Assembly: GCA_008802785.1 (NCBI GenBank)
Contig: VUYT01000031.1
Location: 155,120 to 219,119 of the forward strand
DNA: 64,000 nucleotides
Direction: 5' to 3'
DNA from: Symmetrospora coprosmae
Lineage: Eukaryota > Basidiomycota > Cystobasidiomycetes > Symmetrosporaceae
The notes beneath the pieces are model-generated. The model made no database searches, was not told the DNA's origin, and was given only the letters and a program-made list of their open reading frames with translations. Shown here one piece after another: positions 1 to 64,000 of this stretch; position 1 is the stretch's first letter; the number at the start of each line of letters is the position of its first letter. Both the position numbers and the translations under genes were made by a program.

Positions 1-1463
1 GCTCGACGGCGCGCCACTCGTGCCAGCTCGAACTCGCGTCCACGAAGACGACACGCATCACGATGACGCACCGCAGATGCCGGAGAAGCTGCCGGTAGTC
101 GTGTTTTCGCACGGTCTGTTCGGGACGCCGCGCGTCTACTCGGAGCTGTGCGGCGCTCTCGCAAGCTATGGCTTCCTTGTGTGCGCCGTAGAGCATCGCG
201 ACGGTACTGCTCCTGCGGTAAGCTGCAGCAAGCTACAAACACAGGCACGGGACTATCGATACTGACGCGAGTATCAATAGGTCCTGCTTGATCCCGAAAA
301 GGTAGACGCGGAGAAGCTGCCGTTCAGCACGCGGGATGTACACCCGAAAAAGACGACGACCCGCAAGGCGTACCCCTACGTCATGCCGCCGAACGTAGGT
401 TGTCCCGAACAGCGACAACGGGGATATATCTGAGCCTCGGCCTTTGCTCCACAGATGTGGCTGATCGGCAAGAGGACACCAGACTGGTCTGATGCGGGAG
501 ATTCAACGCTGATCCTCCGACGTGCGCAGCTCAAGATGCGTGTACGAGAAGTCGAAGAGGCCCTGATACTCCTCAACAGGCTGAACGATGGGCAACTACA
601 AGGCGGGATGGTACCATTCTTGGGCGACAAGACCGGTCAGCCGGCGTCGCTGGAGCGCCGGAAAGCCGCGCTTGATCAGTTCATGGGCAGACTGGATCTC
701 ACAGATAACATCACGGTGCGTCAGCTATGCTACGTGGCAACAATATCAGCGAAGGGCTAAGTCATCGCCCATGCAGATGGCTGGGCATTCCGCTGGTGGC
801 GCCACTGTCGTCGAGGTACTACGAGCTCTGCGGGATGGCAGCGAGGACACGAGCGGGTCAGACCGAGCTCGGTATCCATTCAAGCTCGGCATTCTTCTCG
901 ACCCGTGGTCATCTCCCTTGCCTCCACCCGACGAGGCATACATCCCGCCTGACTTCACTGCGCCGCACCACCCGCCGGACAACGGCGGACCAGGCTCTAT
1001 ACCACGCGGGTGCCTCAACGTGCCCGTCCTTGCACTCAATTCGACGATGTTCAGCAACTGGGACGACGTCTCGCCATACACCAAGGCGCTGGTCGAGGAA
1101 GCTGCCATGCACAGCGGCAAAGGCGTCTCGCTCGAGATCAAAGGCTCAATCCACCTCTCGCAGACCGACTTCCCTCTGCTATTCAATTCTATCCTGCTGT
1201 TCAACCCGCTCTCGGCGCTTAAGACGTCTGCGAGCAGGTGCATGGACCTCAACATCAAGGCTACGATGGAGTTCCTCCGAGAGGTTCTCCCGCTCGATAG
1301 CCTGCCTCTGCCCGAGCCGGGGTACGAGTGTGATTTTAGTAAGAGCGACCTCAAGAGTCAGGGCATCACGCGCAGGCATCAGAAGTCGTATCTTGCACGA
1401 CGAGGCGAGCGCGTCTTGCAGGGGGAGGCGAGTGAGGTGGTTGTCCAGTTCAAGAAGCTGTAG
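1..1463 (+). CDS. Platelet-activating factor acetylhydrolase (5' partial)
   Basis: Alpha/beta-hydrolase of the PAF-acetylhydrolase (group VII phospholipase A2) family, which removes the sn-2 acetyl or short oxidised acyl group of phospholipids. The 5' end lies outside the window; the frame is open back to base 2. Four exons fit exactly and all join in phase 0: up to 217, 281-394, 455-715 and 777-1463. The hydrophobic strand VVVFSHGLFG leads into the oxyanion region. The nucleophile elbow is GHSAGG (around 783-800), created by the last splice. The likely acid is Asp in LLDPW and the likely base is His in SIHLSQTDF, in the order expected of the family. No signal peptide can be judged because the N-terminus is missing. 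The family call is firm; substrate preference is not visible. Confidence 0.9.
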
Positions 1464-1641
1464 CAGACCAAGAGCGGGCCTGCACGGTGGAGCCAAGATA
1501 ATCGGTCAGTTTCTATCAGTATATATACCATCGGGACAAGTCATTATAGCAATCTGGTGGAGCTAGCCACGTGTAACAATCTCCTAGAGTTCCCTCGAAT
1601 GCATAGCACGGAATTGCGAGCTCTCGAACCACGAAATGCTT

Positions 1642-2396
1642 TCATGCAGCCTCATCCGCTGATGGCTCTTCTGACAAGCCCCTCTGTATCCGCCAATTCT
1701 TGACCCACTGCACCATCCTGTCGACGTTGCTGTCGAGCTCATCTGGACTTTCCGATGTGAGCTCGACAATGATTTCCGCCGGGTAAGATGCGCGAGCTTC
1801 TTCCAAGACGGTCTGCATGATCTCTGCCTCGTTGTTCTCCTGGATCTTGTTCAGTGCGTAGCCTCTGGACCCGCGAGAAGATGCGTCAACGTCGTCGAAA
1901 GAAGCCGTCCAGGAAGGAGAAGCCAGCGCACCTTTTCTCGAGCCGCTCCCACAGCTTGGCGTGGTCGCACCGTGTCACAATGACGAGGTCTATCCATCGT
2001 TCCGGAAAGAGTTCGCAGCTGTGCCAGTCAATGACCTTGCCTCCCGGCTCGACCAACGTTTCCAGCTCGTCGAGGAGCTGTCCGCGAGAAAACGTGACCC
2101 ACCGCAGCGACGTCAGGTCAGCCTCGATGGAAGCTCTGCAGGAAGACCGCATGCATAGCGTACACGCCCACCTTGTCGTCGTCTACATCATAGCTCTGCC
2201 ACTCCTCATTCCATCCCTCGTGCAAGCCTTTGTCCTTGACGAGGTCGCCGACGTTGAGGTGCTCGAACCGGAAAGGCAGGGCGGCCTCGACGAACGCGCT
2301 TGCATGCGACGTTTTGCCTGTGCCAGGTGTGCCGGTGACGACGATATTGGGCAGCTTCCGGCTTGAGGAAGGTGCAGAGGTTGACGGAGATGCCAT
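1642..2396 (-). CDS. FAP7: Adenylate kinase isoenzyme 6 / Fap7-type NTPase
   Basis: Small nuclear adenylate kinase/ATPase of the AK6 (yeast Fap7) family, needed in late 40S ribosomal subunit maturation through Rps14. Three exons (2396-2172, 2077-1932, 1864-1642) give 197 residues, close to the family's usual length. Visible motifs are the Walker A loop GTPGTGKTS near residue 20, the GDLV segment, DWHSCELFPERW in the NMP/LID region and RLEKRGYALNKI after the second splice. Translation starts at ATG 2396; the upstream in-frame TTG is not needed. The short acidic C-terminus ends SADEAA. It is divergently placed to the membrane-protein gene starting at 2935. The family call is secure; the exact acceptor at 2077 was chosen because it restores the conserved LLDELE segment. 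Confidence 0.92.
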
Positions 2397-2934
2397 GTCG
2401 TCTGCTGCTGTCGTCGTCGACGAGGTGTGGGAGAGCAAGAGAGGAGCCGGCTCTTCCGACAGGCGCAGGCTCGTGACGGCGAGGGCAGCACACAGCTTTC
2501 ACGCAACCCAACAAGGTCGTCGATATTTATGGCTGCAGGCTGAGCGCTTGTGCTCAGAAGTGGACATCCTCCAGTCAAGTCGCATTCCCGCGTGCTCGTA
2601 TTGCCCGCTGCCGTCCACGCGTCCGCTTGACGACGCTCCTGACCGAGGCCTGCTGGCCCTGACGACGAGCGAGAGGGGAGGAAGAATGGTTCCTTACCTC
2701 CCTGCACTCCGCTCTTCTGACGACTCTTCAGAGCATTTCCTCTCTGGCACCGCACTATACCCCCTCACAGCTGCTGGTCGGCCTTATCCTTCTTCTCCCG
2801 TGCTGGCCACTCTCCTTTCCGACCCGTTTCCTCCAGATCATACGTTATAAGCGCTATTCGAGCCTTCTTGCCTCCGTCAAAGTAGCTGGACTGTCCCTGC
2901 CCGTCATAAGATACCCGCCCATCGACAGGACAGG
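2397..2934. promoter_or_regulatory. Divergent intergenic region, FAP7 / membrane-protein gene
   Basis: These 538 bases separate the two divergent start codons. Open frames cross it on both strands but none has a recognisable domain or splice structure. An ATAAATATCG-type AT-rich patch (about 2520-2530, minus sense) and ACGTTATAAGCGC (about 2842-2855) are TATA-like candidates for the left and right gene. No other motif was recognised. Confidence 0.4.
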
Positions 2935-5755
2935 ATGTCCTTCAACAGCTCGACCGGCGGGATGGACTGGCCCCAGAGCCTTGTCTGGTCCAACAAGGTC
3001 GAGGTTCAGCTGCTCCTGGCAGACATACCCCTCATCGCGATGGGCGTGCTAGGCCTCGGATCTGCCATGCTTCTGCAATTGAGCAGCCGTCTGTGGGTGA
3101 CTGCGACACCTACCTGCGAGTCCTGAACCACGACATGGCTAATTGGCATCCACTGCCTATCTGGATCCTCCTCCTTCTCAGATCGCGGTGAGTGCCCCTG
3201 CATCCCCCGCATGCCTGACTTGTATGCATGCTCACAGACCCCGGCCTGTTCGCACCCAGCGAGTCCCTTCTCCTCACCTCGGCGATGCTGCTATCCTTCT
3301 GCACTGGCTTCTTCCATCTTTTATCTCTGCTCCACTCGGAGGATATCGTGGCCAACGCCGAATACGCCGGTTCCAGCGCACTTAATGTGCTCTCTGAGCT
3401 GTTCGACGGCGCTTCTGCCGCTCTGGTCGTTGTCTTCATCTACTTCCGCCTTGTGCAGCTGATGAGCTTCAGCAGCAAAGAGTGCGAGGACCAGCACAAC
3501 AGCGAGATCTCGTACTTTATGAGCGAAAAAGACGAGTTTGGAGTACAGATCAAGTGCAGCATCTACGCTGCGCTCTCGAGCCTGGTCACTATGCGGATCG
3601 CCTTTGCGACAGCAGTGAGTGCGATGCACCTCAAACATCGGTGTATAGAGCCTGAAAAGTCTTCCCCATAGACCCTGCTCTTCGCCCTCGAGGTCGCGTG
3701 GCGTCACCTGCTCCTCGGTCAGCGCAACCCGAGCTTCCAGCCCGTCTATCTGCTGAGCAACGTCGTCCACTTTCTTCTCCTCGTGAGTTGTTCTCTCGCC
3801 TCGCAGCATCAGCTTGCACCGATTGAACAAGCTTGTTCGCTATCGTTTCCCTTCGCAGCTCGGAGCAAGCGGTATTGTCGTGATGGAGCTCGTTCGAAGC
3901 AAGAAGCGCGGCAGATTTGCGCACTGCTGGCTTCCGATGCTAGCCGGGCTCGTTATCGACACTTCCGTCAAAATTGCTGGCTTCCCCGTCCTGGGATTCA
4001 GCATTACGCCCCTGGCCCGTCTCTTCTCCGCTGCGACTCTGTACATCTGGCTGCTGGACTTGCTCGTTTACGACTTCAAGCGCGAGCTGTCGGCTTCCAA
4101 TTTCAGTTCTCCTGCTGGGACGCCCTACACCGAAAACGGCAACAGTCTGGATAGCGCTGCTACTGGCTCTTCGAGCTCGGGTGCGACTTCGTCATCGTCG
4201 AGGCGTGGCCCCCGGCCTCTGCTGCCGCCAAAGCAGCTGCGCCTGCTCGTCACCTCGCCTTTCAGAGTCGACTCGCCCCGGAAGACTGCCAACTCGCTCT
4301 CGCCATCCGTGGCACAGGCACAGGCTAGTCTAGCCGAGATTATGCAGGAAGAGTCAGGGTGGCAGCACAGAAAGTCCTTGTCTATCGGACCCATCATCCG
4401 ACGAACGAGCAGGCTGCCTTCGTGGCTCATGGTCACCGGAACTGGGAAAAGCACCAGGGGCAAGAGAGGGTCGTCCGATAGCGGGGATGGTATCCTCGAT
4501 GTCGACATCGAGCAGCAGGCTGGTCCTGCCGAGCTCGGGTCGGACTCTGATAGCGGCCAGGCGGCATCACACCACCACAAAGCGGGTCGAACACCTTCGA
4601 GCAGTCTGCAGTCGATCGAGCCTCCAATCACCAAGCAGAGTGCCATGCACTCACCCCGGCCATCCGTGTCCTCGACTAGTGGAGGAAGGTACGATCGGCG
4701 AGGCACCAGGCTTGACTCGCCCATCGAGGTCGAGATGCCGTTCGGCGGCAGTAACGTCAGCCGCAGCGTCAGCACCGAATCATCCCGCATCACATCGCCG
4801 ATCGCAGTCAGGGCCAGGTACCCCATCTTTGCAGCTGCGAACCTCCCATCGATGAACGAAGCGGTTGACGAGATACAGGAGGGCGAGACCCGTCTAGTTC
4901 CCACGCCTGCTAGCGAGAGGCTTCACGCTACTACCTTTTCCAATCACTCCAGCTACCACTCGACCCCATCCGGTAACCCGTCGCTGAACTCTCGAGAGAG
5001 CGCCATCTCGCTCTCGTACTTCCCTCGTCCGCCGTCACCGAGCTCTCCGAAGAACCATGAGAGCACGCAGTCAGGCACGGTACCCGCCGGCGCATTCTTC
5101 CAGGATAAGCCACGCGTCCACCGGCGTACGTCAATGGCGTCCGAGGGTTCGCTTGCCCCGCCGCAGATGCCCGCTGCGCTGGCCCACCAGCACCAGCACC
5201 AGCACCAATTGAGCTGGCAGAGTTCTGACACGTTCGCTGGGAGTGTGGATAGTCTAGTCCCGCCTGGAGAGCACGGCAGGGGTTTCAACGTGACTTCGTG
5301 AGTCGCTTCATGCCTTTCCTCCCGGAGAAGCTCACACCTAGCTGAGATGACGGTATGGCACTGACAGCTTCATTGGAGCGTCAGCTGGTCCTGGGGAGCA
5401 GCAGGCCCGTCCGAGTACGCCCGACTCTTTCCGCGGAGGCGCGACCATCATGCGCGCCAACTCTGTCACACGGCACTCGGCCAAGCTGCTCGATAGGACC
5501 GCTTCTCTGCGCCAGTCGCGCACTTCATCGATCAAAGGCGCGTCTGTCACGCTGGCTACTTCGGCTCTCCCTCCTCGATCCGACTCGCTTAGACGGGGCG
5601 CAGGCCGCCACGGCACCCAGTCCCGCAGCAGCAGCGACGAGAGTCAGACAGGCTTCAAAGCTCCCGGCGTCTTCCTGACGAGGCCAGACGCTGTCAGAAC
5701 CGTTTCGCACAACGCTGGCGTTCTGCGCGACTTGGTTGGTTCGTACGCTCGCTGA
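2935..5755 (+). CDS. Multi-span membrane protein with long Ser-rich cytosolic tail
   Basis: No family recognised. The N-terminal 330 or so residues carry about seven hydrophobic segments (for example VQLLLADIPLIAMGVLG, SLLLTSAMLLSFCTGFF, AALVVVFIYFRLVQL, PVYLLSNVVHFLLL and LFSAATLYIWLLDLLVYDF). A tail of about 600 residues follows, rich in Ser, Pro and Arg, with a His-Gln run near 5185-5210. Supported introns: 3612-3671 (GTGAGT to ATAG), 3784-3859 (GTGAGT to GCAG) and 5300-5367. The last one adds a terminal exon 5368-5755 ending GSYAR. The first one or two introns (about 3089-3238) are uncertain because exon 1 and the exon starting DPGLFAP are in different frames. Seven spans plus a phosphorylatable tail resemble a receptor layout, but that is inference only. 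Confidence 0.7.
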
Positions 5756-6093
5756 ATGCCCTTCCACCGCGGTCCAAGTCCGGACGAGACGGCTCGCAGT
5801 CACCGGGTGTTCAGACCCGCGCAAACACGTCCCGATCCTGCATCTGCATGTCAGGCTGCTTACTTTGGCTAGCCCCGTACTTCAGTGCCCACCCTTTCAA
5901 GCAATATATGCGGGCCTTGGCCGGCTCTCCTGATGTTTGCCACAGAACCGCCCTTTGATGTGGCTGCACTGGCACTTGAGGAGCTTTCGCGGTACTAAAG
6001 CAGGGCGCAAGAGGTCTCTGCTTAACTCTGCATCTCCATCTCCGTTCGCACATCCCCTGACAGCTTGACGCTCCTCGCATTCGAAATCACAAC
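5756..6093. other. Intergenic region
   Basis: These 338 bases lie between the end of the multi-span membrane-protein gene and the next start on the same strand. It must hold the terminator of the first and the promoter of the second. No TATA box, repeat or coding segment was recognised. Confidence 0.35.
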
Positions 6094-6589
6094 ATGGCTC
6101 CCATCGCTTCCGTCTCGCACATCCCCGCAGCCGCCTATGCCGTGGCAGCGGCTACTCGCGCCTCCTCTGTCGTCGTCGCCAATGCAGCTGGCTCTGCAAC
6201 TGCCTCGACTGCCGACGCCGTCTCTGGGATCCGGCTGCGCGTGCTCCTTGAGGGTTCTCACCCATTCTGGCTGCGGATGCTCGTCGTGATGCTCTACGCG
6301 TGGGTCGGCGCGTGTCCCTCGTGCAAGAATCGCGCTGACGTCGTGTGCATGATCCCGCAGCACGCTCATGTCGCTCATCGGTCATTCCGTGCTCCTGCTC
6401 ATTGCATCGGCCTGCCAGAGCGTCTCCAATGCCATCGACAGCTTCCGGCAGCGCCCTATCCGACTCGACGAGTACTCGGAGGTCCCGCAGAGCAGTACCG
6501 CCGTCGAGCACTTTGAAGGTGCCACGACCGTGCTTCTGCCTCGCGTTGACTGCTGCTGTGACCGGTGCCCATCTCTTGAGAAAGCTTGA
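6094..6589 (+). CDS. Small hypothetical membrane protein
   Basis: Not recognised. Two exons are supported: the first ends WVGA, the second starts after CCGCAG at about 6360 and continues TLMSLIGHSVLL. Donor GTGTCC and acceptor CCGCAG enclose an intron of about 57 nt; splicing removes the stretch of Cys and His codons that would otherwise interrupt the hydrophobic run. The product is about 146 residues. It has an Ala/Val/Ser-rich N-terminus, one long hydrophobic region (FWLRMLVVMLYAWVG then LIGHSVLLLIASA) that could form a hairpin, and a polar tail with DEYSEVPQ that ends in a Cys cluster (CCCDRC). The 3' end might be altered by a further intron. Location is inferred to be a membrane; function is unknown. 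Confidence 0.5.
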
Positions 6590-6938
6590 GAGACAGTCGG
6601 GCTCACGAAGCAAGGGCGCATCATCGGCCCTGAAAGGACATTCCTCCGCAATCTAGACCAGCCTTTCTCTCCTGTCTCCTTCCCTGTAGCTTTATCGGCA
6701 TACTATCGTTACTGTCCGTGGATTGAACGTCAGTCATGTGTGTCGCCGGTCGCGCTTCTTGTCAGCCCGGTCAGTCTCGGTCTATCGGCCTGCCCCTTTC
6801 TTCAGCTCTCTGCACACTCCCCACCCGGCTTGAAGCAAGCAAGCGTGTACTGGATGGAGCAGGAGTATCTGAGCAGCGACAGACGCGCCGACTCCACTGT
6901 CAATGTGACTGGCAGTCTGTTACGGTGAAAACAGGACG
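6590..6938. other. Intergenic region / promoter
   Basis: These 349 bases precede the large zinc-finger gene on the same strand. Short unrelated open frames only; no recognisable motif. Confidence 0.3.
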
Positions 6939-9900
6939 ATGGAGGAGGAGAGGACGACAGATGGACGCGATTCTAGCCACAGGCAGCAGCAGCATCAGCA
7001 GCAGCAAAGACAGCAGAAGCTGCAGCACCAGCACCGCCAAGCAGCAGCAGCAGGGACAGCACCGCCGACGAGGTCACAATTCCTAGGATGCTTTGCATTG
7101 AGCAGGACAAAGAGCAGCAAGGCTGCCGCAGTGCTGAGGGAGGACGACGGCCTTCCGGAGCAGCTCAGGAAGCGGAAGCGGAGTCAACAGGAGGAGGGGC
7201 AGCAGCAGCATCCAGCGCCAGCAGCACAGACGAAACGGCAGAAGCTCGTGCGATGCGAGTCCATCGTCAGTATCTCGAGCAGTGTGAGTGTGCGCTGCTG
7301 TCTGTGCCGCTCCTGCTGCGAGCTGACGTGTATCGGCCTGATCTATACACAGGAATCCTCGTCATTTGACCCGACCGCGCTGCTCGCAGAGCACGAGGAG
7401 ACACCCCAGCAGCGCATCACAGGCGCAGAGGACGACTGGCTGTTCACATCGTTCTCCAAGCACGCAACATCGGCATCGCACTCTCCTACGAGAAGAGCGT
7501 CCGACTGCGATGCGACCAGACCGACGTCCCGGCGGACAGCGGCGCCAGCGGCCACCCCGGAGCTCGAAGAGGCACCGCTGTCAGAAGCAGAGAAGAGGGA
7601 GAGGCTGCGCCGGGCGGAGCTTGCACATGGTCATGGCCATGTAGCTGTTGCTGCTGTCCCGTCCTCGGCGGCTGCACCCGCTCGTCGCGTCCCCACCGTG
7701 GCCACGATCACGTCGCCGGCCCCGCCCCGCGACCGAGAGCACGAGCAGCACGAGGAGGCGTCCGACGCGCAACAAAAGCTAGCCCGGCACAGCAGCAGCA
7801 GCAGTGGCAGCTCCCGCAGCTGGAAGATCACGGATGCCGCTACGTCGGCCCTGCCGCCATTCTGCCCGCCGTCATTCGCAGGGCATACAGTCGCGCCACC
7901 TGCTGCCGTAGACCAGGAGGGACCGTCTGCGATTGCCGACACGCAGCAGCAGCAGCAGGTCCCTGACTCGGCGGAGAGCACCAAGACTGCCTTCTTCAGC
8001 AGCCCCGCGCCCTCGAGTCAAGGCTCACTCGCTAGCAGTCGCAGCTGGTTACAGCTCGCACCTCCGTTGGACCCTGCAATCGCAAAGCCGACTGCAGTAG
8101 CGCCTGCATCTGCACCATCCTCACTGGTCCAGGCGCAAGCCACGGATGCTAGCACTCGAACGTCTCAACCCTCGAGCGGAGACTGCGTGGAAGACTCGCA
8201 ACGAGCTGGAGCGCCATCTTCGGCTGCGCCGGGACGAGCGACCCCAGAAGTGACAGCCAAGGAGGAGACTGCTCAGCCAGCAACGGCGATTAGTAGATCT
8301 GTAGATCTTGCAGCCAGCCAAGGCCGTCTTAGAGCCTCCCACGCAGCGGGCGGGACCACGTCGACTTCGGCAGCTTCGGTCGACGATTTGCCACGGTCTG
8401 CCAGCACAAGCGACAATGCCGCAGCAGGATCTCCGGAGCTCAGATCCACTTCACCAGAAGTGGTTGTTCCGAATCGAAGCGCCCGCCAGCCCGCTCGTCC
8501 GCCGCGCCTCGCAGCGACCATTGACACGGACGACGAGACGGCCAGCGACAATGCCCTCCGGCCCGACTTTGGCAAGAAGCGACAGTCCCTCGCCAGAAGG
8601 AAGCCAAGAGACGCTCCTAGCGGAAGCCGCAGGGACAGCCAAGGCTCGGCGTCTGGAACGGAGACGCAGACGAGGAAACATGGTCGTCGGAAGCTGAAGC
8701 TGCAGCTGCCTGCTGAGAGCGACACCCAGACGGACGGATCTCGGGCGTCTAGCGCGTCAGGCAGGCTAGCGATGGCTCTTGCCAAGCCGTTCGCCCGTAA
8801 CCCGAACCCAACAAGAGAGGAGAAGATTGCGCTTGCTGCTCGCACAGGCCTGACAACGAGTAAGTCGGGTCATGACGCCTCTGTATCATTGATCAACCCG
8901 CTGATTCCCTCATTTCTACAGAACAAGTCGGCGATTACTACAGCAAGGAGCGGCGCCGTGCTGGTATTCCCACACTTCTCCGCCCTGGCCAATACCGTAC
9001 ATCAGCGTCGCTCGAACCGCTCGGCACGACCTCGGCCGTCTCGGATCGCACATCCTCCGGTAGCGGCAGTAGCAGCAGCGGTAGCGAAAGCGAGACTGAG
9101 CACGTTAATATCGTCGAAGAAGCAGATACGTACGATGATGCGCGGTACAAGGACGCTTCGTCGCGGCGCGTCAAGGCGGAGCTCGAGCGGGCGAAGAAGG
9201 AGCTGCAGCCATTCTTCCCCTCATCGTCTCTGACGTCCATCGCCGAGAGCGATGCATCCGCACATACGGTCACGCTTGCAGCTGGTACACGCCCTACCAA
9301 GTCAGCACGCAAGGAGAAGCTTGTTCGGGGCAGGCTCACTGCGGCGCAAAAGGGCAAAGGGCGCGCCATCGAGACGGCTAAGGCAGCAGAAAGCAGCACA
9401 GAGCATGACTTCAGCTTTGACGACACCGACATCGAGCCAAACAAAGTCCCCTCTCGGCCAGTTTCGCGCCTGGGTAGACCAGGTCGAGGACAGCCGAGTC
9501 GAGTGGGCCGAGCAGCATCGGGCCGTCCGCCCAGAAGCAGGCATGGCCCCGGCGGTCACATCAGCTACCAAGTGCCGGCCAGACCACCGACGTCATCGGG
9601 CGCCACCAAGCGCACGAAACTGGGTTCTGGACTCGTGCCCCCACCTGCCTTCGGCGAGGTCGAAGCCAATCCCGTGCGGTATACTCGCTCGCGCACCTCG
9701 CTCGCTAATCCGAACGCGGCGCAGTGCCACCGCTGCGAGGCCTTCTACTCGAAGTCGGGCTGCTTCAAATGCATCACCTGCGTTGGCGCCGTGTGCCAGC
9801 GATGCCTCATTGAGCATTATTCGGACCAGGGCGTTTACATTGCCATCGTGGCTTTTCTCGTAAACAAGATGAGGGAGGAGCTGCGGCTGGCCAAAAGTCA

Positions 9901-11426
9901 GCAACACAAAGGTACACCTGATCTGACGGACGGCGCTGCGATGGAGACCGGCACTTTGGCAGCTGGGGGCGAGGTCGGCTTCTCCAACTCGGCAATGAAT
10001 CGGGTCTTCAATCTCCCGCCCACGGTCGATCTCTCCACCCTGGATTTCCAATGCCCAGTCTGCAAGATGCTCTGCATGTGCGCGAACTGCTTGCGTGGGC
10101 CATATCCCATCGGTCACCCGCTGCACAAGAGCTCCCTTCTTGCTGCTGCTGCCGAGGCCGAAAACCCGTCGCAGCCGGAGCAGTCCGGAGACGGAGACGA
10201 TGAAGATTGCGACATCGACGAGGATGCCATCCAAGTCGTCACTGGCAGGCGGCGACCGCTACCTCAGTCTGACAGCGAAGACGGGGTCGAGGTCGAGGTC
10301 GAGGTCGAGGTCGAGCAGTTCTCGCCGCCAACGACCACCACCAGGCCGCACCATGCTCGCAGGCGGTCCTCAAATTGTCCAGCGCCTTCCTCGTTCTCCG
10401 TCTATCGCTCGCAAGAGGCCCTGCAGCAGGCTCGAGCGGACCGCCGACGTATGGATGAGGACGAGACCGAGGCTGTTCCTTTCGTGGTTGCGCGACCGAA
10501 GAGCACGGCACCGTCCAATCCGCGCGCAAATGCCGTGCCGAGGTTGGGTAGCCCTCCTCTGGCTCATCCTTCCCCTCGTGTGACCCAGAAGGTTGGTGAG
10601 ATCCCAAGTGCAGCTCAGACCGAGGCCGTCATGCCAGTCCGCCGAAGCGCCAGAGTGCGTCTGGCCACCAAGGTCGGGGAGCAGCTTGGCGCTGGGAAAG
10701 GAGGAAAGTCGACGACAGCAGGGTGAGTAGTGAAGTCAATCAAGGCGAGACGAGAACTCTGCTAACGCCTTCCATCGTCATAGTATCGCCAACAGACCCG
10801 CCGAGCCGGTCTTCACCTTTCCCGATGGTACCTGGTCGACTGCAGCAACGCCGGGGACAGAGTACGAGGCGCATATGCTCGAAGAAGCGGATGAGGTGGA
10901 GAACGAACCCCCGACGATTGGCCCTATGGAGGGCTTGCAGGCTGAGCTGGCGGACGCGGGCCATATGACCATCGAGCAGGGGGACGAGATGGTCAGGCAG
11001 TTCGCGTCGATACCGGATGCGCCCGCGACCGGGCTCTACGATGATGGCGACACTATCATCCCCGACTTCGCGTACGCTTTTTCGGGCTCTCTAGGCGAGC
11101 CGGACAAAACGCAGACTGCCAGCACGCTCGACATGGCAACTGGCTCGACCTTCTCCACGGCCAGCACCGATTCCTCCCTAGCGTCGCCGTCCGCCTTTCC
11201 CGACGGCCACTTCGCGGCTCTGCAGAGCTTTGATAAGGACTCGACTAATCCGCCCGCTTTCCTCGACCTCGAGGCTTTCATCCCTGATCACATCGCCAGT
11301 CGCCCAGGCGACGATTGGATGGACTATACCAGCGGTCTGAACTTCAGTCCGAGCAAGTGCGGCGGCATCGGGTTCGACAGTGCTGACTGGCAGCAGACTC
11401 TCCAGCTCTACGATGATGCGTTCTAG
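6939..11426 (+). CDS. Zinc-finger protein of CDCA7/R1 (4CXXC) type
   Basis: Large protein (about 1,400 residues), probably nuclear, with one recognisable domain: a zf-4CXXC_R1-like cysteine cluster (about 9721-10110). It runs CHRCEAFYSKSG, CFKC, CVGAVCQRC, then FQCPVCKMLCMCANCLR. CDCA7 and related proteins share this pattern and act in chromatin regulation; binding here is inferred. The rest is low complexity: Gln runs, Ser/Ala-rich blocks, Arg/Lys-rich patches and a Val-Glu repeat (10285-10320). Introns: 7284-7352 (GTGAGT to ACAG, 69 nt and in phase, so either form stays open), about 8861-8921 and about 10725-10783. The last exon is acidic and ends LQLYDDAF, resembling an activation region. 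The start at 6939 is the first ATG of the long frame. Confidence 0.75.
10285..10320 (+). repeat. GAGGTC hexanucleotide repeat inside coding exon
   Basis: Five to six copies of GAGGTC-like units encode a Val-Glu alternation in the zinc-finger protein, directly downstream of its cysteine cluster. It is in frame, so copy-number change would not break the gene. Confidence 0.8.
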
Positions 11427-11778
11427 CCAAAGAGTAGCGACAGCATTGCAGAAGTGTGTTGTGTATATCCAGCAAAGGCCATATCGCTCTACCCCCAAGC
11501 ATGCTGTCCGTTTTCAGTAGTCTTCCCCAAAGCAGACGCTCCCCAGTCAGTCGTTATGATAGGCGATAGATGCAAGTGCGGAGCGCAACCCCGCCTTTAA
11601 TCCGGAGCATATGTGAAGCTCGCCATCGAGAAAGCGCTTGGCAGACTTGCACGGTTAGGGGACAGACTACGTCCGGCAAAGAGCTTAAGACAGATTACTA
11701 GCTGGGTTGTGACAGCTGATACCGCTATGTACTGGAGGGTAGTCACCACTGTCCACCACATTCTGAAATCCCGAGAGA
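11427..11778. other. Convergent intergenic region
   Basis: These 352 bases lie between the ends of two convergent genes. No coding segment or RNA gene was recognised; it must carry both polyadenylation regions. Confidence 0.35.
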
Positions 11779-12713
11779 TTACTCCGATCCACTCCAGTCC
11801 ACACGCGCAGGCCCGCTAATCTCTCGCTTGGGCTTCTTCTTCGGAGGCGGCTTCTTAGGTGGGGGCTTTTTCGGAGGGGGCTTCTTGGGAGCTGGCTTCT
11901 TGGGCGGCGGCGGAGGAGGTGATGGAGTCTTTACGAGTGCGAGATCGTCGTCAACTTTTCGCCTTGCTTCGAACATGCTAGGATTCGGAGAAGCACTTAC
12001 CCCTGGTTCACAGAGTGCACCGAGGGGCTGACTGCACCCTTGTGGCGGCACGTTGATGCTGTTGATGCTGTACAGCGCAATGCATGTCCCTTGGTAGTTG
12101 TCCGTGTTCCACGAGCGGATCCAGGCCCCCACTCCACCGGTCATGGAGGTGGCTTGACCCCAGTTGTACGCCTGGAACAGACAATGGAAAGTGCATTGAG
12201 CAAGTGCGATTCTTACTCATGCTGACGAGTGGGCGATCTACTCACGTCGATAGCGGCAAGCTGCTTGCCTGGTCCGCAAGCTGCTGCTGCCGCGTCCCTT
12301 GTGAAAGCTCCGGGAATGAACGTGAGAGGGTGCGTCGTAGGTGGAGGTAGGATCTGCCTCTCGTGCAGGCTGAGGGCCTTTCTCTGTTCCCTCTCCTCCT
12401 CTTCCCTTCTCTCCGATGGTCCACTGCGTGCCCTCTGTAGTGATGGTCGTCGGCCAGGGAGCCGGTCCTGGTCATCTGGCTGGCTGGCATGCGAGGCGTA
12501 ATACAAGGGACCTTCCGAGCTGCGTTGAAGTGGCAGTGGAAGAGGAGTTGCGCTGACAGCCCCTGTATGAGCGCAATGTCCATCGCTGAGGGACAGGCGC
12601 AGCACAGGCGAAGTGTGACTCAAGCAGAGGGCGAAGAAAAGCCACGCTGCGCAGCGTGCAGGGCCGGGCAGAGACGTTGGTGTCGTCGTGCCAGACGATG
12701 TCGACCTTGTCAT
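11779..12713 (-). CDS. Predicted secreted protein with Lys-Pro repeat tail
   Basis: Start ATG 12713. Residues 22-42 or so (CAAWLFFALCLSHTSPVLRL) form a signal peptide or signal anchor after a 21-residue polar lead. Exon 1 is 12713-12246, intron 12245-12172 (GTGAGT to CCAG), exon 2 from 12171. The spliced junction reads AAIDAYNWGQATSM. The conserved-looking core has a Cys, CGPGKQLAAID, AWIRSWNTDNYQGTC and PQGCSQPLGALCEPG, loosely reminiscent of a C-type-lectin-like or other small disulfide domain; that is a weak inference. The C-terminus consists of repeated KKPPP units. A perfect GTAAGT donor after CEPG opens a possible 72-nt in-phase third intron (about 12004-11933). It may be wall-associated. 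Confidence 0.6.
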
Positions 12714-13635
12714 GACTGGCGGGTGAAGGAGCTGGTACGGTCCCAGGCGGGGAAGAGCGAGTGCCAGACTCGCTGGATCCGTCGAGGGAAGGAGGAGAAT
12801 GTTCCTCTGATCAGCCCAGCTGACCGGCGGCACTCGTCGGAGAAGCAGTACGCGAGGGGAGATGGAGCGAGTGTCGAGGAGGTAGAAGGATGTGCTGACG
12901 CCCCCCGGGCTCTCTTGTGTTTCAGCCTGAAGAGGCGGGCGGGCCTGGCGAGCTCGCTTTTCACACCGCAAACCGCATCCCGGAGCTCAGACCGCGGCTC
13001 ACGCGCGGAGCTCGAGAGTTGCGGGAGGCCGCGCTCTCATGTTGACGTGTTTGCCTCCTCTTCGGCGGCGATTTGGAATCGGACTGGCAGAATCCGTCGA
13101 AGCGCGGGCGTGGCTTTGCCCCATCACCTTCGCAGCGCAGGCATATCAATCTGGACCGAGCAAGATCAGCGTGCTCTCAGTTGTGCACAACGCGACACGA
13201 TGCGATATGCGATGCAGGTCCATTGCATCGTCCTCGTATCGTCTTCCTCAGACAGGTAGTGCGTCACACAGAACGTCAGCTGTGCGCGACACGCCGGCAG
13301 AGCCAATGATCGTGCGAACTCGCTCCTGACGTCCTGGCTATCTATGCATGGGCTCTGCTGCAATCATCGTGAAAGACTCTGATCTCTGCATTGCAGATCC
13401 GCAACTGATCTGGATTGGCGAGATGCGAAGGGCTCCTGATCGGATGGCCGTAAATGATATTGCCCGGACGAGGTTTCCGCTCATCATCCCGGGAGGACAC
13501 GACATTCTTCTAACTCTCCTGCTGTTCCCGTACAGATTACTGACTGACAAAGAGTCCATGACCACTTCTGATGCGCTCCTGTCACTGCGAAACTGCGAGA
13601 TACTGACTGCACTGATGGACGTCTCGACCTTCTCC
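12714..13635. other. Gene-poor interval
   Basis: These 922 bases lie upstream of the secreted protein at 11779-12713 and downstream of the CFEM-like gene. Open frames cross it on both strands but show neither splice structure nor a domain and look like GC-driven chance frames. No repeat or RNA gene recognised. Confidence 0.35.
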
Positions 13636-14564
13636 TCAGAGGCCCACCGCCGTGAAGAAGGCGCAAAAGGCGCAGACGACAAAGACAAAGAAGACGCCCG
13701 AGGCGGTACCGACGACTTTGTTCATGACGGCGTCGCTGGTGTGCTGCACTTCGGCCGTTGCCAGGTGGGTGGCCTGGACTTGTCCTTCTTGCGCCTCTGC
13801 GCGGACGGGGTCTGTTGCGGCAGAGGCAGCCGTAGCATTGCTGGAACCGACCTTGCGAGCGTGCACACCCGCAGAAGCGGAGCTTGAAGCGGGCGAGGAC
13901 GGACTCGGAGCTGAGTCGGAGACAATGATGGGGTATGCGATGTCCCCGCTGCTCTTGATGTCGTATCCTGCTGCGATGCATCGAGGCAGGGCGGCTGTGG
14001 GGAAGGCGACCGCTTAGTTGCGGCGTCCGCACCGTAGATACGCAAGAAACGGCTGATTTACATTCAATGTACCTGGCCAGCGGCAACGTGTCACCAGAGC
14101 CTTCATTGAGGACGAACGGATCGCACTTGGCGCATCTGCGAAGGGCGCGTTGGAGAAACGGCCTCAGTCTCAAAAGATGCACGTGCACTCTGGATGACGC
14201 GAATCGGCGCGAGAGGGGACGCACTGGATGAGCGTGTTGAAGACGTCTGGGGGGCAGACGCAGGACGCCCAGCCGTCACACTGCAAGAGGTCGGCGCTGC
14301 GGGCATCGCAGGAGCTGCGGTGATGGTTGCAGCAGCATTCAGCAAATTAATTCTTGGAGGTCCGACCGCGCGCGTGGGTCCAAGCTGGGCCAGAGGAGAG
14401 GGACAAGCGACCCACATCTTGCAGTCGCCCTTGAGGGATAGCATCGATGGAGGGAGGACCTGTCTTCGCTGCAGGTGAGCAGCTGCTGGACGTTGGTGTG
14501 CTCGAGCGCCAAGTGCAAAGACGGCCGACAGGAGAAACAGGGCAGGCGGGGCAAGAGCGAGCAT
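13636..14564 (-). CDS. CFEM-like cysteine-rich surface protein, GPI-type C-terminus
   Basis: Start ATG 14564 opens a clear signal peptide (MLALAPPALFLLSAVFALG, cut near ARAHQ). The next exon is reached by a GTGGGT donor and a CGCAG acceptor. It gives CKISCDAR..LLQCDGWASCVCPPDVF..IQCV, that is C-x3-C-x9-C-x4-C-x-C-x10-C, typical of CFEM-like fungal modules. A further intron (GTGCAT to CGCAG, near 14175-14129) joins PECTCAKCDPF. A Ser/Ala/Thr-rich stalk follows. The C-terminus is a hydrophobic block (GVFFVFVVCAFCAFFTAVGL), fitting a GPI-anchor signal or a terminal transmembrane helix. One junction (about 14085-13995) is ambiguous. CFEM proteins often bind haem or act at the wall or host interface; which applies is not visible. 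Confidence 0.7.
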
Positions 14565-15779
14565 GGGGATGTATCGACGAAGGAGCGACTGGGGTGAGCA
14601 AGTGCGGGTGAGATAGAGATGTGCGATGAAGCAGAGCAGAGCTGCACACGACACGAAGTCGGTCCGGGCGGACTGTATTATAGCTTTCACCGCACCAGAG
14701 TCGCGAAATTGCCCCGCCCTCTGCCAGTGTCTCGCGATGTCATCTTGAGCGGGTCCGCAACGGGCTGGGCCCTTTGATGCCCTCAGCAAAGGTGACTCCG
14801 CCCATAGCAACCAGCCAGGCTTATCGGTCGCTGCAGGTGGCAGCTGCAGGAAAGGCCATCCGTCGCATCCGCGTGGCTGGCCTGCCGTCGTAGCCGCGCG
14901 GGCACTATATGCAGAAGCACGGGCCCGCATAGGAGACAAGGCAACGAAGCCTTCAACGGAGCTGCTCCGGTCTGCCGGACTCCGCTTCGGGGACTCAGAA
15001 CGGCGGAGAAGGCCCATCCACGTTCAGTCCTCGCAGGCCAGTCCTCAGCGAATGTGCAGCGGAGCACCTCGTCATGCGCGATCTGCGCAACTGCGTTTCT
15101 CACGGTCACGGCTCCTCCATAATACTGTACTTCCATTACGTATCCGCGTATCCGCGTGTCTGCATCTCATCGCGCTGTTACGCTTCTGTGCACAGCGCAG
15201 CCTCGAGTACGGTCGGTGGGTACTGTCGTTTACGTCTGCACTTTAGGGCTGCAGAACACCATCTTCCGTCGCGGTCAGCCAGAGGACCTGCTCAGAGACG
15301 GCCGAAGAGGGTCTGGGCAGCGCGAGCTGAGCCGTTGGACAAGTCCGATACCATCAGAACCGCGGAACGGCCAACAACACAAAACGCCATACCACGCAGT
15401 AACAGCGAGGCGTGCCGCGACCGGACGCGCCCGGCAAGACAATGCAGGCGGAACCATCTGGCGCGAGGATTCGCCGTAGAGGCTCAGCCGACATGGACTC
15501 GCGACCCTCTGGGCAGACATCGAAGGACCAGCCACATGCTGCGCGCTGGCGCTTGAAGGGACCAGCTGAATCAGTCACGGCCGAGGTCAGGTGCCTTCAG
15601 CCAGACTTCCGTACTCCTGCTTTCAGTGCCTCCGTGCCATTGCAGGAAGCTTGAGAACATCAGGAGTGCAGCAACTCCATTTGTTTGCTTTTTCGCAGTT
15701 GGCTGCGATACTGGCTACATGTGTGTCTCGGAAAGTTGGCCATAGAACAACGAGCTCGCGCCGTTTCTGAGACAGGCCT
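14565..15779. other. Gene-poor interval of 1.2 kb
   Basis: No gene can be supported here. The open frames present have no domain, no credible signal peptide and no splice continuity. A TGTATTATAGC stretch near 14672-14682 is a TATA-like candidate for the CFEM-like gene. A short unspliced noncoding transcript cannot be excluded. Confidence 0.35.
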
Positions 15780-16514
15780 TTACTTGCTGGGCGGGCGGCG
15801 CGTAGGCGGCTTTGTGCCCTCGTGCTCTACATGAAGGAAGACAGGCGCATCCGCAGACGGTCAGCGATTGCAGCTGAATGCATGTGTCTCTGGGTGTCTG
15901 GTATGCACTCACCAGTCTCCTTGTCGGAGCCGCCCATCGCGAGGTCGTGTCCCTCAGGATTGAGCTTGCCGAGGCCGCCGCTCTTCTGGCTGGGCAGGCT
16001 TGACTTTGCCTGTTGCCGTGGCCGCAAAAGTGCACACAGGGCACAGGAGAGAGTCACACGTCAGCAGCTACTCTGGCAGCACAGCCGGCCAAATTGCGAC
16101 CATCATCAACGCACCATTGCCTTGCCGAGCTGGTCTGGCTCGCCCGTCTTGCGGTAGTTGAAGAAGGCAAGGGCCCCAATGGCGAGGGCAAAGGCGGACG
16201 CGACGGGGATGAAGTTTGAGCGGCCCGCTGCTGTCGCTGCCTTTGTGGTCGCGTCGGCGCCAGGGTTGGGCGGGTTGCTCTGGAAGCGCCTGCAGATGGA
16301 GAGAAGGCAGGCTCGGGGAAGGTGGCGGGATACCGAGGAGGCGGAGCAGTGAATAGAGACGTGGTAGATTCAGAGTGCCATCGCAGAGCAGATGCAGCTG
16401 CCTATCCGTCATCCCTGAGCACCGGACTCACTTCGCGAAGGTCGCCCCGGGCGCGGCTGATCGGCGGCCGGCGATTGGCGCTGCGCTGCGTGCGGTTCGG
16501 GTGAGTGCCTGCAT
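15780..16514 (-). CDS. Small mitochondrial inner-membrane-type protein
   Basis: Four short exons assemble a 133-residue protein. ATG 16514 starts MQALTRTARSAAPIAGRRSA, a classic Arg/Ala/Ser-rich mitochondrial presequence. After a GTGAGT/CTGCAG intron the protein continues KRFQSNPPNPG, then one hydrophobic span (FIPVASAFALAIGALAFF), then NYRKTGEPDQLGKAM. A third exon follows GCAACAG and reads AKSSLPSQKSGGLGK. The last exon follows ATGTAG and ends RRPPSK at 15780. All four junctions keep frame. The layout (presequence, single span, short hydrophilic tail) is typical of small inner-membrane assembly or respiratory-complex accessory proteins. No specific family recognised. Confidence 0.75.
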
Positions 16515-16920
16515 ACTGAGGTGAGGTAAGATACTGCGAGAGTGGGCGTGCTAGAGGAGCAAGTAAAGTGTTGGTGGTGCAGTGGAGCGGATCAAGGTGG
16601 CCGGGGCAGCTCTCTCGCTCTGCGTCATCTCACCCAGGCCAGATCGTCTGATCGCGAGGATAGGGGGAGACTGACGCTGGGCGACGCGACTGGCCGGTCT
16701 GCTCGACAGTGAAGGAGGTACAAGGGGGTGTGCACTACGAGCAGCCAGCAGCGCATTGCTTGGGCCTACTCCCTTCCAGTCTCTTTCTGTGTGTTGCCAT
16801 GTTTCTAGCTTTCATACACGCACAAGCTCCTACCGCACCGCTCATTTTACGTACATCCGCATCATGGTTTCGCATCTCCCGAGGTCGACCAGTCTCTATC
16901 GCTCACCACCTACGGACCCT
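16515..16920. other. Intergenic region
   Basis: These 406 bases lie between the stop of the phosphatidylserine decarboxylase gene and the start of the small mitochondrial protein, both on the minus strand. No coding segment or repeat recognised. Confidence 0.3.
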
Positions 16921-19098
16921 TCACTGCGCAGGTGCCTGCTCTACCTTTGCCTCTGCTGGCAACGGCCCAATCTTGCCGAGCGGTTCGCCCATCTTGATCT
17001 TTTCGCCCCGCTTGACGCAAAAGTGGAACCCTTCCTCGCCGTTCGAGGGCGCCTCGAAAATCATGACGATCGTGCTTCCAAGCCTGCGTCCACACCAAAT
17101 GCACGCAGAGGTGCCATGTCAGCCGATACTCGTTCGCATGCTTGCCTGGGACCGGGGCCGGGACGCACCAGAATCCGCCCATCTCCTCGCCGGCCTTGAG
17201 CATCTTGCCACCGAGCAGCGTCGATGATTTCGCATACGTTGCCTCGCTGTACTCGCCAACGAGCTGCTTCCTCTTCGCCGGGCTGTTTGTCTTGAGGTCG
17301 GCGTCGAAATTGATGCGGATCGAGCCGACGTTGGTCGCGCCGACGGGGACGTAGCTGAAGAAGCCGTGCTTCCACCTGCCGAGGAGGGCGACGCGCTCGT
17401 TGAGAACAAACAGGTCTTTAAGCAGGCGCGTCATGTATGGGCTGACGCTGAACAGCTCGCCTGCAAAGTGCCGGCGCCGCTCAACGACCCAGTTCACGGG
17501 CGAGTGGAAGCGGTGGTAGTCCCCCGGCGCGAGGTACACGACGCAAAAGTACATGCGGTTGCCTGGCTTGGGCACACCGCGCAGCGTCCAGTGCCCGGAG
17601 GAGGCGTCAAACGTCTGCGAGGCCAGCTTGAGCTGCTCGCCGAATGTGTGCTGGTTCGTCGCAGAATCCCCGCCGTCCAGCGACGAGTCGGTCGTTGACC
17701 GCCCGGTCGTCTGGGAAGGGAGCGAAGCGTCGTGCGCCTCCTTGTGAGGTGTGATGATGCTCTGCGAGCTCGAGCTGCCTCCCTCCTGCCCGGGTTCCTG
17801 GTTCGCGTGCGCCTCGCCGCCCACGAGTTGGTCGACGGTGTAGTGCAGCCCATTCAGGTTTGCAAACTCGCGCTCGTCCACGACGGCCTCGTCCGACGTC
17901 TGCTCCTGTCCCGCTGCGATCCGCGCGTGCGTCTGTTCTGGCGCGGCCGACCGGTTCTTTGGCACTCCCGACCCTGCTGCCTGTCCCGCACCGGAGAGGA
18001 GCTGGTCGAGCGAGTACGTGACGCCCTTGACCTGCTCGACGCGTCTGTTCTCGATGTAGCCAAAATTGACGACGCGCCCGTCTGCAGGGCTGACGAGGTC
18101 GTACTGGTCGCTGTGGATGGGCCGGACCCCGTCCTTCAGGCGGCGCATGAAGAACTCGGACAAGGAGCGGTAGTTGCGCAGGTCTTCGTCGGCGCATTCC
18201 GACAGGTTCACCCCAAAGATCCAGGAGTAGAGCTTGTACCCTGGGACGCGGAACCAGACGGGCAGCGTGTATTCGTTGAGCGCACCGTAGATGCGCGAGA
18301 TGGTCCGCAAGGGCAGGGCGCCAATGACGTGGACCTGCGTGCAGGTCAATATAGAGGTCTGGGTGGTCAGCGTCTGGACAGACACGCAAGCGGTAGCGTG
18401 AGCCCGGGAGCAACAGGTGCGCCGGGTGCTCCATACGTCCTTGGACGCTCATGCATCCGTCGCCCGGCGCCCAGAAAGGCGGAGCAGCCGCAGATTACCC
18501 ACTTGCCAGGGCCCCTTCACGCTGGGCATGTTGTCCTCTGTCGAGTCATACGTGCCATCTCTAAAGTCCGGATGCGAGTGTGACGACTGCTGCCTGGACT
18601 GCTTCCAGAGTGTCAGCCCGGCGAGCACGGCAATCCCGCCTGCGATGGGCAGAGGGCGCCAGCGGATGGGCGTTGTGTTCCACGAGTGCCGCATGCGGGC
18701 TGTGCGAATGCGCAGTTCCGCGGTGAGGCATGAGAGCGTCAGCTACGTGGCTTGACCATGCGCGTCGCCATGGGGCTCCCTCGACAAGCAGCCCGGATGG
18801 GCCGGAACGCACCGCTCCACGGTGCCTGGCTCTTGCTCCCGCTAGCTGAGGGACCCGCAGCGCCGGCGGCGGTCTTGCTTATGGGAGCCTTGCTGCTGCC
18901 ACCAGGCTCGGAGCCCGGACCAGGCGGCGGCGTAGGCGGCGTGGACGTTGTCAATGCCCGCCGATGACGAGGAAGAGCGCCTCGACCCTGGAGCCGTGCA
19001 TGGTGGACGAAGGCTGCATGCGACGGCGACGGCGACGGGCCAACACGAAGAAGCACGCTCGCCCTGGCCGCTGCCATGGAAGGGCTCGCACTGCTCAT
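16921..19098 (-). CDS. PSD1: Phosphatidylserine decarboxylase, mitochondrial
   Basis: Converts phosphatidylserine to phosphatidylethanolamine at the inner mitochondrial membrane using a pyruvoyl group made by self-cleavage. Exon 1 (from ATG 19098 or 19077) encodes an Arg/Ala-rich presequence and a Pro/Gly/Ser linker. Exon 2 (about 18705-18508) carries the membrane anchor PLPIAGGIAVLAGLTLW and ends GPWQ. Exon 3 starts VHVIGALPLR and holds SLSEFFMRRLKDGVRPI, VSPADGRV, GDYHRFHSP and LFVLNERVALLG. The last intron (GTGCGT to ACGCAG, about 17173-17088) falls just before the LGST self-cleavage motif, giving GGFWLGSTIVMIFEAP. An insert of about 110 residues lies between VSPADGRV and the catalytic core. 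The stop is at 16921. The identification is firm. Confidence 0.95.
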
Positions 19099-19492
19099 CT
19101 GTCTATTATACCGTATGTGCAGCGTTGTCCTGCGGTGAGCCACGGTCGGCCAATTTCCGGTCGGGCAACGCGGCTGCTGCCTGGGTAGGACGGACGGGCG
19201 GGATCTCCGGGGGCCGCGGAGACGGGGGCGGAGGGAGGAGCGGAAGCATGCACACAGGCTCATCGCCTCTGACAAGCTCCTCGACTACTGGACTGGCTCT
19301 CATCTCCCTTCGCTCTTTTCCGTCCGCATTATATTATACACTCGCCTTTCAGACGCAGCAGTCTAGCAGTCTATTCTCGACTGCTGCTGTTCTCCTTGTT
19401 GCAGCACTCGTCTTCCCCCCCAACTACGTGCGCTCCAACGCGCGCCCTCCGCCCGCCTCAAAGTCACGAGAAAGCAGCAACCGCAGCTGGAG
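19099..19492. promoter_or_regulatory. Divergent promoter, PSD1 / FYVE gene
   Basis: These 394 bases separate divergent start codons. GGTATAATAG (minus sense, about 19105-19114) sits immediately upstream of the PSD1 ATG, and CATTATATTATAC (about 19327-19339) sits about 155 bp upstream of the FYVE-gene ATG; both are TATA-like. Confidence 0.5.
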
Positions 19493-21653
19493 ATGACCAC
19501 CCAGCTCGACGACAGCTGCGGGTACGCCCTCACGGTATCGAGCAGAGCGAGAAGGGGCAATAGACCTCTGCACTGTCCCGCTGCTGTGAGTCACCACTCC
19601 TTGTTGCTCTCCAGCCAATCTTGCTCGTCCCATCTGTCGCCGCTGCCGCTGCTGCCGCCTCCTCCGCCTCCGCACGCATTTCACGCGGTTGTCTTGTCCT
19701 CGTCTTGTGGTAAGGCCGGGGTAAGGGGCGGCGGTCAGGGCGGGGGAAGGGACAGGGAAGGGAAGGTGGCAAAGAGCAGGCTGCAGCGCAATACCCATAC
19801 AATCCCTCAATTGCACATGTGCTGATTCCCGTCTTGCTACTAACTCTGTCCCCCATCTTCTGCTCACAGCTCCGACGAGATCGCCCTGCCTCGAACCTCC
19901 CCGCGCTTCACCTGCCTCCGTCCTACACCTCCGCCCCTAGCAACACCAGCCCGACACAGAGCAAACGCAGCTCAAGTACGAGCACAAGCACCCATGCAGG
20001 CCCACCTACCATTCCCATCGCACGGAGATACTCGCCTTCAGGGACGCCCTCCTCCGAGCTCCGCGGCAACCCTTTCGATGCACAGGGAGCATCCATGCCG
20101 GGAGAGCAGCGACGGGGAGCAATGACGCCCACGGGGACTGCTTCCATGTCAGGCTCCATTGCGAGCCTTCGCTCCCCGCTGTCGCCCAGCAGCAGCATCG
20201 CCACCTCGTCCATCACTTCACCGGCTGGCCCGAGTCAGTCGGCAGCGCCACAAGGCAAGATGCTCCCTAGAGCTGAATGGCATCCAGATGCGTCCACATC
20301 GCGCTGCTCCTACCGCGACTGCACTGCCGTCTTCCCACCTGTGCGCGCGTCGCCACCCTCCGCGTCCGCGTCCGCAGAGGAGGCTGCCCCAACAGGGCAG
20401 AAAGGCCTGCGCGCCCTGTCCGCATCCCTCGCGCACCTCGCGCACAACCCGCTCCGCTACCACCGCAGACACCACTGCCGCGCGTGCGGGCGCATCTACT
20501 GCGCTGCGCACTCGAGCAGCACCCTCCCGCTCGAAGTGGCGCCCGAGGACCGCGACTGCCCGGGTGCGCCTGGCCTGCCGTACGCAGCGGCGGCTGCAAG
20601 TGCAGACACAGAGCAGCAGGGCTCGCCGTTCATCATCGCGCGCATTACGGGCCGAAAGGGCTCCTGGACGCCTGGCGCGCCTGCGAGGGGAGCGGGAGCG
20701 GGGACGATGCTCACTCCACCGCTCTCTACGGACGGCAGCCCATCCGAGCACTACTTTGCCGGCGCCGGTACCAGCGCCGGCATGCCGGCTCCCGCTCCTA
20801 TTCCCACTCCTGCACCTGTGGTCAACGCGCGCGTCTGCGATGACTGTCACGTCTCGCTGCTTGTCGCTGCCTCCCTCGCGAGCATCAACCAGGCGGCTGT
20901 AGCGCAGCTGCAGAGCGGCAAGGCGTCCCCGCCTCTCGCACGCCGGCTGGCTGCTGGTCAGCGATCATCGTCTACTGCACGCGACGCACCGAGTCAGGTG
21001 CGCACCTCGGCGCCAGCGTCTGCCAGGCACTCGCCTGCAGCTAGCACGAGCACAAGTCCGAGCGCCACGACGGTCGTCGACCAGCGCGCGCGTCAGGAAT
21101 CCGGCGACAGCCTCGCTTCTGCCACTTCGTCGGCATGCGCCTCGACGTCGGCTTCGGCGTCGAGCAGCGCAGTCAGCCTAGACACTGCGGGGACCACGCC
21201 ACCTTCTGCGCCATCTGGAAAGATGTCGCCTCGCTCGCCGGCAGACGACAGTAGGCTTCTTGTCGCCGCCGCTGTTGACGGGCAGCACGCGGCAGCGCCT
21301 ACCACACTCATCGCTGGAGACGACGCTGCATCTCCGAGCATGGCGGAGCAGTACGGCGTGCCCCAGCGCCTGACTGCAGATGTCCAAGTGGAAGACCAGG
21401 CGCAGCTGAAGCAGCAGGCGCAAGCGCAAGCGCATTACACCCACGCACGGGTCGCTCAACTCGCAAGCAACCAGATGCACGTCTATGGCGAGGGCAATCC
21501 CGGCACATCGGGCCCGCCTGATAGCCTCGAGAGCTCCATCGGCTCCACTCCTGGAGCTGGGTGGACGTGGTCAACGTAAGTGGTTCTGCATCCACTTGTC
21601 AGATCAGGATCCGCGACTGACTGTCATCCCTCAACCTACGCAACAGGTTCTGA
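19493..21653 (+). CDS. FYVE-type zinc-finger protein (expanded domain)
   Basis: Probable phosphatidylinositol-3-phosphate-binding endosomal protein. Exon 1 is 19493-19585, intron 19586-19869 (GTGAGT to CTCACAG, with CTAAC before it), exon 2 19870-21575. A terminal intron (21576-21646, GTAAGT to ACAG) adds only Thr-Phe and the stop. FYVE hallmarks appear in order: WHPD (about 20278), a Cys pair in SRCSYRDC, RRHHCRACG (about 20466), YCAAH, and ARVCDDC (about 20830). Two features are atypical: about 40 residues separate the first Cys pair from RRHHCR, and about 100 lie before the last Cys pair. One canonical Cys is a His. The rest is Ser/Ala-rich with a Gln-rich C-terminus. FYVE identity is likely, lipid binding inferred. 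Confidence 0.8.
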
Positions 21654-22046
21654 GCATGCCACACTGGACATAACCCTTGCTGTCTTGGCGATCCAGCAGT
21701 GCAGGTCGCCTCGCTCGCCTGCTTGACCGTTCCCAGCAGTTCGTCCCAATATCATCGTTATCGCATCAGACGCATCTTTCGACAGTGTTTTGTTGTTCAT
21801 AGAGCTTTCATTCAGCATTGTCGGGTAGCATCGCATCCTTCGCACGCGGCCGATCAGGGTCGAGCAGTAGCAATTATAGACGTGGGGCGTAGTTCACTGC
21901 ACGTTCTCGACGAATATGAGCTGGAGTATGTCTTCCCAAGCCACTATGACAGACCGCAGTACCCTTCAAGATATGCTCGATTGTCCGACTTCCGCATTTG
22001 CTATCTTTCACGCTCGCCCAAGACTGCAAACGAGCGATGCTCGCGC
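21654..22046. other. Convergent intergenic region
   Basis: These 393 bases lie between the ends of the FYVE gene and GET3. No coding segment or RNA gene recognised. Confidence 0.35.
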
Positions 22047-24097
22047 TCACTGCTTCAGCCCGGGCGGAATGTACGGCGTCACCAGCATCTTTGAGAATCT
22101 GGATGGACGTGTGCAGTGCGCAGCAAGCGTCAATGCATCAGCTTCTGCCCCACATCCTCGCATCGCATCGTGCGTCCTGCACGCGCATCGGGCGGGCGGA
22201 GAAGCAGCACGAGGCAACGAGACGCACTCTTTGATCTTTTCGCTCCCGCGCACCTCCTCCGTCAGCAGAGGCATCTTTACGACGTGGAAGTCCTCGACGT
22301 AGAGGTCGTTGATCTCGTTGAGGTACTTTTTCTGCATTGCCCAGCGGACCCTGCAGTGCTCGCAGGAAGAGTCTGTGCGCAAGGCAAGGCAACGCAACGT
22401 ACGCGCGCCAGGGAAAGCGGAGGCAGTCAGGGCATTGCAGAGAGGGCGAGAACTCGGACAGTGCACAAAGCCGTCGTGTTAGGAACGCACCGGCTTTGGG
22501 GAAGAGCAGCTGATTGACGACAATGCTGTGCGTGTCGATCTCGTAGCTCGTGAGCTCCTGGATGAGGCGCTCCGTCTCGTACAGGCTGAGGAACTCGGAG
22601 ATGCACACGCAGACAAACGTCGTCTTTTCTGGGTCTTTGAACTGCGTGTTGACCTCGGTGATGACCTCGCGCATGCTGTCGAGCTTGCTGAACATCTCGT
22701 CCGTGTTGGTCGGGACGCCCATCATGGAGGACATCTGGAGGAGAGGTCAAGCGAAGAGGAGAGACGACAGGCGGGTGCGTGCCCATGGCGGCGGTCAGCT
22801 CGTACCGAGTGCAGAAGGGGAAGCTGTCTGCCTCATTGAGCCATCGTGCCGTAGCGAGCGAGCAGACGGTTGCTGATGCTGCTTCTGCTGCAAGCGATGG
22901 TTGCACACGCACCGACTGCATCATTGGCCCAAACTTGCCAGAGAGCGTCGAGAGCTTTGCGAGGGCCTTCTCGAGGACCGAAGGGAACGAGAGGAAGCGG
23001 AGCGTGTGTCCCGTGGGCGCCGTGTCAAACACAATGACCGAGTACTGCATCGACTTTACGTGCCTGCGATGCATCCGGCAGGAACAGCTGATTAGACGGT
23101 TGCACCTGCAGGCAATCTGCGAGACCGCAGCCAGCCTGCGTGCGACCGGCGCCGACGCACTTCATGATCTCGGCGAAGCCCATGGCCTCGTCCACGCCTG
23201 GAATAGCGAATGCCAGGTCCTGAAGCATGCCGCCCATCTGTCCGCCTTCGTCTGCGATGGCGGGCGATGGGCAACAGCAATGCGGGCGCAAACGCACATG
23301 AATCAACGCGGCAGCGCAACGGCATCAGCGGGGCTCACACGCGCGCGTCGCTCGCTTCGCGTCGCATCCGCAGAAGGCACGTGGCGCAGCACGCAGCACC
23401 CACTGCTGTCAATCATCTCCTGCATGCTCCCCGATGGGTCAATCTCCATTGCGTACAGGTTCGGGTAGCCGTTGACGAGGGTGGCATCTTTTGAGAACTT
23501 TTGGCTAAAGGCGTCCGACAGGTTGTGAGCTGGGTCGGTGGAGCTGCGTGTGTGCGTGTGTGCGTGTGTGCGTGTGTGCGTATATGATGCGCGTCAGTCT
23601 GTGGGGATGGGGATGTCCACGTGTCGAGGTGCATCTGCCCCAGCCCGTAAGGTAGGACGCACATGAGGAGGACGGACTCCCGCGCAAAGGAGAGCTGGGT
23701 TGCCAGAGAGCAGGCTGTGGTTGTCTTGCCTGTGTCGGGTGTCGTGTGTCGTGTGTACGTGTGTGTGAGCCTTCCTTGCTCGTCGCTACAGGCGGGCGAG
23801 GTGAGGACGCACCGACACCACCCTTTCCACCTGAGCAGCGATGACTTGGCCGTGTCAGCAGTGGGAGCAGTCGCAGCAGTCGCAGCACATATATATTCGT
23901 CGAACGCACCGACAAAGATCCACTTCAGGCTGGCAGTCAGCATGATGTCCCGTGTCAGCTACAGTATAGCCTAGCCTGCCCCATACGTTGCCCCTCCCTT
24001 CCCCTCACGTCTTCTGGTCGATGATGGTCTGCAACGAGGCCTCGAGGGCGTTCTCTGGGTTCATGACTGCATAGTCTGTGTTGATGGCCTCTGCCAT
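22047..24097 (-). CDS. GET3: GET3 / ArsA-type ATPase for tail-anchored proteins
   Basis: Cytosolic homodimeric ATPase that hands tail-anchored proteins to the Get1/Get2 receptor at the ER. ATG 24097 starts [13 protein letters not shown]; exon 1 ends IIDQKT. Exon 2 gives LKWIFVG, an 18-nt exon (23830-23813) gives GKGGV, and the exon from 23729 gives [13 protein letters not shown]. The deviant Walker A motif is therefore split over three exons. Then come [34 protein letters not shown], the client-binding region and [20 protein letters not shown]. The zinc-binding CEHC with [12 protein letters not shown] and [10 protein letters not shown] follow. The last intron precedes [16 protein letters not shown]. 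At least seven introns, one containing a GTGTGTGC repeat. All hallmark residues are intact. Confidence 0.95.
23545..23582 (+). repeat. GTGTGTGC microsatellite in GET3 intron
   Basis: About four and a half copies of an 8-bp GT-rich unit on the plus strand, inside the GET3 intron that precedes the STDPAHN exon. A second GT-rich tract lies in the previous intron (about 23743-23766). Confidence 0.8.
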
Positions 24098-24220
24098 GGC
24101 TGCTATCTATGCGATATTGAATGTGTCCGATGAGAGGAGATGAGCGCGCTCCCTGTTACATGGTCGCCCTGCCTGCCTGCCTGCCTGCCTGCCTGTCTGC
24201 CTTCTGCCATTCAGCCAAAG
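24098..24220. promoter_or_regulatory. Compact divergent promoter, GET3 / SRP68
   Basis: Only 123 bases separate the start codons of two ER-targeting genes. The right half is a run of CCTG tetranucleotides. No TATA box is obvious; TATCTATGCGATATTG (about 24102-24118) is the only AT-rich patch. Confidence 0.6.
24168..24202 (+). repeat. CCTG tetranucleotide repeat in GET3/SRP68 promoter
   Basis: Seven to eight near-perfect CCTG units, ending 19 bases before the SRP68 start codon, so it lies in the probable 5' leader. Confidence 0.85.
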
Positions 24221-27152
24221 ATGAGCGAGTCCACTTCACCACCACCACACACGTCGCAGGCAAAGGCGAAGAAGATCAACGTCAATGGTGGGTGGGATAT
24301 GACATGCATGCACGGCAGTGGCTTGGCTCGTATTGATGGGTACTGCGAATGATGGACATCGCAGCCCTCAAGCTGCTCCAGTCGTCGCGGCAGACGTACG
24401 GGCTGAGGACCAACGACTACACGCGCTACCACAACCACGCAGTGAGGAGGATTGCGACGCTGAGGAGAGCGACAGACACCGTCAATGGCAGTGGCAGTGG
24501 CAGCATAGCCAAGGGGAAAGGGAAGCAGCAGCAGCACGGCCAGGGGACAGCCGCAAAGGCGGGTCAGACAAAGAAGGCGGCTCCAGCAGCGACAACCACC
24601 GCAAAGAAGGGCAAGGGCAAGGGCAAGGGCAAGGGGAAGGGGAAGGGAAGCGCAGGCAAGAATGCTGTCATATCCACCTCAAAACCCGCCTACAGGTCCA
24701 CCACAAAGAGCATCGACGCCCCATCCATCGCCAAAGACGGGCGCCTCGTAGAGCTCCTCCTCTGGGAGGCTGAGCGCGCCTGGTCCGAAGGGCTGAAGCA
24801 GCGGGAGGCGCTCGCCCTCCTCGAGCGCGCAAGCGCAAACGCAGGGACTCTTCCAAAGCCCGGCAGCGGCCTCGCAAAGAAGCGCCACCTGTCGCACAAG
24901 CGCCTCGCAAGAGCCGCAGCCCACGCCGACCGCCTGGCCCGGCTCCTCCGCCTGCTCTTTCACCGCGCAGCGGCTGCTTCCACCGGCGAGCATCAGGACA
25001 GGGAGGGTACCGCAGCTACAGCCATGGCCACGGCCACGGCAGCTAAAATCACCGCATCGACCCTCCTCCAGATCGAAATCTACTCGCTCTACATCTCCGG
25101 GACGCACCACTTTGCCCTCGCCTCTGCCCCCGGCTCGGCTGCAGACGCGGCGCGCTCGGCAGCACACAAGGGTGCGCACGAGCTCAGCGTCGCGTATGTC
25201 CTCCTCGAGGCGTTTGGCAAGCACACGGAGCGCGCACAGGACGAGGCGCTGGCATTTGAAATGCTCGACGAGCTCGAGCCCATGATTCGGTTCTGCGCGT
25301 ACAAGGCCGACATCCAGAGCCAGAGTCAGGGTCAGGGCAACAGCAGTGCAGGTGGCGTGGGCGACACAGCCCGCGCCGTGGGCTCGCCCATCGTCGACAA
25401 AGACGAAAAACCCACGCTGTATGCGACCCTCGTCGCCGCGTACGCGAGGGAGGAGGCGGCCTCAGGGCGCAAGGCGAGAGCGAAAGAGGACAGGATCGAC
25501 GCCGTCAAGAGCATTACCTGGCGAGACCTCGACGTGCCGGTCAAGAGCGCAGAGCTTTCCACTGCGCTCGGGCGGGTCGAGGCTGCACTCGACTCTGTCG
25601 AGAAGACAAGGAACAGCATCGGTGCCAGCAAGTCTGCCACAGCCAACAGTCAGAAGAAGAGCCGTCCTGCCAACAAAGCTGGCAAGGGGACCGCGGGCGG
25701 AGGAGCGGACGAGGACACTGCCGTCACTGCCCCGCCAGAGCCGACACCCGCACGAGCCGCACCCGCGCTGACGCTGCCGCCCAAGGCGTTCGTCAGCGAT
25801 AAGGCGCTGGCCCGGTACGACAGCGCGCTCTCGGTCCTGCAGGACGCCGAGTCGGTGACCAAGAAGCTCGTCAACGACAACGCGACGGCGCTGTCGCGCG
25901 CGCACTCTGCGCGGTTCGAGAGCGCGACAAAGCCGCTCGCCGTCGCGCACGCGTGGGTCAGCTACCAGCTGCTCAGCCTGCGCATCTCGCGCGACGAGGC
26001 CCTGCTCCGCAACACGCTCGCCAAGCTCGAGTACCGCGAGGCGCGCACGCGGGCTAAGAAAGACGCGAGCAACGGAGGCAAGCGCTACAATGGCACGGGC
26101 CCCGTCCCGCTCGCTCTGCGGAGGAAGAGGGCAAAGACATTCCCCATGCTCGCAAAGCTCCTCGAGGGCAACCTGCAGTCGCTGGAACAGATCCGCGAGC
26201 TCGATATCGTCGAGGAAGACGCCGACGACCTCGCTGGGAGGGTCGACGGCAAGATTGCGTACGACAAGGCGAGGAGGTGTGTCTGGGCTTCCGCTCGATC
26301 CCACGCTTCCGCTAGTCTTCGATGGCATGGACTAGTCAACTGATGCCAAAAACGTGTCCTGTTCCTACCAGGTGCCTGTACGTCGGGCAGACGTACGCGC
26401 TCGTCGACAAGTACGCAGAGGCCCTCTCGCTCTTCCAGCGCGCATCGCTCTACATCCGCCAGCTCCGGTCGTCCGCCGTGCCACTATCCGAGCTGGTCGA
26501 GGCCACCCCGGACACGCCTGCCGCAAAGCACCATCATGGCGTGACGCCCCTCCTCATCCCCGACACATCGGTCGCGGCGCTTGAGGCGCAGCTGAGCGAA
26601 GCGGAGGACCGCGCGCGCAAGGACTGGTTCCTCTTCCAGCATGCAGCCAGATCGACCTTTGACGCCGACGCTGCCGAGTCCGGCGCCACCGCCACCGAGG
26701 AGCAGTGGCAAGGGCACGGCCTCGACTCGGCCGTCAAGAGCCTCGCGCTGTATGGGCAGCCCGGCGCAAAGCGCCCCAAGAAGCGTACCGGCCCGCTGTT
26801 CTTCGACGTTGCCTTCAACTATGTCGCTGGCATTGACCTCGACGTCCTGGATCGAGCAGCAAAGGGCGACCCGCTCGGAGCCGCCGCGGCATCTCCCGCT
26901 GCAGCTGCAGCGGCAGCGCCAGAGCCAATGCAGGTCGATAAAGCTGAGAAGTCCGGCGAGAGTGTGGCGCACACAGTGCAGAAGACGCTCGAGCAGACGG
27001 CGAAACAGGTCGCGCAGAAGGCCGAGCAGGCGGCCACGTCCGTCGCGGCAGCTTTGCCGGAAGCCAAGCAGGAGCCAGCGCCAAAGCAGCAGCAGCAGCA
27101 GCCCCCGAGCGGCAGCAGGTTCTGGGGTCTGTTTGGCGGAGGCAAGAAGTAG
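24221..27152 (+). CDS. SRP68: Signal recognition particle subunit SRP68
   Basis: RNA-binding subunit of the cytosolic signal recognition particle; it forms a heterodimer with SRP72 on the S domain of SRP RNA. ATG 24221 starts MSESTSPPPHTSQ; exon 1 ends after about 65 bases and the next (after ATCGCAG, 24370) begins ALKLLQSSRQTYGLRTNDY. Typical segments follow: YHNHAVRRIATLRR, LLLWEAERAWSEGLKQR, HKRLARAAAHADRLARLL, IEIYSLYISGTHHFA and MIRFCAYK. An intron (about 26276-26371) splits YDKARRC from LYVGQTYALVDKYAEAL, a TPR-like part. There is a Gly-Lys low-complexity run at 24607-24650. The C-terminus, rich in Ala/Gln, ends FWGLFGGGKK at 27152 and would be the SRP72-binding side. The identification rests on the SRP68 N-terminal pattern. 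Confidence 0.88.
24607..24650 (+). repeat. GGCAAG hexanucleotide repeat in SRP68
   Basis: Seven GGCAAG/GGGAAG units encode a Gly-Lys run close to the N-terminus of SRP68, a basic patch that could contact SRP RNA (inference). Confidence 0.8.
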
Positions 27153-27763
27153 CGGCCCGTTCTAGCTGAAGCGTAGCATTGCGCGCTGCTTGTGTGAAGG
27201 GATGAACGCGGGCAGCTAGCTGCACAATGCTCGCAAATGACAGGTGTCTGCGCCTTCTTCCTCGCCGTGCTGCGCTACCGATGACCTACTCACCGCGCCA
27301 TAAGGCTACGCGTAAAGTGGGATCGTCCTAATGTACCAAGCTCAGATTTCCGCAGTAACCGCCGGCCATCACCATGCGCCAGGCCGATACTCGCTCCTCC
27401 AGACTGCACGCATAGGTGATCGTGGATACCGGTGTAGTTTTGGCCGCCTTCGCTGCGCCATACCAGGCACAGTTGTCAAAGCGCCCGGAGGGATGCCCCT
27501 GCACGGAAGCTCCGGATCCACGTGGCTCGCGGATTGTCTCACATCGACCGATCGACATAGTCAGCATGTCACCCACTTCGGGTGACTTTCTCCACTTTTC
27601 TGCTCTTCATGCGCATCCTGTTGGGCCTCGGGCATCACCTCCGTCTTCCAGGCGCAGCGATGCATCATGCCCTAAGGACGACCGCCGCATCGGAGGACAC
27701 AAATTGTTTAGCGCTCCTTCCTCCATCTACGACTCATAGCTCGTTTCGTTCGGGCTACGAAGT
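27153..27763. other. Intergenic region
   Basis: These 611 bases lie between SRP68 and the next gene on the same strand. Several short open frames, none with a domain. It presumably holds a terminator and a promoter. Confidence 0.35.
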
Positions 27764-28699
27764 ATGAACCAGCCAGATGAGCCTCTGCTGCCGCCACAAT
27801 ACCGAACATACACCGCCTTCTCGCAGGCGGTGATCCAAGCCGCCTGCAACCGCGTCAGTGAGCATATAGACGGACTTGTCACGCGTAAGTCGTCACTGGC
27901 CATTCCACCGTGGTGGAGTGGACCTCGGGCACCCCGAGGATGTGACCTGATCGCGCTTCTCAATCTCTCGACACGCAGAAGTGCCACAGAACGCAAACTT
28001 GCCGGATGACGACCGGGCCCCGCAAAATGGAGGAGTCGAGGTACTCCGTCGTCTCAGAGCACTCAGAGAGTTTGCACGAGAGGCCCAATGGGCGGGCCAC
28101 TTGATCGAGCAATACCTGAACGGCTTCGTGGCGATCATCCAGCGTCTCGGCTGGGGAGTCGTCTCTGGGTGCCTGGCTGCAGCTGCAGGAGCCTTTTGGC
28201 TCTTCAGGCTGTTAGCTCGTGGCATTGCGGCAGCTGCTGGGCCTGCCGCTGAGGATGCTGGTGGAGCCGCCCTCCGATACTTCCATGCTCGGCGATACTT
28301 CACCTGGGCGGTGATGGTAGCCGCAGGTGCTGGGTGTGTGAGGGACGCGGCCCAGATTCTAGGCGCGCGGGAGGCCGACTTCACGGAGCGGCGCGATGCC
28401 AACATGCGTGTTCTTCTCGACCACTTGTTCGAAGAGGTCACTGTGAGCCCGCATGCCACTTTTGTCCGCGCTCATACGCCGCTACTTGCTGATTAGATCA
28501 CCGCACCCAGACGGCACTCACAGACAGATACATGGCCCGAACCTTTGCCGGCATCCGCGACCCTGCAAATGCCCACCGGCTGCTAGAACAGCAGTTCGGA
28601 CGACCGGAGCTCGTCAATGACACGAATGTTGCCGCAGTGTTCCGGGCCGTTCAGGACGCTGTGCAAGCGCAGGGGAACTGGGGACTGCCCGCCGCGTAG
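27764..28699 (+). CDS. Hypothetical membrane protein
   Basis: Not recognised. ATG 27764 begins MNQPDEPLLPPQYRTYTAF. The first intron (GTAAGT near 27883 to ACGCAG at 27978) joins GLVT to QVPQNANLPDDD. The body has a polar helix (RRLRALREFAREAQWAGH), a first hydrophobic span (LGWGVVSGCLAAAAGAFWLF) and a second one (YFTWAVMVAAGAGCV), then RDANMRVLLDHLFEEVT. A GTGAGC donor follows. The 3' exon is uncertain: a good frame encodes FGRPELVNDTNVAAVFRAVQ and ends LPAA at 28699, reachable from an acceptor at the CAGCAG near 28593. An alternative reading stops at 28586. Function unknown. Confidence 0.5.
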
Positions 28700-28718
28700 G
28701 GTGCATGAATACTGTACC

Positions 28719-28752
28719 TGCCTAGAAGTATCCACCTCTGCCTAGAAGTATC
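28719..28752 (+). repeat. Short direct repeat
   Basis: The 14-mer TGCCTAGAAGTATC occurs twice, 20 bp apart, in the 3' flank of the hypothetical membrane-protein gene. It has no coding context. Confidence 0.6.
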
Positions 28753-28958
28753 TTATCCCAGATAAGGATCGCAGCGACAACAGGTTCCTCGCATTCTCTC
28801 GGCAGACAAGAAAGACACGAGAAGGTCCGTTGCACATCTGAGACAGCCGCAACGGCGACAGCCGGTGCATGCAGCTTCGTCGCCATACAGCAATCCCGTC
28901 TCAACAAGGCTGGACGGAGCACTGCATACAAACTGCACTGCCCTACTGAAATGGTATG

Positions 28959-31900
28959 CTACTGCACTTCGTGTGCGATGCTGCCTTGCAAAAGTCGTCT
29001 CTCTGACATACCACTCATTACAGCCGTCAACGCGGCGTCCTTCTTCTGCAAGTGCTTGAGCACCAGTCGCGCCAGCTTTTCCTGGCCCCCCTGATCGCCT
29101 TTCATTGTAGCTTTCGGCGATTCGAACGTCTCGTCGGCAATGCGGACGCTCAGCTGCATCGCTTTCGCCGCGCCACCGCTTCCCAGAGGCGCTGCATCTA
29201 CCTTCCACTGCGGTGTTGGTCGCTTCGTTGCATTGCAATACTCTGCACCATGCGGAGGAGGAGGAGACTCTTCAGACTTGCACGCTGCGCTCGGCATCTG
29301 CATAGACACCCGACTCACCTTCGAGCTGCACGACGTGCGACACTTTGAGCTTTGGCTGTGGCTTTGGCTTGTCCAGCGTGATCTTGAGCTCGTCGTCCGA
29401 CCCGCTGTCCTTGCCCAGCTCCTCCGCCTGCGCTGCCCTTCTCGCCGGAATAGTATCCTCGCGCTCCTGCTTGACCTGTGCGGCATGCGCCAGATCAACC
29501 GCGAGCTCCCCCCTCGGCGCCAGTGCTTTCAGCATCGTGAGCTTGAGCTTGCCGATGATGTCGTCCTCGAGCGCCATGCGAGAGACTGCGTCTTTGGCGG
29601 CGGCTTTGCCCGTGTAGATCATGTCCGTTTTGTAGATCGAGACCGGACTGGTCTTGACTGTTAGAAAGGCGCCGTACAGCGCTTCGAGAAGAGCGGGAGG
29701 AAAGTTGGGTCAGCCACGAAACAGCAGTAGCGTTGAAGCACAGCCACACCCACTGGTGTGCTCCTTCGTGGTTAGGTCATAATGCGGTCGCTCCGCGTCT
29801 TCATGACCCAGAAAGAGCTGGCAGACCTGATGCAGGTAGCTGACCGGCTGACTGAACGGATCCACTTTCACCTCTGGCGAATCTTCACGAGCCAAAGCTG
29901 GCGGTCCATCTGGGGCTTCTCGCCTCCTCCTGGCGATCGCAGCAGGACCCCATTCCCTGTCAATGAGTGCCAGCAGACCCTCATGTACCGCCTTCTGCGC
30001 CGCTGCCTCTTGAGCCAGTCTGCGATTAGGATAGGACAGCGGGGTGGAGAAGGCGTACTCTTTCCCAGCTGGATCACGAAGCAGCATGGTCCCGCCGTAC
30101 AAGCTGCCATCGGCCGATGTTTGACACGTATAGGAGATGTGATCCGCCTTTGCCGCGTCCCCGATCTTGCTTGTGGCTTTCTCATCGATCGCAGTCATGT
30201 ACGTCTGCGCTGCCGACGTCTGCGCACTTATCTGAAGGTACTGCGAAACGTCCGCAGCGAAATGTCTTGTCCGCTCTGCTGGTCCGGAGCTTGTGCTAGA
30301 ATCTGCACTGAGTATAGCACTCGTCTCTCCACTGGCCGGGTAGCCTCCTCGAGTTTGCTGCTGAGACAAGTACTGCTGGCGTGCTACCAGCGGATTGGAA
30401 GAGAGACTCGGCTGAGTGGGTGCCCATCGCCCGCCATCACCTGCTTGCGACGGTCTAGCCGTCCGCGTATCGACGTAAGGTGGTGGTGCCGTCAAAGCCT
30501 CGTGTGTGACGGGCGCTTGCACGACCGGTACCAAAGGGCGGCTGTTGGCGAACGTGGCATATGGATACGAGCCAGCGTCGCCACTGACGCCTGTCGGGAT
30601 ATCGTCTGCTCTGTAAAGATTCGGATAGCCGCCCGGTCCTGCGAGAATGTGCCCGAACAGGTCATCGCTTCGATGAGAGCCAGTCGTGCTGCTGGGAGTT
30701 CCGGAACGAGATAATGAAGATGACGGAGCGAGCGATGGCGACCGTCCAAACTTGCTGACCTCCTTGGCTTGCTTCGCTTCCTCTACCAAGCCCTGCTTGA
30801 CAGCCAGCTTGGCGACGCTCTCCTTGGCTGCCTTCTTTGTCGGAAATTCGGGTACAATTTCGTACCGTAGGACTCGCATATCTGCCAGTCTTGCCGTCAG
30901 TGTGCAGCCGAAGCGTGCGTCTGCCGTTCCGTGAATCAGTGCTGTGCTGTGCTGCATGCTAGCCAGACCCTTGACTGGATGGCACTTACTGATGCTGCGA
31001 GCGAGAGTATGCATCGGGCCAATCTCGGAAAACTCAAAAGCAAGAACGTCTGGTCGTCCGGTGTAGGCTTGCATAGAGACATTCAGGTATGCCACAGCGC
31101 TGAAGTGTTTAGACAAGTCAGCTTGCGCCCGCTCAAACCCGACACTGATCACAGTCTCGGGGACCCACTTCTCCAGATAGTCCGCATCTTCCGGCTGAAC
31201 CGTACTCGCCTTCGGCGGGATAAGCGACGAGAACCCAGCCTGCCTCGGACCCAGTCTGTTGATTGCGAGCGTCGACGCCTGCAGAAGCCGCCGTTGTGCC
31301 TCCAGCTCAGCCTTAAGGCCAGACCGCGCTGCAAGTCTGCACACTGCCTCCTTTGCATCCTTCTTCGATTTAAGACAGGGCGACATGTCGTAATGCCGCA
31401 CGTCGTCCGGCTTGATGGCGATACGGAGCTTGGCGCCATGCAGTTCCGCTGCAGATGGAGTAAGTACATCAGTCGGAGTCGTGATGCAGAGCACATGCGG
31501 ACGGTGAAGACGCACTGCCGTCTCGTATTGCTGACGTGTACTCGCACTCCATGGCCAGCGGGTTCCTCGTCACCTCCTGCACCAGCTGCCCCAGCGTACC
31601 TGCCGAGTTCTCCTCTTCGACGGGATCGTGCTCCTCTAGAGTCAGCGGGACTGGTACGCCCAGCTGCCGGCATATCTTGCTTGTGAAGGAATTGTGCAGC
31701 TTTAGCAGCGTGACGATCCCTTCTTGGAGAGCGAGGCGGGTTGCTGCCTCCTTGGCGGCTTTTGCGGAAGTGAAATCGACATTTGTGCGGTACATCTCGT
31801 GGAAATCGGGCGTTGTGCGGACCGTTAGGGTGCAGCCGTGGAGGCGATAATTCCCGACGGCTACATCAGGGTTGTGAGCGTCAGGGAAGGGGGAGGACTA

Positions 31901-32691
31901 GCTAACAAGCCCAGCCCGTGCTCACGGGACGATCCGGACTCGTGTGCATACAGCAGAGCGTGCGAGGGTGTTTCGACGCAATACCTCTGGACAGCCAGGT
32001 TTAACGCCGTGACAGGATTCTGCGCAGATGCGACCGTTTCTTCTTCCTGGTTGCTAAGGATGGGGACGATGTTGAATCGCTCATCTCGCCTCGGCAGCGG
32101 CTTCGGGCGGAAATGGGGCGCATTGTCCGTGCCGATTCGGTCAGTCTGCGCCATGCTTTCCTGTGCGAGGTCGAGAATGCCTTTGTGTAGGGCATACTCG
32201 GACACCGCACGCTTCGCAGCGCGCTTCGAAGGGAAGGCTGCCTCAGAGGTATATGTGCGAGTCCCGCTTGGCGGGATAGCGAGCGTCAGCTTGCAGATAT
32301 AGCTTCGCTTCGCTGCGTTCCTGTAGCAGTGATAGATTGGCGCCTGAGGCGAGACCTTCCGCCAGAACTTCTGGAGATACAGCGTAGGGCTACGTGCGTG
32401 TGCAAGAAGTGATAGAGTCAGTCAGCAACGAGCCCGTCCGACTTGAGGAAGGCCAAACAGCTTGACAACGCACTTGGTCATGCGCTCGTCCGGGTCATCA
32501 ACCAGGTCCCGGTAGGGCTCCTGCGTGTCCATGTCCGAGCCAGACTCGTCGCTGAGGACTGCAGGATCGCCATCGACTCGCAATGTTGATTCCAGACTGA
32601 CTTCCATCCTGCTGCCTTTTCGGAAGCCCACTCCAGATGGGTCGCCGAGGCCCTCGCCGCCACCATCACCCTGTACGTAGAAGTCCGTCAT
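28959..32691 (-). CDS. Protein with about seven tandem dsRBD-like folds
   Basis: Large protein of about 1,100 residues, starting at ATG 32691 (MTDFYVQGDGGG). It repeats a pattern typical of dsRNA-binding folds: a helix, strands with G-x-x-L, then F-x-x-K-x-x-AKE-x-V-x-x-A-x-x-G. Copies lie near 32390-32150 (KRAAKRAVSEYALHKG), 32030-31700 (AKAAKEAATRLALQEG), 31610-31330 (KKDAKEAVCRLAARSG), 31150-30790 (KKAAKESVAKLAVKQG), 30260-29970 (RRLAQEAAAQKAVHEG), 29850-29550 (GKAAAKDAVSRMALEDD) and 29260-29030 (GGQEKLARLVLKHLQ). A Ser/Pro-rich linker separates copies four and five. No catalytic RNase III, deaminase or helicase motif is visible. At least six introns; the first junction has two possible acceptors. 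RNA binding is inferred from fold resemblance. Confidence 0.65.
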
Positions 32692-33394
32692 TGAGCAGCG
32701 AACAAGCACAGAAGGTGAGGCCAGCTTCTGCGACTACGAGCAGAGCTGTAGCACGCAGTCGCTCGATGTCTGGAGCGCTGACCGGAGCTCAGCCGAGGTG
32801 CCAACACATCTAGACGCTATCGTTTGCGCAAAGGCCGAGAGCTGGATGCGTAGGGGCCTGCGATGGCTGCGAGCGTCCACCGTCTAGCTTGCGGTGTACA
32901 GTCGTAGGTATCGGAGCGCCTCTTGATCCAAGTCAGCCTTTCTTCCGGAGCCGTGATGGCAGGACGTCAAGCCCGAACTCCGGACTTCCGAGTCCGTGCG
33001 AGCCATAGCCGACCAAACGTGCGTAGGTCAGGAGGAACTAGCGGCACGAGGTCTCTTAAGAATGCGCTCAAGGAATGATCTCTGATTGCATGCAGGCAGA
33101 CAATATCGTGTGCAGAGACAACAATGGCCGAAAGGAGCGGACTAAACCGCATGACTGCAAGCACTGCTGCGCGCCCAAGTACATAACCTGTGGAAGACTG
33201 CCTGTGACTGATGTGACCAGGGAATGCTTGAAGATGTGAGGAAAGGCAGCTGCATGATCTGCAGGGGCCGAGGGGAGTAGTGAACGAGGGTGTCTTGCCG
33301 GTGAAGGGGAGCGCGGTTGGTGATGCCTAAGGAAGCCACGGCACTCGCAGCAGCTCCTTCTAGGGTAGGGCCAATGTGAAGCCCGACAGAGCCT
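32692..33394. other. Intergenic region
   Basis: These 703 bases lie between the start of the dsRBD-like gene and the stop of the G-gamma gene, both on the minus strand. Nothing coding or repetitive was recognised; it should contain the dsRBD-like gene's promoter. Confidence 0.3.
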
Positions 33395-33855
33395 CTACAT
33401 GATGGCACAGCATCCGCCGCCTCCGCCAGCCGCCTGCTGCGTGTATGGGTCCGCCGTCTTGTCTACCGCACCCCAGACAGATGGCACCTGGATGGGTCAG
33501 GCGGGGAGATGTTGTGTAAGCGGCCTGGAATCTCCACGTCACGCACAAGCAGAGCGCTGCGCCTGCTCGCACTCACGAGGAAGTCCCGCGTCTGTGAGCA
33601 AAAGCGGATCAGGCTGGTCGTTCGCACAGCGGCCGAGGGTCGAGGTCGAAGTGGTCAGCCCCGGGTGCGCTCCTGATCACAACTGGCGAACCCTGTAGCC
33701 GTTCCAGTGACTGCCAACGAGACTACACACCTCTGAGAGGCCTCGCTGACACGGATCCGAGGGCGGTCGAGGTCCTCGCGGAGCCGCAGGTTGTGCTCCG
33801 TCAACCTCCGGAGCTTGAGCTCGGACATGGACTGTTTCCCCGGGCGGTTCATCAT
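33395..33855 (-). CDS. Heterotrimeric G-protein gamma subunit
   Basis: Small prenylated partner of G-beta in pheromone or nutrient signalling at the plasma membrane. Exon 1 (start at 33855, with further ATGs at 33852 and 33828) encodes [20 protein letters not shown] then [10 protein letters not shown], the characteristic coiled-coil helix. Further exons give TRDFL (after TTTGCTCACAG) and [18 protein letters not shown] (after CCATCCAG), and the protein ends GGGGCCAIM. The final CAIM is a CaaX prenylation box preceded by a palmitoylatable Cys, as in other fungal gamma subunits. A short linking exon with the usual Leu-Ile-x-x-Cys segment should lie within 33727-33606 but could not be placed. The total size is about 80-90 residues. 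Confidence 0.85.
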
Positions 33856-34638
33856 GGCGGGGAGATATCACAAGGATGTATGTATGTAGTGCAGGGGCTG
33901 AGTTCTGATGTCCGTGCTCGTGCTGGTACTGCTGCCCGGCTGCCTGCTGCCTGGTTGTCTGCTGGCCGATGAAGGGAAAGGGGCTTGTTCGCGGTGAGCT
34001 GGGAAGGGGTCCAAGACCGGCCGGAGCAACCGCAGAGATGAGCAAGGAGAGTGCGATACCAGACATGCAGAGCCTTTTGAGCTGGTCAATCGCTCACCTG
34101 TATGCTGACGCCGCTATGGGATGTGCCAGTGGGCGGGAAGAGCAGGGGAAGAGGGTGAGCCCAGCAGCGGCAGCGGGACTGGGCGGCTGGAGCGCGGATG
34201 AGGGCCGGCCGCTTCAGTTGTGGGCAGGGGAGGGAGCACGGACCTCGAGCCGCACCAGTGCAACAGCTCTACCTGTCCTGTACAATCGTGTGCAGGGCTT
34301 TCTGTTCGCAATACAGCAATGCGGTCCAGGCTTAGAGCTACGCCGTACAACCACATGAGCCAGAACGTGCTGCATAGCAGCCTGCCCCCGTAGTCGGCCT
34401 GCTCCTTGCAGACAAGACACGGTGTGATCGCCTCGACTGACTATAGGTGTATTCCACGGCGACCAGAGTGCGGCTGGCGGCGCTAGAGACACTTCGAAGT
34501 TGCTCGAAGTGGCCGGGCCGCTCGCCGTCCATCCGTCAAGGCAGCCTGCGGAGTGCTCAGACGGCTTGGTATGGGCCGTGGGCTGTGCACTTCGATGGTC
34601 CGGTGATGGGCTGCAACATGAAACGCTTGCAGCGATCA
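33856..34638. other. Intergenic region
   Basis: These 783 bases lie between the G-gamma start and the TRS33 stop, same strand. Frames on both strands lack domains. It presumably includes the G-gamma promoter. Confidence 0.3.
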
Positions 34639-35857
34639 CTACGTCGCCTTCGTGACCGTCTTGATCTGAAATGTGCCTGCGCAGAGAGTCGTGCGATTCC
34701 AGCATCAGCTGGCCTGCAGCTCGCAAGGAGCGCGCATCTTATGCTCAAGGGGAACGTACTCTGGCTTCCTCCGGTGTAGTCGACTGTGCAGGTGCTGCCG
34801 ATCCCAGCAGCGGCCAGAGCGCCCCGAATCACTCCGCAGGGGACGGCGAGAATCTGCTTGGCCCGGCTGAGCGCCTCTTCATTCGGCGTTGTGGATGGCG
34901 CAGAGAGGCGGATGAGCGGCTTGTACGCTGCGTCGACGAGAACAAAGACGCCGCGGTGATTGGTGCGGAGGTTGTCGCTTTTGACAGGACAGACCGTGAG
35001 GGGATGTCAGCGTTGACTCCGCCGAGTATCTACATCTCGAGCCGATGTGCTCACATCTGCTTGTCATAGAGAGTGGTCCAGATACTGGTAGTACGCGTGA
35101 GTCACGCTCAACGAGTGGTCAGCCACTACCAAACTCACTCCTTGCAGATGAACTTGACGACTTCGAGAGAGTCCAACGGCGGCGGTGTTGTTGCGGACAG
35201 GCTAGATGAGGACGAGCTTGCAGGTAGGCTTGCTGACGTCCCGGCGGCTACTGGCTGCTGTTGTTGCGCCGTCTGCCTCGGTATTGGCGGTCTTTCTCTG
35301 GCAAGCCTGGGCGTGTACAAAGCAAGATAGGGTGATGCCGCCTGAGCTCGCGCCGGGGTGCTCGGCGCCTAGAAGGGCGACGCACCTCTCCGCCAGGCAA
35401 TACCCGAGTCGATAGCCTATCCCTTCGAGCCGCAGGCGCACCCCTTCCTGTATCTGTGCCTGTCGCTGCCCCGCTCGCTGCGCTTCATCAGGTTGGGGCT
35501 GATCTATTCTTCCGCGCCGGGTCATGTACTGGTATTCTTCTTCCAGTTCGCGTTCGATGACAGCGCGGCGCCTGTCCTGCTTCTCTTGTGCGCGTGTTGA
35601 TGAGTCCTGGAGCAGCTGCAACATCTTGGAGAGGGCAGCACCAGCGGACAGGCCAACGGTTTCAGCTGCGGGGAGACAGCCGCACATGCAAGGAACAGAG
35701 TATCGGAGCACACCTCGATGTTGAGATAGTCAAAGAGGTGTGCATCGACCGAGGGGACTGCTGTATCGGACATTGCGAGGACGGCGGGACTGACGAGCGA
35801 GGCCGACGAGCGCGACGCTACGGAGGACGATGCGATGGAGCCGAGTCGGGAGGCCAT
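34639..35857 (-). CDS. TRS33: TRAPP complex subunit Trs33 (TRAPPC6)
   Basis: Subunit of the TRAPP tethering/Rab1-GEF complexes that act in ER-Golgi and Golgi traffic. ATG 35857 starts MASRLGSIASSS; exon 1 ends SVDAHLFDYLNIE. The next exon has ALSKMLQLLQDSS, an Arg/Glu-rich helical insert, then RLRLEGIGYRLGYCLAER, the Bet3-family signature. Then come SLEVVKFICKE, an exon with DNLRTNHRGVF and YKPLIRL, and EALSRAKQILAVPCGVIRGA. The C-terminal exon follows CTGCGCAG and gives TFQIKTVTKAT, ending at 34639; its donor is GTACGT after YTGGSQ. The insert of about 60 residues between the first helix and the Bet3 motif is longer than in yeast. The junction after DYLNIE is not settled. Confidence 0.88.
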
Positions 35858-36083
35858 GACGCTGGAGGGAGCGCCCTCTGCTGCGCCAGGCTGGGATGAG
35901 ATCTGATCTACTCGTTACCTTGCGGTTGAACCCAATTGGTGGGGACTAGGGGAAAAAGCAAACTGCATGGTGCTGGCCAGCCTGACCGTGACCGTGACCT
36001 CTGTCGCTCCGAGTCCCGCGTCCCTCTAGTTATCCCTGTGCTCCATCGTCATCGCAGCTCCGACATCAGAGTAAGCACAGGAT
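35858..36083. promoter_or_regulatory. Divergent promoter, TRS33 / TRS31
   Basis: These 226 bases separate divergent start codons of two TRAPP subunits. A GGGGAAAAAGCAAA patch (about 35948-35961) is the only A-rich tract; no TATA box. Confidence 0.55.
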
Positions 36084-37216
36084 ATGGCACTGCGAGCAAC
36101 ATCCATGTACGCCTTCGGGTCAGGGTCAAGGGACGCATACCGGCCAGGCACACCGCCAGCCTCGTCTTCAGCCGCCAGCACTTCTGGCAGCAGCGGGGTC
36201 GCCTCGCGCTTCTCCATCGCCTCGTTCACCTCCTCGTCCTCCTCGTCGTCGTCGTCTGCGGACCGCTTCAACAGCCCTTCAAGCAGCACAAGCAGCAGCG
36301 GCTTCCCGAACGTCCTCAAGCGCGCGTCGAGCAGCGTCTACCCGTCCTCGCTCTCCGCCGGCGGCGCGACAGCCGTCCAGCTCCCGCCGAGCATCAACAT
36401 CCTCGACCGAAACCTGGCCAAGACGCGAGGGGGGGAGGTCGCCAATGCCGCGTGGGCGTTCTTGTTCAGCGAGATGGTGCAGTACACGCAGCGCCGCGTT
36501 GCAGGGATTGCCGAATTCGAGCAGAGGTGCGTGCGTGCGTGCGTGTGTGCGTGCGGACTGCACAAGCGCAGACGACGGGGAAAGGACAGGCCTGAGGCGC
36601 TCGATACAGACGCTGAGCGGCATGCGTGCTTGCTGTCCGCTTGCAGACTCTCGCAAATAGGGTACCGTGTAGGCCAGCGGCTCATTGAGCTCCTCCCGCT
36701 CCGAGACTCGCTGCCGCCCTCGACCTCGCGCAACGCCACGGCCCCACCACGGCAGACGCGTCTCCTCCCCGTACTGCACTACGTCCATACGACTCTCTTC
36801 AAGTACCTCTTTGGGCGGCCTGCGTCCAGCCTGGAGCGGAGCACCGAGCACGAGGACGAGTACATGGTCGGAGACGATGAGCCTGTACTCGATCGCGGCG
36901 TCAATGTGCCAAAGGAGATGAGCAGCCTGAACACGAACGCGCTCCTGGCGGGTCTCGTCGAAGCCGTCATGGATGGCTTGGGCTTTGTAGGTTCTTCCGT
37001 TCTCCAACCCTGCTCAGATCGATACCCAGAGTCCAGTCAAAAAGAACTCGACTGACACTGAGGCCACACTGGCTTGGCACTTGGAACGTGCGCCAGACGT
37101 CGAGAGTGACGGCACATTTGGTGCCGACCGAGCAACATCCACGTCGGACCGTGCTGCTCATCAAGCTCGACAAGGCAGTAATGGTACGGGAGAAGGCTCT
37201 GGCATCTGTCAAGTAG
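36084..37216 (+). CDS. TRS31: TRAPP complex subunit Trs31 (TRAPPC5)
   Basis: Bet3-family core subunit of TRAPP. Three exons, 36084-36526, 36647-36986 and 37097-37216, give 300 residues. The N-terminal 100 residues are a Ser-rich extension with a run of nine Ser. Then come the family segments: INILDRNLAKTRGGEVA, WAFLFSEMVQYTQRRVAGI, RLSQIGYRVGQRLIELLPLR, LHYVHTTLFKYLFGRPASSL, HEDEYMVGDDEP, VNVPKEMSSLNTNALLAG and VEAVMDGLGF, then SRVTAHLVPTEQHPRRT after the last splice. Intron 1 is 120 nt, in phase and free of stops, so a retained form would stay open but would split the Bet3 fold. The ORF end is at TAG 37214-37216. Confidence 0.93.
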
Positions 37217-37440
37217 TAGGGCTACACTGCAGAGTGACCCTGATTTACCGTTCGGAGATGATGTCGTCTGTTGTTGTATGCTCTTATCGAGCGAGGCGCC
37301 CGTACGCGGGGGATGATGCACGAAATGCAAGCCGGTGGGCGCAGCTTGCAATTTGCCAGCTTGATATCACAACAAGTGAGTTTGACTGGGCACCCAACCC
37401 CGAGCTGTCCCTGCATTCGGTGCAGGTAGGCAGACAAGCA

Positions 37441-37464
37441 GACCAGTCAGACCAGTCAGACCAG
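37441..37464 (+). repeat. 9-bp tandem repeat next to MFAP1 stop
   Basis: Nearly three copies of GACCAGTCA directly beyond the MFAP1 stop codon (37468-37470 on the minus strand), so they fall in its 3' UTR. Confidence 0.7.
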
Positions 37465-37467
37465 CAT

Positions 37468-39350
37468 CTAGTCCCGCCGCCGCCGCTTGTCGTCTCTGTC
37501 CCATCCGCCTCTAGGGCTTCTGCTTCGGCTTCTGCTCCGGCGGCGATAGCCCTCGCCACGCCTCTCATCGCGCCTCGTATAGTCGTCTCTCCCATTGCGT
37601 CTATCATACGAGTCCTCCTGCGCAGATGAGCGATCGCGGTCTCCGTCTCTCCCACGTCCCGAATCTCGAGCGGGATCGGATGGGCGATAGGACGACGAAG
37701 AGTCGCCCGTTGTGCGGCGATCATCGTAGCTTCTGCCGTTGCTCCTCGGACTCTGCGAGCGGGAACGTCGCCGTTGGCGTGGCGCCAGGCTCGAGGCATT
37801 CGCGCCGGAGGGACCCGCATTTGCCAGTTCCGGACATTCTGCTTTGCGCTGTCGGTCAATCGGTCGGCAAAGGGACGGACGTAAGTGGGCGAGTCCCTTA
37901 GATGTGTATGTGATGCGGTGCAGACAGACTCACATGATTCCCGCCACAGTTGAAGCACCCCTGACCGAGCGAGTTGGCGCCCTGTCTGCCACCGGCACCG
38001 AGCTGCCCTGGCTTTGCGCCCCAGCCCGCATTGCGGTCCGATGTGTCCTGGTCGGCGAGATGCGTGTACTTTGTCCGTCCCATCTTGCCGTAGTTTCGGA
38101 CCTGCATCACCTTGGGCAAGCTCGAGACGTCGCGGATCGTCTCTCCCTCGGTGGGCGCCGTATAGTCGTAGCGCTGCAGGATCTCGTCGTCGGCAAAGAA
38201 GGCGCCTTTGTGGTGGTACTTTTGCAGAAAGCCCTGCTGCCCGCGGTTGGCGGCTTTGGCGGCACGCGTGGCCGCCGCATGCTCCGTGTCCTCCTTGAGG
38301 CGCAGCGCTTCCGGCAGCGCTCTGCGCGCCTCGAGGGCCTCGCGCTCCGCGGACCGTGCGGCTCCAGCCTCCTTCTCGCGCTTGATGCGCATGAGCTCGC
38401 GCAGCTTCCATGCCTCAAACTCGCCCTCCGGGTCCGCCCCATCCGTGTCGTCCGTTTTGGACAGGCCCAGCCGGTCCTCCGTCTCCTTGCCAGCGAGCTC
38501 GCGCTTGATGCTCTCGGACGCGAGGAACGTGCTCTGCCGCCGCCGCTCCTCGAGCTCGGCCTGCCGCTTCATCTCGGCTGCCTCTTCGTCCAGCACAACG
38601 CCCACGCTGCCCACTGCATGGTCTTTCGCGGGGGCAGTAAGGTCGCGTACGCGCTTCGACACAAACATCGGCTTGTAGAGCGGCGCAGGACGGGCCGCCT
38701 CTTCTTCTTCGGAGGAGGATTCTTCTTCGCCAGAAGATGTCTCCTCTTCCTCCTGCTTGACCGCTGCAGGCCGGCCCGCGAGAGGAGCTGCATCAGCTCC
38801 AGGCGGACGGTATGCAGGCCTAGGAGGTGCAGCCTCTTCTTCCGATGACTCCTCTTCGCCAGATGAGCTCTCTTCTTCTGTAGAAGCGTCAATGGACGGG
38901 CGCGGATCGGTTTCAGTCAGACCTCATGGCCTAGCATGTGTAGACAGCGTCAAACCCACCCTGCTTGAGCTTCGCGGCTGCGAGAAGAGCGTCCGGATCC
39001 GTCTTGACTTCCACCTTGATCTGCCTTGCCTGCTGCGTGACTGGAGCTGGCTGTGCACTTCCTTGGCTGATGATCTGCAGGCCATCCCTTCTTGCCGCCT
39101 GCTGCTGCTTCAGAGCCGCTGCCGCTGCCGCTGCCGCTGCCTGCTGCCTCCGCTTGCTGGCTGCACTCTGTGTGCTCACGTCTGCTTCTTCGACCTCGTC
39201 GCCATCACCATCGTCCTCCTCGTCATCGTCATCATCCTCCTCCTGCTGGGCGTATCCCGCTGGCGCCTGTCCCTTCCGGTATCGCTGCGCTGCTCTCGCT
39301 GGACGGAGAGTCGAGGCTGCGGCGGATGGCAGTGCCGACGAAGGGGCCAT
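37468..39350 (-). CDS. MFAP1: MFAP1 splicing factor with zinc knuckle and RS tail
   Basis: Homologue of the spliceosomal B-complex protein MFAP1. ATG 39350 starts MAPSSALPSAAASTLRPARA; exon 1 holds an Asp/Glu run and an Ala run. A GTGGGT donor joins KLKQ to EEESSSGEEESSEEE. The conserved core follows: YKPMFVSKRVRDLT, FEAWKLRELMRIKREKE, FLQKYHHKGAFFADDEILQR, LPKVMQVRNYGKMGRTKYTH and LADQDT. After RQGANSLGQG it continues CFNCGGNH, and the last intron (GTGAGT to CGACAG) joins RKAECPELAN, completing a C-x2-C-x3-H-x4-C knuckle. The last 100 or so residues are Arg/Ser/Asp-rich and end KRRRRD at 37468. The human protein ends soon after the core, so the knuckle plus RS tail is an extension. Confidence 0.9.
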
Positions 39351-39509
39351 TGCGCCTTGAGCTTGGCCGCTGTGCGCGTTGGTACTTGTCGTCGATGTGG
39401 CAGGATACCAACGGGGAAGGATATATTGGCGTTGAAGCGAGAAGCTGTGAGCTTTCGAGGTCGCAGTCGAGGTCACGTTTGTTCTCCTCCGAACAGAGCA
39501 GAGCAGATC
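39351..39509. promoter_or_regulatory. Divergent promoter, MFAP1 / acidic protein gene
   Basis: 159 bases between divergent start codons. GGATATATTGGC (about 39418-39429) is a TATA-like candidate. Confidence 0.5.
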
Positions 39510-41039
39510 ATGAATGCAGATACGGATACGGCTACACAGCCAGCTCCGGGAGGTGCTGCTTCGGATGGTCAGGATCGCATAGCTCCGCCTCTGCTCTCGG
39601 ACATCGAGACGGCTCGCTCTGCATTCAAGGCGAGCATCCTGTTCGCCCGCAGGAGTCGGATGTGCGGAACTGGTCGCCGATGCTGACTGCTCACCTTCAC
39701 ACTTCGCCCTCATTCTGGTCCTCATCCTCATCCTCATCCTTATCCTCATCCCCTCGTCTCGTCGCGTCCCACCTCGCAGACCTCCCTCGTCCAGCTCGGC
39801 CTGATTCTCCGCTTCCACCGCGATGTGCAGTCTCTCGGCGTGGCCAGCTATGCGAGCCAACCCCCGGCCAGCATAGCTAACGCGCTCAAGGACGCCGTCA
39901 CGAGCTACAGGGACGCTTGCGACAGGATGGAAGCCGTTGTCGTGCGTTTCATTTCCGTGCGGTCCTGCCTCCGCGCTCGCCCGTGGCGCGACTGACCTCG
40001 ACTGGCCCCTACCCTGAACACGCTTGCGGCGAGCAGCTGCAAGCTCGACAAGCCGTCGTGTCAGATCTCGAGAAGCACAATCCTTCTCATCAGCAAGTGA
40101 TGGCGGACGCGAGCCGCAACACAAACAGTCACGGCATCAAGGCAGAGGGCGAGCAGGGTGCAATGGCAGTCGATCCCGTTGCATCGACTGCTGCAGGTCT
40201 TCCCCCGGACGCTAAGGCGCACCTCGATACTGGTAACGGATCTGGAGAAAGTAAAGAAGGCAAAGGAGCCGGCGCAGCATCAACCGAGGACGGAATGGAG
40301 GATCTCTTCGGACCAGGCTCCGGCGAAACGTCCCCTAATGCCGCTGCATCAAGTGCAAGCGATGGCGCACATCAGGACGGCGCAGAAGCTGTTCATTCGA
40401 GGCCGGAACAAACAGCGTCGGCGCCGGCAAGCCAGTCCGCAGGCGACAGTGCAGCCGAGGCGCACGGGCTATCGGCACCGGGGTCGTTCTCTGGTAATGC
40501 GCCAGTCCAGCTTGAAACGGCACCGAATCCAGCGCCTGCGCATGTAACAATGGCTAGCGCCCCCGTCGGAACAGGCATGACGGACTTCACAGGCATAGAC
40601 CTCTCCCAGTTTGGGATTACCAGTCTGTCTAGCCTTCCGGAGACGCAATCACTCGATCCGTCAGTCAATGCCTTCCCGACGCTCGGCGCCGGCGGCGGCA
40701 CGGAGAGCGACGCAACGCAGCCCATAGACGCACAGGTGCAACTGTCGGGGACAGACGGGATTCCAGGCGGGCTCGACCTGTCGAGCTTTTCAGCAACCGA
40801 TTTTGACGCAATGCTGGCCGGCCTCTCCGGGTCGGCACTGCCCGGAGGTGACTTACTCCAGAATCTGAACCTGAGTGAGTCACCAGGTAGCGTGTGCTTC
40901 TCGACGTCCGCGCATTCAGGCCGCTTGAGACCCGGTGCTGACTGCCTCCGTCACTGTAGGTGACTTTGACATCAACAACTTGCTGGGCAGCGGCGCAGGC
41001 GGGCTAGCAGGAGAGCCAGCATCGCAACAACAAGGATAA
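39510..41039 (+). CDS. Hypothetical acidic protein with helical N-terminus
   Basis: Not securely recognised. ATG 39510 starts MNADTDTATQPAPGG, then DIETARSAFKASILFARR. After an intron ending CACCTCGCAG (39780) comes SLVQLGLILRFHRDVQSLG, then DAVTSYRDACDRMEAVV. The next exon, after GCGAGCAG, reads LQARQAVVSDLEKHNPSHQQ. Together these suggest a helical bundle or coiled coil. The remainder is acidic and Ser/Ala/Gly-rich with repeated hydrophobic-Asp motifs (MTDFTGIDLSQFG, LDLSSFSATDFDAML, DFDINNLLGS), like activation domains. The last intron joins LNLS to DFDINN. The first junction is unclear because exon 1 and exon 2 phases do not match any obvious donor. A Mediator-type subunit is one untested idea. 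Confidence 0.55.
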
Positions 41040-41555
41040 AGCGCCCAACGCGTACGACTGATTAGCTCGACGCCTCGAGCACGCGGGAGGACTCGCAGAT
41101 GGCAGCCTCGGCCCTACGTGGGCCATCTGACAGGAAATATCGGGAGGCTTTGCTATCGGACGCGCTACTCTGCCATTACCCAATGGCATTTGCAGCAGCC
41201 CAGCACGTACGCGCGTTTAGCTCGAGAGTCACGATCGCCTCACAGCGAGTCGAAGCCTGACAGAGACAGACGCGTCCAGTACAGGAGACGCCAGACTCTC
41301 ATCAAGGTCCGTCCTGACCGAAGCCCCAGTGCAAGCCATCAACGCGATCCTGTCGGTGCTGTAGGAGACTCTGCGTGGGCGGCGCTGACACGACACAAGC
41401 AGATGAGCCTGGTAGCACGCGGCTCCTAGTGTCGCTGTTGTACGACTAGACTCGTTGCGATTCGACGCGTTCTGCCTCGGACTGGCCTTTGCCACCAAGC
41501 TGTACCCCGAGTGCACTCGCGCCCGCCTCTTTGGCTTTGACCATCCCGCTGAGTG
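41040..41555. other. Intergenic region
   Basis: 516 bases between two genes on the same strand. No motif or coding segment recognised. Confidence 0.3.
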
Positions 41556-43099
41556 ATGGACGCCTTTGTGACACGCAGCAGCTCTGCTGGACCCATCCGT
41601 GCTTCGTCGTGCAGTGCAGAAGCAAGCACCAGCAAGAAGCGCCTGCCAGCGTCGAGCACCATCCCGTCGTTCTTTGCAGCCAACAAGGCGGCCACCTCGG
41701 AGGCGGAGGCGGCTGGCTGTGGTGTCGACGGGAGCGACCGCGACCGCAACGGCAAGGGCAAAGGCAGGGAGCGGACGGCTACACCCAGTCTGTCGAGCGA
41801 GAGTGCAGCTCGTCGAGCATCGAGCGTCCCTGCTGCCCACTCTGGCCAGGTGCGTCCCCGAGGACTGGAAGTATCAACCCGAGTGCCAGACGATCTGCCC
41901 TCTGCTCGACGTGACTGCTAATCGCGTCTTAAAACGATATGGCGCAAATAGGTCAAGCAGCAAGTCAGGGCCATCAAGAAGAGCTTGAAGAGTCATGACA
42001 ATCCTATCGTGAGGCCCCGTCATGAGTTCGGGACACGACTGGCCGTGTTGAAGTTGGGCTGATACGGGAGATGGGCTGGCCTTGTGCAACGCAGACGCAG
42101 TCAGAGGCCTGTGAGGCAGTGTCGCCTTACAAGCAAACATTCTGCCCCGTATCCTGACCCTTTGTCCTACCATCTCTACGCTCGACCGTGCTCTCCCCAG
42201 ACGCCTCCGCCTTCCACTACACGTCCGTCTCGACGGGCCATCAATCCAGTCAGCGCACGACTGTCCCCCTGACCGAGCTCGGCATCAGGATAGCCGCTAA
42301 CGCTGCTCTTGTGTCTGGCGTCTGCAAGGCAACGGGAAGAATCGCACAGTCATGAATGACTACCTCAGTACGCGGTACGGCAAGCTCAAAGCACAGGGAG
42401 CAGGCGCCAAGTCTGGGGTCTTGAGTGGCGTGAAAGCCTAGTGCGTGGACGTCCAGATCGCCGTTGCCCATGCAAATGTGGGAGATGCTGATGGTTTTCA
42501 TACCCTGTCTAGCATCAACGGCGTGACGACGCCAATCATCGGGAATCTCGACCTGATCCGTCTCGTCCAGGAGCACGGCGGCGAGATCAGGTGCGCTTCC
42601 ATAGGCTTGCTCGAAGGCGTGCTGTAAGCGCCACATGCCAATGCGATGGATACCAATGCTACAGGTACAACTTCTCCAAAACGGGCTGCACGCACATCAT
42701 CTGCGTCCGCGGTCTCTCTGCCAGCAAAACGCACAAGGAGATGGCGACGCGATCCCGGACAAAGGTGGTCACTCCGCAATGGTGCGTGTATCTCCCTGAG
42801 TCTCCACCTACCGCTTTGCTAGAGCACAAATCTGACACTCACTCGATCGCCTACTTTGCGATGCACCGCGCTCCGCTGCTCCTGCCCACAGGGTCCTCGA
42901 CTCCATCTCCGAAGGAAAGAAGCTCGCAGAGTCCAAGTACAAGATCATCGAGTCTGAGACGCAGTCTTCCATCAAGGCGTCCCTGGGCGCCACGATAGCA
43001 GGGCAAAGCTCTGGCTCATCGGCAAAGCCATTCAGTCTTGACACAGACGCATTCGCTCCTTCCCAAAGCGAAGGGCCCATCCTCATCAGCAGTCAGTAA
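41556..43099 (+). CDS. REV1-type BRCT protein without polymerase domain
   Basis: The 3' half is clear. An exon at about 42344-42441 gives MNDYLSTRYGKLKAQG and VLSGVKAY; the next gives INGVTTPIIGNLDLIRLVQE. These and YNFSKTGCTHIICVRGLSAS, KVVTPQW and VLDSISEGKKLAESKYKI build one BRCT domain, closest by eye to the REV1 BRCT with its pre-BRCT helix. After about 55 more residues the frame ends at TAA 43099; no Y-family polymerase motif follows before the convergent RPS8 gene. The 5' part is less certain. A start at ATG 41556 (MDAFVTRSSSAG) leads to TIPSFFA, a partial PIP-box-like motif, but the exons between 41840 and 42344 could not be joined with confidence. It may be a separate upstream gene. 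Confidence 0.6.
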
Positions 43100-43466
43100 T
43101 GTGCACAAGACTGCCAACTTGTCAGTATCGCAAGCACGCAGCAGAGTATCAGTGCCTGTTGATGTACAATAGCCAGTCGCCTTAGCAGCATAACGGGAAT
43201 TTAGTCAAATACACTTTGTTTCCTGATCTTGATGCCGCATCAGAAGGCAGCTAAAAGCCATGTCAACACGGTCCATGTCTGCACGCGAAGAGGTGCGGTG
43301 TATTGCACGAACAGCCGAGACCAAAGCTGCGCATACAAGGCCTGCAAATCTCCGCCCCAGCCTGCTATGGCTTTATGGGGAATGGTGTCTCCGCGTCCAA
43401 CCTGTCTCCTCGGCCTCCTTCTACCATCGTCATGCGTACACGAAGGGCTCGGCTCGATAGACACGC

Positions 43467-44661
43467 TTATGCGGCGTGCTTGGCCTTGCCAGCCTTCAGT
43501 CGCCTGACGTAGAACTGCGAGCGGAAGGAGCGGAAAGGAAATCAGACGGGTGCGCGCATAGATCGTGTGCCCTAGCGACGCGAAAAGATAACGCACCTCG
43601 AGCTCCTTGCCCTCAAGGATGTAGCCGTCAGCTCGGCCGGACTGACCGGGCCTCGAGCTGATGACGGCGTAGAGCCGGCCAGCCTGGAACTGCGACTCGA
43701 GCAGGGGGTCGAGCTTTGCCTCCTTCTTCCTCTCCTCGAGCACGCGCTTGACGTGGCTCGACTTCTTCACCTCCTCGGTCGCCTCGAGCTGTTTGAGCAG
43801 ATATGAAAGCCCGGTGTCAGCTTGCGGGTCCGGTGGTACGGGCAGAGGACAGACAAGAGACAACGCACGCCGCGCTTCCTGGAAGCAGGCTGGCCGTAGT
43901 GCGACTCGTAGTACTGCCTGAACGGAGTGGCGTCAATCTGAATGACCGAGTTCTTGACGAGGGTGTTTGTTCGGACGAGCTCGTTGTTGGACGAGTTGTA
44001 GACGACGCCTATCAGGCGCGTCTTTTTGGTGCAGTGCTCGGATCCCCAGGCAAAGTTGCCAGACTCGAGGCGGAGCGCACGGTGCTTGACGTTGCCGCCA
44101 CGGGTGCGCACAGTGTGGATGCGTTTGGCACCGAGCTTTGTCATTGCCGGCTGGCGACCGAGCTCAAACTTTCTCTTCTTGCGGTAGTGCGCGCGCTGGG
44201 CGCCGGTGGCCGATCTGGACGACGAGGGGAGCACGATTCGTCAGTTCTACATTCTTATGCACTATGTGCATGCTGCCCAGGTCTGCCGTGCGGGTGTCTA
44301 TCGTCGCTGGCGATGGGCCGGGCTGCAGCGAGGGCGGGCGAGGGCGGGGTGCTAGCGCCTGACAGGTGCTGCGAGATGAGGCCAGGGCCAATAGCCGCTA
44401 TGCTGACACCCTTCGACAGCGGCGATGCAGCAGAGCATCCTGCTGCCTGCCTCTACTCCTGGCTGTGTAGTCGCTAGCTCGTGCTCGGTCGAGCTGGCCT
44501 GTCTGCTGCCCCGTCCTGCCCCTCGCCTAAGCACCTCCACCTGGCGCCTGCCCTGCCCTGCACCTCCCGACCCGGACACCGCATCGACACGGCGAGACCT
44601 GGAGCGTATGCAGAGAATATCTCGCTAACCTCTTCTGGCGCGACGTTCTTGTGATACCCAT
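43467..44661 (-). CDS. RPS8: 40S ribosomal protein S8 (eS8)
   Basis: Component of the small ribosomal subunit. Exon 1 (44661-44630) encodes only [10 protein letters not shown] and part of Arg; a long 414-nt intron follows (44629-44215). Exon 2 then reads [20 protein letters not shown], followed by [40 protein letters not shown] and [13 protein letters not shown], all eS8 hallmarks. A further intron lies after SRKRG; the next exon carries [39 protein letters not shown] and YILEGKELE, and the last exon (after CGCTCGCAG) reads [15 protein letters not shown] and stops at 43467. Split ATG-proximal exon and long first intron are typical of fungal ribosomal protein genes. Confidence 0.97.
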
Positions 44662-45247
44662 GGCTGTGCGATGTCCTTGAAGTTCTCTTCTCTTCTAGAG
44701 GAGCGAACCAGACCCGAGGAAGAGAAGGCTGTCTGCATCTGCTGGGACGATCGAATTTCGGGGGAGGAGAGGACGAGTCTGCAGAGAGCCCGAGCTCGAT
44801 CAGGCACGAGGCGTGGACCTCGAAGAACGCGATGCGAGCGCGTACATACACCGCACCTCAACAACAGCCGAATCTGCGAAGCTGTCGAGTTCTAAGTGCT
44901 CGCAACGTGACTCTGCCTCCATTCGCGGATCTTGCAGCGTCGTCATCGTCGAGGGAGCCTTCGTCTCTCAGCTGAGAGCGCTCCTCCGATGCCCGATTAC
45001 TTGACAACCACAGGTGTGGCTGACGCAGTCGGGATGTGCGTCTTGTGATCAATGAGGCTAATATGTGCTACATGCGAGGCCTTCCCATCTGGACCCCAAA
45101 GTGCCGGGCGCAGGGTTTCGCAAGGGCTTCGACACTTCCTCGCAATGCTTCAGGTCAGAGCTCCTGCAACACGCCTGGCACTATCTGTTCAAGCACTGGC
45201 TGGCAGGTCTAGATACGCAATGATGCAGCTTGGAGTGGCGGACAGCT
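44662..45247. promoter_or_regulatory. RPS8 upstream region
   Basis: 586 bases between the RPS8 start and the stop of the next gene, same strand. It should contain the promoter of a highly expressed gene; no TATA box or recognised factor site could be named. Confidence 0.4.
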
Positions 45248-46439
45248 CTAACGTCGCTTCCCCTTTCCCTTCTCCTTCCCACCGAGACCCTTTGGTGCAC
45301 CCTTCCTCCTCCTGGCAACGAGACCGTCGAAATCGCCCTCTCCACCTTTCTTGATCTCGTCCTTGCTGAGTGTGAGTATCCCACCGCCCTGCCTCATCTT
45401 TCCTACCACACCACCCAGTCCTTTCGCCTTCTTCCTGCGCGCGTCTTCCGCGCCCGTCTGCTCCCTCCTCTTCTTCTTTGTCAGGGCATAACCCCCACTG
45501 CCGGCGCTGACAATCCCAGCCTCCTTCTCGAGCTCAGCGCGCGTCTTTGCGCGCCCCACGCGGGTCGTGTAGAGCGCCTCGCGCAGCAGCCTTGGGGCGC
45601 GCTTGTCGATCGCCGCTTCCGTGTCGCGACGCACCGTGTGCCGCGGATTGGGCAGCGCAGAGAGCGTGGGCAGGATGGACGAGATCTGTGCAGAGCGGTT
45701 CCCGCCGAGCCCGCCTGCTCCGCCAGTGGAGGAAGGGAGGTCCTTGATGAGCGAGAGGAGCGAGGCGTCCAGCGATGCGAGCTCCCTGTGGCGGTGTCGT
45801 GAATTCTATCAGCTTGTTGGCAGTCCAGACACTGGTACGAGATGGACGCACGCCTCCTCTGCAGCCTCTTCGCTCGTCTGTGGACCGCGTCCTTTGCCCT
45901 TTCTGCCGTTTGCAGGCGCTTCGACGGGCACATGGTGGCGAATTTTAGAGGACTGCCAGGTCAGGCTGGTCTGTGAGCTTTTGCGGCGTACGTAGCTCCG
46001 TGATGAGCGGTACTGTACCCACCATGAAAGTGTCTCTACCACCTTGGAGGGCCGTGTCGCCGAGCGTGTCCCTCTTAGCCCTCTCGCGAGTGCTGTCGAA
46101 AACGACGACGGCTGGCGTGTGGCGTTCATGCGAGTCTAGGTCCTGGATGCCACCCCACTCTTCTCCCTCGTCCTCTTGCCCATCGCTGCCCATGTCTTCG
46201 TCTGTAGTGCCGCGGTCACTCTCGCCAGATTCCTCCTCCTCCTCGCCGTTGCTGTCCAAGGTGGTCCTGCTCGTCGACGCTACAGGCAGACTGCTCCCCG
46301 TCATTGCAGCTGCGCACCTCGCTTCGAGCAGGGCGAGCATGCGCGTTCTCTGCGCCTCTTCGTCGTTGCTGTCGCTGTCGTACTCTGCATCATCAGATGC
46401 GCTGCTGTACTCCTTCTCCTCGACCTGCATAGCTCCCAT
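45248..46439 (-). CDS. FSAF1-like 40S ribosome assembly protein
   Basis: Basic nucleolar-type protein. ATG 46439 starts MGAMQVEEKEYSSASDDAEY, with an acidic N-terminus and a helix EAQRTRMLALLEARCAAAM. Then come PAVVVFDSTRERAKRD, KIRHHVPVEAPANGRKGKG, an exon with ELASLDASLLSLIKDLP, and RRDTEAAIDKRAPRLLREAL. The C-terminus AKGLGGVVGKMRQGGGILTL plus SKDEI matches the glycine/lysine block of the FSAF1 family (yeast Faf1, human C1orf131), which takes part in early 18S rRNA maturation. The assignment rests mainly on that C-terminal motif, so it is moderate. Three introns are indicated (near 45957, 45840 and 45790); the first donor is unclear. It is divergent to the Pal1-family gene. Confidence 0.6.
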
Positions 46440-46580
46440 TTGACGATAAGTTGCGGCTCTGCAGCAGAGTAGAGCAACGATTCGGACGGAGCAGCCCTGA
46501 AGACCGGGGGGGTTGGACGGACACCCACCGACACCATCGTTTCGTTCAGACACATCAGGCAGCGACATAGCATAGCAGCA
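46440..46580. promoter_or_regulatory. Divergent promoter, FSAF1-like / PAL1-like
   Basis: 141 bases separate the start codons. No TATA box seen. Confidence 0.5.
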
Positions 46581-48996
46581 ATGTCAGATGCCAAGGACTA
46601 CCTCCCAGAGATTCCAAAGGATCCCAGTGCAGCGCAGCCATCCAGCTCGAGGCGGTTCACGAGGGGAGCGAGCGACAAGGGGGAGCAGCAGCAGCGCCAG
46701 TCGTCCTCGTCGTCGCAGAGGCAGAAGGACAAGCAGCGACAGCAGCAGCAGCAGCAGCAGCAGCACACCGGATATGTGGATGTCATCGACAAGCTCGACT
46801 TCAGCGGGCTCAACATGTCGTGTGAGTCGTCGGAGAATGGCTACTCGGATCGCCGCTCGGGACGCGTCCATGTCCGGGCTCGCGCGCGCGCGCGCCTCCG
46901 ATATGCAAACAACAAGGGCGTCTGGGAGTTTGGATGCTATCGGGAGCGCAGTTGCGAAGACCAGCATAGCACATGGCTGATGCATATTGTATCCGCTGCT
47001 TGCCTTTGGCGGTCCCTGTCGCACCTCGCCGACATCTCAGTCCATCACAGGTGAGCGGCCTTTCCCGAGCGATCCCTTGGCGTTGCCCACAGCAGCCGTA
47101 CTGTCGGTCGACGCGGACCAGAGACGCATCTGGCCAAGTGCTTACATCTCCATTCGTCTGCAACCACACGCCTGCCACTCCCGCAGTGGCCCTTTTGATG
47201 CCGCCGTCTCACGCACAAAGTCGCGCAAGGACCGCCCAGACCCCATCGGCGCCTTCTCAAAGAGCGCGCTCGACCCGTCAGCTGGCGTCGTCTCGCCGAA
47301 CGGGGCCGACCTAGCACCGTTGCGCGACTCATACATGCCCGGCGGGCAGCAGCGCGGCGGTGGTGGCAGCGGGAACCTGTCTGCGCGGGCGCGCGCGGCC
47401 CTCACAGCCATGGACGGTCACGGCCAGTCGTCGTCAAGCGGCGGCGCGTTCGACGAGTCGTCAGAGAATCTCCTCGGCTCGCCCGGCGGCCGCCGCGCGC
47501 GCAGGACGTCCGAATCCAGCATCACGCTCGGCTACCCCGGCGGTGCGGCAAAGAGCGAGAAGGAGCGCCAGTACCTCGAGGCCTTTGGGGTGCACGGCGA
47601 GGCCTACGAAGACTACGGCAATTCGAGATATGCCCGCCAGGCACCAAGAGCGAGCGTTGTCCCCTCGAGGAATACGAGCTATGGTACGCCCGGAGCAGAT
47701 GAGGGCGGCGTTGCGAAGCCTGCTAGCCGAGCTGGACTCAAGGCGGACCGCACGGCGAGCATCTGGGACATTGAGGCCACTCTGCGGGAAGGGCGGCCGG
47801 TCGGTGCTCAGGGTATATACACTTGCTTTCCGCGAAGCCATCTGACGTCTCGCTGAGTAACTTGCTGTTCCGCGCATTCCTGCCCCACAGCACCTCTGCC
47901 GCCCATGCCCGTGCTACCTCAGCAATTTGCCAATGGATCGCCTACGTTCTCTCCTTCCTCCTCTCAGGGATCCAGCTCGGGCAATGCGCCCGTCAAGCGG
48001 TCCAAGTCGCTCATTTCCCGCATGAGGAGCAAGAAGACGCCCATCTCGAGCCCGCGCCAGGCGAACGCCAGCGCTGATGCGAGCGATTTAGGCAGCCCCT
48101 ATGAGGAGAAGTTCTCGTCAAACCCGGGGCAGGCGCCGGCCGCGCCGACGCTCTCCTACTCGCAGGGCGCGGGATCTGACTCGCAGTATGCTGCAGACAG
48201 CCCGGCGAGCGAGAAAGCGCCGACGCACTACCTGGACGCGCGAGCCGCGGCAGTCGTAGGGGTTGGTAGCGGCGGAGACAGGCCAGGCATGGGCGGGCGG
48301 CGTCCGACGAATGCGAGCGGGAGCAGCAGCGGCGGCAATGCCAGCAGCGGGAGTTACGCCGCCAGCACGCGGCCTGCCCGCGGACAGCGGCTGCCATCGT
48401 CTGACCTGCTCAGTGTCCGTGCTGCCCCGCGCTACGGCGCCTCCTCTTCAGGTGCCAATGGGCGGACAGCCAGCCCGCGCGAGCCTCCGTCGCCCGCATC
48501 GCCGCTCGGCCTGCCCGAGGCGGAAGAGTACTTCCCTCCCCAAGGCAACAACAACGGCAAGCGGGGCATACTCTCGTCGTCGTCGGCCAGCACTGCGCAC
48601 CGGGGCAATGCGGCAAAATACGACGATGCTCTCGCCAATGAGAGCGCAACGGCGGCCATCCTCGCAGAGAGCAGCAGCAAAGAGTCAAACCTGACGTCGT
48701 CGTCTTCTGGAGGCGGTGTCGGCGGCACAAGCTACGACACGAGCTTTGCGAGCTCAGGGACGGGGGCCAGTACGCTCAGCGGTGCGGGTACGGCGTACGG
48801 AAATGGAAGTGGAAGTGGGAATGGGAATGGAAACGGATATGGCAGCGCTAATACGAGCGGGAGCCCTGCAGAGGTGCAGGATGACGAGAACTCGGGTGAT
48901 AGGAGCGCGGACAGCCCGTCGACGAGCAAGATCAGCAGGAAGCCCAGTCTCGTGGGGCGGTTCTTCCGCGGAGGCGCGAAGAAGAACCCGGCGTAG
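46581..48996 (+). CDS. Pal1-family cell morphology protein
   Basis: Pal1 proteins act at endocytic sites and the cell cortex and affect polarity. ATG 46581 starts MSDAKDYLPEIPKDPSAAQP; exon 1 has a poly-Gln run and then YVDVIDKLDFSGLNMS. After introns ending CCCGCAG (about 47185) comes the diagnostic GPFDAAVSRTKSRKDRP with DPIGAF, matching the Pal1 GP(F/Y)D...M/I-x-AF pattern. A conserved-looking EKERQYLEAFGVHGEAYEDY follows. Then SIWDIEATLREGRPVGAQ and a large exon (about 47891-48996) rich in Ser/Gly/Asn that ends in a basic stretch KISRKPSLVGRFFRG. The C-terminal GSGSGNGNGNGYGS comes from a short DNA repeat near 48800-48840. The family call rests on the GPFDA region. Confidence 0.75.
46740..46765 (+). 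repeat. CAG trinucleotide repeat (poly-Gln)
   Basis: Eight to nine uninterrupted CAG codons in exon 1 of the Pal1-family gene, a candidate for length variation. Confidence 0.9.
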
Positions 48997-49179
48997 GCGA
49001 GGCCGTCTGTCAAGTACGTCAGTCAGGCGAGCGATGGAGGTTGAAGAACGAGTCAGAAGATGTAGGATTACTTGGAACAGCTGAGCCGGCTGTGCTGTAC
49101 ATAGTAGATGGCAGTAGACCTTTGTAAGATGACAGTGCGCAACAATCCTCCGAAAGTACAAGCCTGCAACGTGACAGCA

Positions 49180-49683
49180 TCACTGGCAATTGACTCCGAA
49201 GCCGAGTCTCTTGTAGAAGAGCTGGGTCCTGCTGCACTTGGGGAGCGTTGGCGCTGGCGCTGGGACCGGGGCGGGACTGGTTGTGCCGCTGCCACCTCCG
49301 GAGGATGCGGCGGTGCAGGTGTCAAAGTTGACACATGGCGTCGCAGAGTTGCATGACGAGCTGGATGGGCGGGCGATGGTGCAGCACTTGCCGTCGCTGC
49401 TCCTGCAGGCTCTGCATGTGCTTCCGCTGCAGCTGACAGAGCTGCGGAGGGCGCATTGAGGAGAGGAGATCAGCGGAATTTCCGGAAGGCGAGCGAGACG
49501 GCCAGCAAGCAAGAGAGGACGTGGCAGGCCGCGACGCGATGCGATGCGAGATGTGACCTACCCGGAGCCGCAGACTTTTACGCCATTCCCGCAAGCATCG
49601 CGCTTGTCGAGCACTGCTGCATCGACGAAACCGAAGAGGAAGACCAGCGCGGTGAGCAAGAGGACGATCTGGTGAAAGCGCAT
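49180..49683 (-). CDS. Small secreted cysteine-rich protein with Kex2 site
   Basis: Two exons give 127 residues. ATG 49683 opens a clear signal peptide (MRFHQIVLLLTALVFLFGF, then VDA), followed by AVLDKR, a Kex2-type dibasic site, and the mature part DACGNGVKVCGSG. The intron has a GTAGGT donor and a CTCCGCAG acceptor. Exon 2 reads VSCSGSTCRACRSSDGKCC and carries most of the 12 cysteines of the mature chain, then a Gly/Ser/Thr/Pro-rich linker with PAPVPAPAP. It ends LGFGVNCQ at 49180. There is no transmembrane tail or GPI signal. The features fit a candidate effector or a secreted wall or antimicrobial protein; no family recognised. The splice restores phase exactly (Gly codon split 2+1). Confidence 0.75.
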
Positions 49684-50327
49684 GCTTGGAAGCTGATGTG
49701 AGGGTTTGCGCGTGTCTGGTTAACAAGCACCGGGCGGCGGGGGGTGTTGCGGCGGGGTGTAGGGAGCGAGACAGGAAGATGGAGCAGATCAGAGAGAGAG
49801 TGGGAAGACGTTGAAGGAAGGGAGAGAGCAGCCACTACTGAATCTCAAGGGGGTCGGGAGGCACAAGCGGGATTTTCCTGTGAATGCAGTAATACCCAAG
49901 CTCTCGCAATCCCGAGGGCAGAAGCGGCCCGCGACGTCATCGAGCAGCTTCCCTGCGGGTCCCTTAGAAAGTGGCCGTGTTTGCGGTCTCCTGTGGGATT
50001 GTTGACTGTCTCATTCAGAGCATCGCAGTATTCTAAGTCGTCAGATCGTTGGCCCTTCGAGTTCTGTAAGACTCGCAATTGTGGCTTTCGCCGCGTGGTC
50101 CGCCGTCGCAGGTCGCAGGCTTGAGGTCACGCCACCGAGAGCCGGGTTCCAGGGCAGGGCTCCGTCGGCGTCTCCCCCTCCTCCATCACGTTCCACTTGC
50201 ATACAGTCTCAGTCTCAGCAGCATCAGCACGGTCAGTGTCGTATAGCACAGTGCAGTAGCGTCGTCGTTGTCCGCAGTCATCGAAGGAGCAGCTCACCGC
50301 GCGGATTCTCGGTCGGTCCGCCCTCTC
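49684..50327. promoter_or_regulatory. Divergent region, secreted protein / GID1
   Basis: 644 bases between divergent start codons. No recognisable motif or coding segment; short frames on both strands lack domains. Confidence 0.35.
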
Positions 50328-53300
50328 ATGACGAGCTACTCGACGCCTCGCTCCGCCGCCTTCGCAGCCGGATACGAGTACATGCCCAGTAATACCGGTC
50401 CAGCAGCAGCAGCAGCAGCAGCGACTGTAGGATCGGGCCCGCCTACTGTGGTAGCACCGCGCGAAGATCAGGCCATCCCTGCGTACCTGCTCCACTCGTC
50501 GCACCACGCCCTGTTCCAGGTCGGGGGCTCTCCGCTCGCCACGTCGTTCAGCGCGCCAACCGTGCACAACCAGCCCTACCTGGACCGCCTGCAGGAGCGC
50601 ATCAGCACTGGTGGGGCGCTCGTCCGGCGCGAGTGGATACCACTGCCGAGCAGGCTCGATGTCAAGCAGTGCTGCAAGCGCCTCCTCGTCACGGGAGACA
50701 CAAAGGTCCAATTCGTGCCCGAACGCGACGAGCAGGGAAGAGAGAGTAAGTCGGTCTCTGGTGCGCCGAGGAGGAGGATCCCGCAGAATGACGACTCGGA
50801 GGACGACGAGTACACCGCCGCCCTGGCCTTCAGCAGTGAGTTGGGTGAACACGGGCTGATCCCCCTGCCTGCCTTGCTGCTCTCCCCCGCATCAACCTGC
50901 TCTAGAGCTGAATCGCAATGACCCAGACAAGGTGGGTTTTCCTCCTTGTCCACCATATTCCATCCAACCCCAGCCATCTTCTGCATCCTCGGCCTCGTCC
51001 TCTTGCTGACGCTCGTCGTGCTCTGGTCACTCCTGCCTCGTTCATCATCTGGCCTTCTGCCTTTCTGCAGGACGCGGCCTCCGTTCGGGCAGATCAGCCC
51101 ATACCACCACAAGCGGGCGTGTACTACTTTGAAGTGACTGTCATCTCACGCGGACAGAAGGGCTACATCGGAGTGGGCTTCAGCACGCGCAATGTGGATC
51201 TCGAGCGCCTGCCTGGGTGGAACACAGAGTCATACGGGTACCACGGCGATGACGGAAAAGCGTTCGCAAGCAGCGGGACGGGGCATTCGTACGGCCCACG
51301 CTTCACGAGCGGGGATGTCATTGGCTGTGGGATTGACTTTGTCGCGCGCCGCGCCTTCTTTGTCAAGAACGGCCAGTGGCTCGGCTACGTCTTTGACCTC
51401 ACGTCAGCCCTCCGGGACCCGGCGACTGCAGGTGGCGCAGGTCAGGACCCAGAGCTGCCGCCTGCGCAGCCGGGCTCGAGGAGGGAACGGGAAAGGGAGA
51501 GGGAGCGCAAGGCCAAGGAGGCTCAAGGTCGCCTCCGCTTCTACCCGACTATTGGCCTTCAGACGGTCGGCGAGACTGTCAAGGTGAACTTTGGACAGGA
51601 CAATTTCGTCTTTGATATCGAGAGTTTCGTGAAGGTGGGTGGTCCCACTCCGGTTTGGCCGCCATCTGCCAAGTTGAGATTGAATCCGAGCTTGACGCTT
51701 CGCCTCTCATGCTCTTCAGCGTCGTCAACAAGAGACGACGGAAGAGGTCCTTTCTTTCGGCATCCCGCTCGAGTACAAGAACATGCTCTCGACGCCCCGC
51801 TCGCAGCCGATTGCTTCCGGCTCATCGGGACAACCCACGCTCGTGCCAGTCCAGCCATCCCTGCTGCCTCCTGCTGCTTCGCTCGCGCCAGAAGACAAGA
51901 GCACCTTCCCCGATGACGCGAACGATCTGCCCCTCAGAACCGCGCTCGAGAACCTCATCAGCGGGTACTTGAACCACCAGGGATTCACAGCCACGAGTCG
52001 CGCCTTCCGGAAGCAGCGAGCCGGGGAGAAGAGCGACTGGGCGGATCTGCTCGTGCCTGTCGAGTCAGCACCCAGCGGTGGGGCGGCGAGTGCGCCAACT
52101 GGCGCGAGCACGGCTCTGACGACAGCCACGAAGGAGAAGAAGGGGAAAACGGGAAGCAAGTCATCCTCGACCAAGAAAAAGGGGAGCTCTGGGCTGGCGA
52201 GTACGAGCGCGGCATTGGGCGGAGAGAGCGGTGATAATGGGAGCGGCGCCGTTCGCATGATGAAGTCGGCCATCAGGACAACCCTGGGCTCGGGCGAACG
52301 GAGCGAGGTTGACCAGGTGCACGAGGAGGGTGCGCCTGCGGACCCGAGCAGCATCGAGTCAAGCACCAACGCTTCTGGCTCGGGCACGCCAGGTGCCTCT
52401 TCCCGACATCCGGAGAAGGCATCGGAAAGGCGCAAAGTCGACGCGCTAGCCGATCACGAGATGGCTGATGTCAGGGATGACCTTATGCTATCCGACCTGC
52501 CTGCCACTGCCACTGCCGTCCCGCGAGAGAAGGGCAGCCAGCAGACGCCTGCAGAGCTGGCGGAGGACCAAGAGGAGGCTGAGCTGCTCGACACTGCGCT
52601 CCGGCAGCGCATCTGCGCGTGCATCCGGTCTGGCGACATTGACGGTGCAATGAAGCGGCTCGAAGAGGGCTTTGCGGAAGTGCTGCATCCCAGCCGTAAC
52701 ACAAACAGCCTGAGCGGGACGATGAGCTCTGTCACCAAATCGTCCCCGCCTGGCTTTGCTGCTGGAAGCGGGACGTCGATAATAGCGGAAAGCGGTGCCG
52801 ACATCGACATGGACATTCTGTTTCGATTGCGGTGTCGGAAGTTTGTTGAGCTCGCTTTGCGCAGCTGCGACGGGGACTCGTCAGCAGATGAAGAGGTCGA
52901 TGATGCGATGAACATTGACGACGAGGATGAAGAGGTCGCTTCAGCGCTCATTTCGTCTCGGCACAGTACACCTGGGTCGGCTTTGCTGCCTGAGCGGGGC
53001 CGTGGGACAGCCGGGAGCACGATCAAGACCAAAGGCAAGGGCAAAGAGCGTGCTGGCGAGCGCGGCCAGGACAGCCACGCACCTGCACACGATGACGGTG
53101 ACGAGGAGATCGCCACAGACGAGACGACAGCCGGTGAAGCAGGCGCAGAAGTGGAAGACGTGCTTACGTACGGCGCGACGCTCAGCTCGCTGTACCCGCG
53201 CACACTGTCGACCCCCGAGACGCGCGAGTATCTCGATACAATCTTCTCGCTCGTCGCTTACGGCGACCCGCGCAGTGCGCCGCGAGCGGAGATCCGGGCG

Positions 53301-53566
53301 CTGTGCGAGCAGGCAAGGAGAGACGAGCTCGCGGACGCTGTCAATCGGGCCATGCTTGGTGCGTTCCCTTGCTCGGCTCGCATGCATGTTCCCGCGCTTC
53401 GTTCGTCAAGCTGACGTCGGTGCCATGTGACGCAGAGTGCAAAGGCCGTCCGGGCATTCCGGACCTCGAGCGCGTGCTCAGACAGGCCATCGCGACGAAA
53501 GAGGTGCTCGGCGAGGTCTTTGGAGAGCCGAGGGCTGCGCTGGTCGGGGATGTGCTAGGGTTGTGA
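50328..53566 (+). CDS. GID1: GID/CTLH E3 ligase subunit (RanBPM/Vid30 type)
   Basis: Scaffold subunit of the GID/CTLH ubiquitin ligase, which in yeast degrades gluconeogenic enzymes. ATG 50328 starts MTSYSTPRSAAFAAGYEYMP. A SPRY domain spans about 51080-51640 (GVYYFEVTVISRGQKGYIGV, GFSTRNVDLERLPGWNTESY, GIDFVARRAFFVKNGQWLG). It is preceded by a tiny 26-nt exon encoding LNRNDPDK. Then LisH (LRTALENLISGYLNHQGFTA) near 51940, a Ser/Lys-rich linker, CTLH (RQRICACIRSGDIDGAMKRL) near 52600, and FRLRCRKFVELA. A CRA-type C-terminus follows: YGATLSSLYPRTLSTPETRE. The final intron (GTGCGT to GCAG, 53359-53434) joins NRAML to ECKGRPGIPDL. Compared with yeast, the linkers are long and acidic. All domains are in the expected order. 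Confidence 0.9.
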
Positions 53567-54190
53567 TATGATGGCACTGGGCGGCAAGACGGTGCAGGGC
53601 GCACAGGGCAGAGTCACGTTCGGGCGCTGTAGCCCATAGGTGTCTACCTACACCCCGTCCAGCTTCTCGGGGAGACTAAAACTTCTGCCGTGAATCAGAG
53701 GTAGCACGCAATACTTAGGTCCAAGTGATCTGGAGGTGCCCTCGTATGCCTCTGTCTGATTGCCTTTCCTGCGGTCCGAAAGTCGCCGAGGCTCGCCTCA
53801 GGCAGGGCGTCTGCCAGTGCAGCCTGAGCCGGCTGAGCCCCGCAGGATGGGCTGCGTTGACTTTGGATGGCCGCTTTTTGACAGACGACAGCGTACCTGT
53901 TCTTGCATGCTGTACCGTGTTCATCCAGTAACAGCTGCCGGAGGAGGTCGCGAGCTGAAGTTGTGTCGCGTGAAATCGACCGTTCGCGCTGCTGCTGCGG
54001 GCGGCGGCTCGTCGGAGGGACAGGCAAGCAGGGACCCGCAAGCCGGCTGGGCTAGCTCTTCGCGACCAACCAACTCGACGCGAATACCGCAGGGAGGGCT
54101 TGCATATCGAGCGGGGAGTAACACACACACACGCACACACACAGAGAGGAAATTGCAGTGCAGCGAAAGCAAGGCGTGGATACGCGCACC
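53567..54190. other. Intergenic region / SRPK promoter
   Basis: 624 bases between two plus-strand genes. It contains a CA-rich microsatellite (about 54121-54145) 45 bases before the SRPK start. No coding segment supported. Confidence 0.4.
54121..54145 (+). repeat. CA dinucleotide repeat
   Basis: About twelve CA units with one interruption, in the probable 5' leader of the SRPK gene. Confidence 0.85.
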
Positions 54191-57529
<3,339 letters not shown>

Positions 57530-57991
57530 CTTCGCGAGGAGTACGACTCTCGCTAAACGAATCACACTGGTCGCGGACCAGACCGCCCTTCGATAATGCT
57601 TTTGCTGCATCTTTGTCTTACTCTCGCTGCCATGTCGTTCCTCTCGTTGTCTCGAGCCTACTGTGCATAGAAGCAAGCTGGAAGTATTAGAATCGTCAAC
57701 GTCGAGCCTTAGCCCGCGTGTGGGCCTTCTCCGATGCGTCCTCTCGACCTGGCCTTATGCTGAGAGCTCGCTGAAATTTGCCATGCCACGTCGTCGCCCT
57801 CAAATGTGAGTACAGGACGTGCGCATTACGCATTGCGCCGGACTGTCGTATCGTTACGGAATGACCGTGCTTCGCGCCCGGCTTGTCTCCGCTCATTCGT
57901 CGAACTATCAACTCGCTCGAAACAGCACATGGACCATCACCTGGCCTTGTCAAGCATTCTGTAGACACGCATTCGGACACGCTCATCCACC
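57530..57991. other. Intergenic region
   Basis: 462 bases between two plus-strand genes. No recognisable feature. Confidence 0.3.
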
Positions 57992-60024
57992 ATGGGACGC
58001 AAAGACCGAGAATTGTCCATCTTCGGCTTGACGCCGGCAACGGATCTAACGGCTCTGACCGAGGTCTTTGCCCAACACGGACCATGCAAGCCGGTATTCT
58101 TCATCCATGGGTCTACAGTGAGTCGTGCACCCTCCCTTTCTCGCCGCGACGCTGCATTGCACGCGGTTTCTCACAACGTATTCGACGCGAGAGCCGTCTC
58201 GAGCGGAGGGCCAGGCCCAAAGCTGCAGCTACCAGCGTGCTGAAGCAAGCGTATCACTGCCATCTGTCTCAGAGCGCAGGCATCGTCTGCTATGAGCGCG
58301 AAGAGGACGTGGCTAATGCGCAGCGCCAGACGGACGGGATGCATTTTGGCGGGCGGCGGCTCACCGTGAAGTGAGTGCCCGGTAAAGGCCAGTGATGTCC
58401 GACGCTTCCGCTCATTACCACGTCTTTACGCTACTCATCGTGCAGACTACCATCCGGAAAGGGCAAGAAGGGAGGCGGAGGGGGCAGCGGAACAGGAGAC
58501 TGGAGGACCGCGTCGGCAACCCAAAGTTACGACCCGTCCATGCCCCCTCCACTCGCTCCAGGCCCTCGAGCGCTTCCTCCGAACATGTTCGCACCACCGG
58601 TGGACCGATCTGCCTCTGCTACGCTAGGACAGAGTGCCGGGGGATCTCCCGCGCCGTCTTCCACTTCTTTTCCAACTGCTCAAGCTGTTCACGACGATTT
58701 ATGGGGACCGCAGGCGGCTTCAGCGAGCTACAGAGATGCGACACCAGCGACCGATCAGCAGACGGTAATGGGTCCAGGGTCTGTTCCAGCGACGCCTCTG
58801 TCAGGCACCGGTGCCATTGGGGCGGCGCCCGGATCTGCGGCCGCACCTCTCTACATCGATGAGCTCGCTACGGATACATGGGAGCTGTCCTTGTACGACT
58901 CGGATTACGACGACGGCTTCAAGCCGGTGGCCAGGGAGAAGAAGGTCGACGAGGTGACCAAGGACGAGTGGCAGGAAGGTATGCCTTGATACCTCTCGCT
59001 CGTGGAGCCGGCCCTTCGAGAAAGCTGACCATCCACCGCTTCTACAGCCTACGACCTCACTCGCGGCTTTGCAAAGCTCGGAGGGGCCATCATGGCGGTA
59101 GACGTTGAGAGCTGGGACCAGGATCCCAACCACGATGTGCGAGGCTGGCGTCGCTCCGATGCAATCCAGCGTTGACGCTGACTGCTATTCTCTCCTCTTA
59201 CAGACCATCATCGAAGTCGGCCTGGCACACGTCGAGTGGAAGGCGGGAAGTGGCAAGGCCCCGAAAGTGAAATCGGAGCATCTGAGTGAGTAACGTCTGG
59301 CCATTGTCTGGCTACGCCCACAGCAGCTGACTGTCCGGGACTACCATAGTCGTCGAGGAGAACGTTGAGAAGCGTAACGGCCTGCACAGTCCAGACGCCA
59401 AGCATGTGCGTGCATTTCGAATCCACCTGCGGCGGATCTGATGACCATCTGTGGCGGGTACTGACTCGGTCCGATTGATAGAAATTCGCCTTTGGCTCAT
59501 CGAAGACCATGTCTGAGAGCGACATCTGCATCAAGCTTCAGTTCCTCATCACCAAATACAGTCGGAACCAGCCGCTCATCCTGCTCTTCCACAGCGCGTC
59601 CGCCGAAATATCGTACTTTGAGATCATGGGCATCGACCTTCACGGCTATCCCACCCGCATCCCGCAGCGCCTCCTTGACGGCTGTTCCGCAAGCAATCGC
59701 AAAGAGAGCATCATCCTCGACACACAGCGCCTCTGGAAAAGTTTCATCAAGGGCACGGACGAGGACGTCAAGGATCCCGTGACTGCGCTCAACAAAGTCT
59801 GTCGCAAGTTGGGACTTCCGACGAAGCATCTGCACAACGCAGGTGAGCGCATGGAGCAAGCGTGCGTATCTGTGTCAACAGCTGACCGTATCGAGCCGGT
59901 GCCCACAGGCAATGATGCGCTGTACACCCTGCAGGTATTCATGAAGATGGCAGAGAAGGAGATGCTTAAGCGGAAGGCAGCGACGGACGACTACGCAACA
60001 TCGACTCGCTCGCGGGCCATCTGA
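57992..60024 (+). CDS. RRM protein with Gfd2/YDR514C-type DEDDh nuclease fold
   Basis: ATG 57992 starts MGRKDRELSIFGLTPATDL; this exon and the next (GIVCYEREEDVANAQRQTDG, FGGRRLTVK) form an RRM-like fold. A Gly/Pro/Ser-rich spacer follows (GKGKKGGGGGSG to about 58850), then YIDELATDTWELSLYDSDYD. The C-terminal part starts AYDLTRGFAKLGGAIMAVDV with ESWDQDPN, continues TIIEVGLAHVEWKAGSG, KFAFGSSKTMSESDICIKLQ and PLILLFHSASAEISYFEIMG, and closes LPTKHLHNAG plus NDALYTLQVFMKMAEKE. That matches the Gfd2/YDR514C family of DEDDh exonuclease-like proteins. Exo I (DVE) and Exo III (HNAGND) are visible; the usual Exo II Asp seems replaced, so activity is uncertain. Several short introns (about 45-80 nt). 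The end is at 60024. Confidence 0.75.
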
Positions 60025-60258
60025 CGGGTAACGGCCTGGCGCTAGGAGTCAGTTCCTGTTGTTGTGCTTGTACAGACAGCCGGAGCGGGTTGGCAATGCC
60101 TGACCATTACGCGGTGGTAGGAACGTCAAGTGAGATCACATTGAAGGCTTCAGAAGTGCGCAGGAGTACAGCAATTGAATGACTGTACATTCCGATTACT
60201 CATTCCGAGCGGCATGTCGCGGAATACGAAGACGGCACCAGCTGATCCAGGATTACCA

Positions 60259-61396
60259 CTACTTCTTCGCCGTCCTAGGCAGAGGTGCGATATTGTCTGC
60301 AGTCGTCGAGACGAGCTGGATGAGACTCGGTCCGACCGTCACAACAGCTATTCCCAATGGTGTCGATGAGTGGCCAGGCCGCGAAGAAGGTCAGCTCGTT
60401 TTGCTCTTTCTCAAACTGCGCGAGCACGCATTACTCACCTGCTCCGACCACCTGTACGATGATGGCAGTAGCAATCTTCTCGTCTAAACGCCTCTTGTCG
60501 GTGTTCTTGTGGACATGCCACAGGGCGATGGCGACTGCTCCTCCGGCTGCCGCGTAGACTATCATAATGCGCAGGAATCGGTCGGAAGAGGAGACGTGTG
60601 TCAGTATGAGGGCGCCACGAAGGGCATTGCCTGCCGAGACGGGTCCATGTGTCAGAGCCATGAAAGCGTCAACTCACTCGGCCAGATGACGATGCGCACG
60701 AGGGCATGCGTCCGCAGCTTTCGATACGTCAACACGCCTCCTTCGGAGACGTTTCTGAGCTTCCTGTTCTCTTCTCTGGTGAGATAGCCCTTCTTCGAAA
60801 CGTCCCCGACCGGATCATCGCCCTTCATGTAGATCAGGTCAAATGTGATCAACAGGACGGCTTGTACGAGCCCTCCGATTGCCGCTATGAACGTTATCGC
60901 ATAGGCGTTCTGATGTGTACGGTAATCGTACATCTTGAAATCTGTTACGAGCCGACGCCGGAGAAATTGCAGTCAGCGATCGTCTGCCAAAGGCAAGGAG
61001 CCGGGGCAGGTGCACTAACGGACTGCATTCAGCACAAATCTTCCTACGAGTTCGAAGATTAGCGACATGTCGATGCAGAGCACGATCCGCAGGAGGACTG
61101 CACGTCGCGTACGCTCATTCAGTCAATGGGCTCGACGCTAAGCGAATACAGGGCGGTCGAAAGATACTCACCCCAGCCGATCGTCGCAGCGAATGACGGC
61201 TTTGCGTTTCCGTCATTCGCAATCTCTTCTTCCTTCTCTGTAGCGGGGTTCCACTTGGTGTACCAGCGTTTCTCCTTAATGCTGCGCAGTACACTGTAGC
61301 CGAAGGACCAACCCTGTCCGCTCTCACAGGTTAGCCGGAGTGTGCTTGTTTGAGGCAGTGGCCGCTACAGCTTACAAAAGGGCTGTACGAAGACAT
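60259..61396 (-). CDS. Hypothetical multi-span membrane protein
   Basis: Not recognised. ATG 61396 starts MSSYSPF; the exons continue GWSFGYSVLRSIKEKRWYTK, WNPATEKEEEIANDGNAKPS and AATIGW; then LLRIVLCIDMSLIFELVGRF; then MYDYRTHQNAYAITFIAAIG with GLVQAVLLITFDLIYMKGDD and a polar loop KGYLTREENRKLRNVSE. Next FLRIMIVYAAAGGAVAIALW then HVHKNTDKRRLDEKIATAII. The last exon, after GGGAATAG, reads VVTVGPSLIQLVSTTADNIA and ends RTAKK at 60259, with a KK-type C-terminus that could act as an ER-retrieval signal. About four hydrophobic spans. Six exons with GT-AG introns. The long divergent region to SEC20 holds its promoter. Confidence 0.6.
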
Positions 61397-62112
61397 GGCT
61401 GCTACTTAGAGTGGAGAAGGATTGGCGTCTTTCCTCCCTTGGTATCGCACTCGGGGATGTAGCGAACGTGCAGCAAGATAGGCGAGGGATAGGAGGAAGG
61501 GCTGAGCTCAGGCTGGAGGGACAAGGCGACAATGAAGTGGTGCAGAGAGGAGAGAGCCCGCCCCTCCACTTGTCAGCTGGCACGTCCGTAATATGGAGAG
61601 TCGGAACTTGCGGAACAGCAAGCATCGCCTCTGCCGTCCGACGGGCTTCGTCTCGGCCAGATGAGGAGGGGTGACACGGCGCGAATCAGCTGCTTCGCGA
61701 TTGACTATCACTGCGTGGCACAACTTGACGTCTATGTCAGATGGATGCGGTCCAGATCAGGGTCTTCGAAGGTGGTGAGTGACCGCTGCATCCCAGCTCG
61801 AGCCTCTCGCGCAGGCAGGTCCAGTCCATTCGAGGTCCCCATCCGCGTTGGCTGGCGCATGCGCGTTAGGCACCATCCAGTAGTGAGCCATGGTGCTCGG
61901 GGCGCGAACTGCGTCTTGCTGTGGATCTGGCCTGCTTATACCGGCTCCATTCTCCGGCATGCCCGACGTCCTTTCGGAATTATGCTCTTGCACCCTTGCC
62001 ATCTTCAGCTCGATAGCAGCGAGATATCCAAGCCTTCCTGACAGCTGTTGCTTTCATCGCGCAGGTCGCTCGCTTCTGTCAGATTCAAGCGCGCATCATC
62101 GAGGACGCGTCG
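61397..62112. promoter_or_regulatory. Divergent region, membrane protein / SEC20
   Basis: 716 bases between divergent starts. Short frames only; no motif recognised. Confidence 0.35.
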
Positions 62113-63850
62113 ATGTCGTCGAGCTCGACAGTCGCCGACCTAAAGGCGTCCCTGGGCCGCCGGCTCGAGTCCATCGAAGGATACTCGCTCGTGCAGCTGC
62201 GCGAGTGCAGGGGACCGCTATCATTGCATGCAGAGCTCGTCGATGCTGTCAGGCAGTACATGAGCGTCGTTGAGAATCAGCTCGAGGTGAATCATGGTTG
62301 GAGGCTCGGAAACCCCCGTCACGTCGACTCGACTGGTCCGCGGGCCTGCCCAGGTCGTCTACGGGACGCCGCATCTCTGCGCTGGGGCCGCAAGCAGGGG
62401 CAGAGAGCGATGCTGATAGCAGTCCACTGTTCCCCTCGCTTCGTATTCGTGCAGGAGCTCACGCTGGCCACCGAAGATGAAGAGACCGAGCATGCAAGAC
62501 GCGAGGCTCTGAGCCAGCTAGACATCCTTCAGGCACGCGTGGACAGGTGCGTCTCCGCTTGCCATTCTCCTCAGAGAGTCTATCGCAGATCACGGTACTG
62601 TCGCTGAAGGATAGCCTACTGTCCCACGCAGCATACGGAAACGGGTCCGGGAAGCCATCCTGACGTCCAAGCGCAAGATAGACGCACAGAACGCATCATC
62701 GCAGCGAGAGGAGCTCTTCAAGTCAGCCAACCGCACGTCAGCGTCACTCAAGAAGGAAAACGGTCCCACGAGGTGCGTCGGAGCGATGCTCATCGGAGCG
62801 GAGCGGTGCTCACCAGGCTTCTTCCGCTCAACCCCGCATGCACTCGCAGCAAGGATGACGAGCTCATGAGCGCTACAGCCAACGTCACGGATGGCCTTCG
62901 GAGAACACGTCAGCTCATGGAGCAGGAGCTAGAGAAGTCTAGCTTGTCGGCTGAGATGCTCGGTGAGCAGCCTGTCGCGCATCTCCAGGAGCGCAGTCCA
63001 TAACCTGACACTAACCCCTGTCGCGGTTGCTGTGCATACAGAGCGATCCTCGCAAACGCTACAGCTCACAACAAACCAGTACACCTCCTTCTCTGATCTC
63101 CTCACTACCTCCAAGAACATCATCACCACGCTCGAAAAGGCCGACACGCTCGACCGCCTCCTCATTCTCGCAGCTCTCGTCTTCTTCTTCCTGGTGTGTC
63201 TCCTCATCATCAAGCGGCGCATCATTGACAGAGGCATCCGGGCCGCCTCGCTGGTCGGCCGTGTGGCAGGTGGAGTGGGTGGTGTTGGAAAGAAAGGCAT
63301 CAAGGCGGTCATGCACGAGGTTCAGCAGGAGGCCACGCAGCTCTCGGCCGCTGCCATCTCGAGCGCCGTCACAGCAGCTACAACTCTGGCTGCAGCCATC
63401 GCACCGCAGCAGACCAAGGGAAGCAGTGCTTTAGCATCTCACTCGGCAGCATCGGCGAGCGTCGGAGCTACAACAGCATCCGTGATATATGAGCCAAGCA
63501 GTAGTACGGCGACCACATCAGCGATGGCGGAATCGACATCGGCCCTACCGACGGCAGCATCGGCGAGTACTACTGCATCAACGACCCTCCCCGTAGTCGC
63601 GCTGGAGGAGCCGGAGGACAGCGTGTTGGATGACCGCGACATCGTCGACGTCGTCGAAGAACAGCAGCCGGTGCCATCAATGTATGATGCGGATCTGCTC
63701 AGCCACGAAACGGATATGATGCTAGACGGGGACGAAGGCGCAGGGGGCCAGGGAGATGTATTGGCGGTCAGTCCTGAAGCAGGCGATATACCGCCGGAAG
63801 CGATCACAGCAGCAGGAGGAGGGGCCGATGCGCTTCACGACGAGCTGTAG
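62113..63850 (+). CDS. SEC20: SNARE protein Sec20 with C-terminal HDEL
   Basis: ER t-SNARE for COPI-dependent Golgi-to-ER transport, acting with Ufe1, Use1 and Tip20/Dsl1. ATG 62113 starts MSSSSTVADLKASLGRRLES. Coiled-coil exons follow (LTLATEDEETEHARREALSQ, then KRVREAILTSKRKIDAQN). The Sec20 domain is DDELMSATANVTDGLRRTRQ, LMEQELEKSSLSAEML, and after an intron (about 62962-63041) SQTLQLTTNQYTSFSDLLTT and SKNIITTLEKADTLDRLLI. The membrane span is LILAALVFFFLVCLLIIKRR. A lumenal region of about 220 residues, Ala/Thr/Ser-rich then acidic, ends in HDEL at 63850, the retrieval signal also found on yeast Sec20. The lumenal tail is longer than in yeast. Confidence 0.93.
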
Positions 63851-63929
63851 CTTAGAGTGACTGCAACTGCTTGTAACCACCTGAAGTGAGACTTGCCTCG
63901 GGCTCGCGACCGGCGGCATGATGTCGAAA

Positions 63930-63990
63930 AAAGTGACACATGTAGTCCCAAAAGTGACACATGTAGTCCCAAAGTGACACATGTAGTCCC
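63930..63990. repeat. 20-bp tandem repeat, three copies
   Basis: The unit AAAGTGACACATGTAGTCCC occurs at 63930-63949, 63951-63970 and 63971-63990, identical apart from one extra A between copies one and two. It lies 80 bases beyond the SEC20 stop and may continue past the window edge. The ACATGT core is palindromic. Confidence 0.9.
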
Positions 63991-64000
63991 CTCTCGATCG

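Follow-up and report, generated by a model that had tools for sequence, protein, structure and literature searches.

A single minus-strand gene occupies positions 28959..32691 of the window, by which the whole 64,000-nucleotide stretch of Symmetrospora coprosmae DNA analysed here is meant. In an exon model built from the sequence, the gene starts with an ATG at 32691, its stop codon ends at 28959, and seven predicted exons (32691-32474, 32389-31926, 31860-31516, 31448-30990, 30920-29754, 29681-29319, and 29242-28959) yield, once GT-AG introns of 65-84 nt are spliced out, one open frame with a predicted product of 1099 aa; part of this model is supported by the relatives described below. The predicted protein has a pI of 7.2 and carries seven repeats, D1 to D7, together with a conserved Ser/Pro-rich linker (residues 545-716, 30259..30774), which lies inside one exon between D4 and D5 and contains SRSGTP and PPPY motifs. 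A first-pass annotation made from the letters of the DNA had proposed this position and strand, about seven dsRBD-like copies, a Ser/Pro-rich linker between copies four and five, and no catalytic domain, and all of these hold, with D7 as a weak member of the set: the spliced protein matched no Pfam family at E up to 10, and neither Pfam nor NCBIfam yielded a usable family for the protein, its exons or its relatives. No further repeat copy was found elsewhere in the window, where the next best ORF scored 7.1 bits, and a search of the organism's own genome returned zero matches apart from the gene itself.

The repeats, all encoded on the minus strand, differ considerably in charge and in the motif at region 3. 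D1 (residues 73-148, 32164..32389; region 3 KRAAK) is strongly basic, with a pI of 10.1 and a charge of about +10. It is followed by D2 (residues 197-280, 31703..32019; AKAAK), D3 (residues 312-391, 31303..31609; KKDAK) and D4 (residues 458-544, 30775..31104; KKAAK), which are split by introns 2, 3, and 4, respectively. Beyond the linker, D5 (residues 717-815, 29962..30258; RRLAQ) is acidic, with a pI of 5.5, and has an inserted segment after helix 1; D6 (residues 851-930, 29545..29856; KAAAK), split by intron 5, is acidic as well (pI 6.0); and D7 (residues 996-1075, 29034..29349; DQGGQ), split by intron 6 in helix 1, is divergent, with a pI of 9.4.

D1 to D6 are mutually homologous, since each scored above all of 1000 shuffles with a leave-one-out profile. 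The scores were 42.9 bits for D2, 28.9 for D3, 30.6 for D4 and 38.2 for D6 (0/1000 in every case), and D5 passed narrowly, with 13.8 bits against 13.7 for its best shuffle (0/1000). The score of D7, 2.9 bits, was reached by 20 of the 1000 shuffles, making it weakly a sibling. Introns 2 (31861..31925), 3 (31449..31515), 4 (30921..30989), and 5 (29682..29753) are all in phase 1 and fall in the β1-β2 loops of D2, D3, D4, and D6, respectively. Four phase-1 introns at one common loop point to tandem duplication, and an origin of the seven predicted dsRBD-fold domains mainly by tandem duplication within the gene is supported by the sequence and by these intron positions.

The first-pass annotation had assigned a dsRBD-like fold to all copies, and structure prediction bears this out for D1. 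The AlphaFold2 model of D1 (pLDDT 82.8) has the order α-β-β-β-α and matches dsRBD structures by both Foldseek and VIA, which places D1, as modeled, in the dsRBD fold superfamily. The model of D5 shows a partial fold with a mean pLDDT of 59, in which the strands and helix 2 reach about 70-85 and helix 1 stays below 50. With this weak model, the best Foldseek row was T7 Gp1.2, HYL1 took ranks 2 and 5, and the VIA rows mixed dsRBDs with ribosome-hibernation factors; the D5 structure search was set aside as proof of a dsRBD fold owing to these mixed matches.

A profile search with the aligned repeats, one of the checks put forward at the outset, connects them to known dsRBDs. In a PDB-wide search, dsRBD chains were the top 8 of 13 matches (E 0.0033 to 0.45) and the best was HYL1 dsRBD1, with a MAFFT alignment (A1) that is poor in the N-terminal halves. 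For the reverse comparison, a dsRBD profile was made from six references, one of which, HYL1, was included because it was already the best match of the repeats. The scores of D1 to D7 on this profile were reached by 0, 0, 1, 0, 2, 22, and 4 of 2000 shuffles, respectively, and on a profile without HYL1 by 1, 20, 15, 5, 19, 16, and 12 of 2000, which is weaker and still about 1% or less for each; D7 scored 6.6 bits on the former and 5.1 bits on the latter. Profile-profile comparison gave 41.0 with the six references, against a maximum of 17.3 in 200 column-shuffled controls, and 29.9 with the five references other than HYL1, against a control maximum of 15.4. A profile relationship of the repeats to known dsRBDs is thus found, which becomes weaker without HYL1 but stays above the controls.

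These comparisons also bear on whether the repeats are, or derive from, domains of the Dicer-dimerisation type (DUF283, PF03368), a dsRBD-like protein-protein module, and not canonical dsRBDs. DUF283, of which Dicer contains one copy, has a dsRBD-like fold, a similar second helix and a comparable profile-profile score (28.6, vs 41.0 for dsRBDs with HYL1 and 29.9 without it), and when HYL1 is left out the single-repeat dsRBD scores drop to 3.1-6.5 bits and the DUF283 profile scores about equally. A clearly closer kinship of the repeats with dsRBDs than with DUF283 fails this control and is no longer claimed. The ranking of the ORFs of the window was likewise set aside as evidence: exons of the gene stood 1st, 2nd, and 4th of 1272 ORFs with six references, but 4th and 12th without HYL1, when the 619-aa exon ORF was absent from the first 12. 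Since neither the ranking nor the nearness to dsRBDs survived removal of HYL1, our confidence in the main reading was lowered and that in a DUF283 origin was raised. We nevertheless regard the latter as unlikely: the 13 PDB matches of the repeat profile include dsRBD chains and no Dicer chain, though the library contains Dicer DUF283 chains; all repeats score higher on the dsRBD profile when HYL1 is part of it; and D5 and D7 do so with or without HYL1. A PF00035 search of the own genome found C33 and C75 and not the seven-repeat gene. Because of this miss and the 0 Pfam families at E up to 10, the repeats are assigned to the fold superfamily only and are not called members of Pfam dsrm (PF00035).

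Of 7993 candidates scored in a whole-protein search, none qualified as a homologue at E up to 1, and tblastn against viral contigs and GTDB genome contigs found no relative. Queries of exon length, in turn, retrieved three metagenome relatives, P0121, P0122, and P0123, with 80-95% identity, and these show that the predicted gene is conserved. The linker is identical to that of P0121 at 172 of 172 residues, to P0122 at 134 of 172, and to P0123 at 144 of 172. Matches to P0122 and P0123 end at the intron 5 donor, whereas the nearest relative, P0121, matches on to an in-frame stop inside the intron; in P0121, the exon before intron 4 is in a different frame from the exon after it, which fits an intron of another length. 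At E up to 1e-10, a control search with the neighboring MFAP1 retrieved 1016 proteins, and the named proteins among the 120 listed of these 1016 all come from what we take to be basidiomycetes, in agreement with the fungal host proposed from the sequence. The MFAP1 matches indicate that the database holds many such fungi; the missing named relatives of the repeat protein are not proof of absence, because search candidates were restricted to sequences sharing exact words.

As for what the repeats may do, the region-3 lysine motif for double-stranded RNA (KKxAK) is, by eye, complete in D1, D3, and D4, partial in D2, D5, and D6, and absent from D7, and the canonical Glu of region 1 and G-P-x-H of region 2 are, again by eye, mostly gone, with the His kept only in D2 and D3. 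A reading of the array as seven equal RNA binders is weakened by the acidity of D5 and D6, the loss of region-3 lysines from D7, and the partial motifs of D2, D5, and D6. Taken to the extreme, the same features (poorly kept regions 1 and 2, acidic D5 and D6, and the lysine-free D7) would fit mostly degenerate dsRBDs merely holding proteins together without binding RNA, which we consider quite improbable in view of the charge of D1, the complete lysine motifs of D1, D3, and D4, and the invariance of KKAAK of D4 in all three relatives. We rather favor, with some reserve, a non-enzymatic multivalent scaffold of seven dsRBD-fold domains that mixes RNA-binding and protein-binding copies, as multi-dsRBD proteins are described to mix Type A (RNA-binding) and Type B (protein-binding) copies (PMC5716075). 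Judging from charge and the kept lysine motif, the basic copies of the N-terminal array (D1, followed by D3 and D4) are the most likely binders of double-stranded or stem-loop RNA. Protein partners would most likely be recruited by the acidic or motif-less D5-D7 together with the conserved linker, which contains the PPPY and SRSGTP motifs. Staufen2 domains are described as acting jointly (PMC6477676), and by analogy several weak domains per chain would together bind long or multi-stem RNA tightly and with selectivity for length. The likeliest pathway would be handling of double-stranded RNA in RNAi or of structured mRNA in RNPs.

A role in RNAi is possible since the genome has genes for Dicer, Argonaute, and RdRP: Piwi-domain (Argonaute-type) matches were obtained at C10 and twice on C35, a Dicer that has DUF283 as well as two RNase III domains lies at C7, and RdRP was matched at C2 and C55. 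Pfam scans of the 20 neighboring ORFs detected no RNAi gene. The protein might thus be a Dicer/RNAi co-factor, a fungal functional counterpart of TRBP, Loqs, HYL1, or DRB4 that passes double-stranded RNA to the Dicer of this genome, perhaps via the DUF283 of the latter. Indeed, HYL1 dsRBD1 is the best PDB match of the repeat profile, DUF283 is described as a partner of DRB4 and HYL1, and among 2911 predicted fungal Dicers, both PAZ and dsRBD were missing by HMMER from 1825, a count that may reflect annotation limits (PMC12663654). However, the C7 Dicer carries, by eye, a divergent C-terminal dsRBD of its own, and the account of a Cryptococcus screen describes RDE1-5 and names no dsRBD array among them, with no known domain stated for Rde2 and Rde5 (PMC6643885). 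We hold this role as a tentative possibility. Somewhat more doubtful is the larger proposal that an RNAi adaptor consisting of seven dsRBDs and nothing else arose independently in a basidiomycete lineage, which would be a third origin of multi-dsRBD Dicer partners beside those of animals and plants and the largest such array that we found described.

The first-pass annotation took multi-dsRBD proteins to be known mainly from animals, which is too narrow, as plant DRBs carry two (PMC5435087). Like the present protein, TRBP, PACT, and Loqs of animals, which combine Type A with Type B copies, and HYL1 and DRB4 of plants are dsRBD-only proteins with no other domain, but they have two to three dsRBDs, vs seven in this protein of a fungal host. 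For proteins selected as having two or three dsRBDs, the same source describes no major variation in this number except for a possible one-dsrm plant protein (PMC5435087). ADAR and PKR also carry several dsRBDs per chain, whereas the seven-repeat protein has, with no Pfam family, neither a deaminase nor a kinase domain. Staufen of animals is comparable in being a non-enzymatic chain of dsRBDs, some binding RNA and some called pseudo-dsRBDs, and a Staufen-like mRNP scaffold binding mRNA stem-loops for localisation or decay could be envisaged, with a probability only slightly below that of the RNAi role. Against it, Staufen has three to four dsRBDs plus a C-terminal dsRBD-like domain, up to five dsRBD-type domains against the seven copies here, D1 is also matched by many other dsRBDs, and phmmer with the 619-aa exon ORF found no sequence relationship to Staufen or any other PDB chain (0 matches at E up to 10).

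The largest dsRBD arrays are given as five (PMC6477676), a number also cited as unpublished data for a Hydra ADAR (PMC11334849), and no protein with six or seven dsRBDs was found described in the literature searched. The seven-copy fungal array suggests that the multi-dsRBD device evolved again, and, as Pfam did not report it, also that genes of this kind can escape when fungal RNA-binding proteins are surveyed by domain scans. Apparently built almost entirely from seven dsRBD-type domains, the protein makes a good candidate for an as yet unstudied scaffold in RNA handling, and its single gene offers a handle on how basidiomycetes, many of whose Dicers have no detected dsRBD, recognise double-stranded RNA.

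The gene with seven dsRBD-type repeats is predicted from the sequence on the minus strand, with its start ATG at 32691 and its stop ending at 28959; removal of six GT-AG introns of 65-84 nt each in this splice model leaves 1099 amino acids in a single frame. Residues 1-72 are acidic (pI 4.1) and form the N-terminal segment, followed by repeats D1 to D4, a Ser/Pro-rich linker (residues 545-716) and repeats D5 to D7, which places the linker between copies four and five, as the first-pass annotation had described. Since the second half of D4, the linker, D5 and the first half of D6 lie in one exon, this is one gene, not two. A Pfam scan of the spliced product at E up to 10 found no family, and there was no second copy of the gene elsewhere in the host assembly (20.05 Mb, 77 contigs) by search. 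Contig C24, of which the window is a portion, is an ordinary nuclear contig by the Pfam families matched in 10 of the 20 neighbouring ORFs scanned: SRP68 (two ORFs), phosphatidylserine decarboxylase, FYVE, MFAP1, TRAPP, Sec20, CTLH, a kinase and PAF-AH. The best named relatives of MFAP1, among the matches listed, are from Microbotryomycetes (Rhodosporidiobolus, Sporobolomyces); by this single marker the host is a basidiomycete, probably one of the Pucciniomycotina.

Kinship among the repeats was assessed by scoring each copy with a profile of the other six against 1000 shuffles of that copy, a control for composition only. No shuffle reached the scores of D1 to D6 (31.2, 42.9, 28.9, 30.6, 13.8 and 38.2 bits), the margin being narrow for D5 (best shuffle, 13.7), and 20/1000 matched the 2.9 bits of D7. 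On these scores the array is best described as six sibling repeats plus one divergent copy, D7. The signal resides mainly in the second halves, from β2 to α2 (0/1000 for D1 to D6, 91/1000 for D7); first halves alone gave 0/1000 in D4 and D6 only, and 9 (D7), 27 (D2), 99 (D3), 193 (D1) and 417 (D5) per 1000 in the others.

Introns 2 to 6 are all in phase 1, and introns 2, 3, 4 and 5 interrupt D2, D3, D4 and D6, respectively, at a common loop, 7, 3, 3 and 2 residues upstream of a landmark (an aromatic residue or His plus Gly) at the start of the second strand. D1 and D5 have no intron at that loop, and the intron of D7 sits in helix 1. The shared positions are the pattern expected from duplication of an intron-bearing unit; because splice sites were partly picked to keep the frame and the domain going, they are supportive and not independent proof. 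Three metagenome proteins match the exon-5 ORF, P0121 at 95% identity over 73% of the query, P0122 at 80% over 68% and P0123 at 85% over 62%, and appear to bear out the exon model in part. Matches of P0122 and P0123 end directly after the intron-5 donor; that of the nearest relative, P0121, extends to an in-frame stop within intron 5. The exon preceding intron 4 is in a different frame in P0121 from the one following, as would be expected, in partial support, from an intron 4 of another length there.

The profile search with the seven repeats aligned, which had been proposed as a check, was run against 177,635 PDB sequences (E up to 10), and dsRBD chains made up the best 8 of 13 matches: plant HYL1 (E 0.0033 and 0.0085), four of TRBP (E 0.0094 to 0.25), poxvirus E3 (E 0.048, over 19 residues) and PACT (E 0.45). 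The remaining five were unrelated proteins. With hhalign, the seven-repeat alignment reached a probability of 84.6 against five dsRBDs, and D1-D6 reached 94.5 (score 41.0; maximum of 200 column-shuffled controls, 17.3) against six, including HYL1, which had been chosen for being the best PDB match of the repeats. Without HYL1, the probability was 78.0 and the score 29.9 (controls at most 15.4). Single repeats D1 to D7 were equalled by 0, 0, 1, 0, 2, 22 and 4 of 2000 shuffles with six references (0, 1, 3, 0, 2, 17 and 3 in a repeat run), and by 1, 20, 15, 5, 19, 16 and 12 without HYL1. Since scores exceed controls with and without HYL1, the relationship to dsRBDs stands at the profile level, much of its strength being likeness to the HYL1 domain. 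A ranking of window ORFs by dsRBD profile, at first favouring this gene, failed once HYL1 was removed.

The DUF283 of Dicer is a dsRBD-like module that binds proteins, and the repeats could instead be domains of this type. Against a five-sequence DUF283 profile they scored 28.6 (controls at most 16.3), level with dsRBDs when HYL1 is left out but below them when it is included, and the PDB-wide search matched no Dicer chain, though Dicer chains were present in the search set. Such an origin seems the less likely one, and we lean tentatively towards repeats nearer canonical dsRBDs; the fold class is identical either way.

Region 3 (KKxAK), by eye, reads KRAAK, AKAAK, KKDAK, KKAAK, RRLAQ, KAAAK and DQGGQ in D1 to D7, whose pI values are 10.1, 7.1, 8.6, 8.9, 5.5, 6.0 and 9.4. 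By eye, only D2 and D3 retain the region-2 His, D1, D4, D5 and D6 having Tyr or Phe in its place, and region 1 shows no conservation of its Glu. Following the division of dsRBDs into RNA-binding Type A and protein-binding Type B, as excerpted from PMC5716075, D1, D3 and D4 look RNA-binding, D7 looks protein-binding, and D2, D5 and D6 are uncertain. RNA binding as such is predicted.

All three metagenome matches, starting at the beginning of the second half of D4 (P0121, P0122) or at its second helix (P0123), cover the linker, D5 and on into the first half of D6. Identity to P0121, P0122 and P0123 is 172/172, 134/172 and 144/172 in the linker (window 30259-30774, minus strand), 97/99, 82/99 and 86/99 in D5, and 47/48, 45/48 and 22/22 in the second half of D4; linker conservation is near that of D5 and lower than that of this D4 half. 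The linker motifs SRSGTP and PPPY, the latter of a type bound by WW domains, occur in 3/3 relatives. These motifs, with conservation near that of D5, are uncommon in a plain spacer.

A flexible chain of individually weak dsRBDs would have high total affinity for long or multi-stem dsRNA, the N-terminal array being the likely RNA-binding part and the acidic copies, D7 and conserved linker likely docking parts. Paired domains of Staufen2 gain high combined affinity from weak individual domains, according to an excerpt of PMC6477676. Two readings of the pathway lead, both tentative: the protein may be an RNAi co-factor or, slightly less likely, an mRNP scaffold. No protein with six or seven dsRBDs, dsRBMs or dsRNA-binding domains was found in the open-access literature searched, and the largest array found described has five dsRBDs (excerpts of PMC6477676; PMC11334849). 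In a sample selected for carrying two or three dsRBDs, the DRBs of animals and plants show that number (excerpt of PMC5435087), and an excerpt of PMC9098223 gives HYL1-like proteins as not found in fungi. Multi-dsRBD proteins are themselves already known, and the predicted seven dsRBD-type copies would exceed any array found described in the open-access literature; because that literature was the scope, larger arrays may exist unreported.

The host genome has Piwi-domain matches on contigs C10 and C35, RdRP matches on C2 and C55, and a Dicer (C7:20000-29500) in which DUF283 accompanies two RNase III domains; other RNase III matches lie on C49 and C22. The Dicer has, by eye, a divergent C-terminal dsRBD unreported by the Pfam search of the genome. 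Near 93649-100053 of C35, Piwi-domain matches occur at two adjacent places, some with stop codons, possibly a sign of introns or of damage. Within C33:380500-390000, two small ORFs that resemble each other (4403-4867 and 5928-6434, minus strand) stand in tandem next to the genome's two C33 dsrm matches. Both have weak RNase III matches (E 0.0043 and 0.0019, under the Pfam cut-off) and may encode short RNase III proteins that arose by duplication. The genome's third dsrm match (C75:565500-573000, ORFs 4709-5551 and 3711-4277, minus strand) falls within what is, by eye, a putative mL44-type mitochondrial ribosomal protein.
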